Shown: piece by piece, positions 1 through 44,221 of the stretch
How the letters are laid out: every line of letters starts with the position of its first letter
Numbering within the stretch: the first letter of the stretch is position 1
IMG/VR virus record: IMGVR_UViG_3300032157_000020
Span: 1-44,221 of that record
Length of the DNA: 44,221 bases
DNA from: a virus
Strand: one strand, 5' to 3'
Notes under the pieces: generated by a model
Databases searched by the model: none
The model's input: only the letters and a program-made list of their open reading frames with translations
Told to the model about the DNA's origin: nothing
Position numbers and translations under genes: made by a program

Positions 1-127
1 TCCCGCGGTCCACTGCCGCCGCCTTCAATATCGAACGAGTTATAGATGAGCTTTCGGAGAGCGCCGGCCTCCGCGACAAGTGCTGCTGTTTCCGGATTAG
101 CCCGCTTGGCGACATTCCGCGCGGCCG
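1..127. repeat. terminal direct repeat, left copy (circular closure)
   Basis: These 127 bases are identical to 44095-44221. The reading frame of the surrounding gene continues without a break from base 1 into base 44094, so the repeat is an overlap of a circular (or circularly permuted) molecule rather than a biological long terminal repeat. A length of 127 is a common assembler k-mer size, which fits this reading. The non-redundant genome is 44,094 bp. Confidence 0.95.
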
Positions 128-1061
128 GAAACTTCGCATAGTAGGCGTCGAGCTGTGCGTTGGTCGTCGAAAGGAACTCTTCTAAGGTTTCAAGGGAGAA
201 TGCTTGCCGATAGGTCTTAGCCTGATTGGCGACCTCCGCAGCGCGGGCCGGATCCTGAAGCCTCACCTTGGCCGGGATAGTGGACTCAATCGCCTGAGCA
301 ACGGAATCACCGGAAATCTGCCGAAGGCGCTGTGGTCCCGCGACCGCGTCGTACTGCGCCCGGACCGCTTGCTTCGCTAAAGGAATCGCCGCCTGAAGGT
401 CATCAAGACCGCTGATCGCGTGGCCGAGTTGAGACTCGACCGCCTTGACTTCCGGCATGGCCCGCAAGAGGTCATCAGCGAACCCGACGTTAGAATTCTT
501 TGGCTTGATCGCCTGAACCATCGCCCGGACTGGCGTACTCGGACGGCCAAGCGCGACCTCTGCGCCTTTCGCGGCTACTGCCTTCGCGGCTTGCCCGCTT
601 CGGACAACGGCGCGCTCACCAGCGGCTCCCGTCGCCCGAGCGCCTCTCACAATCGCCTGCTGGCCTTTTGGCGTTGGCGCCAGGACGGATCCCACCATTC
701 CGGCGAGCGCCCCGGTTCCATGAGCCACTTTGTTAACGTCGCCTTCAAGTGTGCCCTCAACCATCTCTCGGCCCGCTCTTACCGGAGCCATGACAATCTC
801 TTTCAGGATGGCCGGAACGGTTTCGCGTGGATCCGTGGTTAGCAGCGTCTTTCCCGCATCCCAGAGGTTCCGAGCCGTTCCAAGGATCGGGCTTGCCGGA
901 TCGATCCCAACACCCTCCAGCGCGCCCACGACGAATTCCTGAACAGGCATTGCCGGAGCCACCGTTGCCCGCCCTGACGGATCGCCGCCGGCATCATCCG
1001 GCCGGAAGCGAACACGCGAAGGCGCGGGCGCCTCGTCTGGTGTGAACCTGACTTGAGCCAA
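1..1061 (-). CDS. large virion protein spanning the circular join (N-terminal part)
   Basis: N-terminal half of a 723-residue protein; the rest lies at 42984-44094. The start chosen is TTG at 1061, preceded by AAGGA about nine bases upstream; the protein begins MAQVRFTPDEAPAPSR. The frame has no stop down to base 1 and continues in phase at 44094. The sequence is rich in Ala and Gly with helical, coiled-coil character and no enzymatic motif I recognise. It follows three other large structural genes, so an internal or ejected virion protein is the best inference. The function is otherwise unknown. A 242-bp gap separates it from the upstream late gene. Confidence 0.8.
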   Translation of the reverse strand, partial: MAQVRFTPDEAPAPSRVRFRPDDAGGDPSGRATVAPAMPVQEFVVGALEGVGIDPASPILGTARNLWDAGKTLLTTDPRETVPAILKEIVMAPVRAGREMVEGTLEGDVNKVAHGTGALAGMVGSVLAPTPKGQQAIVRGARATGAAGERAVVRSGQAAKAVAAKGAEVALGRPSTPVRAMVQAIKPKNSNVGFADDLLRAMPEVKAVESQLGHAISGLDDLQAAIPLAKQAVRAQYDAVAGPQRLRQISGDSVAQAIESTIPAKVRLQDPARAAEVANQAKTYRQAFSLETLEEFLSTTNAQLDAYYAKFPAARNVAKRANPETAALVAEAGALRKLIYNSFDIEGGGSGPR

Positions 1062-1102
1062 GATTTATTTTCCTTTAGTTGGTCGTGGGTTATAGTGAGC
1101 GA

Positions 1103-1300
1103 ATGCTTCGACGTTTATGGCATGTGTGGGCCATCGCCATCCTAATCCTCACGTATATCGGCGTCGGCTTTACGAGCCCTGAAGAGTGGGCCGGCGCGCT
1201 TGCCGCCATACTATTGCCTGTCGCCATCTGGGCCGCAGGCCGATACGTTGTCGGTCGACGCCACCGCCGCAAAATGGTTGCGTCCCGCTGGGCCGACTAA
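1103..1300 (+). CDS. small two-helix membrane protein (hypothetical)
   Basis: A 65-residue plus-strand ORF placed in the only sizeable gap of the surrounding minus-strand late operon. It starts MLRRLWHVW and has two clear hydrophobic segments, about residues 7-24 and 31-50, ending in a basic tail (GRRHRRKM). The topology is like that of small phage membrane proteins such as holins or superinfection proteins, but no family is recognised. No strong ribosome site is seen. A TATAGT hexamer at 1091-1096 sits just upstream, without a convincing -35. It could be spurious, because the opposite strand is also open for 60 codons. Confidence 0.45.
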   Translation: MLRRLWHVWAIAILILTYIGVGFTSPEEWAGALAAILLPVAIWAAGRYVVGRRHRRKMVASRWAD

Positions 1301-1303
1301 CCG

Positions 1304-2767
1304 CTACTGCCGCCTGAAACCCTCACGCTGCGCTTGAATCCAATCGGCTGCCGGTATTGTTCCCGCCTTCCCATCAGGCGAGATAACGCGAATCTCTCCA
1401 GAGGACTCGCCCCGCATCATTTCACGCTGATATGTTTCCGGAGTCGCCATTGCATTGCGCGTGTTCTGGAGATTCTTCTCGATTACGAGAAGTTCCTTCA
1501 TAAAGTCGCCCTCCGGCATGGAGCGGTCGAGAGCGGTAACGGCTGACTGAATGGCGCTGAATTCTCGGTCAGACATTGAACCCAGACCGCGCAAGAACTG
1601 CAACTTGGGAAGCGACAATTGCGCTTTGAGCGTATCGACAAATTCAGCGTAGGCGCGCGCCGGCGTGCCTGACATCGGCTGATCCAGTGCCCCAAATAAA
1701 CTGTAGAACCCTTTAGCGCCCACGGCGCCACTACGGCCTTCATGCGTCTTAAGTGTCTGGATGGAGTTCCACGCCGAATCCAGAATATCTCGCAAGGCGG
1801 CTGTCTTTTGATTGGCAAGCCGACTCCCTTGACCTGAATTCGCAATTGTCTGTAGAACCTGACCGCGCTGCGTGGGAGTCATGTCTTTCAGTATGTCCGG
1901 ATTGCCGATCACCATCTCCGCAAGGTTCGCGAGGCTCTGATCGTCAGTGCCGCCTGCCGTCGCTCGAGCTTGCGCCATGTCCTGACCGCGCCGCGTGAGA
2001 GCCAAGGCTTGAGCGCCCTGTGCCTCGTCGACAAGGTTGGCGCGCTCCACTTCGTTCTGTTTCCGGCGCTCTAATACCGCCTCCAGGCCTGCATAGTAAT
2101 CCGCGTTTTCCTGAGAGAATTCCGTCGGGAGTTCCGCGACGAGTTCTTCCGGTAGTCGCCGACGGAGGAATGAAAGCGCCGCCGTCCACTGGTTTTGGTT
2201 TGTGGCCGAGCCCAGATTGTCCTGAATAAGCTTCACATTTGCCGCAACAACGTCGGCCTCGGTCTTGGCTGTACCCGCCTGAGTGCCGGCAAGGTCCGCC
2301 GCTCTTTTCGGCGCCGCGTCGTCGTACTGCTGACGCGCAAAGTTTTCCGCCATCTGCTGTTCTGCCGTGCGGACTGTGCCGATAAGAGCCGTCAGAGTTG
2401 CGTCGTCAGGCTGTGCTTCGGTGAGCTTTTGGGCGAGTTCGCCATAGCCGGAAATGCCGAGCATCTGAATGGCCGCCTGCCAGGCTTGCCCACGTTGTTC
2501 AGGAGGTAAGCCTTTGATCCCAGCAGCCATGCCACCGAACATTTTCAAGCCAGCCTGCGCTCGCTCCAGCTTGGCTTTCTCATCAGCCTCGGCTTGCAAT
2601 CTCGGACGATCCAGTCGCGCCTGTCTCACGTCCTCCAGCTGCATTTGACCGATTTCGTTCTGCTGCTGCATCCCCTTCAACTGCATCAACTGGCTGACGC
2701 TGTTGATGGGATTGAACGCCGGTTGCTGTCGTCGGGCTAGCGCAATAATGTTCGGATCGGTCGCCAT
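1304..2767 (-). CDS. putative internal virion / ejection protein
   Basis: 487 residues, Gln/Ala-rich and predicted largely helical. It has coiled-coil stretches in the N-terminal third (for example MQQQNEIGQMQLEDVRQARL) and repeated Gln- and Ala-rich segments. No catalytic motif is visible. Its ATG overlaps the stop of the preceding gene (TAATG at 2767), showing translational coupling with the other proteins of this cluster. In podoviruses, genes after the tail-hub genes commonly encode proteins ejected with DNA; that is the inference here. A 242-bp gap follows its stop. Confidence 0.75.
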   Translation of the reverse strand: MATDPNIIALARRQQPAFNPINSVSQLMQLKGMQQQNEIGQMQLEDVRQARLDRPRLQAEADEKAKLERAQAGLKMFGGMAAGIKGLPPEQRGQAWQAAIQMLGISGYGELAQKLTEAQPDDATLTALIGTVRTAEQQMAENFARQQYDDAAPKRAADLAGTQAGTAKTEADVVAANVKLIQDNLGSATNQNQWTAALSFLRRRLPEELVAELPTEFSQENADYYAGLEAVLERRKQNEVERANLVDEAQGAQALALTRRGQDMAQARATAGGTDDQSLANLAEMVIGNPDILKDMTPTQRGQVLQTIANSGQGSRLANQKTAALRDILDSAWNSIQTLKTHEGRSGAVGAKGFYSLFGALDQPMSGTPARAYAEFVDTLKAQLSLPKLQFLRGLGSMSDREFSAIQSAVTALDRSMPEGDFMKELLVIEKNLQNTRNAMATPETYQREMMRGESSGEIRVISPDGKAGTIPAADWIQAQREGFRRQ

Positions 2768-4482
2768 TAGATCAACCCCATTGCTTTCATTTGCGCGTAG
2801 CTCGAGAAACCGCCCGCGGCGTTATTGATGAAGTCCGAATAGTTGCCCGCATTCGTGACGTAGCCTGTGGCTCGAGAGTTCGCCGCATTCTGAAGATTGC
2901 CCGCCTGCTGGTTGCCCAGATTCAGCGTGATATTCGAGGCGTTGTTCCCGTAGTTCTGGCTGGCCGTTCCGAGTTGGCCCGCGGCTACCGGAGAGAGTCC
3001 CGCAATCGAGGCAATCCGGTTAAAGCGGTTGGCTTGGTCGTTGTTGAACTTGTTGTAAGCGAGATCGTATTCACTACGCGCTCGGTTGTACGAGTTCTGA
3101 TACTCGGTGGAGGCGAACTCTTGACCGTACCGCTCCAAGGCTTTGAACTGTGAGCCCGATAGCGTCATACCCCTTGCGGAGCCGCTGTTCTCGACCGCCC
3201 GCTGGCCTTCGGCCCTTCGGAACGCCATGGACGGATCCTGTTGGGCTTGCGAGGCGCTGAACGCGAAGTCATAAGGGAACGCCGCGAGTAAGGGACTGTC
3301 GAGAACAGGATCGCCCGTCGGTCCTGATATCGGATAGCGCGCGCCGGTTTGCGCTTGGCCTGTGGTATTCGTGCCAAACTGAAAGAAGGCGTCTAGCGCG
3401 CTCTGCTGACCAGGCTGAAGACCGGAACCCATAAACTGGTTAATCGGCTGCCCGTTGAAGAGGTAACCGCCATTGACGTTGGAGGTCACTTGAACCGGAC
3501 GACCTTGAGAGTCGAGCGGAACACCTCCTGAGCGTAGAGCCTGATCGAGTCCCGGCTGCGTCCACACTTCACCCGTAAAGGTGCGTATGGCGCCATCCGG
3601 CATTCTCACGGAGAGTGAGCCGTTTCCACCCGTGGTCTGCGTTGTGGGCGTCTGCGTCGTTCCCGTAGTCGGCGTGGTTCCGGTTGTCGGAGTCGTGCCA
3701 GGGACCGCAGGGTTCTGAGTAGTCGGCTGTTGGTAATAGGTAAAGAGCGCCTGACGCTGTTCTTCGGACATCGGCTGTCCGAGAAAGACGTTGATCGGGA
3801 GTCCGATTTGCTCACCTTGAGGTTTGAACAAATACCCGCCGTTGACGTTCGCTATCACTTCGGCAGGCTGCCCGTTGATGATCGGAACCCCGCCCGCTCT
3901 CAAAGCAAAGTCCATGTCGGGAGTAATCGCGCTGAAGTTCCGCGTGGAACCATCGGGCATCCGAATGGTAATCATCGGAGCGTTTGGATCCGTCGGCGCG
4001 CCGGGTTCCTGTGGGATGGTCGACTGCTGCACGTTGGATGCTGGATCGGTTGTGGTCGTCGGCGTCATTCCCGCCGCTGCTGTGGCCGTCATGGGCTGCT
4101 GTTGACGGTAGTCCGACAATCCGATCGTGTTCTGATAGGTCAGCGGATTCGTGTCTGCCGGAGCGTAGCCGACGAGCTCGCCCGCCGAATTCGCATACGG
4201 CTTGTAGCCATCCGGTCTGGAGGTTCCCACCTGAGTCGCGCCAAGCGTGCCCGGAGCCAATCCGTAATAGAGGCTTGTATCGACGTTCTCTCTTACAGGC
4301 CGATAGAGTCCGTCTTCGTCAATGCCGGTTTCGACGTTTTGCTTGGCCGCGTAAATCTCTTCAAAAAGCTCCGTGATTCGCGCTCTCTGTTCCGGTGTGC
4401 GCTCTGCGGCTGCGATGCTCTGGAGTTCATAGAGTTCATTCTCCAGCTTGACGACGAGTGGCGAATCCGGGACTCGTGACAT
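2767..4482 (-). CDS. internal virion protein with duplicated RMPDG/NVNGGYLF domain
   Basis: 571 residues. An acidic helical N-terminus (1-60) is followed by a domain at about 171-252 and a second related copy at about 290-368. Both copies share RMPDG near the start, an RAGG/RSGG-VP segment and NVNGGYLF near the end. A Thr/Pro-rich linker (about 253-285, TTPTTGTT-like) joins them. The C-terminal 180 residues (Ser/Ala/Asn/Gln-rich, with ARGMTLSGSQFKALERYGQ) resemble C-termini widely seen in podophage DNA-transfer or ejection proteins. Its start and stop overlap its neighbours as TAATG. No enzyme motif is seen; an ejected structural protein is inferred. Confidence 0.75.
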   Translation of the reverse strand: MSRVPDSPLVVKLENELYELQSIAAAERTPEQRARITELFEEIYAAKQNVETGIDEDGLYRPVRENVDTSLYYGLAPGTLGATQVGTSRPDGYKPYANSAGELVGYAPADTNPLTYQNTIGLSDYRQQQPMTATAAAGMTPTTTTDPASNVQQSTIPQEPGAPTDPNAPMITIRMPDGSTRNFSAITPDMDFALRAGGVPIINGQPAEVIANVNGGYLFKPQGEQIGLPINVFLGQPMSEEQRQALFTYYQQPTTQNPAVPGTTPTTGTTPTTGTTQTPTTQTTGGNGSLSVRMPDGAIRTFTGEVWTQPGLDQALRSGGVPLDSQGRPVQVTSNVNGGYLFNGQPINQFMGSGLQPGQQSALDAFFQFGTNTTGQAQTGARYPISGPTGDPVLDSPLLAAFPYDFAFSASQAQQDPSMAFRRAEGQRAVENSGSARGMTLSGSQFKALERYGQEFASTEYQNSYNRARSEYDLAYNKFNNDQANRFNRIASIAGLSPVAAGQLGTASQNYGNNASNITLNLGNQQAGNLQNAANSRATGYVTNAGNYSDFINNAAGGFSSYAQMKAMGLI

Positions 4483-5627
4483 TAAAATGCCCTCTGCGGC
4501 ATGTATTTCGATGCCACCTGATCGAGTTGAGACATGAAGTTCGTATTGGTCGCCGTGGGGGCTTGCATGGTCATCGGCTGCTGTGTCTGCTGCTGAGGCG
4601 CTAACCGCGCAATCACCTGATCCATCTGGCTGGTAATCGTCGAGAGGTCTTGCCCCCAGTTCTTTTGGATGCCGGAGAGCGCCTGACCGGCGACTCTCTG
4701 TTCGTCACTACCCTTGCCGGAGTACTCCTGCAATCGCTGTTTGAACTGCGTCCAGTTCTGCGCGAGTGCGTTGCGCATCATCACGGCTTGGTCGTATGTC
4801 AGAGTTCCGTTCCCGGCGTCTCGGAAGAACGAGTCGTGGATGTTGACCACCGAAGAGGTAAAGGGCCGCTCCAGGTTCTCGCCGAGCCAGTTGGCTTCGT
4901 GATGAGCTTGAGACTTGAGCCAGGCCGCGCCACCCGCCAAAGCTCCGGCTACCGGAAGAGTCCAAGGATTCGTGGCAAGACCCGTAATCGCTCCACCGAG
5001 CCCACCTCCGCCACCAACGCCGCCGATTGTCATTCCGGGAATGGTCGGAACCACGGAACCCGCCGCTGTGATGGTGGAAGACCCTAGAGGAATCGCGCCG
5101 CCGAGTGCGCCACCGAGACCACTTAGAGCGCCGGCGCCCGCTCCACCGCCGAACAATCCAAAGGTGTTCGCGATACCGAGCCCCGTGGCTCCCAATCCTG
5201 CGATGTTCGCCGCCGTTCTGAGTCCACCGCCGCCGCCCTGTTGCGGCTGCTGAGGGTAGTTCGGGGCGTAGTTCGTTATTCCCGCCGCTCCCGTCGCGGT
5301 ATTCACGGGCTGCACATTCGAGCGGAATTGAGGCGTCTGGACAGGCCCGCCCATCCCGGTTAAACGGGAGAGATTCTGGCCCGCGACTTCGCCTCTCTGC
5401 CATGCCGGGAGACTCAGTTGAAGCTGGTCGTTGTAGACCTGCTGCTGAAAGCCGAGAGCGTCTCGAGCGGTTTGCGCCTGAAGCGCGGACGCCTGAGTGT
5501 TGGCCTGAGTCTGGGCATTCACCGCGTTATTTGCCGCGCTGTTGCTAATCAGCGTGCTTGCGAGTCCCGTAGCGGCCGGAATGCCGACAAACGCCAACAG
5601 ATCACCGACTGATAGATTTAATGGCAT
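4482..5627 (-). CDS. Gly-rich internal virion protein
   Basis: 381 residues. The N-terminus has a hydrophobic segment (about 10-28, LLAFVGIPAATGLASTLIS) and an Ala/Gln coiled-coil region. The centre (about 130-235) is extremely Gly/Ala-rich with hydrophobic GXXXG-like stretches that could insert in membranes. A more normal globular-helical region and a Gln-rich tail follow. This composition matches proteins that phages inject to build a trans-envelope conduit, but no family is assigned with certainty. It overlaps the adaptor gene upstream by 10 bp and couples to the next gene by TAATG. Confidence 0.72.
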   Translation of the reverse strand: MPLNLSVGDLLAFVGIPAATGLASTLISNSAANNAVNAQTQANTQASALQAQTARDALGFQQQVYNDQLQLSLPAWQRGEVAGQNLSRLTGMGGPVQTPQFRSNVQPVNTATGAAGITNYAPNYPQQPQQGGGGGLRTAANIAGLGATGLGIANTFGLFGGGAGAGALSGLGGALGGAIPLGSSTITAAGSVVPTIPGMTIGGVGGGGGLGGAITGLATNPWTLPVAGALAGGAAWLKSQAHHEANWLGENLERPFTSSVVNIHDSFFRDAGNGTLTYDQAVMMRNALAQNWTQFKQRLQEYSGKGSDEQRVAGQALSGIQKNWGQDLSTITSQMDQVIARLAPQQQTQQPMTMQAPTATNTNFMSQLDQVASKYMPQRAF

Positions 5628-6334
5628 GGTCTCTCCAGTTGAGAGCGGGAGATCCCTGCGAGTCCGGTATCTCCGTTAAGACGAGGGGGCTTGGAATTGA
5701 GAGAAGCAATCGCCGCTCGAGCGTGTCTGGCCTGATCCTTCAGCTCCATCGACGGATCCACTCCATACGCCGGACAGATGGCTTCCGCAAGACTCAGAAC
5801 GAGCGCGTTCTCGTAGCCGTCGGGTAGATTCACCGGGCCTTCCAACGTGAAGGACTCGAGTCGCTTTCGCGTGTAGAGTTCGAGCTTGTTCGTCGTCGTT
5901 GTCGGGTACGGAAACGGATAGAGCGTCACGTCGGGCGCCGAGGCTTGCCAGTAGAGCGCGTAGGGTTCTGCTGCAGAAGTAGCGGGCTGCCGAATCTGCG
6001 AATAGTCCTCGACTTCGATGATCTGGAGCGGAATGTGTTCGTCGGGAGTGGCGGACACCCTTATCAGGTTCGCCTTGTCGATGAACGCGGGCCGCTCGGC
6101 GTCAAAGTCCGCATCATCGCTCGGGCCAATCAAGTACGACTGTTGCGACACTCCGAACGTATAGGAAGCGTGCTGGGTCATGTAGACGTACCGCTTCACC
6201 GTCCGCCAGGTATCGAGCATTCGATTGAGCCGCGCGAGCCCAGAAGAATAGAGGTTGTGAGAGGCAGTCTGGCCCGCCCCGATCACGCCGATTTCTTCCA
6301 GCGCGCCGCTGACGATCGCTTGTCCAGTTGGCAT
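5618..6334 (-). CDS. head-to-tail adaptor, P22 gp4-like
   Basis: 238 residues. The N-terminus (MPTGQAIVSGALEEIGVIG, then a region with LARLNRMLDTWRTV) has the pattern of the P22 gp4 tail accessory factor family. In P22, twelve copies of gp4 bind below the portal ring and extend the DNA channel. The middle is beta-rich with the recurring physico-chemical pattern of this family, and the C-terminus carries an ALVLSLAEAICPAYGVDP helix typical of these adaptors. It lies between virion genes and the ejection-protein cluster, the same order as in P22-like tails. Confidence is good for the role, from sequence pattern plus context. Confidence 0.8.
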   Translation of the reverse strand: MPTGQAIVSGALEEIGVIGAGQTASHNLYSSGLARLNRMLDTWRTVKRYVYMTQHASYTFGVSQQSYLIGPSDDADFDAERPAFIDKANLIRVSATPDEHIPLQIIEVEDYSQIRQPATSAAEPYALYWQASAPDVTLYPFPYPTTTTNKLELYTRKRLESFTLEGPVNLPDGYENALVLSLAEAICPAYGVDPSMELKDQARHARAAIASLNSKPPRLNGDTGLAGISRSQLERPCH

Positions 6335-6340
6335 TTTGTT

Positions 6341-6829
6341 TTATACGGAGGAGACGGAGACTGTGCGGAACACAGCCCGCCACGAATAGTCGTTATTGGT
6401 GTCGCCGGTGACTCTCAGAAGAACCGTAGAACCTGTGACCGAAAACGCTACAGCAAGATTTGAGTTGCTCTCATGAGCCGGAGACACCGTGGAGCCGATT
6501 AAGGCCGCTGTCCCTGCCGTGTTCTTACACACCGCGAAGATTTCGTAACCTGCGCCGTCTTCGGCACTACCCGCCGAGCCACCCGTCCGCCGAGCGACCA
6601 CTACTCCTTGAATGACGAATGTCGTGGACGCGGGACATTCCAGGGTTGCAAGGGTGGTAATGGTGTTATTGGTGGTCGTGGTCTCGTAAATCTGAGTGGC
6701 ATTCTCGAGCGTCTTGGTCCGTACTACATGCTCCGTGAAATACTCCGACCACGGACGAGAGCTTGCCGGAATCTCCGGCAAAGGCGTGTCAATCGGAGCC
6801 TTCAGGTCTCTTACTCTTCGGACTGCCAT
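6341..6829 (-). CDS. beta-rich virion protein (hypothetical)
   Basis: 162 residues, mostly alternating polar/hydrophobic residues with many Thr and Val (for example TIYETTTTNN-type stretches), indicating a beta-sandwich. The N-terminal 30 residues are Pro-rich and probably extended. No recognised domain. It is translationally coupled to the gp10-like gene upstream (TAATG at 6829) and lies between the two tail-hub genes, so a small tail or head-completion protein is a reasonable guess. Confidence 0.7.
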   Translation of the reverse strand: MAVRRVRDLKAPIDTPLPEIPASSRPWSEYFTEHVVRTKTLENATQIYETTTTNNTITTLATLECPASTTFVIQGVVVARRTGGSAGSAEDGAGYEIFAVCKNTAGTAALIGSTVSPAHESNSNLAVAFSVTGSTVLLRVTGDTNNDYSWRAVFRTVSVSSV

Positions 6830-8379
6830 TAGTGGCGCGCCGCCTTCACTTCGATGTAGGCGTTCGCTATGGAGACTTTTGTCTTGGCGATGGTTGAGAC
6901 CTCGAAGACTCGATTGCTACCAGAGCCCAGCCGATGAAAGACCACATCGTGGTCATACTCGCCTTCTCGACCCAACCTTGCCGTGACGTAGTTTCCGTAT
7001 GTCTTCCCGCCGTTGTCGCTCCATCTCAAGCGCACTTCCGGTTCGGGGTCGTTGTCGTTCCCCTCTCCGGTTTCAATGTCCAATTCCATCCTTTGAAACA
7101 GGACACGCTTTCGCTCGTTCGTGAGGTAGGGGCCACGACGTAACCGGACAATGCGCTTCTGAGGGTTGACGACTGTCGCCATGAGCAGTTCGTCCTCATA
7201 GGCATCATTGCTCATCTCACACAGTCCGCCGTTGAACGGATTCACCAGGTGCTTCCCGAAGGCAAAGACGTGATCCAATACAGGCAGTGACTGAAAGCCA
7301 GTCTGCGCTTCAATCACTCCGGTCGAACTCAGCTCAAATTCAAACGAGTCACCGCCAATATGCGTTCCGCGTTCATGCCATAGCTGGGTAGCACAGTCGT
7401 AGACCAGCGAGGTTTCATCCGCGCTCGCCCCGAGTCGTGACACGTTGACGAGAACATAGAATGAGTGCCCGCGCTCGGAGTATGTGAACGCGCGCCCTTT
7501 AAAGGGGCGTCCCGGCTGCGAGATTCGCTCTTCAATCGCATGAGTGGAAATGCGTTGCGGCTGATACCCGTTAAGCCGATAGACCGCGAAACCGCCTCGG
7601 TCATCACTGCCGACAAAGAACACCGAGTTGTCTTGGCGTTTCATCGTCCCTTGCAGCACGCCGTATTCAACCGTGTGCACCGGAGCAAATGGGAAATCGG
7701 CCGCTCCCGTGTTTCTCCAGAACTGGATCGTATTGACTCCACCAATCACAATTTCGCCGTGATCGATGAGCATGTCCGTAATACCGTCCGGACTGGATTC
7801 TGGAGTCGCAAAGTCCAGAGGATTCCAGGTGGAGCCGTCGTAAAGGCCTGATATTTGGAACTGAGTGGAGTTCGCCGCGACAAAGAACCCGTCGATAAAA
7901 CCTAATAGCCAGCCGGTGACATTGGAGATCGGGCCGCTCAGAACGTGGGACGTGAGGTCGAAGAGATAGACCTCGCCCTCCTTGTTCGACATGATGAGTT
8001 CTTGGCCGTTGCTTGCGAAGGTGACCGGGTCGCCAGTGCCTCCGGGCGTTGGGAATTCACCACGGTCGGTCATGGTGAGCGTTCCCGTATCAAAGGGATC
8101 CGTGAACTCCACCAGCCGGCCATCGTGAGTGGAAAACAAGCGGTCCAGGTATGGGAGCGCGCCAAGGTCAGATATCGGCTCCGGCCGCACGACAAACAGA
8201 CCACGCAGCGTCTCTTCGGTATCAACGACCTGCGTAAACCCCGGCGTCGGATGGTAGGCGTAGCGACTCTTTCCCGTGCCGCTTTCGACTAACTCCGGAT
8301 ACCAGTTGATGCACCGTTGGGCGTCGACGTTGAGCGAGTGATTCTCATACGTTGGCCCGACGAATCCGTTAAAGATCAT
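6829..8379 (-). CDS. packaged-DNA stabilisation protein, P22 gp10-like
   Basis: 516 residues. The N-terminal signature (MIFNGFVGPTYENHSLNVD followed by AQRCINWYPE) is typical of the phage stabilisation protein family that includes P22 gp10. That protein binds the gp4 adaptor and closes the portal after packaging. Repeated Trp/Phe-rich beta blades through the centre suggest a propeller-like fold. A polar beta domain forms the C-terminus. The gene sits one gene away from the gp4-like adaptor, as expected, and overlaps the upstream gene by an ATGA. Confidence 0.8.
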   Translation of the reverse strand: MIFNGFVGPTYENHSLNVDAQRCINWYPELVESGTGKSRYAYHPTPGFTQVVDTEETLRGLFVVRPEPISDLGALPYLDRLFSTHDGRLVEFTDPFDTGTLTMTDRGEFPTPGGTGDPVTFASNGQELIMSNKEGEVYLFDLTSHVLSGPISNVTGWLLGFIDGFFVAANSTQFQISGLYDGSTWNPLDFATPESSPDGITDMLIDHGEIVIGGVNTIQFWRNTGAADFPFAPVHTVEYGVLQGTMKRQDNSVFFVGSDDRGGFAVYRLNGYQPQRISTHAIEERISQPGRPFKGRAFTYSERGHSFYVLVNVSRLGASADETSLVYDCATQLWHERGTHIGGDSFEFELSSTGVIEAQTGFQSLPVLDHVFAFGKHLVNPFNGGLCEMSNDAYEDELLMATVVNPQKRIVRLRRGPYLTNERKRVLFQRMELDIETGEGNDNDPEPEVRLRWSDNGGKTYGNYVTARLGREGEYDHDVVFHRLGSGSNRVFEVSTIAKTKVSIANAYIEVKAARH

Positions 8380-8855
8380 TGAACCTCAAAATAGGCAGGG
8401 TTGCCGCGACCGTTGAAGCCACCGGAGTATGTGATGAGAGGTCGGGCGAGCCAGGTTCCGCGCTCGTCCAGATCGTCCGCAATCGTCACGTAGGTCAACA
8501 CGCCGTCGGAGCCGTCCGTCTCGAAAGCTGCCGTTTTCAGCTTCACTGTTCCACTTGGCGCAATCAGTTGAATCTGTTTTGCGGTAACGGAAGAGATATC
8601 GAGCGCCGCGCCGTTTTCCTTCAATAGAACGCGGATGGTGACGCCGACATCGTCTAATTGACAGAACTGCATAACGCCTCCGGTGCCAGAGCCGGTTTGA
8701 GTGACTTCCGAGTTGAGGGTGATTTCGCGCGTGATCCAGGAGACGAGTTCAATCGTGATGCCGCCAACGTCTCCACCGCCGCCTTCGTCTTCTTCCTCGA
8801 GAAGTAGGAGAAGGTCGCCGTCACCCGCCAGTAGCGCCGCGTCCCCGATAATCAT
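8376..8855 (-). CDS. virion protein with acidic low-complexity N-terminus
   Basis: 159 residues. The first 30 residues form a Leu-run followed by Glu/Asp-run and Gly-run (LLLLLEEEDEGGGGDVGG), then a compact beta domain of about 125 residues beginning ITIELVSWITREI. The beta part resembles N-terminal domains of baseplate or fibre-associated proteins (BppU-like pattern), but this is weak. It is coupled to both neighbours by ATGA overlaps, inside the tail-protein run. Confidence 0.65.
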   Translation of the reverse strand: MIIGDAALLAGDGDLLLLLEEEDEGGGGDVGGITIELVSWITREITLNSEVTQTGSGTGGVMQFCQLDDVGVTIRVLLKENGAALDISSVTAKQIQLIAPSGTVKLKTAAFETDGSDGVLTYVTIADDLDERGTWLARPLITYSGGFNGRGNPAYFEVQ

Positions 8856-9790
8856 GCGTGGGTGTAGGCTTCTCTCCAGGCCATGATGGCTCCCGCTCCG
8901 GTCGCCTTATAGATGACGTGGTCGCCGTTGGTGTCGGCCTGAGAGAGCGCAAAGGTATAGAAACCGCTTCCGATCTGAGTGGCGGAACCCGTTGCGGATT
9001 CAAACGCCGCGCCGTCAATTGACCGCTGAACCGTGAGGGTCAATCCCGTCACTCCGGCCTGAGCGTTGGTGGCGTCTCGCATAAAGAACGTGCACCGCTG
9101 GCCGGCTGTGTTTTTCTTGAGATGAAGCTCGCCCGCCACCGCCGCGACTAAGGTGGTCTGCGCGCCAGAGGTCAGGGTCGATTCTGCCGAGATTCGACCG
9201 CTCGAAAGAGCCGCTGGAATCCGGCCCTGAATGTCCTGTGTATCGACTTCGATAGCCGTCGTGTCGACTTCAATGGCTGCCGTCTGAGCTTTGACTGCTG
9301 CCACGTCGGCACTGATGGACGCTCCAACCGGAGCGCCGATTCGCGCGAAACTGTCGCCGGTCTGGGCCGTGTGTCCGGTGAGCGTGGAGACCGTCGGAAT
9401 GACGGCGCCCGTGTGAGTCGTCGCCTGCAAGCGGACGTAGCCACTTCCGTCAATCGCAGGGAGGTCTGCGGTCGCGATGGCGTCGATGACCTGCCAGCAG
9501 CGCAGGGTGTTTCCGGTGATCCCATCCACGATTCCGAGGATCTTGGCGGTATAGAACTTCCCCACTTCAAAGCCGTTGCCAGTCGAGAGGGTGATTTGCT
9601 CGCTATAGAAACCCGTGGTTCCGGCGTCGTCGAGCTTCGCCATGTTGCCCGTCAGGATCGGCGTTCCCGTTTCATCCTCATAGACGCGGTAGGAAGGTAC
9701 CGAATCGGCGTCGGTTTGCTCTCCGGTCGCGTCATGCGTGGCGGCAGTAAATGTAAAGACGTCGTTAATGAGAAGCTGTCCACACCACAT
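8852..9790 (-). CDS. tail / fibre-associated virion protein
   Basis: 312 residues. It has an N-terminal beta domain (about 1-105, with SYRVYEDETGTPILTG typical of fibre or baseplate insertion domains). A short helical repeat zone (AAIEVDTTAIEVDTQDIQGR, about 165-190) probably trimerises as a coiled coil. A C-terminal beta domain follows, with TLTVQRSIDGAAF and GDHVIYKATG. The pattern of head domain, trimeric stalk and tip suits a tail-fibre component. No enzymatic motif. Confidence 0.68.
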   Translation of the reverse strand: MWCGQLLINDVFTFTAATHDATGEQTDADSVPSYRVYEDETGTPILTGNMAKLDDAGTTGFYSEQITLSTGNGFEVGKFYTAKILGIVDGITGNTLRCWQVIDAIATADLPAIDGSGYVRLQATTHTGAVIPTVSTLTGHTAQTGDSFARIGAPVGASISADVAAVKAQTAAIEVDTTAIEVDTQDIQGRIPAALSSGRISAESTLTSGAQTTLVAAVAGELHLKKNTAGQRCTFFMRDATNAQAGVTGLTLTVQRSIDGAAFESATGSATQIGSGFYTFALSQADTNGDHVIYKATGAGAIMAWREAYTHA

Positions 9791-9795
9791 GATTT

Positions 9796-11076
9796 CTACT
9801 CTCCAAAAATGTGTGAGGCGAAAATGCCGCCGCCCGCGCCACCCGCAGATGGCTCGACTACCGTAAATGTGAAAGTGTTCGAGACGCCGTCGTCGGTCTC
9901 AAAGGTCAGGTCGTCGTAAGCGGCCGCGGTTTCGTCGATCGGGATGATTAAGGTGACGTCGGCAGAGAGACCACCACCCGCCGCAGAGAAGCCGGTAAAC
10001 GACCACCCCGCAGGCAGATTGAACGTCGGAGAGGCTCCGTCTAAGCCCGTCCCCACGAGAGCGCATTCGATGTTGACCGTTCCCGTTAAGCTGGGATTTC
10101 GTGTGTACTCATCCGGGGTGATACTGGTAACAATGGGCGCCGCGGCGGCGCTGTTGATCGTGAAGGGAAATCCCGCCGACTCTCCGTTGTCGGTTTCAAC
10201 CGTGATCGTGCAGGCTCCCGGAGTCGCGGAAGAGGTCGCGACGAGATCCGCTTCAATCTCGGTGTCGCTGTTGACCACGACGCTCGTAAAACTCACTTCC
10301 GCATCGGAGCAATCGAGAACCGCATCCCCGCCCATAAACTCGACGGAGAAGCCTGACCCTGTAATCACGATGGGCGTTGTATCGTCCGCGTCGGCGTTGT
10401 CCGGAGTGATATCGGTAATGGTCGGGCCGGCGGCAGCGACTTCTTTCAGCGCGACACCGATAGCGCCCGTATCCATCGAGGAATCGAAGACCCAGGTCAG
10501 GGTGGTGTCTGTCGCTTCTCCTGCCTTGGTCGACATATCCGCCGCGGATACCGTCGTTCCGATGTTCTCTTGCTCGGCTTCCGACGTCTGCCCCGCGTCG
10601 GCTGTGACGGTTCGTGATCCACCCGCTAACAAATGTCCAGCGGCGCCGCCGACAACCAAATCGCCCACGGCGGACGCGATATCGAGCGCGTTGGTCGTAC
10701 CGCCGACATACTGCTTCGCCGCTGTCCCGTGAGGCGTTCCGCCTACATCGACGTTGTAGAACGCTTGGGCGAAGATGCCGCTATAGACCGCCGCCGCCCC
10801 ACCAATCGTGACCGCCAGTGAATTCGTGCCAGTATCTGGATTAAGGAGCTTTGCGAGAAAAACAACGTGGCTCGTGCCGCTCATGACGAGCGAGTCGATA
10901 TTGGTGAGTGCGTCTCCGTTGTAGGTTGCGGAGAATGTCGGCTCACCGGAACCCGTCGCGCAGTAGGCGAACACGATCAAGATTCGATCCGATGAAGATG
11001 GAACCGTGACGTTCAGCGTCGGGTTGTTCTCCGCGCCGAACTTGTCGGAAGCTGCGGTTCCTTTGCCGATTGCCAT
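9796..11076 (-). CDS. virion protein with IPT/TIG Ig-like domains
   Basis: 426 residues. The N-terminal about 210 residues form a Ser/Thr/Gly-rich beta domain. At about 215-310 there is an IPT/TIG-type Ig-like repeat (pattern TITDITPDNAD, then PIVITGSGF), and a second related segment at about 315-410 (IVTSITPDEYTRNP). The C-terminus ends in a Gly-rich segment and GGIFASHIFGE. Ig-like domains of this kind decorate phage virions and help weak attachment to cell-surface glycans; that role is inferred. It lies between the large receptor-binding candidate and a fibre protein. Confidence 0.72.
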   Translation of the reverse strand: MAIGKGTAASDKFGAENNPTLNVTVPSSSDRILIVFAYCATGSGEPTFSATYNGDALTNIDSLVMSGTSHVVFLAKLLNPDTGTNSLAVTIGGAAAVYSGIFAQAFYNVDVGGTPHGTAAKQYVGGTTNALDIASAVGDLVVGGAAGHLLAGGSRTVTADAGQTSEAEQENIGTTVSAADMSTKAGEATDTTLTWVFDSSMDTGAIGVALKEVAAAGPTITDITPDNADADDTTPIVITGSGFSVEFMGGDAVLDCSDAEVSFTSVVVNSDTEIEADLVATSSATPGACTITVETDNGESAGFPFTINSAAAAPIVTSITPDEYTRNPSLTGTVNIECALVGTGLDGASPTFNLPAGWSFTGFSAAGGGLSADVTLIIPIDETAAAYDDLTFETDDGVSNTFTFTVVEPSAGGAGGGIFASHIFGE

Positions 11077-13521
11077 TTAGAAACCGCCTTTCAGGACGTA
11101 GAACCATGAACGATGGTCCCAACGGAAGAAGCTCCAAAATGCGATGATTCCGTACTCTGGAATGGGACAGGCGACCATGTCGTAGACCGGCAATCCCGAC
11201 GAGTTCCATCCCACCTCTTGCCAGAGATGCCCGGAATTCATCGCGACCTCTGTCCAAGTGCCCGTCGGTCCGTTGTTGATATCGAGGACGTAAATGCTCG
11301 TGCCGTCGAAGGCAAGGAGCTTCCCGCTGATAGGGTCAATAACTGGGATGGATCCACCGTTGACGTTGGTGACGGTGAGCATGACCGGGCAGTCCGCTAA
11401 TCGCGTGACAGTTCCGGCTGCGTTGACCTTCCAGCACTTTTTGGCGTCGGTGAAGTTCGAGGAGTTGTTGCCGCCGCCGAACAACATGACGTGGTTGACG
11501 TGGTCGTACAGGCAGAAGTTCGCGTATGGACCGACGGTGGTCATGCCGCCGTTTTGCAGCGTTGTCCACGTACCAGAGCCGTCGACGAGCTCTCTTAAGA
11601 GATTGTCTTGCCCGCTGAATCGGACTAGGCTGTTGCGTTCCGGAAAGTACTCGATTGCCGTAGCGATCGACGACCCGCCAATTCCCGCGTCGAGCGGTAA
11701 GGTCGTGTACTCGTAGGTCGCCAGATCCATCTCGACGATATAGCCGCCCTGATACATCGCGAGCCAATAGCGACCGTCGTAAGCGGCGTTTCGTCCGTAG
11801 CCATGACCAATAAAGGCGTTATTTAGAAAGTCCGGGCAGAGCGGCAGGTAATGAAACGAATGAGCAATCGAGTTGTAGGAGATGAAGCGCGTCTGCGTGG
11901 AGGCCGGAGGCGTATCCGCCCCGCTCTGACAGATCATTCTCTTTCCGAGCGTGTCCCATACGGCCTTGAAGCAGAATTCCAGATGGCTCTTGGTCAGCTG
12001 ACCTTTTTGAGCGAGGACGTTGGCGCCGCTCGTCTCGCCGTGGACTAGGCCATCCGGCCCTTGAGGTCCAGGATAGAAGTTTTCCGCGTCGGTGATCTCG
12101 GCCCACTGCTGAGCGGAAAGGCTTTCACCTAACGCTTCAAAACGGTTCGGTACGCTCTCGCGTCTCTGTGGTTGATTCGAGATGATGAAGTCGTCGAGAT
12201 AGACAACGCCGGTGGAGTGAGCGACCGAAGCATTCTTGTTGGTCGAATGCGGTTGGAACTGCCACTGCCCCCACCCGTTCCCGTGGACAGATTCGTCTCC
12301 CGGCCGCTTCCACATGGCCGACATGAACGGCCACCGGAACATCCGCACACCGTTCAGCCACGCTTGAACGTAGGTGTTCGAGTAGTTGGAGATCGTGACT
12401 TCAAGGCCCGTCCAATAGTCGCCGCCATCCGCATCTTCAAGGATGGTGTCGACGTCACTCTCCAGAACTAACTGGTTCGCGTTCGTGCGGCTCGCGATCG
12501 TTCCATAGCCCGCGTGTCCGCTTCCGTCGTTACGCGCGAGGTAGCAATCGTGGCCGACGTTCTCCGCGAGAAAGACTCCCGTTCCCCATGCATCGACAAG
12601 CGTGAGCCCATTGAGCGTGCAGTTGTACGCAACGGCTCTTGTTCTGGCTTCGACAACGATTTCGTGCCAGACGCCGTCGGTCAGCCTTCCGCATGGAGGA
12701 GAATCGTAGAGACCGCCGTTGACATCGTAGGAAGGCCCACCGGCATAAGGGCAAAGAGAGGCATCCTGCATGTACAACTGACCGGCAATGGTTCTCTCAA
12801 AAGGCTGAGAGCCCAACGTCGTGCCGTTGTAAGCGCCCATGATGTGCTCTTTGGACATGATGCAATTGATGATCAGTTCCAAAGCGCCGGAGTTTCGACC
12901 ACCGGGGGCGTTGCCGTAGATGAAGAGGACTTTCCGCGCGCCGCCTTCAGCGGCGCCGTTATAGTCCTGATTCATGTTCTCGGTGCGATACCAGAACCGC
13001 CAATAACAGACGCCGTGATTCCAGTGATTCGGGCCGATGTAGTCGCCTTCCCCGTATGTGTCTTTAAGAATTCCTCGATTGGGGAGAGTGAAGTAGCCGC
13101 CGACTTTGGCGTCGGAGAGTCCGGGGAAGTACACACGCAGAGAGCCCGAGCCACCGCCCGCCGAGCGATAGATGACACCGTCGCACTCCGGCTTATACGT
13201 CGTCCCGTCCCACAGATAGGCCGTGGCGTTGCCTTGAGTGGATGATCGGGCGTTGGTAATGGCGTGGTTGGAGAAACCCGCGCCAACCATGGCGGAATTG
13301 AGGGCCGGCACGCCTGCATCCCATGCGTACTTGAACTGAATCGCCGGATCGCCGGGGTAGTCGCCCAGATCCGCGGTCGAGTCGAAGCCGTAAGCCCCTT
13401 CTAACGCTCCGATGGAATGGAGATAGGCCACGTCATCGGCAAAGGCTCCACCCGCTGGAGGAGCAGGAGGCGGCGTTGGCAGCGTGCGCCGCGACCGATA
13501 TGGCAGCAGTATTTTTGACAA
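11077..13521 (-). CDS. large receptor-binding / tail fibre candidate (LamG-like plus beta-propeller)
   Basis: 814 residues if started at TTG 13521, which directly follows the upstream stop at 13523-13525. The frame is open further upstream (to 13605), but that would overlap a well-supported gene. It begins with a short basic leader and a Pro-rich hinge (TLPTPPPAPPAGG). Next comes a concanavalin-like beta-sandwich region (about 130-450, with WHEIVVEART and VQAWLNGVRMF patterns). The C-terminal half (about 540-814) has repeated Kelch-like blades (for example HVMLFGGGNN). The combination suits a carbohydrate-binding tail spike or fibre. No catalytic residues could be assigned. The first-codon choice is uncertain and no clear Shine-Dalgarno is seen. 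Confidence 0.72.
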   Translation of the reverse strand: MSKILLPYRSRRTLPTPPPAPPAGGAFADDVAYLHSIGALEGAYGFDSTADLGDYPGDPAIQFKYAWDAGVPALNSAMVGAGFSNHAITNARSSTQGNATAYLWDGTTYKPECDGVIYRSAGGGSGSLRVYFPGLSDAKVGGYFTLPNRGILKDTYGEGDYIGPNHWNHGVCYWRFWYRTENMNQDYNGAAEGGARKVLFIYGNAPGGRNSGALELIINCIMSKEHIMGAYNGTTLGSQPFERTIAGQLYMQDASLCPYAGGPSYDVNGGLYDSPPCGRLTDGVWHEIVVEARTRAVAYNCTLNGLTLVDAWGTGVFLAENVGHDCYLARNDGSGHAGYGTIASRTNANQLVLESDVDTILEDADGGDYWTGLEVTISNYSNTYVQAWLNGVRMFRWPFMSAMWKRPGDESVHGNGWGQWQFQPHSTNKNASVAHSTGVVYLDDFIISNQPQRRESVPNRFEALGESLSAQQWAEITDAENFYPGPQGPDGLVHGETSGANVLAQKGQLTKSHLEFCFKAVWDTLGKRMICQSGADTPPASTQTRFISYNSIAHSFHYLPLCPDFLNNAFIGHGYGRNAAYDGRYWLAMYQGGYIVEMDLATYEYTTLPLDAGIGGSSIATAIEYFPERNSLVRFSGQDNLLRELVDGSGTWTTLQNGGMTTVGPYANFCLYDHVNHVMLFGGGNNSSNFTDAKKCWKVNAAGTVTRLADCPVMLTVTNVNGGSIPVIDPISGKLLAFDGTSIYVLDINNGPTGTWTEVAMNSGHLWQEVGWNSSGLPVYDMVACPIPEYGIIAFWSFFRWDHRSWFYVLKGGF

Positions 13522-13522
13522 G

Positions 13523-13999
13523 TTAGTACTGAACGATGCCGAGTGTGACGGTGAACTTCTCGAGTCCGACCGGGGTGTATGTGTTTCTCGCCACGAGCAC
13601 TCCATAGAGCGTGTTGGCGGAAGCCACGATGTTGAGGTTTAGGACTTGAATGGCGCCGTTGGTATCCGTTGCGCCCATGACGAAACTAGCCACTGGAAAC
13701 GCGATTCGCCCCACAACCGTTTCCATCTGAGCGTCGGTCGGGGTAAATGGCGCGTTATCCGCGTCAAGATCCGTGATATCTGCGGAGAATAACCACAGGT
13801 CCGCGTCGATCTTGGTAGAGGGCGCCGCGCTGTCCTCGAGAATGGCGCTCACGATCATGTACCCACCACCCGTGAACCGATTGCACAAGGCGAAATCGAG
13901 AGTAGACGCCGTGGTTGCCGTGGTAATGACGTCGTTGGCCGCGTATTGGGTGGTATCGTCCGGCCGTGTGATCGAGGCCGTTCTCGTGACCGCGTACAC
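13523..13999 (-). CDS. virion protein (hypothetical)
   Basis: 158 residues starting at GTG, which overlaps the upstream stop (TAGTG at 13999). Beta-rich, with conserved-looking segments such as RFTGGGYMIVSAIL and a mention-worthy LNLNIVASANTLYGVLVAR strand pair. This pattern is common in conserved structural proteins of BPP-1-like phages, but I cannot name the family. Its place between head genes and the receptor-binding protein indicates a virion component. Confidence 0.72.
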   Translation of the reverse strand: MYAVTRTASITRPDDTTQYAANDVITTATTASTLDFALCNRFTGGGYMIVSAILEDSAAPSTKIDADLWLFSADITDLDADNAPFTPTDAQMETVVGRIAFPVASFVMGATDTNGAIQVLNLNIVASANTLYGVLVARNTYTPVGLEKFTVTLGIVQY

Positions 14000-14337
14000 T
14001 AGGACACCATCCGACGGGATACTCTCCCGTTCTTCTCGGCGTTCGCCTTCTCAATGGCTTCCTGGGCGCTCGTGATGGATTCAGGCACGTAATCGTCAAC
14101 GCGCTCCATCCAGTTATGGGAGAACTGATCTTGAGCGGACAGATGCTTCATGATGGGCTGATTCGTCACCGGGTCGCGCTCAATCTGCTGGGTAGTGACG
14201 TTGATCGTCGGGATCTCCCGAGCAAACAGCGTGAATACATCGCCCGGTCGTCGACGTTTCCAGTCGAGCCCATCGTGTACTTTGTCGGGGTAATGTCCGT
14301 CCTGCGTGGCGCGGACTCTAATCGTGTCTTCGGACAT
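13999..14337 (-). CDS. small virion-cluster protein (hypothetical)
   Basis: 112 residues from ATG at 14337, which has a good ribosome site (AGGAGAT, seven bases upstream); a longer open frame to 14439 has no such site. The N-terminus reads MSEDTIRVRATQDGHYPDKV, followed by a DWKRRRPGDVFTLFAREIP segment resembling small conserved head-associated proteins of podoviruses. The C-terminus is helical and charged. Function unknown. Confidence 0.75.
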   Translation of the reverse strand: MSEDTIRVRATQDGHYPDKVHDGLDWKRRRPGDVFTLFAREIPTINVTTQQIERDPVTNQPIMKHLSAQDQFSHNWMERVDDYVPESITSAQEAIEKANAEKNGRVSRRMVS

Positions 14338-14347
14338 GGGAATCTCC

Positions 14348-15286
14348 TTAGATTTCGGTGTATTCGATGGCAACGCCCTGTAGGGCGATATCGGTAGAAC
14401 CGAGCGTGGTGGCCGTGATGAGGACGTAAAACGTCTCATCGGCTCCCACCGTCTCGGAGAGAGAGGCTTTGCGCGTGTTCGTCGCGCTCATGGCAGTGTC
14501 GGCAATGACCGAGAGTTGAGTGATCGCCCCAACAGAGGCGTCTGCAACATCGGCCGCAGCTGCGGTTTGTTTACGGAGGTCGGCATCGACCGTGACGGCA
14601 TTTCCCGCGCTCTCAATCTGTCCGATGAGATGGAATCCGGTAATGATCGAACCGACTTTGAGAGCCGGAATCGGGATAACGAGAGTGGCCGCGGCCTGAG
14701 ACGCCGGACACGTGACCAGAGCCACGTCATCGGCTGCCGCAACCACGAACCCTGAACCTGCGCCGACTTTTGCGAGTACCGCCGCGTTCACAATGAGCTT
14801 TTGATCGGCCCTGCGGAGAACCTGAACGCCGTCTTCATCAACTTGAAAGAGCGTGGTTCCGTCTTGATTCGCAATGACGCCGCCCTTCAGCTCCGCGCTC
14901 TTTAACGGCGATTCAATCGTGTCAATCCCGTTGACCAGGGTGTAGAGAATCGGGTCGGATTCTTCCTCGGTGATCTCGGACTCAGCGTCGAAATCGCGAC
15001 ACGCCCAACGGTAAAACCGCGGAGTGTTCGTCTCATTGACGATGGTCCCGCTACCGATAGCGGTAACCAGAGGCGCGGCTACGGTGCCCGTGAACGTGAT
15101 GTCGTCGCCCGCCGTGGTGCGTTCTAAGCGCCACGTCTGATAGTTCTCGGTGGATTGAAGGAAAACAGTGGCGATTCCCTCGTCTGCCCCATCCATCGAG
15201 AGCGTATAGCTAAGGGATTCGCCGGGGCGTACCTGTAGAGCCAGGCTGACTCCACTGGCCTCGAAGGAACTCGACACTGTTGGCAT
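14348..15286 (-). CDS. beta-rich virion protein (hypothetical)
   Basis: 312 residues, two-part. The N-terminal domain (about 1-125) has an Ig/fibronectin-like strand pattern (SYTLSMDGADEG, RFYRWACRDFD). The C-terminal domain (about 150-312) is Ala/Val-rich and ends VAIEYTEI. This C-terminal pattern recurs in the neighbouring 158-residue virion protein, suggesting a shared fold. It is the first gene after the terminator at 15299-15342. A structural role is inferred from context. Confidence 0.7.
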   Translation of the reverse strand: MPTVSSSFEASGVSLALQVRPGESLSYTLSMDGADEGIATVFLQSTENYQTWRLERTTAGDDITFTGTVAAPLVTAIGSGTIVNETNTPRFYRWACRDFDAESEITEEESDPILYTLVNGIDTIESPLKSAELKGGVIANQDGTTLFQVDEDGVQVLRRADQKLIVNAAVLAKVGAGSGFVVAAADDVALVTCPASQAAATLVIPIPALKVGSIITGFHLIGQIESAGNAVTVDADLRKQTAAAADVADASVGAITQLSVIADTAMSATNTRKASLSETVGADETFYVLITATTLGSTDIALQGVAIEYTEI

Positions 15287-15298
15287 TTAGGTGATCCT

Positions 15299-15342
15299 CA
15301 AAAAAGAAGCGGAGTCGCCCCAGATGAAAGCGACCCCGCTTG
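15299..15342 (-). terminator. intrinsic terminator after the cement gene
   Basis: On the minus strand, AAGCGGGGTCGC and GCGACTCCGCTT pair over 12 bp (one wobble) around an 11-base loop and are followed by a run of T residues (15301-15306). It lies between the cement-protein gene and the next virion gene and should reduce transcription past the capsid cassette. Confidence 0.85.
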
Positions 15343-15368
15343 TGAATGAGTGAGAAACAGGAACGGAA

Positions 15369-15806
15369 CTAGCTGATGGTGTAGTTCTTCGCGTAGGCAA
15401 TGAAGCTCTGCGCTTCACTCATCGGCATGATGTCGATGTTCGCCGTCACGCCTGTAGTTCCGGAGACGTTGTTGAAGTTCGCGCCCAGATAGCGCAACGT
15501 CGGACGTCCCGGAGCAATCGGGATGATGTGAATGGCGCCAGCAGCTACCGACGCTTCCGCCAAGGAACCCGTGGTTCCTACAACGGTTGCCGAGCCAAGG
15601 TTTTCCGCCGCCGATTCGATGATCTGGAACTCGTACACTCCCGCGCCAGCGCCTGCAACGGTGACCGTGACCACTCCGCAGAGCGGTTCTCCGGTTCCGA
15701 TGCGCCGCTTGACGGTGGCGTCCCCTAAATCAATCGTGTTGGTCGAAACGGCATCCGTTGTAAAAGCCTGCGCGCTCGACAGTCGAAGCAATGCATCTAC
15801 GAACAT
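15369..15806 (-). CDS. capsid cement / decoration protein, Bbp16-like
   Basis: 145 residues from ATG 15806, with AAAGGAG seven bases upstream. The N-terminus MFVDALLRLSSAQAFTTDAV and the beta-rich remainder (TNTIDLGDATVKRRIGTGEP, then LRYLGANFNNV) match the Bbp16-type cement protein family of BPP-1-like phages. These proteins decorate and stabilise the capsid. It lies immediately downstream of the major capsid gene, the normal position. A terminator follows at once, so it is the last gene of the capsid transcription unit. Confidence 0.85.
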   Translation of the reverse strand: MFVDALLRLSSAQAFTTDAVSTNTIDLGDATVKRRIGTGEPLCGVVTVTVAGAGAGVYEFQIIESAAENLGSATVVGTTGSLAEASVAAGAIHIIPIAPGRPTLRYLGANFNNVSGTTGVTANIDIMPMSEAQSFIAYAKNYTIS

Positions 15807-15831
15807 GATTTTTCTCCTTTGTTGTTGCGCG

Positions 15832-16839
15832 TTAGCTGATGGCCGATTCGGCCTGTGTGAGCTGGTCCACAATGCGGATAGGGATTCCGCGGAACTTCTT
15901 GACCATCTTTCCGTCAACGGTCTCGTAGGTCAGACCGCCACCGGAGATCACATCGTCACGACGTTGAATATCCAACATCTGACCGCAAGAGCGGTTCATG
16001 TAGAAGGCCGGAGAGCCGGACTTCAGTGAACCCTGTGGGATTCTCCAGATGGCCTTAATCATCAGTTCGATGAGGTCGGCGGCTGAAGACTTCGCCACGA
16101 GGTTCGAGATGTCGATGTTGGCGATTCGGACAACCTGACGCCAGTCTTCGAGAGCAATTCCGGCTTTCCAGACAAACCGCTCACGATAGACACGGAGACG
16201 AGTCCCACCGATACCCGCTGTGGTTTCGGCGGTCTCCTGACCGAAGTCGTCATTGGAGATTCCGGCCTTGGAGCCCTTCGGGAAGATGCCCTTGACCTTA
16301 CCGTCGCCCCAATTGATGAGCCAGATGGAGGAGAGATCCGAGTCGGACCCACCACCGGAGATGATGTTCGCGCCGTTGCCGGCCGAAGTGGAGGCGTAAC
16401 GCGGAGCGAGTCCCGTGAACTCCTGCGGAGCCGTGCCGGAGTTGCCGTAGAACAGAGTCCCGACAAACTCCTGATTCATCGCCTCAATGAAACTCAAGGC
16501 TTCACTGTGGCGGAACTTCTTCACATCGCCGTTGAGCTGGGCCAGTTCGACATCGACTTCAGACCACGCCTCGAGCATGCCGCACGATTCGGTAATCTGC
16601 GCTTTGGTCGACTTGGACGGAGTGACTCCGGCGTTCATCAAGCGCCATGCGACGGAAGGCAGTCCCGTGCGGACAGTTGTCAAATGTCCGATGGGAAGAT
16701 TGCCTTCAACCCACTGCATGTCGTCCAAAACTTCGTTGGTCTGGTTGAGCAATTCGACCGTATCGGCCGTATGCCCCGACGGATCCAGTCCCTTTGCCCA
16801 ATCGAGCAGGGTCAGCGCCCCTGTGCTTAAGGTAGACAT
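15832..16839 (-). CDS. major capsid protein, epsilon15 gp7-like (HK97 fold)
   Basis: 335 residues, close to the usual length for this family. The N-terminus (LTLLDWAKGLDPSG, then VELLNQTNEVLDDMQWVEGN) and the following HLTTVRTGLPSVAWRLMN segment are hallmark sequences of the epsilon15 gp7 / BPP-1 major capsid family. Further hallmarks are TFIEAMNQ-like and LFYGNSGTAPQEFTGLAPRY segments. The protein forms the icosahedral head shell. It is followed by the cement gene and preceded by the scaffold gene, 11 bp apart. Confidence 0.92.
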   Translation of the reverse strand: MSTLSTGALTLLDWAKGLDPSGHTADTVELLNQTNEVLDDMQWVEGNLPIGHLTTVRTGLPSVAWRLMNAGVTPSKSTKAQITESCGMLEAWSEVDVELAQLNGDVKKFRHSEALSFIEAMNQEFVGTLFYGNSGTAPQEFTGLAPRYASTSAGNGANIISGGGSDSDLSSIWLINWGDGKVKGIFPKGSKAGISNDDFGQETAETTAGIGGTRLRVYRERFVWKAGIALEDWRQVVRIANIDISNLVAKSSAADLIELMIKAIWRIPQGSLKSGSPAFYMNRSCGQMLDIQRRDDVISGGGLTYETVDGKMVKKFRGIPIRIVDQLTQAESAIS

Positions 16840-16850
16840 TTAGAACACTC

Positions 16851-17684
16851 CTATTTGTACCGGCGCTCCCAGATCGGCCTCGCGACACGCGGAGATGCCG
16901 TTCCCGCCACGGTGGACGGAGGTTTGGGAGCTTCTTTTGTTGGGATTCCTTTGATTTGAGCGAGGAGTGTGGTTTCGACTTCGTGCAACCGTCGGAAGGC
17001 GTCAAACGGCTCCGCTTCCTGGATCGCCTCTAACGCTTCCGGGTCTTTCTCGAGATGTACTGCGAGATCAACGCCGATTTTCGAGTTGAACAAAAACTGA
17101 TCGATGACCGGAAACCGCGCCGCCTGAATTTTCTCCAGCGTGGCCTGAGCGTTGAGCCCAGGATGACGCTTGGAGGCGTCGGCTACCTTTTTCGTCCAGC
17201 TTTCCCGAGCAACCCTAGCCTGTTCGGCCATCTCGCGCTTGGCTGCTTCCTGCGCCCGTGCCTGACGGTCTGCAATGACAGCGCGCTCGACTTCCGCCGC
17301 GATGAGCTTTTTCGTGTGCTCTTCTTTGGCGCTCTCGTACTGCTTCCAATCCGTAAATTCTTCGGGATTGGGAGCCTTCGGGAGTTCGGTTCTCGGAGAC
17401 TCGTTTAAACCACTGTAGGTTTGCGCCCGCTGCTGCGCTTTTAGCTCTTTGACTTCCGCCAAGAGCTGCTTGACGCGCTTTTCAGTCGGGTGAACCTTTC
17501 CTCGTTCACCAATTTCGGCGGATTCCGACTCCGCTCCACTTTTGGCGGTAACGTCCGCCTCGGAATTCGGCGTGGCAGGTGTCGATTCTGCCGGAGTGTT
17601 CGACGTGTCGGTGTTTTCAGCCGGAGCTGCGGTTTCCGCCACCGCTGTGACCGTTGACGACTCGGTCAATACTTCGTCAGCCAT
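16851..17684 (-). CDS. capsid scaffolding protein (putative)
   Basis: 277 residues, highly charged. It has a Ser/Thr/Ala-rich disordered N-terminus (1-60), long Glu/Lys/Ala coiled-coil helices (about 60-175, for example KRVKQLLAEVKELKAQQR) and a basic C-terminus ending RPIWERRYK. Composition, size and position directly before the major capsid gene are classic for podovirus scaffolds, whose basic C-terminus contacts the coat protein. The ribosome site AGGAG lies just upstream of the ATG. The terminator at 17717-17742 separates it from the portal gene. Confidence 0.82.
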   Translation of the reverse strand: MADEVLTESSTVTAVAETAAPAENTDTSNTPAESTPATPNSEADVTAKSGAESESAEIGERGKVHPTEKRVKQLLAEVKELKAQQRAQTYSGLNESPRTELPKAPNPEEFTDWKQYESAKEEHTKKLIAAEVERAVIADRQARAQEAAKREMAEQARVARESWTKKVADASKRHPGLNAQATLEKIQAARFPVIDQFLFNSKIGVDLAVHLEKDPEALEAIQEAEPFDAFRRLHEVETTLLAQIKGIPTKEAPKPPSTVAGTASPRVARPIWERRYK

Positions 17685-17716
17685 AGGTGCTCCTATGAAG
17701 GTTGAGAGTTAGGCAA

Positions 17717-17742
17717 CAAAAAACCCGCCACGATGGGCGGGT
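17717..17742 (-). terminator. intrinsic terminator between portal and scaffold genes
   Basis: On the minus strand, ACCCGCC and GGCGGGT form a perfect 7-bp stem with a six-base loop, followed directly by TTTTTT. It lies after the portal gene and before the scaffold gene. The promoter that would then supply the capsid cassette was not clearly identified. Confidence 0.9.
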
Positions 17743-17769
17743 CGGTGATTCAGCAAATTGTGAGAGGGC

Positions 17770-17805
17770 TCAGCAGCCCTTTTTCTTACCCTTCTTGCGT
17801 GCCAT
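17770..17805 (-). CDS. possible tiny lysine-rich ORF
   Basis: An 11-codon ORF (MARKKGKKKGC) overlaps the 3' end of the portal gene in another frame and ends 28 bases before the terminator hairpin. It has an ATG preceded by GAGGCTCAAATCA-type purine-rich sequence on the minus strand. The extreme basic composition is striking, but such a short frame may be chance. Confidence 0.25.
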   Translation of the reverse strand: MARKKGKKKGC

Positions 17806-19957
17806 TGATTTGAGCCTCCTGTCTGGCCTCACGATCATGGTCAAATTGGCTTCTCTGAGAGGTCTGAGCCGCAACGACGTCCATGTACTGACCGATACGG
17901 TCGGTTTCGGCCTGCAATAGCGTCTGAGACTCGTTGGATTCGTTCTTTGCCATCGCAATCGCGACGTCGGCGCGAATCTTCATCATCTCGACTTCGAGCT
18001 TTTGCTGTTCGAGACGCTCTTTCGACTGCAATTCCGCCATCTTCATCTGCATATCCGCTTGAAGTTTGGGAATACCCGCTTTGTGCTGCTCAAGCTGCTG
18101 CATGGCGTCGTTGAGCGCGGCTTCCATCTGCTGAATCTGCTGCATGATTTCGGGTGGGATCTGCGGCTGGCCTTCCTGTTCTTCGCCAGGAAGCCCCGGA
18201 GGATGCAATGCCTTGAGGCGTTCGGCCATCTTTGTACCCAGCGGGCCGGGATTTCGCATCAAGACAGCGAGATCGCCCACGATGGGTAGCGTATTGGGGT
18301 TCTGCATGAGGATATCGGCCACTTCGGCATCTTCCGCACGTTGGGATTCATAGCTCTTGCCCGTCGAAATGGTCACGTCAAACTGGTCTTCGTCGGTGAG
18401 ACGGTAAGACTGAATCTCGCCCTTCTCGTTGGGCTGATTCAGCTTCACCATTCGAGGCTCGCCCATCTCATCCCGCACGCCGACTTCAATTTGTTCTCGT
18501 CCTTCGACGTCGTCCAAGAGGTCATTGACGATCCGTCCGTCATGCGCAAGGGCGATCTTGTAGTTGTCCACGAAGTGATACGCGCCCATGTCGGACTGTT
18601 GCTTGAGTTCTTCTAAAGCAACTCCGCTTTTGACGTTGGTGTCGTCCTGTCGAGTGGCGCCGTAGCTCCCCATGGCGGCCTGAATGGCGCGTCTAGCCGC
18701 CTCCTTACCGATATTGAGCGCCTGAACGGGAGGCTCGTAGGCGTTGTACCTCGGCATCGGCAAAACCTGATTGCCAGTGGCTTCGGTTGTAACCTTGAAC
18801 TCGACGTAAGGGACCGGCGACTTACCGATGTTCGCCCAATCCGTATTGGTGTCGAATTGGCCTTCCGCGCCTTCGTACGGCATCTTCGGGACTCGGCCCA
18901 CCGCTTCCGCTTCATTGGACACGTAGTAGTCAAAGAGCATTTGGCCGGCGATGGCTTGCCGAATGTAGCTCTCGAGAACCCGTTGAACCTTACCGCCGAC
19001 ACGGATGTACTTCTCCCGCCCAATCGTCGGGATAATCGGAATCCACTTCCCGGGCCAATCCGTCTCATCCAGGATCTCGACGCCGTTGGTCAGGCATTGC
19101 TTGATCTTGACCTCTTCGGTGTCGCGCTCTTCGACAATCGCTAATACCGAACCGTCGCCCAGCGTGAGATGGCCGCCTTCTAACGCGACGCCTTCACCGA
19201 GCTCGTCTTTGAAGTAACGCTTACCGTCGGAGGTAAAGAGCACCGTTCGCGCAACCGTTTCCCGATACCAGTACTCCGCAACCTGTACGTCGTGGTCGCC
19301 AATCCAGGAAGCGGCTTTAAGGCGTGTGTCTGAGTCGAAGCTCGTCACTTCCGCGCCCTTGAACCGCCGTTTGAACTCTTCGTGCGAGTACCGCTCGATC
19401 ACAAAGGCGTCTTCCATGTCCGAACAGTCCGCCTCTTGGCAGTCCGGATCCCACAACACCGCGTCGGGATTGGCAAACCGTCTGTACTTGATGATTCTTC
19501 GGCGGGAATCCCACGACTGATAGGCAATGGTGATACCCCACACTCCGTAAGAGCGAGTGACTGCATTTTCAAACGCCGTCTGCCGTGCGGCCTTAGCGTT
19601 CGTGTCGTGTTCAATCGCTCGTATCCGCTCAGAGCGGAGCAGGGCTTGAGGATTGGTTGCCCCGCCTCCGCGCGGTTCGACCTTGATCGATATGGGATTT
19701 AAACGCACTTCATTGACAAGATTGTTGGAGTGCTGCCCCAGTTGATCGAGGTGAATACAAGGACGATTGTTGGCCTTTCGCTCGGCGCGTTCCGTTGAAA
19801 GCCAGGGTCCGTCCACCGACTGCGCGATGAGATCTTTTTCCGCTTCATCTCGAATCGGCTTCCACGCCTCAACCATGTAGTCGTAGCGCTCACGGATTCG
19901 CTTCAGCAGCTTCTCGTCCGCCGTCTCTGCGGTTTTCTTCTTCTTGGTGTAGGCCAT
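17786..19957 (-). CDS. portal protein, P22 / epsilon15 type
   Basis: 723 residues, the size of P22-class portals, which form the dodecameric DNA gate at one vertex. The N-terminus is basic. The core (about 30-450) has the family pattern of long helices and a wing domain, with CIHLDQLGQHSNNLVNEVR and WGITIAYQSW. The C-terminal about 150 residues form a Gln/Glu/Met-rich barrel-like coiled coil (IMQQIQQMEAALNDAMQQLE). It sits just after the large terminase and a 56-residue gene, and a terminator follows. The ATG is coupled to the preceding stop (TAATG). Confidence 0.88.
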   Translation of the reverse strand: MAYTKKKKTAETADEKLLKRIRERYDYMVEAWKPIRDEAEKDLIAQSVDGPWLSTERAERKANNRPCIHLDQLGQHSNNLVNEVRLNPISIKVEPRGGGATNPQALLRSERIRAIEHDTNAKAARQTAFENAVTRSYGVWGITIAYQSWDSRRRIIKYRRFANPDAVLWDPDCQEADCSDMEDAFVIERYSHEEFKRRFKGAEVTSFDSDTRLKAASWIGDHDVQVAEYWYRETVARTVLFTSDGKRYFKDELGEGVALEGGHLTLGDGSVLAIVEERDTEEVKIKQCLTNGVEILDETDWPGKWIPIIPTIGREKYIRVGGKVQRVLESYIRQAIAGQMLFDYYVSNEAEAVGRVPKMPYEGAEGQFDTNTDWANIGKSPVPYVEFKVTTEATGNQVLPMPRYNAYEPPVQALNIGKEAARRAIQAAMGSYGATRQDDTNVKSGVALEELKQQSDMGAYHFVDNYKIALAHDGRIVNDLLDDVEGREQIEVGVRDEMGEPRMVKLNQPNEKGEIQSYRLTDEDQFDVTISTGKSYESQRAEDAEVADILMQNPNTLPIVGDLAVLMRNPGPLGTKMAERLKALHPPGLPGEEQEGQPQIPPEIMQQIQQMEAALNDAMQQLEQHKAGIPKLQADMQMKMAELQSKERLEQQKLEVEMMKIRADVAIAMAKNESNESQTLLQAETDRIGQYMDVVAAQTSQRSQFDHDREARQEAQINGTQEG

Positions 19958-20127
19958 TAAACGCGATGTTCTTGGACGTTGCGGAGGCGGCGCTCGGCCA
20001 CCGATAAAGCCTCATCGAGAGGCGCTTTGATCCTAGGTTCGACGCTCAACACGTCGTCAAAATCCTTCTGAACGCGCTTGATTTCGTCGACGAGTTCGGA
20101 GAGGTCTTCCGGAGTGAGCTTGGCCAT
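19957..20127 (-). CDS. small helical protein between terminase and portal
   Basis: 56 residues, MAKLTPEDLSELVDEIKRVQ onward, mostly charged helix. The start overlaps the large terminase stop (TGATG) and the stop overlaps the portal start (TAATG), so it is locked into the packaging operon. Small ORFs at this position occur in related phages; the function is unknown. A packaging or portal-assembly accessory role would be a guess. Confidence 0.75.
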   Translation of the reverse strand: MAKLTPEDLSELVDEIKRVQKDFDDVLSVEPRIKAPLDEALSVAERRLRNVQEHRV

Positions 20128-21620
20128 CAGGACCACGCCGTAACGACGGCACGCCTTTCGGGTTGCTTGGGTTTGAGTGGCGCTACTTGCTGCGCGAAGG
20201 TCAGAGCCAAGGCGTCTCCGTCATCGGTCGAATGCCCGATGCGTTCCCGGATCTTGTCCTTCGGCTCGAGTAGGATTTCGGTCTTCTTCGTGAACTTGTA
20301 GCCCGGAGCGGTCAGGTCTTCTTCCAATCCCGCGGCTTTATCGATCGCTCCTCGAGAGAGCCACTCTTTCATCTGACCCCACATATACGACCGCATGAAG
20401 GCGTACTTCTCATTGAGCGAGTGTGCGCCGAAGTTCACCTCGATGATGTTCTTAAAGCCCAACTGACGGAGTCGTGAGGCCACAGGCCCGCAGATCCCCG
20501 CCGAGTCCATGAACAGCATGGACACTTTCTTGCCGTTGTAGTCCCTCGACAGTACTTCCGAGAGCTTCATCACCATCGTGTTAGGGTCTCTCGTCTGCTC
20601 GCCAGGTATCCGTATGGCTGGAATACTTCGCGCGTCACAGCCCTGTCTGAAGCGAATCGTGGTGTAGTCCTCACCTCCCCACGACAGGTCGCAGCCTGCA
20701 ATGAGTGGGTCATCCGGCAAGGACAAGGCTTGGCGCTTCTGAGCGGCGTCTACCAGATCGGTAGGAATGAACTGAGAGTCGGCCGCGGAAGGGGGTAGAC
20801 CGCGGACACGAACACGAACGAAGTCGCTGTCTTCTCCGTAATCCTCAATCCATTCCGCGATCTGGTCTTGATTCGCAAAGGCCGACTTCCGGGCGTCAAT
20901 AACGCCGTGATTCCACCGATGTCGCTCACTCCCGAAACACGTTCGATAGAGCTTGCCGCTGGATTTCGTGGGGTTGCCGAAGACGAAGATCATCGGCTCG
21001 CCGTCGGTCAATCCACCTTCCGCGACTTCGTAGATGGTGTCGGGTACGGCAGACCCTTCGTCGAACACGTAGAAGCTTGTCGAGTCCGCCCGATGTTGGC
21101 CGGCGAAGGCTTCCGAGTTTTCCTCACGACAAGTGGACGGCGCGCAGAACCACGTTTCCTTGTGGCCGACCTTCCACATGCGCTCCGAGGTGCACTCAAA
21201 CCAATGCGCATGGTTGAGCAGCTTCGTCCACCGCTGAACCTGAGCCCAGGTCTTGGTCTCTAACTGATCCGCAGTGTTCGCTGTGACCGTGCCACCACAA
21301 TGAGCCCGGGTGGACATGATCCAATTGACGATCCATGCCGCTCTTACGCTCTTTCCCGTACCGTGACCCGAAGATCGAACCATGCGGATGGGCTTGACCG
21401 GAGTCTTGCCGTCAAACTTCCGCGCTTTGACTTCCTCGCCCAGCTGCTTCAGGAATTCGCGCTGATCCTCGTCCGGGCCAGTAAAGTTCTTGAGCGGTCC
21501 TGGCTCTCCCCACGGGTACGCCCAAAGGACGAAACCCAACGGGTCGGCGTAGAATTGCGCGAGCTGATCCGCAATCTCCAGGTCGAGCTCTTGCAAGCTC
21601 TTTTTCGACTTGGCGGCCAC
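20127..21620 (-). CDS. terL: terminase large subunit
   Basis: 497 residues. The ATPase half has Walker A SGHGTGKS at residues 84-91 and Walker B FYVFDE with Asp187/Glu188. The RNase H-like nuclease half has the expected acidic residues at Asp311 (AGCDLSWGG), Asp372 (MLFMDSAG) and Asp466/467/469 (STDDGDALAL). The enzyme pumps and cuts DNA during head filling with the portal. The start is GTG 21620 and no Shine-Dalgarno is evident. A 177-bp gap with a dyad lies upstream. The packaging strategy (cos or headful) cannot be read from sequence alone. Confidence 0.93.
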   Translation of the reverse strand: MAAKSKKSLQELDLEIADQLAQFYADPLGFVLWAYPWGEPGPLKNFTGPDEDQREFLKQLGEEVKARKFDGKTPVKPIRMVRSSGHGTGKSVRAAWIVNWIMSTRAHCGGTVTANTADQLETKTWAQVQRWTKLLNHAHWFECTSERMWKVGHKETWFCAPSTCREENSEAFAGQHRADSTSFYVFDEGSAVPDTIYEVAEGGLTDGEPMIFVFGNPTKSSGKLYRTCFGSERHRWNHGVIDARKSAFANQDQIAEWIEDYGEDSDFVRVRVRGLPPSAADSQFIPTDLVDAAQKRQALSLPDDPLIAGCDLSWGGEDYTTIRFRQGCDARSIPAIRIPGEQTRDPNTMVMKLSEVLSRDYNGKKVSMLFMDSAGICGPVASRLRQLGFKNIIEVNFGAHSLNEKYAFMRSYMWGQMKEWLSRGAIDKAAGLEEDLTAPGYKFTKKTEILLEPKDKIRERIGHSTDDGDALALTFAQQVAPLKPKQPERRAVVTAWS

Positions 21621-21797
21621 TATATGTTGTGGTTTGGGGTGTTTGAGAGTTCTTTGCGGGCTAAAGGGATGCTAAGTGGTCTGGAATCTTACAGCGTCGC
21701 ATAAGTCAGATTATGCTGCCGTGTCCGAGGCCACGACTGGAGATCGCTGCCGCGTGTGTGGCGTGGCGCCCTTATCTCCAGCCGTACTTCTCGGAAG
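21621..21797. other. terminase intergenic region with dyad symmetry
   Basis: 177 bp without a convincing gene, unusual in this tightly packed operon. It contains a perfect 6-bp inverted repeat (GCATAA / TTATGC with a six-base centre, 21699-21716). It also contains a wider inverted repeat, CTGGAGAT / ATCTCCAG. Terminase recognition or cleavage sites often lie near terminase genes, so a cos or pac element is possible. The repeats could instead be an RNA structure controlling terL translation, since terL lacks a visible ribosome site. Confidence 0.45.
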
Positions 21798-21923
21798 TCA
21801 TGCCTTCTCCTCCAGAACCTTCGCCTTGCGCAGCTGGCTCAGTCGGTCGTACTTCGCGATGAGGGACGCGGTTTCGAGATCGATCTCAGCCTTGAGAAGA
21901 TCGATTTCTTCATCGATCGTCAG
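21798..21923 (-). CDS. small coiled-coil protein, possible CTG start
   Basis: 41 codons encoding a highly regular charged helix (TIDEEIDLLKAEIDLETASL and onward, ending KVLEEKA). The only coupled start is CTG at 21923, which overlaps the stop of the small terminase gene (CTGA). The acidic/leucine heptads and location between the terminase genes suggest a terminase accessory or a split-off C-terminal piece of the small subunit. The start codon is uncertain. Confidence 0.5.
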   Translation of the reverse strand: MTIDEEIDLLKAEIDLETASLIAKYDRLSQLRKAKVLEEKA

Positions 21924-22480
21924 AGCGTGGCTCGTAATACTGCCAACTGCCTCAGTCGATCTCTGCCGGCGCTCAATCGCATTTCCACCGATTCTACCGT
22001 CAAGTGCAAGTGGTTGTGAACGTCGGGAGCGTAGGCTCTCACGTCCACGTGTTTGCCGATGAGTTCCAGGGTCTTCAGGCGGTCGATGAACTTGATCTTT
22101 ACGACTCGGCCGGTCTTCGTGCCGTCCTCGCTCCACTCTTCTTCGATATCACAGGACTGGAGCATTCGACGCCAGACGATAGGCCATTCCGATAGCGGCT
22201 TATACGATCCGTCGTCGTTCAGGATGTCCTTCGGATCCGCGTCCGACATCTCACCGAGGCGAATCAGAACCTGAGTGGCGTCGTAGGCTGTGACTGCGGC
22301 TCGTTCTGCCTTCAATTCCGCGATTCGGGCTTTTACCTTAACGTTTCTTAGCAGTCGGCTTGCTTGAACCTCAGCGCTCTTTTCGGCGTATCCCGCTCGA
22401 ATTGCGGCGTGAGTACCATTGAAGTCTTTGATGTACTCCAGAGCGAATGCGCTTTGCTTGTCGTTGAGCTCTAAATGCAT
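21920..22480 (-). CDS. terS: terminase small subunit
   Basis: 186 residues. The N-terminus (LNDKQSAFALEYIKDFNGTHAAIRAGYAEKSAEVQASRLLRN) has the layout of the Terminase_2 small-subunit family: a helix-turn-helix DNA-binding domain in the first about 60 residues. A central oligomerisation helix and an acidic/basic C-terminal region follow. The protein recognises the packaging site and hands DNA to TerL. It overlaps small ORFs on both sides and precedes terL by 300 bp. Confidence 0.88.
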   Translation of the reverse strand: MHLELNDKQSAFALEYIKDFNGTHAAIRAGYAEKSAEVQASRLLRNVKVKARIAELKAERAAVTAYDATQVLIRLGEMSDADPKDILNDDGSYKPLSEWPIVWRRMLQSCDIEEEWSEDGTKTGRVVKIKFIDRLKTLELIGKHVDVRAYAPDVHNHLHLTVESVEMRLSAGRDRLRQLAVLRATL

Positions 22481-22587
22481 GACTGGACGTTCTCAAACCG
22501 TTTCAAGTAATCCACCACACGTTGGCGAGAGACCTTGTAGGTGTAAGCCGCTTTCCACGACTGCATGACTTTCTCGTAGGTGTTCAC
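22471..22587 (-). CDS. small ORF upstream of terS
   Basis: 38 codons from GTG 22587, which overlaps the preceding stop (GTGA), to TAG 22471, ten bases into terS. The product is basic and helical, with SRQRVVDYLKRF resembling a helix-turn-helix recognition segment. Double coupling supports it being translated. Function unknown. Confidence 0.55.
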   Translation of the reverse strand: MNTYEKVMQSWKAAYTYKVSRQRVVDYLKRFENVQSCI

Positions 22588-22955
22588 TTCCGCCGTATCG
22601 CTCTCTCAAACTGCGTTGTCTTGAGCGATGGTCCTCTTGTGCCGCGTTCACGCCCGTTACCGAGCCTTGAGGTCAACGAGTGGTCTTGTGCCGGTCGACC
22701 GTGTATCTCGAATGCGTGGTCACCGAGTCGATCACGCCACGCAAGTTCGTTGTCCGTGAGGCGTGTTAAGGCTTGTCCGATGGCCTTGAACTTCTCGCGC
22801 CGTTCAGCGTTTTTGGTCACAGTTGTGGATGGATGTCCTGTTGTTTTGGTGGGGTCAACGTCCCGTAGAGTTGTACCTGTATTGCAGGTTTCTTGGTGGG
22901 CGTCCGCGCTCGCTATACAGCGAATCGCGTTCACTAAGGAAGACGTGTACAGCAT
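22584..22955 (-). CDS. hypothetical protein, early in late operon
   Basis: 123 residues from ATG 22955, which has GAAGG seven bases upstream; a GTG at 22976 is an alternative. The N-terminal half is Thr-rich and polar. The C-terminal half (from about residue 55) is charged and basic (NAERREKFKAIGQALTRLTD; ends FERAIRRK) and could bind nucleic acid. No family is recognised. It lies between the late promoter and terS. Confidence 0.55.
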   Translation of the reverse strand: MLYTSSLVNAIRCIASADAHQETCNTGTTLRDVDPTKTTGHPSTTVTKNAERREKFKAIGQALTRLTDNELAWRDRLGDHAFEIHGRPAQDHSLTSRLGNGRERGTRGPSLKTTQFERAIRRK

Positions 22956-22982
22956 ATTGTGGCCTTCGTAAAGCACTTTTTT

Positions 22983-23249
22983 CTAAGTGTCTGACTTTGT
23001 TGGAGGGAGTCCTTCATTTGTCTGTTGACTACTCTTTGGAGCAAAGTCGCTCAACTCCCAGCGGCTCTCGCCGAGAGGTGAAGCCTCGATGGTGATGACG
23101 CAATTCCGCCCGCATTTCTTGGCAAAGGCGCGTAGCGTGTGTGTCAGTTGGCACAGCGCATCAAAGTCCGCGCCGGGGGATGATGAACCGTTGATTGGCT
23201 CACTATCTCCGTAAGCGGATCCAGTCCGAATTGTCGGATACGTCGTCAC
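22983..23249 (-). CDS. hypothetical protein, early in late operon
   Basis: 88 residues from GTG 23249 with GGGAGG four to five bases upstream. The first 30 residues are polar and Gly/Ser-rich. The middle segment (DFDALCQLTHTLRAFAKKCG) looks helical and is followed by a short strand NCVITIEASPLG. No family is recognised. Its operon position, second after the late promoter, is the main support. Confidence 0.55.
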   Translation of the reverse strand: MTTYPTIRTGSAYGDSEPINGSSSPGADFDALCQLTHTLRAFAKKCGRNCVITIEASPLGESRWELSDFAPKSSQQTNEGLPPTKSDT

Positions 23250-23288
23250 AATCCCTCCCCGAAGTGCATGACACGCCAGTGATTCAGT

Positions 23289-23432
23289 TCACCTCGCAAC
23301 CCCTTCATCTCGGAGATGAGCTCGCTCAACAGCAAGTTCGTCACGAACACTCTGCCTAATCTGAGACTCTAACTCCATTATTTCTTGGCGTTTACGCTCG
23401 ATGCGTTTAATTAAGTCGTCCTTCAGTCCCAT
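23289..23432 (-). CDS. small coiled-coil protein, first gene after the late promoter
   Basis: 47 residues from ATG 23432 with GGAGG eight bases upstream; the open frame extends further 5' but without a ribosome site and across the promoter. The product is one continuous charged helix (MGLKDDLIKRIERKRQEIME and onward). It lies 20 bases below the -10 element of the promoter at 23452-23480. A regulatory or scaffolding role is possible but unknown. Confidence 0.6.
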   Translation of the reverse strand: MGLKDDLIKRIERKRQEIMELESQIRQSVRDELAVERAHLRDEGVAR

Positions 23433-23451
23433 GCTGTCAGCCTCCGGCGAC

Positions 23452-23480
23452 AGTATAAGCGCAGTGATAGTGAGTGGCAA
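23452..23480 (-). promoter_or_regulatory. putative sigma70-type late promoter
   Basis: On the minus strand, TTGCCA (23475-23480), a 17-bp spacer and TATACT (23452-23457). The match is good and it is positioned directly upstream of the gene run leading into terS, terL and the structural genes. The direct repeat TGAGTGGC occurs at 23471-23478, overlapping the -35, and again at 23491-23498, exactly 20 bp away. This suggests a regulator binding site. Confidence 0.65.
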
Positions 23481-23548
23481 CATGTGAAACTGAGTGGCGG
23501 GACGCTCACTTGTGTTACTATTCGGGAAAGCCAACGCGGAGGAAACGC

Positions 23549-23782
23549 ATGCAGAGGAATTACGACGACTACGTTCAGCGGCTCGACAAAATCAAGCGTA
23601 CTGCACCCGATGGTTCGGAATACTGGTTCGCACGAGAGCTTCAGTCGATCTTGTCTTATTACGAGTGGCGCAACTTCGAAGCAGTGATGAACAAGGCGAA
23701 GTCCTCCTGTGAGAGTGCGGGCGCTGACTTAAAGAATCATTTTGTCGAAACCAACAAAATGATCACCACTTCTTCCATGTAG
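23549..23782 (+). CDS. truncated DinD-like protein (BRO-N type domain)
   Basis: 77 residues from ATG 23549 with GGAGG seven bases upstream. The segment SEYWFARELQSILSYYEWRN, followed by a MNKAKSSCESAG segment and then HFVETNKMI, matches the N-terminal domain of DinD, a DNA-damage-inducible protein. Full-length DinD is roughly 270-280 residues; only the first quarter is present. The gene is the lone plus-strand gene between two minus-strand operons and is divergent from the late promoter. A small domain protein that modulates the SOS response or a repressor is conceivable; it could equally be a decayed remnant. Confidence 0.75.
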   Translation: MQRNYDDYVQRLDKIKRTAPDGSEYWFARELQSILSYYEWRNFEAVMNKAKSSCESAGADLKNHFVETNKMITTSSM

Positions 23783-23818
23783 GTAAGCTGTCAAAATCCA
23801 TTTCTATCCCCTTGTTAG

Positions 23819-24250
23819 TCATTCCATCTCCCTCACTTCGATCTCCACCCGCGGGTTCACCTTGTCCACGAAAGACAGTTCAATCTTCGCTGTGATGTAG
23901 CGGTCGTTGGCGATGACTCCTGTGTGCTGCAGCATGTCGTACACGAGACTCGCATCGAGGTCGGAGCGCCGCGAGGGATAGAACACCCTGACAATCGTGG
24001 CTAATGGCTTGTCCAGTGCGCCGAGCTGCAAGCCTCGATACTCGCTGGGCACTTGAACGCGGAAGTCTCGCTCGTACTTGCGCGCTTCGTGACTCTTGAT
24101 CGCGAACGGACGGCCCTTAATCATCGTGTGAATCTTGGAGTTCTTCATGCTGACCAGCTTCCCCTGTATGGTCATCACCACCATGCGCTTCGATGTCTCG
24201 AAGGGATGCCAGGGGAACGGCTCGACTTCCGTGATGGGTTCCGTGCTCAT
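23819..24250 (-). CDS. RusA-like Holliday junction resolvase
   Basis: 143 residues. RusA resolves Holliday junctions and branched replication intermediates before packaging. The C-terminal half carries the family pattern: basic residues then SDLDASLVYDMLQHTGVI, with acidic residues Asp97, Asp99, Asp105 and Asp116 (NDRYI). The usual Asn after DLD is Ala here. The N-terminal about 25 residues are an extension before the MTIQGKLVSMKNSK strand. It is the last gene of the minus-strand replication block and overlaps the previous gene by ATGA. Confidence 0.85.
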   Translation of the reverse strand: MSTEPITEVEPFPWHPFETSKRMVVMTIQGKLVSMKNSKIHTMIKGRPFAIKSHEARKYERDFRVQVPSEYRGLQLGALDKPLATIVRVFYPSRRSDLDASLVYDMLQHTGVIANDRYITAKIELSFVDKVNPRVEIEVREME

Positions 24251-24594
24251 GCTTCGGTGATGCCCTTGAACGGCAGCGACACGTAGCCGCCGCTATGGTC
24301 GCTTGGATAGAAACCACCAATCCGCAGCGGAGAAACCACTTGGTCAGTCCGTGGCCAGTACTGCGCCTGTGACGTCCACTCGTTGGCGCTACAGTCGTAG
24401 CGCAGTACGTCGTCCGTTAGCGGCATCGCATTGCCACCGAGCTTGTAATGCCCATTCGCGCAGTTGTCATTGATGGCGGTCCAGCCGCTCTCGCACGACA
24501 CGCACGAAACAGCCTCTTTCACCTCGGGCAGCTTCTTCGCAATCGCGAACCCCGCCAACCCGCCCAGCATCCCGAACAGTCCTCGTCTTGTCAT
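24247..24594 (-). CDS. exported protein with Tat-like / hydrophobic N-terminus
   Basis: 115 residues from ATG 24594, which overlaps the preceding stop. The N-terminus MTRRGLFGMLGGLAGFAIAK has twin arginines and a hydrophobic core like a Tat or signal-anchor segment. The mature part contains four closely placed Cys residues (CVSCESG, NDNC, YDCSANEW) and aromatic residues, suggesting a disulphide-bonded or metal-binding periplasmic protein. Following a small two-helix membrane protein, it might act at the envelope. Function unknown. Confidence 0.65.
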   Translation of the reverse strand: MTRRGLFGMLGGLAGFAIAKKLPEVKEAVSCVSCESGWTAINDNCANGHYKLGGNAMPLTDDVLRYDCSANEWTSQAQYWPRTDQVVSPLRIGGFYPSDHSGGYVSLPFKGITEA

Positions 24595-24788
24595 TCGGCC
24601 TCCAATTTGTCGACATATCGCTTTGCCGTCATGAGCAACGCCAGCGACGCACCCAGTCTCGTCCAGAACGTGAGCGAGTCGCCACCGAGCCACCACCGCT
24701 CATAGGCCGTGTAGAACGAAAGACCGGCGCCGCCGAGAGTGAACGCCACCGCAACAATCCAGTGCCACACACGTTCAGTTCGCTTCAC
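24591..24788 (-). CDS. small two-helix membrane protein
   Basis: 65 residues with hydrophobic segments at about 8-28 (WHWIVAVAFTLGGAGLSFYT) and about 38-54 (LTFWTRLGASLALLMT), a short basic N-terminus and a charged C-terminus. Size and topology are those of small holins, but it sits in the replication block and not beside a lysin. Holin identity is therefore only a possibility. It is coupled to the next gene by ATGA. Confidence 0.6.
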   Translation of the reverse strand: MKRTERVWHWIVAVAFTLGGAGLSFYTAYERWWLGGDSLTFWTRLGASLALLMTAKRYVDKLEAE

Positions 24789-24815
24789 AGATTCAACCCT
24801 CCCATCGTGCTCGGC

Positions 24816-25145
24816 TCAGCACCAGTCGTAGATGCTGGTTACCTTCGTGTGCTTGAAGTACTGGAACTCGTCCATTCGCTCGACACCCAGCTTCTGCGCT
24901 TGGAACTTGTGCCGCGCTCGTTGCTCGGCAATCCATTTGCTTTTTACCCATCTCGTTGGCGTCCCGTGCCAGTACCACTTCTCAGCGAGAAGGCTGTACT
25001 TGTGGTACTTGAACTGGTCGCGATGGTCGCCATACTCATTGCTCATTTCGTCGGCAAACTTACGGTGTCCGTACTCTTGCCATTGCTTGCGTAGCCGCGC
25101 TTCTCGCGCTTTGTGCAAATGCCGTCTCAGTGCTCGTGTTTTCAT
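24816..25145 (-). CDS. basic hypothetical protein
   Basis: 109 residues, strongly basic at the N-terminus (MKTRALRRHLHKAREARLRK) and rich in His, Tyr, Trp and Lys throughout (KYHKYSLLAEKWYWHG, then FQYFKHTKV). No domain is recognised. A nucleic-acid-binding role would fit the composition and replication-block context but is speculative. Confidence 0.6.
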   Translation of the reverse strand: MKTRALRRHLHKAREARLRKQWQEYGHRKFADEMSNEYGDHRDQFKYHKYSLLAEKWYWHGTPTRWVKSKWIAEQRARHKFQAQKLGVERMDEFQYFKHTKVTSIYDWC

Positions 25146-25147
25146 AA

Positions 25148-25378
25148 CTAATGCGGCATCGGTTTATCCTCCAGCGTGATCTTCAGCGAACAGTTCAGAG
25201 CCTCAGCCAGTCGCAACAACGTCCGCAGCGTGGGCAGGTTCTTATCTGCCGGTGATTCCATGCGCGACACCAACTCCTGCGCGGCATTCATGCGCTTCGC
25301 CAGCGCCGTCTGAGTCAGGCCAGCACGGACCCGCGCCTCACGAATCGACTCCGCAATCAGCAGACGGACTTCACGCAT
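25148..25378 (-). CDS. XRE-family HTH regulator
   Basis: 76 residues from ATG 25378, overlapping the upstream stop as TAATG. The helix-turn-helix spans about residues 8-45 (ESIREARVRAGLTQTALAKR, then QELVSRMES). The remainder forms the usual helical cap ending in a short strand (CSLKITLED). Compact regulators of this kind occur as HigA-type antitoxins and phage regulators. No toxin partner of recognisable type is adjacent, so a transcriptional role in the replication block is favoured. Confidence 0.8.
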   Translation of the reverse strand: MREVRLLIAESIREARVRAGLTQTALAKRMNAAQELVSRMESPADKNLPTLRTLLRLAEALNCSLKITLEDKPMPH

Positions 25379-25776
25379 TACCAAAGCCCATCGTGCTCGG
25401 AAGCAGAGACACGACTTCCGGGGGTAAGGGATTCTCTAAAGTCGAGTGCGCGGATCGCTTGTGCGCCAGCATCTCCTTGCCACACCTTCCCGCAACCAGG
25501 TTGATTGCAGACCGTCTCGGAAGACTTTAGCGGGACTTGGATGTGCTTCCTTTCGTCGCGCTCGTTGCATCGAGCCACACTGGCCGACCGACCGCACTCT
25601 TCAGAGCAATACAACTTGGCCCACATATGCAGCGGGCCACCGCAGACCACGCAAGGCGGTCGCCGGGGCTCTTCCCGCAAGCATCGCTTACAGGTACGTG
25701 AGTGGCTCCCGAAGCCTCTCTTTACTGGCTTCTCAATACCGCAACTCTCACAAACACGTCTTCGGAGGGCTCTCAC
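25378..25776 (-). CDS. multi-zinc-ribbon protein
   Basis: 132 residues from GTG 25776, which overlaps the DnaC-like stop (GTGA). It has at least four Cys pairs (CESC, CKRC, CVVC, CSEEC) in the first 75 residues and a further CNQPGC pair, implying two or three zinc sites. The pattern resembles small zinc-finger/HNH-type phage proteins, but no His-Asn-His catalytic set could be assigned. Position after the helicase loader suggests DNA binding or recombination. Confidence 0.65.
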   Translation of the reverse strand: MRALRRRVCESCGIEKPVKRGFGSHSRTCKRCLREEPRRPPCVVCGGPLHMWAKLYCSEECGRSASVARCNERDERKHIQVPLKSSETVCNQPGCGKVWQGDAGAQAIRALDFRESLTPGSRVSASEHDGLW

Positions 25777-26483
25777 AGTTGCACCGCCGTACACATGTCG
25801 TCGATTCGTCGAACAATCGCGGGATGCACCTTGTCGTCCTCGACCAGGGACCGTAAGTCCCAATTGCTCGTGATGGTCACGCGCAGGTCTCTCCGGTAAA
25901 TCGTGTCGAACAGGTCGAAGAGCGCCTCACCCTTCCAGTCCGTCGGCTTGAACTTGTCGATGTCGTCAACGAACAAGTGAAACGAGGCGTCATACCGAGC
26001 CCGTTGAAGCACCTGCGAAAATTCATCCTTCACGTCCGCGCTTCGCAGTTCGTGAATCAGTTCCCCCATCGAACGCCAGAGGCAACCTTCGCCGGCTGAT
26101 ACCAGGGCCTTGTACTGAGCAACCGCCAAGTGAGTCTTCCCGCGTCGATACCCGCCGTACAGGAACAAGCTGGCGCCGATGTTGGCCTTGACCACGCTCA
26201 ACCCCGCCTCTTGCACTTCGTCGACAGGCACGTAGTTCTCGAGACTACATGCCCGGAAACGCTGTGGAACAGCTTCAAGCTTTGCCGCCGCTATGCGCTT
26301 CGTTGAACAGTCACAGCGAACCACACCCGTCCTGCCGTCCTGCTCCACGCGGATAAAACCAGTCCCCGAGCATCGACCGCAGTCATTGCTTCGGGATGTA
26401 AACCGGGTCTCCGGCTCGTGTTTTCCGCTCTGAAGTCGCTCCAGGAGTTTCGCTGTTGCCGTTGATTCGTTGACTCGTTCCAT
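25773..26483 (-). CDS. DnaC-like helicase loader ATPase
   Basis: 236 residues. An N-terminal zinc-binding segment (Cys35, Cys38, Cys57, Cys59: CGRC and CDC) precedes an AAA+ domain. Walker A is GGYRRGKT at 110-117 and Walker B is FVDDID with Asp173/Asp174. A TITSNWDL sensor-1-like segment lies near 205. The order matches DnaC/IstB-type loaders that place the host replicative helicase on phage DNA. The gene overlaps the 3' end of the initiator gene by 101 bp in another frame, unusually long for this genome. The motifs leave little doubt about the ATPase family. Confidence 0.85.
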   Translation of the reverse strand: MERVNESTATAKLLERLQSGKHEPETRFTSRSNDCGRCSGTGFIRVEQDGRTGVVRCDCSTKRIAAAKLEAVPQRFRACSLENYVPVDEVQEAGLSVVKANIGASLFLYGGYRRGKTHLAVAQYKALVSAGEGCLWRSMGELIHELRSADVKDEFSQVLQRARYDASFHLFVDDIDKFKPTDWKGEALFDLFDTIYRRDLRVTITSNWDLRSLVEDDKVHPAIVRRIDDMCTAVQL

Positions 26484-27252
26484 GTTTGCCTTCCTTCACG
26501 GCTCGGTAGTACCAGGTCAGGATCGTTGCGTAGTGGCTGCTGTGTTCCGCAAATTTCTTGGGGTGTTTCTCGCCGTACAGGTCGAGTTCGTCGATGTAGC
26601 TGGCGGTTAGGCCGTTGAGCTTGGCTCTCAGTTTTTCGTGCTCAAGAACCGTGAGGCGGACATGCCCGAATTCCCCGAACTTCAGCTTCGGTTCCGGTAG
26701 AGGAGCGGAGGCGCGTTCCCCTTCCCTCTCTCTCTCTGTTCTGTTCTGTTCTGTTACTGTTCTGTTCTGTTCTGATTCGGCAAAGGTATACGGGAAGGCT
26801 TCGCCGAAGGCTTCCGTAAAGGCTTCACCGAAGCCTAACGCCTTCAGTTGTGCAATGGTCGTCTCGAAAATCCTCTGCTTGAGAGAGCAATCGGGAAGCT
26901 CGTTGAACGCCTTGCGCCACGCCTTTACGACGTTCGGAGATTGGGGCGGATTGTGCTTAACTGCATGAGGGAGAAAGACTAACCGGGCCTTTACATCCCT
27001 TTCGGCCATGCCTAACGCTAAGACTTCACCGAAGGCTTTCTGGAAGCCTTTCATCGGCCATCCGAGAGCCTCCGCGAGAGACGCTTCACCAGCCACAAAC
27101 GCCCCAGGCAAGGCCGTCGTATGCTCGCCTGTCAGTAGGTAGGTCCAGAGCGTTTGCCCGTTCGGTTGAGGCGCGGAGAGGCGTCGAAAGTTGCCGTCGC
27201 CCCACATTTTGATGCTCACCGGACGGTACCGGCTGATGTTTTTGCCGCTCAT
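26383..27252 (-). CDS. replication initiator (phage O / replisome-organiser-like)
   Basis: 289 residues. The N-terminal about 130 residues form a predicted winged-helix domain (SIKMWGDGNFRRLSAPQPNG, then LAEALGWPMKGFQKAFGEV) typical of phage replisome organisers. A low-complexity linker (about 140-185) holds FGEAFTEAFGEAF and EQNRT repeats, encoded by DNA iterons. The C-terminal helical domain is followed by a basic tail. It lies directly before the DnaC-like loader, the order seen for lambda O/P-type initiators. Its stop lies 101 bp inside the loader gene. Origin binding within its own gene is inferred. Confidence 0.72.
   Translation of the reverse strand: MSGKNISRYRPVSIKMWGDGNFRRLSAPQPNGQTLWTYLLTGEHTTALPGAFVAGEASLAEALGWPMKGFQKAFGEVLALGMAERDVKARLVFLPHAVKHNPPQSPNVVKAWRKAFNELPDCSLKQRIFETTIAQLKALGFGEAFTEAFGEAFPYTFAESEQNRTVTEQNRTEREREGERASAPLPEPKLKFGEFGHVRLTVLEHEKLRAKLNGLTASYIDELDLYGEKHPKKFAEHSSHYATILTWYYRAVKEGKHGTSQRINGNSETPGATSERKTRAGDPVYIPKQ
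26726..26835 (-). repeat. iteron-like repeats inside the initiator gene (candidate origin)
   Basis: Two repeat types lie side by side. At 26794-26829 there are three tandem 12-bp units (GAAGGCTTCGCC, GAAGGCTTCCGT, AAAGGCTTCACC) followed by a partial GAAGCC. At about 26726-26776 there is a run of CTGTT pentamers. A related inverted repeat, AAGGCTT / AAGCCTT, occurs at 27032-27050. In lambda the origin is a set of iterons inside the initiator gene; the same layout is suggested here. Simple codon repetition is the alternative. Confidence 0.55.
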
Positions 27253-27755
27253 TTCGCCGCTTTCTCCACGCTGGCGAGGTACTCAGCAGCGAACTTTTTA
27301 AATGCTTCGTGGTCTTCGTTGGAGAGGGCGTGGACGATATCGAAGTACGCAGGTGTGCGGAGGATATCCAAGACAATCTCTAGCCGTCGCGTGTCCGGCC
27401 ATATCGACAGCAGCTCGTAGAGCGAATCGATTTGGTAGCAAGTCGCATTAATGTACTGCAGCGCATTTAGCAACCCGCGTTCAGCTTGAGGACGCCGCTC
27501 TGTCTCGGTTCGATGGCAGCACTCACACAGCGTTATCAGGGCGTCCAACGGCACGTCCCACGGCTCACCCTGATAGTAAAAGTGGTGGACGTTCAGCGTG
27601 TCTTCGGTGCTGAAGCAATACTGACAGGTGAAGTTATCTCGCTGAAAGACTTCAAGTCTTTTACGTTGCCATCGTGGATCCTTCAGCTTCTCCACGTATG
27701 CAGCCCGTCGGGCTTCTCGGTCCTGTTGGTTTTTCAAGATACACAGCCCAAACAA
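27249..27755 (-). CDS. HNH endonuclease
   Basis: 168 residues, start TTG 27755 uncertain. The HNH motif spans about residues 38-85: RDNFTCQYC, then TLNVHHFYYQG, then TLCECCHRTE, giving two Cys pairs that bind the structural zinc and the His-His catalytic pair. The C-terminal 80 residues are helical and not recognised. It overlaps the initiator start by ATGA. It could be a homing nuclease or a nuclease acting in replication or packaging. Confidence 0.8.
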   Translation of the reverse strand: MFGLCILKNQQDREARRAAYVEKLKDPRWQRKRLEVFQRDNFTCQYCFSTEDTLNVHHFYYQGEPWDVPLDALITLCECCHRTETERRPQAERGLLNALQYINATCYQIDSLYELLSIWPDTRRLEIVLDILRTPAYFDIVHALSNEDHEAFKKFAAEYLASVEKAAK

Positions 27756-27838
27756 CAGACAGTCCCGCCGCTATCTTGCTCACGGCCTACAAACACCCCA
27801 TCCTTGGGCAGAGAGTCCTTCTCCTTAAAACTTCGTCG

Positions 27839-28054
27839 CTACTCGACGCGGGCCGGCCAATTCCACTGGCAAGGCCCATCGCCCTGCGTTAACCCTTCGT
27901 CCATGTGCTGCCCTTTGGGTCCGAACACGAACAGGCGAACCGTTCCGTCAGCGGCTACGTTTTGAATGATGGCGGGCGACTGGACTGGCGCATACTTGCC
28001 GTCCGCGCTTCCAGGGTGGTTGTAGACAACGATTCTTCCGATGCTGGGTTTCAT
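27839..28054 (-). CDS. small beta-rich hypothetical protein
   Basis: 71 residues (MKPSIGRIVVYNHPGSADGK, then a TVRLFVFGPKG strand). The layout, an SH3-like small barrel with a VVYNHPG motif, recurs in small phage proteins of unknown function. The ATG overlaps the preceding stop (ATGA). Between it and the HNH gene, 83 bases contain no gene. Confidence 0.7.
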   Translation of the reverse strand: MKPSIGRIVVYNHPGSADGKYAPVQSPAIIQNVAADGTVRLFVFGPKGQHMDEGLTQGDGPCQWNWPARVE

Positions 28055-28341
28055 TTGGTTTTCACTGCCTCCAGTTGTGCTTTAACGATTGGGCTTTCAA
28101 CGCCACGACGAAGCGCCGACTCGTGACGCAGATTGCCTTTTAGTTGTCGGACTTGACTCTCCAGTTGACGCACTTTCTTTCTGAACTTGCGGTCCATTGA
28201 GACAATCCCGCGGCTACCTAAGAGCCTTCTGGCTCTCTCCTGTAGCTGCTTGGGAACTGGTACGTAGTCGGCCGCAAGACCCGCACGCTTTAACTCGTCG
28301 TGCATCTCGCCGCTAACGATGGTTTCGTTGTTTGAGTTCAT
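28051..28341 (-). CDS. helical basic hypothetical protein
   Basis: 96 residues from ATG 28341, which has a consensus AGGAGG site six bases upstream; the open frame continues upstream through a tRNA-like region but that extension is not supported. The N-terminal half includes a segment with DELKRAGLAADYVPVPKQL. The C-terminal half is a coiled coil (RKFRKKVRQLESQVRQLKGN). Function unknown. Confidence 0.72.
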   Translation of the reverse strand: MNSNNETIVSGEMHDELKRAGLAADYVPVPKQLQERARRLLGSRGIVSMDRKFRKKVRQLESQVRQLKGNLRHESALRRGVESPIVKAQLEAVKTK

Positions 28342-28357
28342 TGCTTCCTCCTGAAAG

Positions 28358-28492
28358 AGCCGCTGCCGGAATCGAACCGGCATCCCCAGTGCGGCTTGTT
28401 TGGAGCGCCTTGTGGGCTTGAACCACTCACGGTGAGAGAGCCGTCTTAAGCCAGCCTTCCCACCGCCGACACGTTCCACTCGTGCCAAGCGC
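28358..28492 (-). other. tRNA-like sequences, probably degenerate
   Basis: The gene-free stretch upstream of the 28341 start contains two T-loop-like motifs on the minus strand. At 28358-28396, AGCCGC pairs with GCGGCT and, continuous on the 3' side, TGCCGG-TTCGATT-CCGGCA forms a T arm: an acceptor/T-arm minihelix without D or anticodon arms. At 28401-28492 a class-II-like fold is possible, ending in CCA, with acceptor 6 of 7 pairs and T arm GTGG-TTCAAGC-CCAC. Its anticodon loop is irregular. These are likely decayed tRNA genes or a structured leader. Confidence 0.35.
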
Positions 28493-28499
28493 CTAACTC

Positions 28500-28805
28500 T
28501 TACGCCTGTTCGGGCGTGTACTTCGCGGCAACGCCCGCCGTGCGGGTCTTGATGCCTTCCGCGAGCGCCTTCACTTCAGCGACTTCTTCCGCCGTGGCGC
28601 CACCGGACAGGCTTCCGAGCTTCTCCAGCAGCGCCGTGACGTCGGAGTCGATTTCGTCCACGTCGGTTCCGATGCCGGCCAACGTGGCTTTGATGGTTTC
28701 GATGTCTTGATTCATTTTTGCGATCCTTCCTTCGAGGGTTGTTACTAGGCCGACCAGCTGCAGAGCTTTGTCGACCGCTTCCTTGAGACCTGCGAGTACG
28801 GACAT
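28500..28805 (-). CDS. coiled-coil hypothetical protein
   Basis: 101 residues; a long regular helix from about 5-70 with heptad spacing (LVTTLEGRIAKMNQDIETIK, then a TALLEKLGSL segment) and a Gly-rich break before a second helix. This is a typical small phage coiled-coil protein; no function can be assigned. It lies four bases after the neighbouring gene stop. Confidence 0.72.
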   Translation of the reverse strand: MSVLAGLKEAVDKALQLVGLVTTLEGRIAKMNQDIETIKATLAGIGTDVDEIDSDVTALLEKLGSLSGGATAEEVAEVKALAEGIKTRTAGVAAKYTPEQA

Positions 28806-28808
28806 GCT

Positions 28809-29249
28809 TTACTCCTGAGATTCCTTAGGTTCTTCACCCCACATCTCTAAGGCCCGCTTCAGAGCTTGGATACCTTGTGCCCGACTGGCGCCCATGACTT
28901 CACCGGCCCCTGCGAATAGCGAGGACCACGGGCTTTGATCGAATACGTAGATGGGCTCACCCCAATCGTCCTCCTCGTAGGCATTCCACGGCTCAAACAG
29001 CAGGTCGGCTTGGAGTTCACTCAGCCCCAGCGATGTCCGCGCATAATCCCATGCGAGGTCGATATCGCAGGCCAAGGGAGTCGCCCACGCGGTAGGGCGG
29101 CTTAAGCCCACCCACTCGCCGACCAGACAGCCAGCAGTCCCGCACGTCGATGAGTCGATGAGGATCGACGTCATTCTGAACGTGAAGCCTTTTTGCTTCT
29201 CTTCGTCTTCCATGAAAGCGATCAGTCGGAGTGTGGCTTCGCGATTCAT
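28809..29249 (-). CDS. hypothetical protein with CGTAGC motif
   Basis: 146 residues. The segment SSTCGTAGCLVGEWVGLS near residue 35 resembles the CGT-x-x-C-x-A/V-G signature found in a widespread family of small phage proteins of unknown function. Another member-like sequence, CMCCLGFVAKA, occurs in the 34195 gene here. The remainder is acidic and aromatic-rich (DDWGEPIYVFDQSPWSSLF). No catalytic assignment. Confidence 0.7.
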   Translation of the reverse strand: MNREATLRLIAFMEDEEKQKGFTFRMTSILIDSSTCGTAGCLVGEWVGLSRPTAWATPLACDIDLAWDYARTSLGLSELQADLLFEPWNAYEEDDWGEPIYVFDQSPWSSLFAGAGEVMGASRAQGIQALKRALEMWGEEPKESQE

Positions 29250-29251
29250 GG

Positions 29252-29374
29252 CTACTGCCCCAATCCCGCGATCATCACCGGCACGATAATGAGAAACGCG
29301 AGAGCCAGGATGAGGACGATCATGTTCTCGTTGTCGTCATTGGGACGGTTGTCGTCTCCCCAAAACGGCGCCAT
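29252..29374 (-). CDS. 40-residue single-pass membrane protein
   Basis: Short ORF from ATG 29374, overlapping the upstream stop (TAATG), to TAG 29252. The N-terminus is acidic (MAPFWGDDNRPNDDNEN), followed by one hydrophobic helix (MIVLILALAFLIIVPVMIAG). The coupled start and perfect membrane helix support it. It may be an envelope-acting small protein; function unknown. Confidence 0.6.
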   Translation of the reverse strand: MAPFWGDDNRPNDDNENMIVLILALAFLIIVPVMIAGLGQ

Positions 29375-29970
29375 TACTCCACCTCCGGCAGCGAATCGAT
29401 CACCCTTGCCAACTCGTCAGGCGTGAGCTCGTCCAGTCGCTTTGAAAATTGCGTAATCATGAAGCCGTCAATCTCTCCAAGGCTCGTGATGCCCTTCCGG
29501 CGTAATGTGGCCTTGATCTGCTCCTTCAGGTTTTCCGGTGTGTCCATACAAGTTTCCTTTCTTGATTTGTATTTGGCTTGCCGGTATCGGGCGCAAGCTT
29601 CGCAGTTGCCCGGATACGGCTTCGAATGACCGCGCTTACAGACCTTCGGTTTGTCGGCGTAATAGCGGTTGACGTTCTCGGACTGGGTCACCGGCTCTAA
29701 ATGGGCCGGGTTACAGCAGAGCTGGTTCTTACAGAGATGGTCGAGCGTGAGGCCGTCTTCAATCGGCCCGAGCATCAAGGTATAAGCGACTCGGTGAGGC
29801 CGAAGATTGGCGCCGGGAATGTTCCAGATGCCATACCGGCCACCGCCGTAGACGTTCTTTGTGACGCTCCCCTTCCACTCCCAGCAGTCAATAAGGGTGG
29901 TCTTCTCGACCTTCCTCCAGAATCGGCGTGCCTGCTCATTCGTGAGTGTTGGGATTGGGTAGGGTTTCAT
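29374..29970 (-). CDS. HNH endonuclease fused in frame to a small C-terminal module
   Basis: 198 residues. Residues about 15-140 form an HNH nuclease of the type common as free-standing phage homing enzymes: CWEWKGS, HRVAYTLMLGPI, then LTLDHLCKNQLCCNPAHLEP with His, Asn and His, and a CKRGH/CEAC zinc pair. After residue 140 a separate 57-residue unit begins at an internal ATG (29547) preceded by AGGAAA, so it may also be translated alone. It diverges from the integrase gene with only 15 bp between starts. Confidence 0.82.
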   Translation of the reverse strand: MKPYPIPTLTNEQARRFWRKVEKTTLIDCWEWKGSVTKNVYGGGRYGIWNIPGANLRPHRVAYTLMLGPIEDGLTLDHLCKNQLCCNPAHLEPVTQSENVNRYYADKPKVCKRGHSKPYPGNCEACARYRQAKYKSRKETCMDTPENLKEQIKATLRRKGITSLGEIDGFMITQFSKRLDELTPDELARVIDSLPEVE

Positions 29971-29985
29971 TTAGAATGCCCTCCA

Positions 29986-31131
29986 ATGCGCAAGAAGACT
30001 GGATACGTGCAGCGACGTGGAACGTCGTGGCGAATCGCCTACCATGACGGAGACGGCATTCGACACTTTGAGACCCATCCCACCGAAGAGGACGCCCGAC
30101 GAGAACTTGCCCGCCGATTGGCTGATGTCGCGGGAGGCATACCGGTTTCGTCGAAACCCAACGTCGTTACGTTTCGAGAGCTCGCGTGCGATGTGATCAA
30201 CGATTACAAGGTCAACGGGTACAAGTCCCTTGACGACATGGAGGCCCGGTTCCGCCTGCACATTGACCCGGCGTTTGGATCCAAGAGAGCGGCCGGCATT
30301 ACCACCGCGCAGTTGAACGCGTACATCGTGCGCAGGCGCGCCGAGACTCCAGCCCCGTCTACCGCGACCATCAACCGAGAGCTCGAAGCAATCCGTCACA
30401 CGTTCAAGCTGGCGATTAAGGGCGGCAAGCTGTTCCGGATGCCGCACATCCCCCACCTGAAAGAGAACAACGTCCGCAAGGGCTTCTTTACGCGCGCGGA
30501 AGTGGACGCGCTGTGCGCCGCTCTCCCGGAACCCTATTCGAGCTTCGTGCTGTTCGGGTTTCTCACCGGTTGGCGAAAGGCGGAGATTGCCGAGCTCCGA
30601 TGGACGAACGTGGATTTCGTGGCGGGAGAGATCCGTCTGGACCCAGGGACCACCAAGAGCGGAGAGGGTCGCGTCTTTCCCATGACCGATGAGCTCAGCG
30701 AACTGCTCCAGTCGGTAAAGCCGATGAAGCTCAAGGCGTCCAACTTCAGAGGCGGACTGGAGACCATGGCCGAGAAGCAGGCTCGCTTCGTTCCCTACGT
30801 GTTCTCGATCAACAAGAAACCAGTCCGACAGTTCCAGAAGACATGGAAGCGCGCCTGTAAAGCCGCAGGCCTTCCGGTCATCGAAGATATGCACGGCAAC
30901 GTCATTCGATGCGTGCGCATTTTCCATGACCTGAGACGGAGCGCCGTCAAGCAGTTCATCTTTCAGGGAATACCGGAACGGGTGATCATGCAGATGTGTG
31001 GATGGCAGACACGAAGTGTCTTTGACAGGTACTCGGTTGTCGGTGTGGCGGATCTGGAGATTGCGCGAGAGAAGATCAACGCGGCCAAAAGAGCCGGGAA
31101 TAGAGCCAAAGGGGCAGGCGGAGGCTTGTAA
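29986..31131 (+). CDS. int: tyrosine integrase
   Basis: 381 residues from ATG 29986; upstream in-frame codons would overlap the HNH gene and are rejected. It has an N-terminal arm-type DNA-binding beta domain (GYVQRRGTSWRIAYHDGDG), a SAM-like core-binding domain (about 65-165) and a catalytic domain. Catalytic residues visible are Arg in TGWRKAEI (about 195), HDLR (about 316) and the nucleophile Tyr in DRYSVVG (about 348). It integrates and, with an excisionase, excises the prophage at attP. The attP core begins seven bases after the stop. Confidence 0.93.
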   Translation: MRKKTGYVQRRGTSWRIAYHDGDGIRHFETHPTEEDARRELARRLADVAGGIPVSSKPNVVTFRELACDVINDYKVNGYKSLDDMEARFRLHIDPAFGSKRAAGITTAQLNAYIVRRRAETPAPSTATINRELEAIRHTFKLAIKGGKLFRMPHIPHLKENNVRKGFFTRAEVDALCAALPEPYSSFVLFGFLTGWRKAEIAELRWTNVDFVAGEIRLDPGTTKSGEGRVFPMTDELSELLQSVKPMKLKASNFRGGLETMAEKQARFVPYVFSINKKPVRQFQKTWKRACKAAGLPVIEDMHGNVIRCVRIFHDLRRSAVKQFIFQGIPERVIMQMCGWQTRSVFDRYSVVGVADLEIAREKINAAKRAGNRAKGAGGGL

Positions 31132-31137
31132 GTTGTA

Positions 31138-31181
31138 TAGCCCCGGGCAGAGTCGAACTGCCGACCTCCGGTTTAGGAAAC
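31138..31181 (-). other. attP core: 3' half of a tRNA-Arg(CCU) gene
   Basis: On the minus strand this reads as the 3' part of a tRNA: anticodon loop TTCCTAA (anticodon CCU), 3' anticodon strand, short variable loop, T arm GGCAG-TTCGACT-CTGCC, acceptor strand CGGGGCT and discriminator A. The 5' half is missing and the anticodon stem no longer pairs upstream of the loop. Phage integrases often use the 3' end of a tRNA gene as the crossover region, restoring the host gene upon insertion. Placement directly behind int supports this. Confidence 0.85.
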
Positions 31182-31189
31182 GGATGTTC

Positions 31190-31537
31190 TTAAACAGCAT
31201 CTTTCCTCCTAAACCCGCCCATCCACTCATACTTAGTCGTCCGCAATGTCCTAGAGCGCGACCGGCGGCTCTTTTCTAAAAGAGCCCGACTTTCCTCGGC
31301 TTTCACTGTCTCTACCGGGGCGTGTGAGCCATCAAAAGAGCCGACTTCAGAGCCAGGGTCTTTACGCACGCCGTTGTACTTTGCGATCAGCCTATCTAGT
31401 TCGGATTCTTCGATCAGATAGCCGCGACGTTCAGGAAGATTCACCGTCGGGAGTTCGCCCGAGTGGATGAGCTTGAGCACGGCGTTGTAACCAATCCTCA
31501 GCTTCACCTTGACCTCTCGCGGCGTTAGTAGATTCAA
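31190..31537 (-). CDS. xis: excisionase-like HTH protein
   Basis: 115 residues from TTG 31537, which overlaps the preceding stop (TTGA) and follows GGGGAG. The first about 60 residues match the MerR/excisionase HTH_17 pattern: LTPREVKVKLRIGYNAVLKL, then GELPTVNLPERRGYLIEESE and LDRLI. A basic Ser/Arg-rich tail follows (SRRSRSRT). The gene ends nine bases from the attP core and is the last of a leftward operon, as expected for an excisionase. The family is confident; the recombination role is inferred. Confidence 0.78.
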   Translation of the reverse strand: MNLLTPREVKVKLRIGYNAVLKLIHSGELPTVNLPERRGYLIEESELDRLIAKYNGVRKDPGSEVGSFDGSHAPVETVKAEESRALLEKSRRSRSRTLRTTKYEWMGGFRRKDAV

Positions 31538-31767
31538 GACTCCCCCATCATCCTGTTCAGCGCCGCCACTTCGTCGACGGCGTTCCCTTCAACTTCCGAC
31601 TGTGTCCAGATGCCCGCCAGCATGTAGGACTCGTTGGCCTGACACCGGAGGCACTTCTGAAGCACGGTCGTCGTCGGCATCGCCATGAACGGCAGGACGC
31701 TTTCCTTGGGCTCGATGGCTCTCACTCCGACAACCTTCCACTTGTGACCGAAGATTTTGCAGCGCAT
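31534..31767 (-). CDS. small zinc-ribbon-like hypothetical protein
   Basis: 77 residues with MRCKIFGHKWKVVG at the N-terminus and QKCLRCQANE at about 38-47, giving Cys3, His8, Cys40 and Cys43, a plausible single zinc site. Similar C-x4-H...C-x2-C proteins occur widely in phages without known function. The ribosome site GGAG precedes the ATG, and its stop overlaps the excisionase-like start. Confidence 0.7.
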   Translation of the reverse strand: MRCKIFGHKWKVVGVRAIEPKESVLPFMAMPTTTVLQKCLRCQANESYMLAGIWTQSEVEGNAVDEVAALNRMMGES

Positions 31768-31788
31768 ACAGACTCCAGACAGACAGAT

Positions 31789-32061
31789 TCAGACGGAAAG
31801 CCCGCGGTTGCGTCGGATGTCCTGCACTAGCAGCCGTGCGGACTTACGCGCATCGCGCGTGGAAGCGCCGCCGACGTAGTTCTGCCGGGCCCAATAGTCG
31901 ATTGCTTCCTTCTTGTGGCACACCGGACACGGGATGTATTCCGCAGGTGCGTAGAGGTCGCCATTGCTGTCGCAGTGGTCAGCGTCGAAAAGCTGCCCGT
32001 CCATGCAGATGGAGTCCGGGTAGCTCGCGCCGAATTCATAGCCTTGATATCCGCAGCTCAC
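31789..32061 (-). CDS. Cys/His-rich hypothetical protein
   Basis: 90 residues from GTG 32061 with GGAGG five bases upstream and directly abutting the previous stop. It includes DADHCDSNGDLYAPAEYIPC and CPVCHKKEAIDYW, a potential zinc site. A positively charged C-terminus follows (RDARKSARLLVQDIRRNRG). No family identified. Confidence 0.68.
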   Translation of the reverse strand: MSCGYQGYEFGASYPDSICMDGQLFDADHCDSNGDLYAPAEYIPCPVCHKKEAIDYWARQNYVGGASTRDARKSARLLVQDIRRNRGLSV

Positions 32062-32421
32062 CTAGACCTCCACCCTCTCTTCAATTACCACCGACTCCAC
32101 CAGCGGTCTCACCTGCTCTTCAATCTGCGATAAGCGGTCGATCTCCGCGAATTGTGCGGGTGTCAGACGAAGCACGTCGTTGGCGTAGACGATTGCGTGA
32201 TCCGGATTGCTGTCAGGTCTCAACCGCACTCCGGAAGCCGTGCTCCAGCTTGGCGGCATGATGAACGTCGCCATCAGGTGCTTTCCGATTCTCGCGCACT
32301 GGTCGTCGTTGCCGGATTCATGAAGATGGATAAAGGCGCACTTACTGCCACCACCGGCAGTACTGGGCTCACCGCCGATCCACTGCTTCTCCCACCCGTC
32401 GAAGACGCTCTTGATCTCCAT
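32062..32421 (-). CDS. hypothetical protein in the leftward operon
   Basis: 119 residues from ATG 32421 with AGGAG upstream. The N-terminal two thirds are mixed alpha/beta with Trp- and His-containing segments (CAFIHLHESGNDDQC, ATFIMPPSWSTASGV). The C-terminal helix is acidic (QFAEIDRLSQIEEQVRPLVE). It lies directly after the Cro-like gene. No family is recognised; small proteins at this spot in temperate phages often counter host defences, but nothing here proves that. Confidence 0.65.
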   Translation of the reverse strand: MEIKSVFDGWEKQWIGGEPSTAGGGSKCAFIHLHESGNDDQCARIGKHLMATFIMPPSWSTASGVRLRPDSNPDHAIVYANDVLRLTPAQFAEIDRLSQIEEQVRPLVESVVIEERVEV

Positions 32422-32429
32422 GGATTCTC

Positions 32430-32648
32430 CTAGGCTGACTTCTTCTCAGTAACCGTGACTTCGAGCCCCAACGCTTTCGCAACGCGCGAGTAGGTGTCAA
32501 TCGTCGGAACCTTCACGCCGCGAAACATCTGGTAGAGGGTTGCCACGCTGACGCCGGATAGCGCCGATAGCTGACGCACGCTCAAACGGGGCTGCTTCCT
32601 GAATGCGCTCTTAAGTGCCCTAACCTCGGGCCGAATCAGTGTGCTCAT
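32430..32648 (-). CDS. XRE-family regulator, Cro-like position
   Basis: 72 residues, single HTH domain: about 20-57 contains LSVRQLSALSGVSVATLYQM and FRGVKVPTIDTYSRVA. The N-terminus is basic. No peptidase or oligomerisation domain is present, as for Cro-type repressors. The ATG lies only nine bases after a strong -10 element, so its mRNA would be almost leaderless; no Shine-Dalgarno is present. It is the first gene of the leftward operon that ends in the excisionase-like gene, with twin operator-like sites in its promoter. Confidence 0.82.
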   Translation of the reverse strand: MSTLIRPEVRALKSAFRKQPRLSVRQLSALSGVSVATLYQMFRGVKVPTIDTYSRVAKALGLEVTVTEKKSA

Positions 32649-32650
32649 GT

Positions 32651-32686
32651 GTGCACTAAAGTAAATGCATGAGTACTAAAAGTCAA
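32651..32686 (-). promoter_or_regulatory. leftward promoter with twin octamer operators
   Basis: On the minus strand, TTGACT (32681-32686), a 17-bp spacer and TACTTT (32658-32663). Octamers GTGCACTA (32651-32658) and GAGTACTA (32671-32678), as read on the plus strand, lie exactly 20 bp apart, one after the -10 and one in the spacer. The arrangement matches the rightward promoter at 33367-33402 almost position by position. Confidence 0.8.
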
Positions 32687-32812
32687 ACGGATTTTTTGTA
32701 AAGGGTAAAATCTGTTCCGAGAATTTCTAAACTAACTTGATTACAGCGGGCGCCGCGCTGGGATATTCTTGGCCGGACGATCAAAAGCACTACCGCAGGA
32801 GGACTATTGGTG

Positions 32813-32980
32813 ATGGCACGCATGGACGCGCAGGCAAACGCACGGAAGCACCTCAACTATATTCTGAAGAACGGTTCGGTGGTGGTAGTGGGGCGGGTGA
32901 TTAGGTATCTGGAGAAGATCAGCGAACTCGTCTCTTCCCTATCCTCAAAAAGTCAGACACGTGACCGGCGCAGTCGGTAA
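32813..32980 (+). CDS. 55-residue ORF inside the immunity region
   Basis: ATG 32813 follows a consensus AGGAGG ten bases upstream (a GTG at 32810 is an alternative). The product begins MARMDAQANARKHLNYILKN and has a Val run (SVVVVGRVI) and a basic C-terminus. It is convergent with, and its last 62 bases antisense to, the repressor gene at 32919. No family recognised. The perfect ribosome site argues for translation. A weak promoter (TTGATT at 32737) and a GC-rich hairpin at 32743-32760 precede it. Confidence 0.6.
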   Translation: MARMDAQANARKHLNYILKNGSVVVVGRVIRYLEKISELVSSLSSKSQTRDRRSR

Positions 32981-33308
32981 CCAGGCGGCGCGTTGTGGTG
33001 TGAGATAGTCCCTCGCGGAGCGTGCGCAGCACGTCCACGTCGTCCTTCGACAGCTTCTTCGCTTCGTCAATCTCGGACTCCAGCAACAGTCGTTGAAAGA
33101 ACACATAGAGCGACGTGTCGCAGGCGATAAGCCAGTCGTTGAGCGTTTCAACGGTGGGACTGGAATCCCCGCGCTCCAGCTTGTACACGTGTTCCTTGCT
33201 GATTTTGGCGCGCACGGCGAATTTCTCCACAGACGTCACACCAGCAGAGTCCATGTAATTCAGTCGCAGCGCCTTTAGTTCAGCTTTTACCCAATCTCGC
33301 AACTTCAA
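32919..33308 (-). CDS. XRE-family repressor (CI-like position)
   Basis: 129 residues from TTG 33308 with GGAAAG just upstream. The HTH lies at about residues 22-60 (VTSVEKFAVRAKISKEHVYK, then LERGDSSPTVETLNDW). The C-terminal half is helical and acidic (LLLESEIDEAKKLSKDDVDV) and could dimerise; there is no LexA-type peptidase domain, so induction cannot rely on self-cleavage. It lies between the two outward-facing operator-promoters, where a lysogeny repressor is expected. Confidence 0.8.
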   Translation of the reverse strand: MKLRDWVKAELKALRLNYMDSAGVTSVEKFAVRAKISKEHVYKLERGDSSPTVETLNDWLIACDTSLYVFFQRLLLESEIDEAKKLSKDDVDVLRTLREGLSHTTTRRLVTDCAGHVSDFLRIGKRRVR

Positions 33309-33366
33309 TCTTTCCGGCCCTCGTCGCCTCGTAAAGAGTGTGGGCCACAGTCATGCACTTTTGTAC

Positions 33367-33402
33367 TTGACACATAGTGTACGGCTGGGTACTATAGTGC
33401 AC
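33367..33402 (+). promoter_or_regulatory. rightward early promoter with twin octamer operators
   Basis: TTGACA (33367-33372), a 17-bp spacer and TACTAT (33390-33395), a near-consensus sigma70 promoter. TAGTGTAC (33375-33382) and TAGTGCAC (33395-33402) lie exactly 20 bp apart and overlap the spacer and the end of the -10. The same octamers in the same geometry mark the leftward promoter at 32651-32686. It drives the long plus-strand early operon after a leader of about 58 bases. Confidence 0.85.
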
Positions 33403-33460
33403 GTTGGTGAGCTTAGAGCGAATCAACGCATTACGCAATCGCACTTAGGAGCGGGACCGA

Positions 33461-33676
33461 ATGGCACTAACGAACTTCCTGAACACGCCGCTACCGGCAG
33501 TTATCAACGTCGACGTGGCCGAAGAGGGAGAGACCTGCGAACTGAATGCAGGTCGTTGTGAGGACTGCCATATGGGAGAGAAATTCACGGATGAAGACAA
33601 CGACTATCCCGTTTGTTACGGATGCCTGATGCACGCCCGCCGAGAGCTGTGGGCGGATGCGAGAGTGGAGGACTGA
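33461..33676 (+). CDS. first early gene: small zinc-binding protein
   Basis: 71 residues; AGGAG precedes the ATG. Two Cys pairs (CEDCHMGEKF and CYGCLMHAR) plus an upstream Cys form a plausible zinc-binding treble-clef. It is the promoter-proximal gene of the early operon, where phages often keep host-takeover or regulatory proteins. Function unknown. Confidence 0.72.
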   Translation: MALTNFLNTPLPAVINVDVAEEGETCELNAGRCEDCHMGEKFTDEDNDYPVCYGCLMHARRELWADARVED

Positions 33677-33855
33677 TGGAAGCGCAGGGCAGCGTCGAGC
33701 TGTATTTGTTCCTCGGAAAGATTGAGGCTCTGGTCCGCTTGGCTGAGACCGGCTCAATCTCGCCAGAGGTTGCCATGAAGGGCGTCTCTGCTGAGATGCG
33801 CGAGGCCCTGAACGCTATCGGCATGAAGCCGATCTGGGAAAGGGCCGAACGATGA
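33676..33855 (+). CDS. small helical early protein
   Basis: 59 residues from ATG 33676, overlapping the previous stop (TGATG). Mostly helical (SVELYLFLGKIEALVRLAET, then a MREALNAIGMKPIW segment). No family recognised. Stop and next start overlap (ATGA). Confidence 0.68.
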   Translation: MEAQGSVELYLFLGKIEALVRLAETGSISPEVAMKGVSAEMREALNAIGMKPIWERAER

Positions 33856-34031
33856 GCACCGAACTTCAGACCCACGAGCCCCACTTTATCGAGCACGACT
33901 TTCAGGTCTACGCCATCGCGAGATGCGCCTGTGGATGGCAAGGACGCCTCCACGAGGCGCATAAAGACCGCGCGGGGTTCATGTTGAACGCTCAGGCGGA
34001 GATGAAGGCGCATTTGGAGGAGAGCCAGTGA
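33852..34031 (+). CDS. small CxC/His hypothetical protein
   Basis: 59 residues, MSTELQTHEPHFIEHDFQVY onward, with ARCACGWQGRLHEAHKD. The CxC-G-W followed by H resembles half of a zinc ribbon seen in short phage and actinobacterial proteins (CACGW). ATGA overlap upstream and GTGA overlap downstream. Confidence 0.68.
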   Translation: MSTELQTHEPHFIEHDFQVYAIARCACGWQGRLHEAHKDRAGFMLNAQAEMKAHLEESQ

Positions 34032-34198
34032 CGCGGGCGGAATTCACCGTTATCCGCTTGGAGGCAAGTCTCGACGTGCTGGGATTCGCGCTGAAGATCG
34101 GCGCGCCACCACATCGGATTAAGTGGCTATTGGACCGATCAAAGGAATTGCTCGGTCAACTGCAGAAGGCCATGGAGGGCCGGGAGGAGGAAGGATGA
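34028..34198 (+). CDS. small helical early protein
   Basis: 56 residues from GTG 34028 (GTGA overlap). Amphipathic helices (FTVIRLEASLDVLGFALKIG, then RSKELLGQLQKAMEG) and an acidic end. No family recognised; supported by the coupled start and stop in a compact operon. Confidence 0.6.
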   Translation: MTRAEFTVIRLEASLDVLGFALKIGAPPHRIKWLLDRSKELLGQLQKAMEGREEEG

Positions 34199-34524
34199 AG
34201 GTCGTCATTGAAAGAGCGAAGTGGGTGCGGGGTGGGAAGAATGGATGGTCCTCTCTGCTGAACGACAAGGGCTGTATGTGCTGTCTTGGGTTCGTTGCGA
34301 AGGCGCACGGATATGAGGATAAGCACCTACTTGGAGCCGGATTTACACCGCGAGACGGCAAGACGCGCTGGAGCGGCGCCCTGTCGTGGCTTGGCGGCAT
34401 AGGCGGAGAATGCGCCGAGATCGCTGGCATCAACGACGTCACCGGCCAAGACGAGGATGCTGTACGGGAACGGAAGCTGACCGCACGATTCGCCGAGCAC
34501 GGCATCGAACTGGAGTTCGTATGA
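34195..34524 (+). CDS. hypothetical protein with CMCCLGF motif
   Basis: 109 residues from ATG 34195, preceded by GGAGGAAGG. KGCMCCLGFVAKAHGY near residue 30 fits the Cys-rich signature of a widespread phage protein family whose function is not known (compare CGTAGCLVG in the 28809 gene). The centre has GKTRWSGALSWLGG and an acidic region that follows. Overlaps the next gene by ATGA. Confidence 0.7.
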   Translation: MKVVIERAKWVRGGKNGWSSLLNDKGCMCCLGFVAKAHGYEDKHLLGAGFTPRDGKTRWSGALSWLGGIGGECAEIAGINDVTGQDEDAVRERKLTARFAEHGIELEFV

Positions 34525-34697
34525 CTTTGACCGTGGACAACCGAAATCTAGCGGACATGACCGCCTTCCTGGAAGACCGCGTGGAGGCCATGAAGAAGCG
34601 CATCACGGAGTTAGAACGCGATATCCGGATCAAGGACGAGCTGATTGATGAACTGATGGTGGAGAGGGAGCTTGAGGGATGCCGAACATCTTTGTGA
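34521..34697 (+). CDS. short coiled-coil early protein
   Basis: 58 residues: MTLTVDNRNLADMTAFLEDR, then a continuous charged coiled coil (KKRITELERDIRIKDELIDE). The start is coupled by ATGA; the end overlaps the phosphoesterase start by 19 bp. Function unknown. Confidence 0.62.
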   Translation: MTLTVDNRNLADMTAFLEDRVEAMKKRITELERDIRIKDELIDELMVERELEGCRTSL

Positions 34698-35187
34698 TTA
34701 GCGACCCGCACTTCGGGCACGCGAACATCATCACCTTCTATCAGGGCAAAGAGAAGATGCGCGATTTCGCGACGGTGGAAGAGATGAACGAGCACCTCGT
34801 GACGTCGATTAATGCCGTGGTCCGGCCGCAAGACCAGCTTTACATCCTCGGTGACGTCTGCCTCAAGAAGAAGGATTTGCCGATTCTCGGGCGTCTGAAC
34901 GGCGAGCTAAAGCTGGTTCGTGGCAATCACGATACGTGCGAACTCACGGCGCGAAGGTGATTGACCACATGGTCATGACCCATATTCCGGTTCACCCGAT
35001 CAACGTAGCCCGCTGGCGCTGCAACATTCACGGGCACATTCACAACAGCATGTCGCCGAGCTCGTACACGCCAGCATACGGCCTGAAATACTTCAATGTG
35101 AGCTGCGAGGTTCTCGACTACACGCCCATCAGCATCGAGCAAATTAAGGCTCAGCTGCAGATGTGGGAAGGGAGAGCCAAGCAATAA
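34679..35187 (+). pseudogene. calcineurin-like metallophosphoesterase, broken in the NHD-TH linker
   Basis: Frame one (34679-34960) carries the N-terminal motifs SDPHFGH, YILGDV and LVRGNHD, all metal ligands of this family. Frame two (34936-35187, -1 relative) carries THIPVHP and NIHGHIH, the remaining ligands, and YFNVSCE. Together they make one phosphoesterase, but the segment between NHD and the TH motif is about ten residues shorter than usual and the frame changes. Either an internal deletion killed the gene, the two halves are made separately (GTG at 34936) and reassociate, or the sequence is in error. No slippery heptamer is seen. Confidence 0.75.
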
Positions 35188-35193
35188 GTTTGC

Positions 35194-35342
35194 CCACGGG
35201 CAAAGGTGGAGGCGCGGCACCTTAAAGGCGCGTCACTGTGTTGGTTCACGCTGGGGAGAACTTGAGGATTCACTTCTTTAAAGGGGCCTCTCCAGCGGTT
35301 GTATAAACGGGGGCCGGATATACCGCCCGGTCCCCTCTTTTT
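35194..35342 (+). ncRNA. structured intergenic leader or small RNA ending in a terminator
   Basis: A gene-free 166-bp gap in a dense operon holds three successive hairpins. TTTGCCC-AC-GGGCAAA is at about 35188-35204. CGCTGGGGAG pairs with CTCTCCAGCG (10 bp, one wobble, about 35250-35298). The terminator stem is at 35309-35335. This organisation suggests a transcription attenuator or a small RNA made from the early promoter. No sequence family is recognised. Confidence 0.5.
35309..35342 (+). terminator. intrinsic terminator within the early operon
   Basis: GGGGGCCGG pairs with CCGGTCCCC (9 bp, one G-U) around a nine-base loop, followed by TCTTTTT. It lies upstream of the recombination genes, so read-through or antitermination would set how much of the downstream operon is made. 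Confidence 0.9.
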
Positions 35343-35353
35343 AGCGAGTACCC

Positions 35354-35545
35354 ATGCCTATCTACAAGATCGCATCCAGCATTGAAACCAATCCCAAAGT
35401 CCGACTCGTTGCGGCGACCAACAAAGCTCAGGCGTTGGCCCATGTGGCGAAAGGGACATTCACGGTCGAAGCGTGCAGTCCTGACGATGTCGCCCAGGCA
35501 TTCATTGAAAGCGGCGTGAAGGCTGTCGAGAGAGCGGGCGAGTAA
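35354..35545 (+). CDS. small protein preceding the recombination ATPase
   Basis: 63 residues (MPIYKIASSIETNPKVRLVA, then a NKAQALAHVAKGTFTVE segment). The pattern of strand, helix with KAQALAHVA and strand is found in short phage proteins that precede ATP-binding recombinases; function unknown. The stop overlaps the next start (TAATG at 35545). Confidence 0.7.
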   Translation: MPIYKIASSIETNPKVRLVAATNKAQALAHVAKGTFTVEACSPDDVAQAFIESGVKAVERAGE

Positions 35546-36447
35546 TGCGAATCATCAAAGCGACAGACGCCATTCCCGTAGAGCATCCGGTGTTCTGCAT
35601 CTTTGGTCAGCCGGGTATCGGGAAGTCGAGCTTGGGTTACTCGGCGAAAGACCCTCTGCTCTTGGATTTCGACGAGGGTGCCCATCGAGCAGCGAATCGG
35701 AAGGACACGCTCCTGATTAAGTCTTGGGCGGATGTCAACGAGATTGACCGTGATGCTCTCGCACCGTACTCGACTGTCACGGTTGACACGGTGGGTCGAT
35801 GCTTGGACCTGCTGGCCCTGGACATCATCGACGCCAACCCGAAGATGGGTAGAGACGGCAATTTGACCCTGCAGGGCTACGGTGCCCTTGGAACACGGTT
35901 TCGAGGGTGGATTACGAAGCTTCGCGCATTCGGCAAAGACGTTGTTCTGATCGCTCACCACAAGGAAGACAAGGACGGGGATTCCATCATCATTCGGCCG
36001 GATATCACCGGACGCTCTTACGGCGAAGTGATGAAGAGTTCCGACTTCGTTGGATTCGTCTACATGAACGGGAAGAACCGATACATCGACTTCAACCCCA
36101 CAGACCGATGGGTGGGAAAGAATCCTGCGAATTGGAAACCGTTGCCGATTCCCGAGATTGGGAAGGCGCAATCCTTCCTTGCGGACCTGATGGACAAAGG
36201 GAGAGCGGCGCTCGGGAGTATCAGCGCCGAATCCGCTCAGATTACCCAACAGGTAGACGACTGGCGTTCGGCCTTTGAGGCCTACACCACAGCGGAGGAA
36301 TGCAACAAGGCATTGCCTCAGGTGACGGCCCTGACGGGCATCGTCGCCCCTCAGGTGAAGAAGCTCCTCATGGATAGAGCGAAGGCTTTAAAGCTGGAAT
36401 GGAGTCCCCAGACAAAGGCGTTCGTCGAATTGGTGGGCGCAAAGTGA
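35545..36447 (+). CDS. Sak4-like RecA-fold ATPase (AAA_24 family)
   Basis: 300 residues. Walker A GQPGIGKS lies at 21-28, a Walker B-like VTVDT with Asp81 follows, and LIAHHKEDKDGD near 135 is the conserved segment of this phage nucleotide-binding family. Such proteins (Sak4 type) promote single-strand annealing recombination, usually with an SSB and a nuclease. Here the next gene is a PD-(D/E)XK nuclease. The C-terminal 70 residues are helical and variable. Coupled on both sides. Confidence 0.82.
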   Translation: MRIIKATDAIPVEHPVFCIFGQPGIGKSSLGYSAKDPLLLDFDEGAHRAANRKDTLLIKSWADVNEIDRDALAPYSTVTVDTVGRCLDLLALDIIDANPKMGRDGNLTLQGYGALGTRFRGWITKLRAFGKDVVLIAHHKEDKDGDSIIIRPDITGRSYGEVMKSSDFVGFVYMNGKNRYIDFNPTDRWVGKNPANWKPLPIPEIGKAQSFLADLMDKGRAALGSISAESAQITQQVDDWRSAFEAYTTAEECNKALPQVTALTGIVAPQVKKLLMDRAKALKLEWSPQTKAFVELVGAK

Positions 36448-37082
36448 GAATCTCAGCCACAACGCTGGAGTCGTTCCGACTCTGGTCCGATCCAGACCAG
36501 GAATGGATGTCCGAAGAGAGCCTGATTGACACCATTAAGGGGAAGTTCTCTCCTACCCCGAAGATGCTTGTCGGTCAGGCTTTCGGACGGGCTCTGGAGA
36601 AACCAGACAGGTGGAGAGTAGACGGCGGTTACGAGTCCTTCGTCCATGACGGCAAGGGATGGCTGGGCTACTTCTTCAGCGAAGAGATGATAAGACCCGC
36701 CATGGAGGTCTTCGACCGTCGGGGAGTGTTCGAGGTCAAGCAGGAGAAGCAGTATCTCGGGCACACCGTGGTGACAAAAGCCGACCAGATTCTCGGGACC
36801 AGGATTCACGAGAACAAGACCACGACCAGCAGCTTCGACTTCGACAAATATGCACAGTCGTGTCAGTGGCGATTCATGGCCGATATGTTTGGGGCCTCCG
36901 CTGTTCAATACAACGTGTTCTGCATCACGGAAAGCGGAGACACGCTCAAGAGCATCGAGCAATTCACGCTCTACCCGTATGCGGACATGGAGTCCGACCT
37001 GTTTCAGTTGGTCAGCGAGTTCGTTTCTTTCGTTCAGGGCCGACGGCTTGAAGAGTTCCTGCAGCCAAAGGTGTACGCATGA
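36444..37082 (+). CDS. PD-(D/E)XK nuclease (Cas4/RecB-like exonuclease)
   Basis: 212 residues from GTG 36444, which overlaps the ATPase stop (GTGA); codons further upstream lie inside the ATPase gene. The catalytic core is visible as Asp114 (VVTKADQILG) followed by Glu123-Asn-Lys125 (IHENKTT) and a QW motif near 142. This order fits RecB-family nucleases used by phages to resect DNA for annealing. The N-terminal YxxF-like SFRLW region matches the family start. The Cys clusters of Cas4 are absent. Confidence 0.8.
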   Translation: MRISATTLESFRLWSDPDQEWMSEESLIDTIKGKFSPTPKMLVGQAFGRALEKPDRWRVDGGYESFVHDGKGWLGYFFSEEMIRPAMEVFDRRGVFEVKQEKQYLGHTVVTKADQILGTRIHENKTTTSSFDFDKYAQSCQWRFMADMFGASAVQYNVFCITESGDTLKSIEQFTLYPYADMESDLFQLVSEFVSFVQGRRLEEFLQPKVYA

Positions 37083-37507
37083 CCGCGCTACCTAAGCCGG
37101 CCCGAATTCGAGACGAAGCCTATCTGGACTACGTCCGCGGCCTTCACTGTATCGCGGCGTGTCTGCATAAAGCCGAACCTCATCACGTGGATTTACCCGG
37201 GCAGGCGAAGACCGGAAGCAAGGCGAACGACGACAGGACCGTCCCGATGTGCAGGGCTCACCATCGAGAGCTTCACGATATAGGGATTGCGCGGTTTGAG
37301 GCCATCTACGAACTGAGCCTGGAAGCGGCAATCTTGGAAACCCGCAGAGGCTACAGACCACCGAAGCGGAGTCGCACCGTCGAGCAGAAACCCAAGGTGC
37401 TGCACATCGCCGTCCGTTGCATCTGCAAACAGATTCACAAATTACCCCCCTCTAAAGTCAATGGGGGCTGGCAGTGTCCCATCAGTCGTCAAAGAGTGGA
37501 GGCTTGA
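37079..37507 (+). CDS. Ref/DUF968-like HNH nuclease
   Basis: 142 residues. The motif set YVRGLHCIAACLHKAEPHHV, then KANDDRTVPMCRAHHRELHD reproduces the zinc/His signature of P1 Ref and DUF968 proteins: an HNH fold that cuts DNA, in Ref's case at RecA-made displacement loops. The first cysteine motif is C-x3-C here. The C-terminal 50 residues are basic with a CICKQIH pair. Start overlaps the nuclease stop (ATGA). Confidence 0.75.
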   Translation: MTALPKPARIRDEAYLDYVRGLHCIAACLHKAEPHHVDLPGQAKTGSKANDDRTVPMCRAHHRELHDIGIARFEAIYELSLEAAILETRRGYRPPKRSRTVEQKPKVLHIAVRCICKQIHKLPPSKVNGGWQCPISRQRVEA

Positions 37508-37510
37508 AAC

Positions 37511-37846
37511 GTGAGTGAATCATTCGGCAGTTTCTTAGACCAAGACCCGGAGTTGTCCGCGAAACCGTTACGACTGCTGGCCGACACGGATATCAGTCAG
37601 CCGTGGGAAGTAGACGAGCACGGCATTTTCCTGCTGGCAAACGGCAAGTACGCCTATATCGGCATCAGCGGTTGTTCATGCTGGCCGGATCGCGGTGGCA
37701 CAGACGTTGAGGAAGCGGACTCACTTGAAGAACTGCACGACAAAGTAGCGGCCGGCAACGGTGAATGGTCCTACGGTCTAGGCCTTGTCGCGTGGCGCAG
37801 CCTTGTTGAAGAAGCGAAGTCAGCTCCACCGACGCCGGTGGTGTAG
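37511..37846 (+). CDS. hypothetical early protein
   Basis: 111 residues from GTG 37511 with GGAGG upstream. Acidic; includes YAYIGISGCSCWPDRGGTDV. This segment, with a CxC and WPDRGG, recurs in small phage proteins of unknown function. The end is helical (SLEELHDKVAAGN). No assignment. Confidence 0.68.
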   Translation: MSESFGSFLDQDPELSAKPLRLLADTDISQPWEVDEHGIFLLANGKYAYIGISGCSCWPDRGGTDVEEADSLEELHDKVAAGNGEWSYGLGLVAWRSLVEEAKSAPPTPVV

Positions 37847-37851
37847 ACGCC

Positions 37852-38004
37852 ATGCAATCCACCGATGTTTCAGCTTCACTCGGCGACTACGTCTCAGGCA
37901 GCAAGACCGCTGGATACGTCACGATTCGCGTGATGCCACAACCGAGGCCGCTGGTCGATACGTCGACGGATATCAGTAGCCTCCGCCCAGAACCGCGCTC
38001 ATAG
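37852..38004 (+). CDS. small polar ORF
   Basis: 50 codons (MQSTDVSASLGDYVSGSKTA onward). Polar and lacking strong secondary structure; no ribosome site stands out. It fills the space between two better-supported genes. It may be genuine or chance. Confidence 0.4.
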   Translation: MQSTDVSASLGDYVSGSKTAGYVTIRVMPQPRPLVDTSTDISSLRPEPRS

Positions 38005-38018
38005 GAGAAGAGAAGAAT

Positions 38019-38291
38019 ATGGACGACTGTGGAATCTGCAATAAGCACATGAGCGTTACAGATGCTGAGGATGCGCTGTTCGTGCACGTTGGTTGCGTCG
38101 GTACGCCAGCAAGAAAGCCTCCTGCCGATCCGGAGCGCAACTACGCCATTCTCGCGGCAGCTTCGCGGTTGATGGTTAGTGACATGACCGCGTGGCGGTA
38201 CAGCGTTGAATATCCGGCGACGGACAGAATTCCAGTGATCGTCACGTGTGCCGAGCAGCTTCTCGCCGAAATCGAAAGCAGGCAGCAATGA
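38019..38291 (+). CDS. small Cys-containing early protein
   Basis: 90 residues; AGGAGAAGAGAAGAAT precedes the ATG. The N-terminus MDDCGICNKHMS with a later HVGC makes a plausible zinc site; the C-terminal half is helical (YAILAAASRLMVSDM). No family recognised. Overlaps the next gene by ATGA. Confidence 0.68.
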   Translation: MDDCGICNKHMSVTDAEDALFVHVGCVGTPARKPPADPERNYAILAAASRLMVSDMTAWRYSVEYPATDRIPVIVTCAEQLLAEIESRQQ

Positions 38292-38698
38292 CCCCCGCAT
38301 CCCAGGACCGCGCGCTCGCGGAGTTCTTCGAGCCGTTTGAGACACTGGAGGACATTCTCGGCGAACCACACGGCGCACTATCGAAGGGCGGCTGCTGGCA
38401 GTGGATTGACGAAGAATTCCTCGACCCAGATGCGGCCTTCTGGCAACCCAGAGACTTCACGTCGCCCGACCTGTCGATGATGCTGCTCAAGTGCTTAGAA
38501 CTTGCCATCCGCGAGGCCGCCGTCCGCGCTATTGGGAAGTGGGAGGAGCGAATGGACTTGATGAAGATTCTGAACGATGTTCTGGCCTCACACCCTTGTA
38601 ACTGCATATGTCACGGTCCACAAAACACCGAGAACCTTGACGCTGGCTGCGAGGATTGCGCCAACGATGTTCATGACGACAGGAGGAACGATGGCTGA
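38288..38698 (+). CDS. hypothetical early protein with Cys-rich tail
   Basis: 136 residues. Acidic helical N-terminal half (RALAEFFEPFETLEDILGEP), a Trp-rich centre and a C-terminal Cys cluster (HPCNCICHG, then GCEDCANDVH) that should bind metal. No family recognised. Its end overlaps the start of the next gene by eight bases. Confidence 0.66.
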   Translation: MTPASQDRALAEFFEPFETLEDILGEPHGALSKGGCWQWIDEEFLDPDAAFWQPRDFTSPDLSMMLLKCLELAIREAAVRAIGKWEERMDLMKILNDVLASHPCNCICHGPQNTENLDAGCEDCANDVHDDRRNDG

Positions 38699-39020
38699 TC
38701 TGGGGTTGAGGAAAAGCGTACACATTGCGTTGGGCTGGCAAGAGCGTGATCGCCACTCACAGAAACAGCATTTGTTCACCGCTGAATCGTTGGCGATGCT
38801 GCCCGCAGTCGAAGCCGACGACGGCGAAGCGTTGAAGGCGCTGAAGCAGTTTCTGGCAAAACGCGATTGGACGGCGACGCTGGACATCAACGTCAATGAA
38901 CGGAACGGCTGCATTATCACGGATAAGAGCCGCGTCGTGGCGGATGTGTTGCACAAAGAAACCCTCGCCCTCGCCATCTGCCGAGCGATTGTGCAGGCTT
39001 CGCAACGGGAGACGAAATGA
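38691..39020 (+). CDS. hypothetical early protein
   Basis: 109 residues from ATG 38691 with AGGAGG upstream. Mixed alpha/beta: ALKQFLAKRDWTATLDINVN with GCIITDKSRVVADVL. The alternating pattern suggests one small domain. No family recognised. The ATGA overlap with the next gene supports the reading frame. Confidence 0.65.
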   Translation: MADLGLRKSVHIALGWQERDRHSQKQHLFTAESLAMLPAVEADDGEALKALKQFLAKRDWTATLDINVNERNGCIITDKSRVVADVLHKETLALAICRAIVQASQRETK

Positions 39021-39271
39021 CGCTGAATCCGAACAAGGTAGGCATCACGATTTACTGCGCCTCTTGTGGGCGTCCGAAGGTTCCGATTGGTCGCAGCGTG
39101 TCTATCTATATGTCCAATTCGATATGCGCCCGCGATTCTTGCTACGGCTACTCCGAGGAACCATACGCAGGATCGTTGTGGCCCGGAGAATCCGAGGCAG
39201 ACTTTGGCTATCCAGTATCAGACCATGGAACGGCGATTGTGCAGGCCGCTAAGGAGGAGACAACGACATGA
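39017..39271 (+). CDS. zinc-ribbon-like early protein
   Basis: 84 residues with YCASCGRPKVPIGRS near the N-terminus and CARDSC at about 37-42, giving four Cys for one zinc ribbon. The remainder is acidic. No function known. ATGA overlaps on both sides. Confidence 0.68.
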   Translation: MTLNPNKVGITIYCASCGRPKVPIGRSVSIYMSNSICARDSCYGYSEEPYAGSLWPGESEADFGYPVSDHGTAIVQAAKEETTT

Positions 39272-39450
39272 CTCAAGCTGAAATCGACGTATCAAACCTG
39301 CGGTTCTACGCGCAGATGTTCAATGAATACAAATGGGAAACAGACGTCCTGCACTGGTCAGTATTCCGAGGCACCCTTGAGGAAATTGCAAGCCGTTACG
39401 AAAACTTGGTTCGGCAGGCGGCGCAGGCATCGGAAGGAGAGAAAGCGTGA
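39268..39450 (+). CDS. small helical early protein
   Basis: 60 residues, helical with several aromatic positions (NLRFYAQMFNEYKWETDVLH). No family recognised. Coupled upstream by ATGA and downstream by GTGA. Confidence 0.62.
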   Translation: MTQAEIDVSNLRFYAQMFNEYKWETDVLHWSVFRGTLEEIASRYENLVRQAAQASEGEKA

Positions 39451-39614
39451 AGGACCGTCCTGAAGAGTGCGAAGGTTGCGCTGAAGCCGAAGCGCCCATC
39501 TACCCGTTCAATATCGCCATATCAAGCCCCGGCTGGACGAATACGGTTAATGAGGCGTGGCTGTGTGCAGATTGCCAGTACAAGCTGTCATTCGAGAAAG
39601 GCTGGTTTCAATGA
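39447..39614 (+). CDS. small zinc-ribbon early protein
   Basis: 55 residues from GTG 39447. CEGCAEAEAP near the N-terminus and CADCQYKLSFEKGWF at the C-terminus form a classic C-x2-C...C-x2-C zinc ribbon. Coupled at both ends (GTGA, ATGA). The second half resembles ribbons of transcription-related proteins, but no specific role can be assigned. Confidence 0.65.
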   Translation: MKDRPEECEGCAEAEAPIYPFNIAISSPGWTNTVNEAWLCADCQYKLSFEKGWFQ

Positions 39615-39796
39615 CCGACCTGAAGACCATGGAGCGGGAGATTTTGGAGAAGGCCATCCGTGGAGCCCTCAAGTGCTTCGTCGATGCTCATGGCCCGATG
39701 ACAGCGGATTTGATTCCAAGTGCGGCCAAGCGGGTTGCAGGTCAACTGTCCGCTGAAATCGGACGGTTCGATAACACACTACAATCAAAGGAGTAA
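39611..39796 (+). CDS. small helical early protein
   Basis: 61 residues from ATG 39611 (ATGA overlap). Helical: MEREILEKAIRGALKCFVDA and AAKRVAGQLSAEIGRF. No family recognised. Confidence 0.62.
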   Translation: MTDLKTMEREILEKAIRGALKCFVDAHGPMTADLIPSAAKRVAGQLSAEIGRFDNTLQSKE

Positions 39797-39800
39797 TGGG

Positions 39801-40004
39801 TTGGCTAGACGAATGCGATACACGATACAGGAGGATGGCTGCGACATTGAAATGATGCTGCCTGACATGATGCACAGCGATGACATCACAATCCTGGAGG
39901 ATTACTTCGCGCTAGTAATAAGCACTTTAAGAAGACACCAAATCGCCGCCGTATTGGACGACGATGCAGGTGCGCATCTCAACCAGCCCGACGACGAGGA
40001 TTGA
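39801..40004 (+). CDS. acidic hypothetical protein
   Basis: 67 residues if started at TTG 39801 (GGAG seven bases upstream); ATG 39813 is an alternative. The body reads MRYTIQEDGCDIEMMLPDMM and ends in an acidic tail (HLNQPDDED). No family recognised. Confidence 0.55.
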   Translation: MARRMRYTIQEDGCDIEMMLPDMMHSDDITILEDYFALVISTLRRHQIAAVLDDDAGAHLNQPDDED

Positions 40005-40008
40005 TTCA

Positions 40009-40044
40009 ATGACCGCCTGAGTTCGAGAAGCTGCTGGAGGAGAG
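40009..40044 (+). pseudogene. relic N-terminus duplicated from the next gene
   Basis: The sequence from ATG 40009 parallels the start of the 40045 gene (M-x-PxEFEKLLE) but lacks two bases near the fourth codon, which puts a stop in frame. After that point the shifted frame still encodes PEFEKLLEER. It is a short tandem-duplication fossil; the same motif begins the 40668 gene. Confidence 0.6.
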
Positions 40045-40332
40045 ATGACACCGACTGAGTTTGAAAAGCTGTTAGAGCAATACCGCGATTCTTGTGCTGA
40101 TGATTATTGCGGACCGGGGTATTCATTACACGAAGTCGAGGTAAGGCTGCGAACAGCAATGCGTGACGCCTATGTGAAACTGGAGCAGGAGAACGAGCGG
40201 TTGAAAGCGGCGCTGAAGAAGTCCGTCATCCACTGTTTTATGTCGTTGTATTGGTGCATGGAGTGTAAATCGTCTGCACGGTTATCGAGCGACATTGACC
40301 ACGCGCCCGACTGCGTCGTGAGGGGGTTGTAG
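40045..40332 (+). CDS. PxEFEKLL-family early protein (paralogue 1)
   Basis: 95 residues. The N-terminus MTPTEFEKLLEQYRDSCADD is closely related to that of the 40668 gene and of the relic at 40009. A coiled coil follows (LEQENERLKAALKK), then a Cys/His-rich C-terminus (CFMSLYWCMECKSS ... HAPDC) that may bind zinc. GGAGGAGAG precedes the start. Function unknown. Confidence 0.68.
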   Translation: MTPTEFEKLLEQYRDSCADDYCGPGYSLHEVEVRLRTAMRDAYVKLEQENERLKAALKKSVIHCFMSLYWCMECKSSARLSSDIDHAPDCVVRGL

Positions 40333-40668
40333 ATGGAACTCTGCGAGAAAGAACCGCACATCTTTCCGCCGAACGGTGGGAAGTGCCTGCTGTGCGACAT
40401 GGAACTCGTGATTTCGTCCGGGGACGCGGTCTTCGTTGGCGGCGCTGAGAATCTAGCGTGGTTGCCCGAACTGCCGGCGCATGAATCCACCAAGGCCGTG
40501 AGATGGGCGGAAGCCTACGCCGCTCGCAGCAAGGTCACCCTGGAATGGCTACGCTCTCACGGGCGAGACGTGCGGGAGTGTCACTGCGGGGCTCCTGAGT
40601 GTGAAGGCTGGCAGATGGTCAACGTGAAGCTCTACGAGGAGGAACAGGCGTGGAGAGGAAGGCACTGA
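40333..40668 (+). CDS. hypothetical early protein with Cys/His motifs
   Basis: 111 residues. CLLCDMELVISSGD near residue 18 and ECHCGAPECEGW near residue 85 are potential metal sites. The first half resembles short zinc-knuckle proteins; the second half is helical then Cys-rich. It directly follows the previous stop and its own stop overlaps the next start (TGATG). Confidence 0.66.
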   Translation: MELCEKEPHIFPPNGGKCLLCDMELVISSGDAVFVGGAENLAWLPELPAHESTKAVRWAEAYAARSKVTLEWLRSHGRDVRECHCGAPECEGWQMVNVKLYEEEQAWRGRH

Positions 40669-40886
40669 TGGAACCTGAAGAGTTTGAGAAGTTGCTCGAC
40701 GAGTACACTGCCGCGCTGGAATCTTGCGCCGGCATGGACGCCACTCCGAACGAGACGCCCGAGGAGATTGAAGCGCAGAAGGAAATGCACGGCGTCGAAC
40801 TGTTGGCACGCCAGAAGGTTCTCGACGCATTCAAGAAGCTCTACGACGATTTCGAGGCATACCAAGACGCCGGATGGAAGGAATAA
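40668..40886 (+). CDS. PxEFEKLL-family early protein (paralogue 2)
   Basis: 72 residues from ATG 40668 with AGAGGAAGG upstream. MEPEEFEKLLDEYTAALES is homologous to the start of the 40045 gene. The rest is an acidic helix (RQKVLDAFKKLYDDFEAYQD). It lacks the Cys-rich tail of its paralogue. Function unknown. Confidence 0.66.
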   Translation: MEPEEFEKLLDEYTAALESCAGMDATPNETPEEIEAQKEMHGVELLARQKVLDAFKKLYDDFEAYQDAGWKE

Positions 40887-40959
40887 AACCCAACCCGCCG
40901 TATTGACAGTTATTCGTGGTTGTGGGAGGATTCGCGGAATTTGGCTACGTGAGGCAAGG

Positions 40960-41187
40960 ATGCTTTTTTATCTAGCGGTTGGGCTGGTTGGCGTGATGGT
41001 GGTGAGCATGTTGGGCGCGGGAGCGATCCTGATTCTAAGCCAGTGGACCTCGTGGCGGATCGAGTGCCGGCGATGCCGAACCTGGCATCTCCCAAACGAC
41101 TATCAGGCCCATCGACGAACGTGCGGTAAGAAGAGACTTTCTCAGGAGGAGCAAGGTGGATACGCTGAAGAAGACGTCAGGGGATAA
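40960..41187 (+). CDS. membrane-anchored Cys/His protein
   Basis: 75 residues from ATG 40960. One transmembrane helix at about 3-30 (LFYLAVGLVGVMVVSMLGAG) is followed by a cytosolic segment with CRRCRTWHLPNDYQAHRRTC, a likely C2HC zinc finger. A tethered nucleic-acid- or protein-binding module is implied. In the 73-base gap upstream, TTGACA occurs at 40903 without a good -10. It overlaps the next gene by 32 bp. Confidence 0.62.
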   Translation: MLFYLAVGLVGVMVVSMLGAGAILILSQWTSWRIECRRCRTWHLPNDYQAHRRTCGKKRLSQEEQGGYAEEDVRG

Positions 41188-41533
41188 GGCGACGGGATAC
41201 CGTTTCCTGTTGGACAACATTCATCAGAACGTCAAGGGTGACATTCGACGACTGAGTCGGGAGCAGCACATTCATCTGCTGGAGACCATCCGCGTTCTGA
41301 CGGATTTCCCGCAGCAAGAGAGTGAACCGGAAACAGCGACCGTGTACATTCTGGAGAGCGCGACGTCGATGGAAGTGAAGACTCAGACGCGCGGAAAGCT
41401 GGAATATTTCCTGTCAGTGGACGGGGCCAAGCGCTGGGCCGGCGAGGGAGATTGGAGCGAGGTTGAAGGCGTGCTCTATCGTAAGCTCGGAGACGTGCTG
41501 CAGACGATCACACAGCGACCTTTGCTTGAATAG
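41156..41533 (+). CDS. last gene of the early operon (hypothetical)
   Basis: 125 residues from GTG 41156, with AGGAGG upstream. N-terminal helical part (SREQHIHLLETIRVLTDFPQ), then a beta-rich domain (TVYILESATSMEVKTQTRGK). No family recognised. The operon terminator begins at its last base. Confidence 0.7.
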   Translation: MDTLKKTSGDKATGYRFLLDNIHQNVKGDIRRLSREQHIHLLETIRVLTDFPQQESEPETATVYILESATSMEVKTQTRGKLEYFLSVDGAKRWAGEGDWSEVEGVLYRKLGDVLQTITQRPLLE

Positions 41534-41570
41534 GCTCCCTCCTCCCAAAACTACGGGGAGCCTTCTTTTT
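41533..41570 (+). terminator. early-operon terminator
   Basis: GGCTCCC pairs with GGGAGCC (7 bp, extendable by A-T), loop of 16 bases, then TTCTTTTT. It marks the end of the rightward early operon and overlaps by two bases the 3' end of the convergent minus-strand gene at 41569. Confidence 0.88.
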
Positions 41571-41700
41571 ATCCGATAATCTCCGCAACGATGTCTTTGA
41601 TTATCTGCTGTCCCCAATCGGTCGTGGCAAAAGCCACTCCCACTCCGAGGACAATCAGCAACAGCACGTAACGCCCGTAGGCGTTCAAGAATTCCATCAT
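41569..41700 (-). CDS. 43-residue single-pass membrane protein
   Basis: From the first of two adjacent ATGs (41700), preceded by GGAAGGAAAA, to TAA 41569. The sequence MMEFLNAYGRYVLLLIVLGV begins it; one hydrophobic helix at about 10-26 and an amphipathic C-terminal helix. It lies at the end of the late direction, after the tRNA cluster. Size and topology would allow a role in lysis, but no family is recognised. Confidence 0.6.
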   Translation of the reverse strand: MMEFLNAYGRYVLLLIVLGVGVAFATTDWGQQIIKDIVAEIIG

Positions 41701-41818
41701 ATGGTTTTCCTTCCTATCGTGTTAAAATGCGTTCCGTGAACCGCAACATCCAACTTCGATTAAGCCTCTCGCAGTACTCATCTAGTCGACTCTACTAGTC
41801 CCTTTCCCGTCTGCTTTC

Positions 41819-41892
41819 GCCCCCGTAAACCAATTGGCAGAGTTGCCGTGCTCAAAATACGGATGTTGTAGGTTCGAGTCCTACCGGGGGTA
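41819..41892 (+). tRNA. tRNA with anticodon CAA (Leu), short variable loop
   Basis: 74 nt, complete cloverleaf: acceptor GCCCCCG / CGGGGGT (first pair G-U), D stem AAC/GTT, anticodon stem CCGTG/TACGG, loop CTCAAAA with anticodon CAA, five-base variable loop, T arm GTAGG-TTCGAGT-CCTAC, discriminator A, no encoded CCA. CAA reads the Leu codon UUG, but ordinary tRNA-Leu is class II with a long variable arm. Similar class-I CAA tRNAs are annotated as Leu in some phages. Confidence 0.88.
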
Positions 41893-41895
41893 CTT

Positions 41896-41985
41896 GCCGT
41901 GGTGGCTGAGTGGTTCAAGGCGCTGGGCTGTAGACCCAGATGGTGCGATCGCATCAGAACGGTGGTTCGAATCCATCCCGCGGCA
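41896..41985 (+). tRNA. tRNA-Tyr (GTA)
   Basis: 90 nt. Acceptor GCCGTGG / CCGCGGC, anticodon stem CTGGG/CCCAG with loop CTGTAGA (GUA), long class-II variable arm with a paired stem, T loop TTCGAAT, discriminator A. Three bases separate it from the previous tRNA, implying one transcript that is processed. No encoded CCA. Confidence 0.92.
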
Positions 41986-41989
41986 CTTC

Positions 41990-42079
41990 GGAGGAGTGGG
42001 TGAGTGTGGTAATACCAGCGGTCTCGAAAACCGCCGAGGCGTAAAAGCTGACCGAGTTCGATTCTCGGCTCCTCCGCCA
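41990..42079 (+). tRNA. tRNA-Ser (CGA)
   Basis: 90 nt including an encoded CCA end. Acceptor GGAGGAG / CTCCTCC, anticodon stem GCGGT/ACCGC with loop CTCGAAA (CGA, reads UCG), extended variable arm, T arm CCGAG-TTCGATT-CTCGG, discriminator G as expected for Ser. It is the only member of the cluster with CCA encoded. Confidence 0.92.
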
Positions 42080-42088
42080 ACTTGAAGT

Positions 42089-42160
42089 GTCCGCATGGCC
42101 GAGAGGCAAGGCAAACGCCTGCAAAGCGTTGTGACGTGGGTTCAAATCCCGCTGCGGACT
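42089..42160 (+). tRNA. tRNA-Cys (GCA)
   Basis: 72 nt. Acceptor GTCCGCA / TGCGGAC, D stem GCC/GGC, anticodon stem AACGC/GCGTT with loop CTGCAAA (GCA), T loop TTCAAAT, discriminator U, the identity base for Cys. The early genes use many Cys residues in zinc sites, which a phage tRNA-Cys could help supply. Confidence 0.92.
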
Positions 42161-42162
42161 TC

Positions 42163-42248
42163 GGAGACGTGGCCGAATGGTTAAGGCGCTCGGTTGCTAA
42201 CCGAGTGGGGCCGCAAGGTTCTTGCAGGTTCGAATCCTGCCGTCTCCG
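42163..42248 (+). tRNA. tRNA-Ser (GCT)
   Basis: 86 nt. Acceptor GGAGACG / CGTCTCC, anticodon stem CTCGG/CCGAG with loop TTGCTAA (GCU, reads AGC/AGU), class-II variable arm, T arm GCAGG-TTCGAAT-CCTGC, discriminator G. It ends two bases before the stop codon of the convergent 42251 gene, so the tRNA precursor and that mRNA are nearly back to back. Confidence 0.92.
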
Positions 42249-42250
42249 CC

Positions 42251-42517
42251 TCACTCCTTAAACCCGCCGTACTTCTTCGGCAGGAACTCGGGAAAGGTGA
42301 ATCGGTTGACGCGCGGTCGTTCCTCGAATGAGACAAACTGGCGCGTGAATTCGATCATGGTCTTGTTGACCCGCTCGAAGAAGTTGTAGGCGTCCTGATC
42401 ACCGACCAAAGGCATATACGGATGCATCAGAGTCGGCACGTCTGCGGGGTTGACCTGATATCGTTTCCCATTGAACTCGAAGCCTGCGGGCTCCGCTTGC
42501 TTGACTGGCTTTTTCAT
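42251..42517 (-). CDS. small virion-region hypothetical protein
   Basis: 88 residues from ATG 42517, with AAGGAG seven bases upstream. MKKPVKQAEPAGFEFNGKRY is followed by a segment with DVPTLMHPYMPLVGDQDAYN and an aromatic, basic C-terminus. Probably a small virion or late accessory protein; no family recognised. It is the last protein gene before the tRNA cluster in the late direction. Confidence 0.68.
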   Translation of the reverse strand: MKKPVKQAEPAGFEFNGKRYQVNPADVPTLMHPYMPLVGDQDAYNFFERVNKTMIEFTRQFVSFEERPRVNRFTFPEFLPKKYGGFKE

Positions 42518-42534
42518 AAAGAACTCCTTGAGGT

Positions 42535-42855
42535 TCACTCGCTGCCTTTCAGACGGCGGAAGATTCGTGTTTCTTTGAAGAAGAGGCCCAGAATGGCGCC
42601 GCCGATCCAGCGCAGCCACCAGGTTTGACTTTCTGAGGATTGCTCGATCGCCGTTAGCCGGCTTTCAAATTGCCGCGCGATCGCTCGATAGGCCACGACT
42701 TCGCCGGAGAGTTCGTCTACCCGTCGGTCTTGTTCTCGAATGTAGGAATTGAGCCGTTCTTGAATGACCTCAGGCCGCACCGTTTGAGCAAAGATGTCCA
42801 TGGCAAGGACACAGGCAAACGTCAAGACCGCCACAAACATCAGGAATACACGCAT
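42535..42855 (-). CDS. signal-anchored coiled-coil protein, possible spanin-like lysis protein
   Basis: 106 residues from ATG 42855 with GGAGAG upstream. N-terminal hydrophobic signal or anchor (about 2-22, RVFLMFVAVLTFACVLAMDI), a periplasmic coiled coil (about 25-80, EQDRRVDELSGEVVAYRAIA) and a second membrane helix near the end (WWLRWIGGAILGLFF). An anchor plus coiled coil resembles an inner-membrane spanin, but the second helix is atypical and no lipoprotein partner was found. It follows the large virion gene after 128 bases without a gene. The role is uncertain. Confidence 0.6.
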   Translation of the reverse strand: MRVFLMFVAVLTFACVLAMDIFAQTVRPEVIQERLNSYIREQDRRVDELSGEVVAYRAIARQFESRLTAIEQSSESQTWWLRWIGGAILGLFFKETRIFRRLKGSE

Positions 42856-42983
42856 GGGCTCTCCACGAAATTCCATAGGTGAATTGCCGGCCCTCTCGTA
42901 GTCTCTCGGGCAGCCTTTCAGCCTCGTACACAGGTTGAAGGGTCAGGCTCCGTCTGAGTGGCGACTCGGGCGGGGCCGCTCGT

Positions 42984-44221
42984 TTACTTACGCTTCTTGG
43001 CCTCGAGCGCCTTACGAATGGTTTCTCTCCACTGCGTAAAGGTTCTGGCGTTTGCTCCGAAGCCGAATTCCACATCGCCGGCACGACTGAGAGCTTCTGC
43101 GATTGCGTCGGTTTGCTCATTCACGACAAGCTCCCGAACGGAGGCTTCAATCTTTTTGTAAAGCGGGTTATTGCCGTCGACTTCGATGGCCTTTGCCAGA
43201 CGGCCCGGAGACTCCTGAAATCCTTTAAGTTCGGGATAGGCCGCTTTGACGCCCCTAACTCTTCGACCGCCTTCCTCGATTCGACCTGTTACTGGATCTC
43301 GGAAACCGACGGTTCGGCCGGTCATTTCCCCGACGGCGCCGCCCTGAATCTCTTGTTGAATGGCCTTCATCCTCATGAGCGTGGCATCGTCGATGGCTTC
43401 CCGAACCGGATCCAGCGCTTTTCCAACCTGACCGAGCGATTCCGCCGACATGCGCGCTTTGACGTGTTTGCCCCATTCCGCGGGTATTCCTCGGACATAG
43501 GCTTCTCGTTCCGGCGCCGGAGTGACCAGTGTTCGGCGTGGTGGTTGAGGTTCCGGCAGAAGACCGCGAATCGGCCGGCGCGCATACTCCGCAGGAATAC
43601 CCCTGACATAGGCTTCTCGTTCCGGCGCCGGAGTGACCAGTGTTCGGCGTGGTGGTTGAGGTTCCGGCAGAAGACCGCGAATCGGCCGGCGCGCATACTC
43701 CGCAGGAATACCCCTGACGTAGGCTTCTGGAGTCGGAGGCGGCGTCACGAGAGCGCCAGTCCCCAGGTATCCCGCGACATTCACTGGCTTCACTTCTACC
43801 GGATGTGGTTTGACCGTCCAGCGTTCAAAGGCTCCACGTATCAGAGCATCGGCCGAGTTGCGCTCCCGGATGAAATCAGGGATCTTCCGCCCAAGTAGAG
43901 CAGGGCCAAAGTTCTCGACAACGGCGGCCCTCGGAGAAAACGGAAACCGCGCTACACCCTTTGCCACTTCAAACCCGGCCTGCAACTTTCCAATCTGCTG
44001 AGTCAGGCTATCCGGCTGTTGACGATTGGCGACATTGACTCGGCGCGCCGTTTCACGCTCGAGATTCATCAGGGCGCCGTAACGCTTCTGAAGTTCCCGC
44101 GGTCCACTGCCGCCGCCTTCAATATCGAACGAGTTATAGATGAGCTTTCGGAGAGCGCCGGCCTCCGCGACAAGTGCTGCTGTTTCCGGATTAGCCCGCT
44201 TGGCGACATTCCGCGCGGCCG
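42984..44221 (-). CDS. large virion protein spanning the circular join (C-terminal part)
   Basis: C-terminal half of the 723-residue protein that starts at 1061. The open frame reaches the right edge and includes the 127-base overlap. Its first internal methionine, MNLERETARR, is at 44069 but is not the true start. The middle of this half holds a Pro/Arg-rich tandem repeat of 37 residues (unit begins AYVRGIPAEYARRPIRGLLP), present twice plus a partial third copy. The C-terminus is charged and helical, ending in a Lys/Arg-rich stretch with stop TAA at 42984. The likely role is a virion-internal or DNA-ejection protein, inferred from position and composition only. Confidence 0.8.
   Translation of the reverse strand, partial: AARNVAKRANPETAALVAEAGALRKLIYNSFDIEGGGSGPRELQKRYGALMNLERETARRVNVANRQQPDSLTQQIGKLQAGFEVAKGVARFPFSPRAAVVENFGPALLGRKIPDFIRERNSADALIRGAFERWTVKPHPVEVKPVNVAGYLGTGALVTPPPTPEAYVRGIPAEYARRPIRGLLPEPQPPRRTLVTPAPEREAYVRGIPAEYARRPIRGLLPEPQPPRRTLVTPAPEREAYVRGIPAEWGKHVKARMSAESLGQVGKALDPVREAIDDATLMRMKAIQQEIQGGAVGEMTGRTVGFRDPVTGRIEEGGRRVRGVKAAYPELKGFQESPGRLAKAIEVDGNNPLYKKIEASVRELVVNEQTDAIAEALSRAGDVEFGFGANARTFTQWRETIRKALEAKKRK
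43494..43717 (-). repeat. 111-bp tandem repeat within coding sequence
   Basis: Two virtually identical consecutive 111-bp units (period measured between ACATAGGC at 43495 and 43606) followed by a short partial third unit. The length is a multiple of three, so the reading frame is kept and the protein carries a 37-residue Pro/Arg-rich repeat. The near-perfect DNA identity points to recent duplication. The true copy number could be collapsed or expanded in assembly. Confidence 0.9.
44095..44221. repeat. terminal direct repeat, right copy
   Basis: Exact copy of bases 1-127. It lies in the interior of the large virion-protein gene that spans the circular junction, and no second copy of the coding information is implied. 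See the left copy for interpretation. Confidence 0.95.

Follow-up and report, generated by a model that had tools for sequence, protein, structure and literature searches.

A candidate lambda-like immunity switch with five operator sites and a short repressor lacking a recognised peptidase domain

The DNA analysed here (the window) is the whole 44,221-base IMG/VR virus record IMGVR_UViG_3300032157_000020, in which a gene for a 129-aa XRE-family protein lies between two outward-facing early promoters, PL and PR, each overlapped by copies of a short octamer (Table 1). The first 127 bases of the window recur as a direct repeat at its end (1-127 = 44095-44221), and the record is therefore probably a complete, circularly closed genome. 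Its terminase has relatives in Vibrio phage 1.021 (47-49% identity) and in Salmonella phages (43%). Both an integrase and an excisionase-like protein are encoded, and the phage is therefore temperate; the virus is most likely a temperate podovirus-like phage of bacteria, with the region described here serving immunity and lysis-lysogeny control.

Table 1. Genes, promoters and predicted operator sites of the switch region, in window coordinates
Feature	Position	Strand	Basis
HTH_17 excisionase-like protein, last gene of the PL operon	31190..31537	-	profile search
Three further small PL-operon genes (77 aa DUF1660, 90 aa, 119 aa)	31534..32421	-	ORFs, profiles
72-aa XRE protein, first PL gene; likely Cro or anti-repressor	32430..32648	-	profile; counterpart in second phage
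OL site 2, TAGTGCAC, between -10 and start codon of the 72-aa XRE gene	32651..32658	-	octamer scan, alignment, matrix
PL, early leftward promoter (TTGACT 32686-32681, 17 bp, TACTTT 32663-32658)	32658..32686	-	sequence; same layout in second phage
OL site 1, TAGTACTC, in spacer	32671..32678	-	alignment, matrix
57-aa ORF, AGGAGG just upstream	32807..32980	+	ORF list
129-aa XRE protein, putative repressor, TTG start; HTH_3 at residues 25-67	32919..33308	-	profile search, homology, model
OR site 3, AAGTGCAT, inverted, centre 22 bp upstream of site 1	33353..33360	-	alignment
PR, early rightward promoter (TTGACA 33367-33372, 17-bp spacer, TACTAT 33390-33395)	33367..33395	+	sequence; promoter scan; alignment with second phage
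OR site 1, TAGTGTAC, within -35/-10 spacer	33375..33382	+	octamer scan, alignment, matrix
OR site 2, TAGTGCAC, overlapping -10 end and start region	33395..33402	+	octamer scan, alignment, matrix
71-aa CxxC protein, first PR-operon gene, no HTH	33461..33676	+	profile search

The initial annotation had placed two outward promoters around the repressor gene, and both are correct in position and orientation on sequence check. Its description of them as near-identical operator-promoters overstates their resemblance, and 'similar' is the better word: outside the hexamers 12 of 25 positions agree (permutation p = 0.005), OL site 1 matches TAGTGCAC at only six of eight positions, and the -10 element of PL, TACTTT, is weak, with a 3/6 match to TATAAT. 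Of the two promoters, only PR was listed by a strict sigma-70 scan. The window's own PL/PR resemblance, taken alone, is modest and, without the related phage described below, would be suggestive rather than decisive. What does hold at both promoters is the geometry of the tandem octamers: at OL as at OR they are exactly 20 bp, two turns of the helix, apart, and their register relative to -35 and -10 is the same. Sites that overlap promoters are in the classic position for repression.

At OR, the two sites previously described are joined by an inverted third one that had been missed, such that a count of two sites per operator applies to OL only; measured from centre to centre, successive OR sites are separated by 22 and 20 bp, about two helical turns in each case. 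These sites do not define a clean palindromic operator, their dyad symmetry being weak, at best 0.475 of paired positions, and the loose octamer by itself occurs no more often in the window than expected (20 matches at one mismatch, versus 28). One exact copy of TAGTGTAC, at 13994-14001 (-) in the late region, was rejected as an operator, because there the TAG stop of one gene and the GTG start of another overlap. The search for a promoter of the repressor gene itself gave nothing convincing (best score 6.5 of 12), as might be expected if that promoter were weak or dependent on an activator and lay near the third OR site.

The promoter-operator DNA pattern taken from the window matched a single contig among 2.9 million viral contigs, where about 0.01 matches per 1e11 bases are expected by chance. 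This contig, the 49.6-kb record IMGVR_UViG_3300010401_000808 (the second phage), carries the match at the equivalent position beside a homologous XRE repressor gene, with PR aligning to TTGACA-17-TACTTT at 10292; the repressor gene has the same place and orientation, with a matching leftward promoter, a PL-type layout at 8709 (-), on its far side. A pattern made from the left promoter matched both promoters of the second phage and no other viral contig. A looser pattern, with a chance expectation of about 0.7 per 1e11 bases, found nothing in the bacterial genomes scanned and one extra viral contig, which is AT-rich, has AATAGTGAACTTTA repeats and no XRE gene, and was set aside as a chance match. 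An initial view that, apart from the switch, the second phage has no relationship to the window phage was dropped on account of head-region proteins common to both (about 26-53% identity); judged by these proteins, both belong to one phage lineage, in which they are distant from each other.

For each phage, a matrix was trained on its four octamers and run over the whole genome of the other to find tandem pairs. With the second-phage matrix, the pairs at 33375 (+) and 32678 (-) rank first and second in the window (20.0 and 16.8, versus 12.0 for the next), and with the window matrix the two promoters of the second phage likewise rank first and second (23.2 and 13.7, versus 12.8), the top pairs having 20-bp spacing in both directions. 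The genome search for the 20-bp octamer pair that had been proposed at the outset returns PR and PL as its two best results. As to the accompanying caution that the octamer might occur many times at random, the single octamer is indeed not enriched, and it is the 20-bp tandem pair that stands out.

The two phages agree in further respects. Outside the hexamers, their rightward promoters are identical at 17 of 25 positions (p = 5e-6), and within the second phage the left and right promoters agree at 19 of 25. The TGCACTTTT of OR site 3 starts 13 bp before the -35 of PR in both; a third inverted copy upstream of PL is absent from both in the alignment, and the site count is three at OR and two at OL in each, with every site position resting on two phages, since only one relative was found. 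In the alignment of the two control regions no stretch outside the sites stands out, which points to selection on the sites. The OL/OR-type layout proposed by the initial annotation, with operators over both early promoters, is thus supported and recurs in the second phage, and this conservation makes the operator reading much stronger than could be known from the window alone.

The 129-aa protein scores 27.3 bits against HTH_3 (cut-off 23) and is 54% identical to the second-phage repressor over residues 3-78 (E 5.6e-17); identity is about 52-54% in the HTH part and 46% over the full-length alignment. The recognition-helix regions read SKEHVYKLE in the window and SSRHINKLE in the second phage. 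A two-sequence AlphaFold model has a helical HTH domain (pLDDT 75-89) and a helical C-terminus of low confidence, with pLDDT below 50 from residue 100 on; for the HTH domain, the closest solved structures come from HTH_3 regulators and controller proteins, at weak E-values. A tblastn search against 50,697 phage records gave no relative at E 0.01, and protein searches gave none in viral contigs or genome contigs and only weak XRE matches in plasmids; with the two-phage alignment or the second-phage repressor as query, the second phage alone was returned. The earlier description of this protein as a repressor without a peptidase domain is borne out, in that no S24 peptidase (PF00717) match was obtained in the window or the second phage, the S24 control being positive in 13 of 14 genomes. 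The lambda route of RecA-stimulated self-cleavage is therefore unlikely, and the question already raised of how a peptidase-less repressor is induced is upheld. A search for the Bro-N antirepressor domain (PF02498) had no match in either phage.

The small XRE protein encoded first on the PL transcript scores 38.4 bits against HTH_3 (cut-off 23) and has a counterpart of 87 aa, also the first PL gene, in the second phage. The start codon lies 10 nt past the PL -10 in the window and 8 nt past it in the second phage, and the small XRE mRNA is therefore probably leaderless or almost leaderless; both genes open with (A/G)TGAGCACA. Identity between the two proteins is only about 30%, a pairwise comparison of them giving E 0.002, and their recognition-helix regions read SVATLYQMF (window) and SESAVSKFF (second phage). 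A further protein-search match of the 72-aa protein was discarded, because neither this XRE protein nor the phage that encodes it is related to those described here. Among the small proteins of the early transcripts, only the PL XRE protein has a second-phage counterpart by position, start and fold class, and we infer that it is the best candidate for an antagonist of the repressor, likely a Cro protein.

An HTH_17 protein is also present within the PL operon of the second phage. The 57-aa ORF, which has a good ribosome-binding site, is convergent with the repressor gene and overlaps its 3' end, has the position of lambda rex. In the second phage, too, small ORFs occupy the interval from PL to the repressor gene, and the 55-aa ORF at the same place there has no detectable homology to the 57-aa ORF. 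This interval of the second phage also holds a hicA/hicB toxin-antitoxin pair, at 9049-9481 (-), in the position of lambda rexAB. On the rightward side, no HTH was found in the first operon gene of either phage.

Some further observations concern other parts of the genome and other phages. At 29949-29986 of the window, a TTGGGA-17-TAGAAT promoter stops 9 nt before the integrase ATG (29986), which is the best fit to the integrase N-terminus and lies well inside the listed 476-aa ORF; the integrase mRNA, like the small XRE mRNA, may be leaderless. A third XRE protein of 78 aa is encoded at 25148-25384 (-), distant from the switch. Contigs L003-L007 carry a Sak4-like recombination protein 66% identical to that of the window; L005 and L007, which have long flanks, were rejected as relatives of the switch because their regulator genes differ from those of the window, and their combination of a kept Sak4-like protein with different regulator genes is a clear case of immunity-region swapping relative to the window.

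We consider it probable (about 0.82) that the 129-aa XRE protein acting on the octamer operators at PL and PR constitutes the immunity switch of this phage, a reading that draws, at the level of sequence, on the sites with their spacing and register, the third site, the gene order, the conservation in the second phage and the lack of an S24 peptidase match. The 129-aa protein would occupy the two OL and three OR sites, probably cooperatively, and so block RNA polymerase at both promoters, keeping the prophage silent and conferring immunity against phages of the same kind. Once repression is lost, PL would yield the small XRE protein from its almost leaderless mRNA and, further along, the excisionase, while PR would switch on the operon of replication and lytic genes. 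Competition by the small XRE protein at the same sites would probably follow, chiefly at the third one, which faces the repressor gene; alternatively, this protein may disarm the repressor directly. Induction would on this scheme proceed via an anti-repressor rather than by RecA-dependent self-cleavage. A more specific version, in which the arrangement is a mirror image of lambda, with a leaderless PL-side XRE protein as Cro, its operator overlapping its own start region, relieving a non-cleavable repressor directly through heterodimer formation or competition and thus enabling SOS-free induction, is tentative and rather doubtful.

The octamers might instead be operators of the 72-aa XRE protein, with PL autoregulated, PR co-regulated and the 129-aa protein having another role. 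Consistent with this, the small XRE start codon is separated from the -10 by OL site 2 in both phages, and both proteins have a Cro/C1-type HTH. However, the sites are kept between the phages and it is in the repressors, rather than in the small XRE proteins, that the recognition-helix region is better conserved; moreover, the gene between the site clusters is that of the 129-aa protein. We regard sole control by the 72-aa protein as unlikely, though the two assignments are not exclusive by comparison with lambda, where repressor and Cro both bind the same sites.

That the shared sequence marks an extended class of early promoter, with sigma-contact or initial-transcribed-region elements and no repressor binding, is very improbable. 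Both promoters do combine the -10 variant TACTWT with an adjoining AGTGCAC, and each phage has only two such promoters; however, the inverted third copy lies outside any promoter at a conserved offset, the spacer octamer is outside the usual polymerase contacts, and a repressor gene sits between the promoters in both phages. Chance resemblance of the two promoters is harder still to credit: the left-right p value of 0.005 from the window alone and the lack of enrichment of the loose octamer would leave some room for it, but the recurrence at both promoters of the second phage and the reciprocal genome-wide ranking contradict it.

As in lambda, the repressor gene lies between outward early promoters with operators overlapping both, accessory genes are located between PL and the repressor gene (in lambda, rexAB), and an excisionase is encoded on the PL transcript. 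In contrast to lambda, the 129-aa repressor is without a self-cleaving domain, there are five sites (two OL, three OR) rather than six with three on each side, the Cro-like XRE gene is first on PL whereas lambda cro is on PR, and no N- or CII-like genes were recognised. With no recognised peptidase domain, no set of six sites and no cro on PR, the switch does not belong to the lambda CI type, but its logic appears lambda-like.

The closest parallel in site number is the immB region of N15 and phiKO2, where three OR and two OL sites are bound by one CB repressor (PMC4997575, PMC4488713), as many per side as in the window phage. In N15/phiKO2, OL controls repA, cro is on the OR side and the site motif is T-A-N10-T-A (PMC4997575, PMC4488713), whereas here the site sequences differ and the PL gene encodes an XRE protein rather than RepA; homology to CB is not indicated, the tblastn search with the 129-aa protein (50,697 phage records) being without a match at E 0.01. 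PY54, of the same group, has leaderless cro and cI mRNAs (PMC4488713). Rhizobium phage 16-3 has two sites per side, oL1, oL2, oR1 and oR2 (PMC12429752), and is alike in its paired left and right operators, although OR here has a third site. Mycobacteriophage BPs has a short repressor, gp33 (136/103 aa), with an operator between the -10 and -35 of PR (PMC4557955), both features shared with the window phage; in BPs, attP is inside the repressor gene, immunity is integration-dependent and operators occur at five dispersed regions (PMC4557955), whereas there is no sign of integration-dependent immunity here, the integrase gene being about 1.8-2 kb from the repressor gene.

Among solved structures, the controller protein C.Esp1396I (PDB 3clc, 4i6t) is a neighbour of the HTH domain, with TM up to 0.82 over the target, at weak Foldseek E-values (0.02 or above) and with no restriction-modification genes noticed adjoining. 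As a class, restriction controller proteins bind adjacent dimer sites cooperatively.

The overall logic is already known. What would be new is that a non-cleavable repressor is paired with a Cro-like XRE gene that lies on the PL side and is probably leaderless; to our knowledge, from a literature search that was not exhaustive, no such case has been described. The system is a compact, sequence-defined switch of five sites and two small XRE proteins, conserved in two distant phages, with a repressor that has no match among the cultured phages searched. It provides exact DNA targets for asking how a switch built on a non-cleavable repressor is thrown, and its promoter-operator signature can serve in metagenome searches for homoimmune phages.
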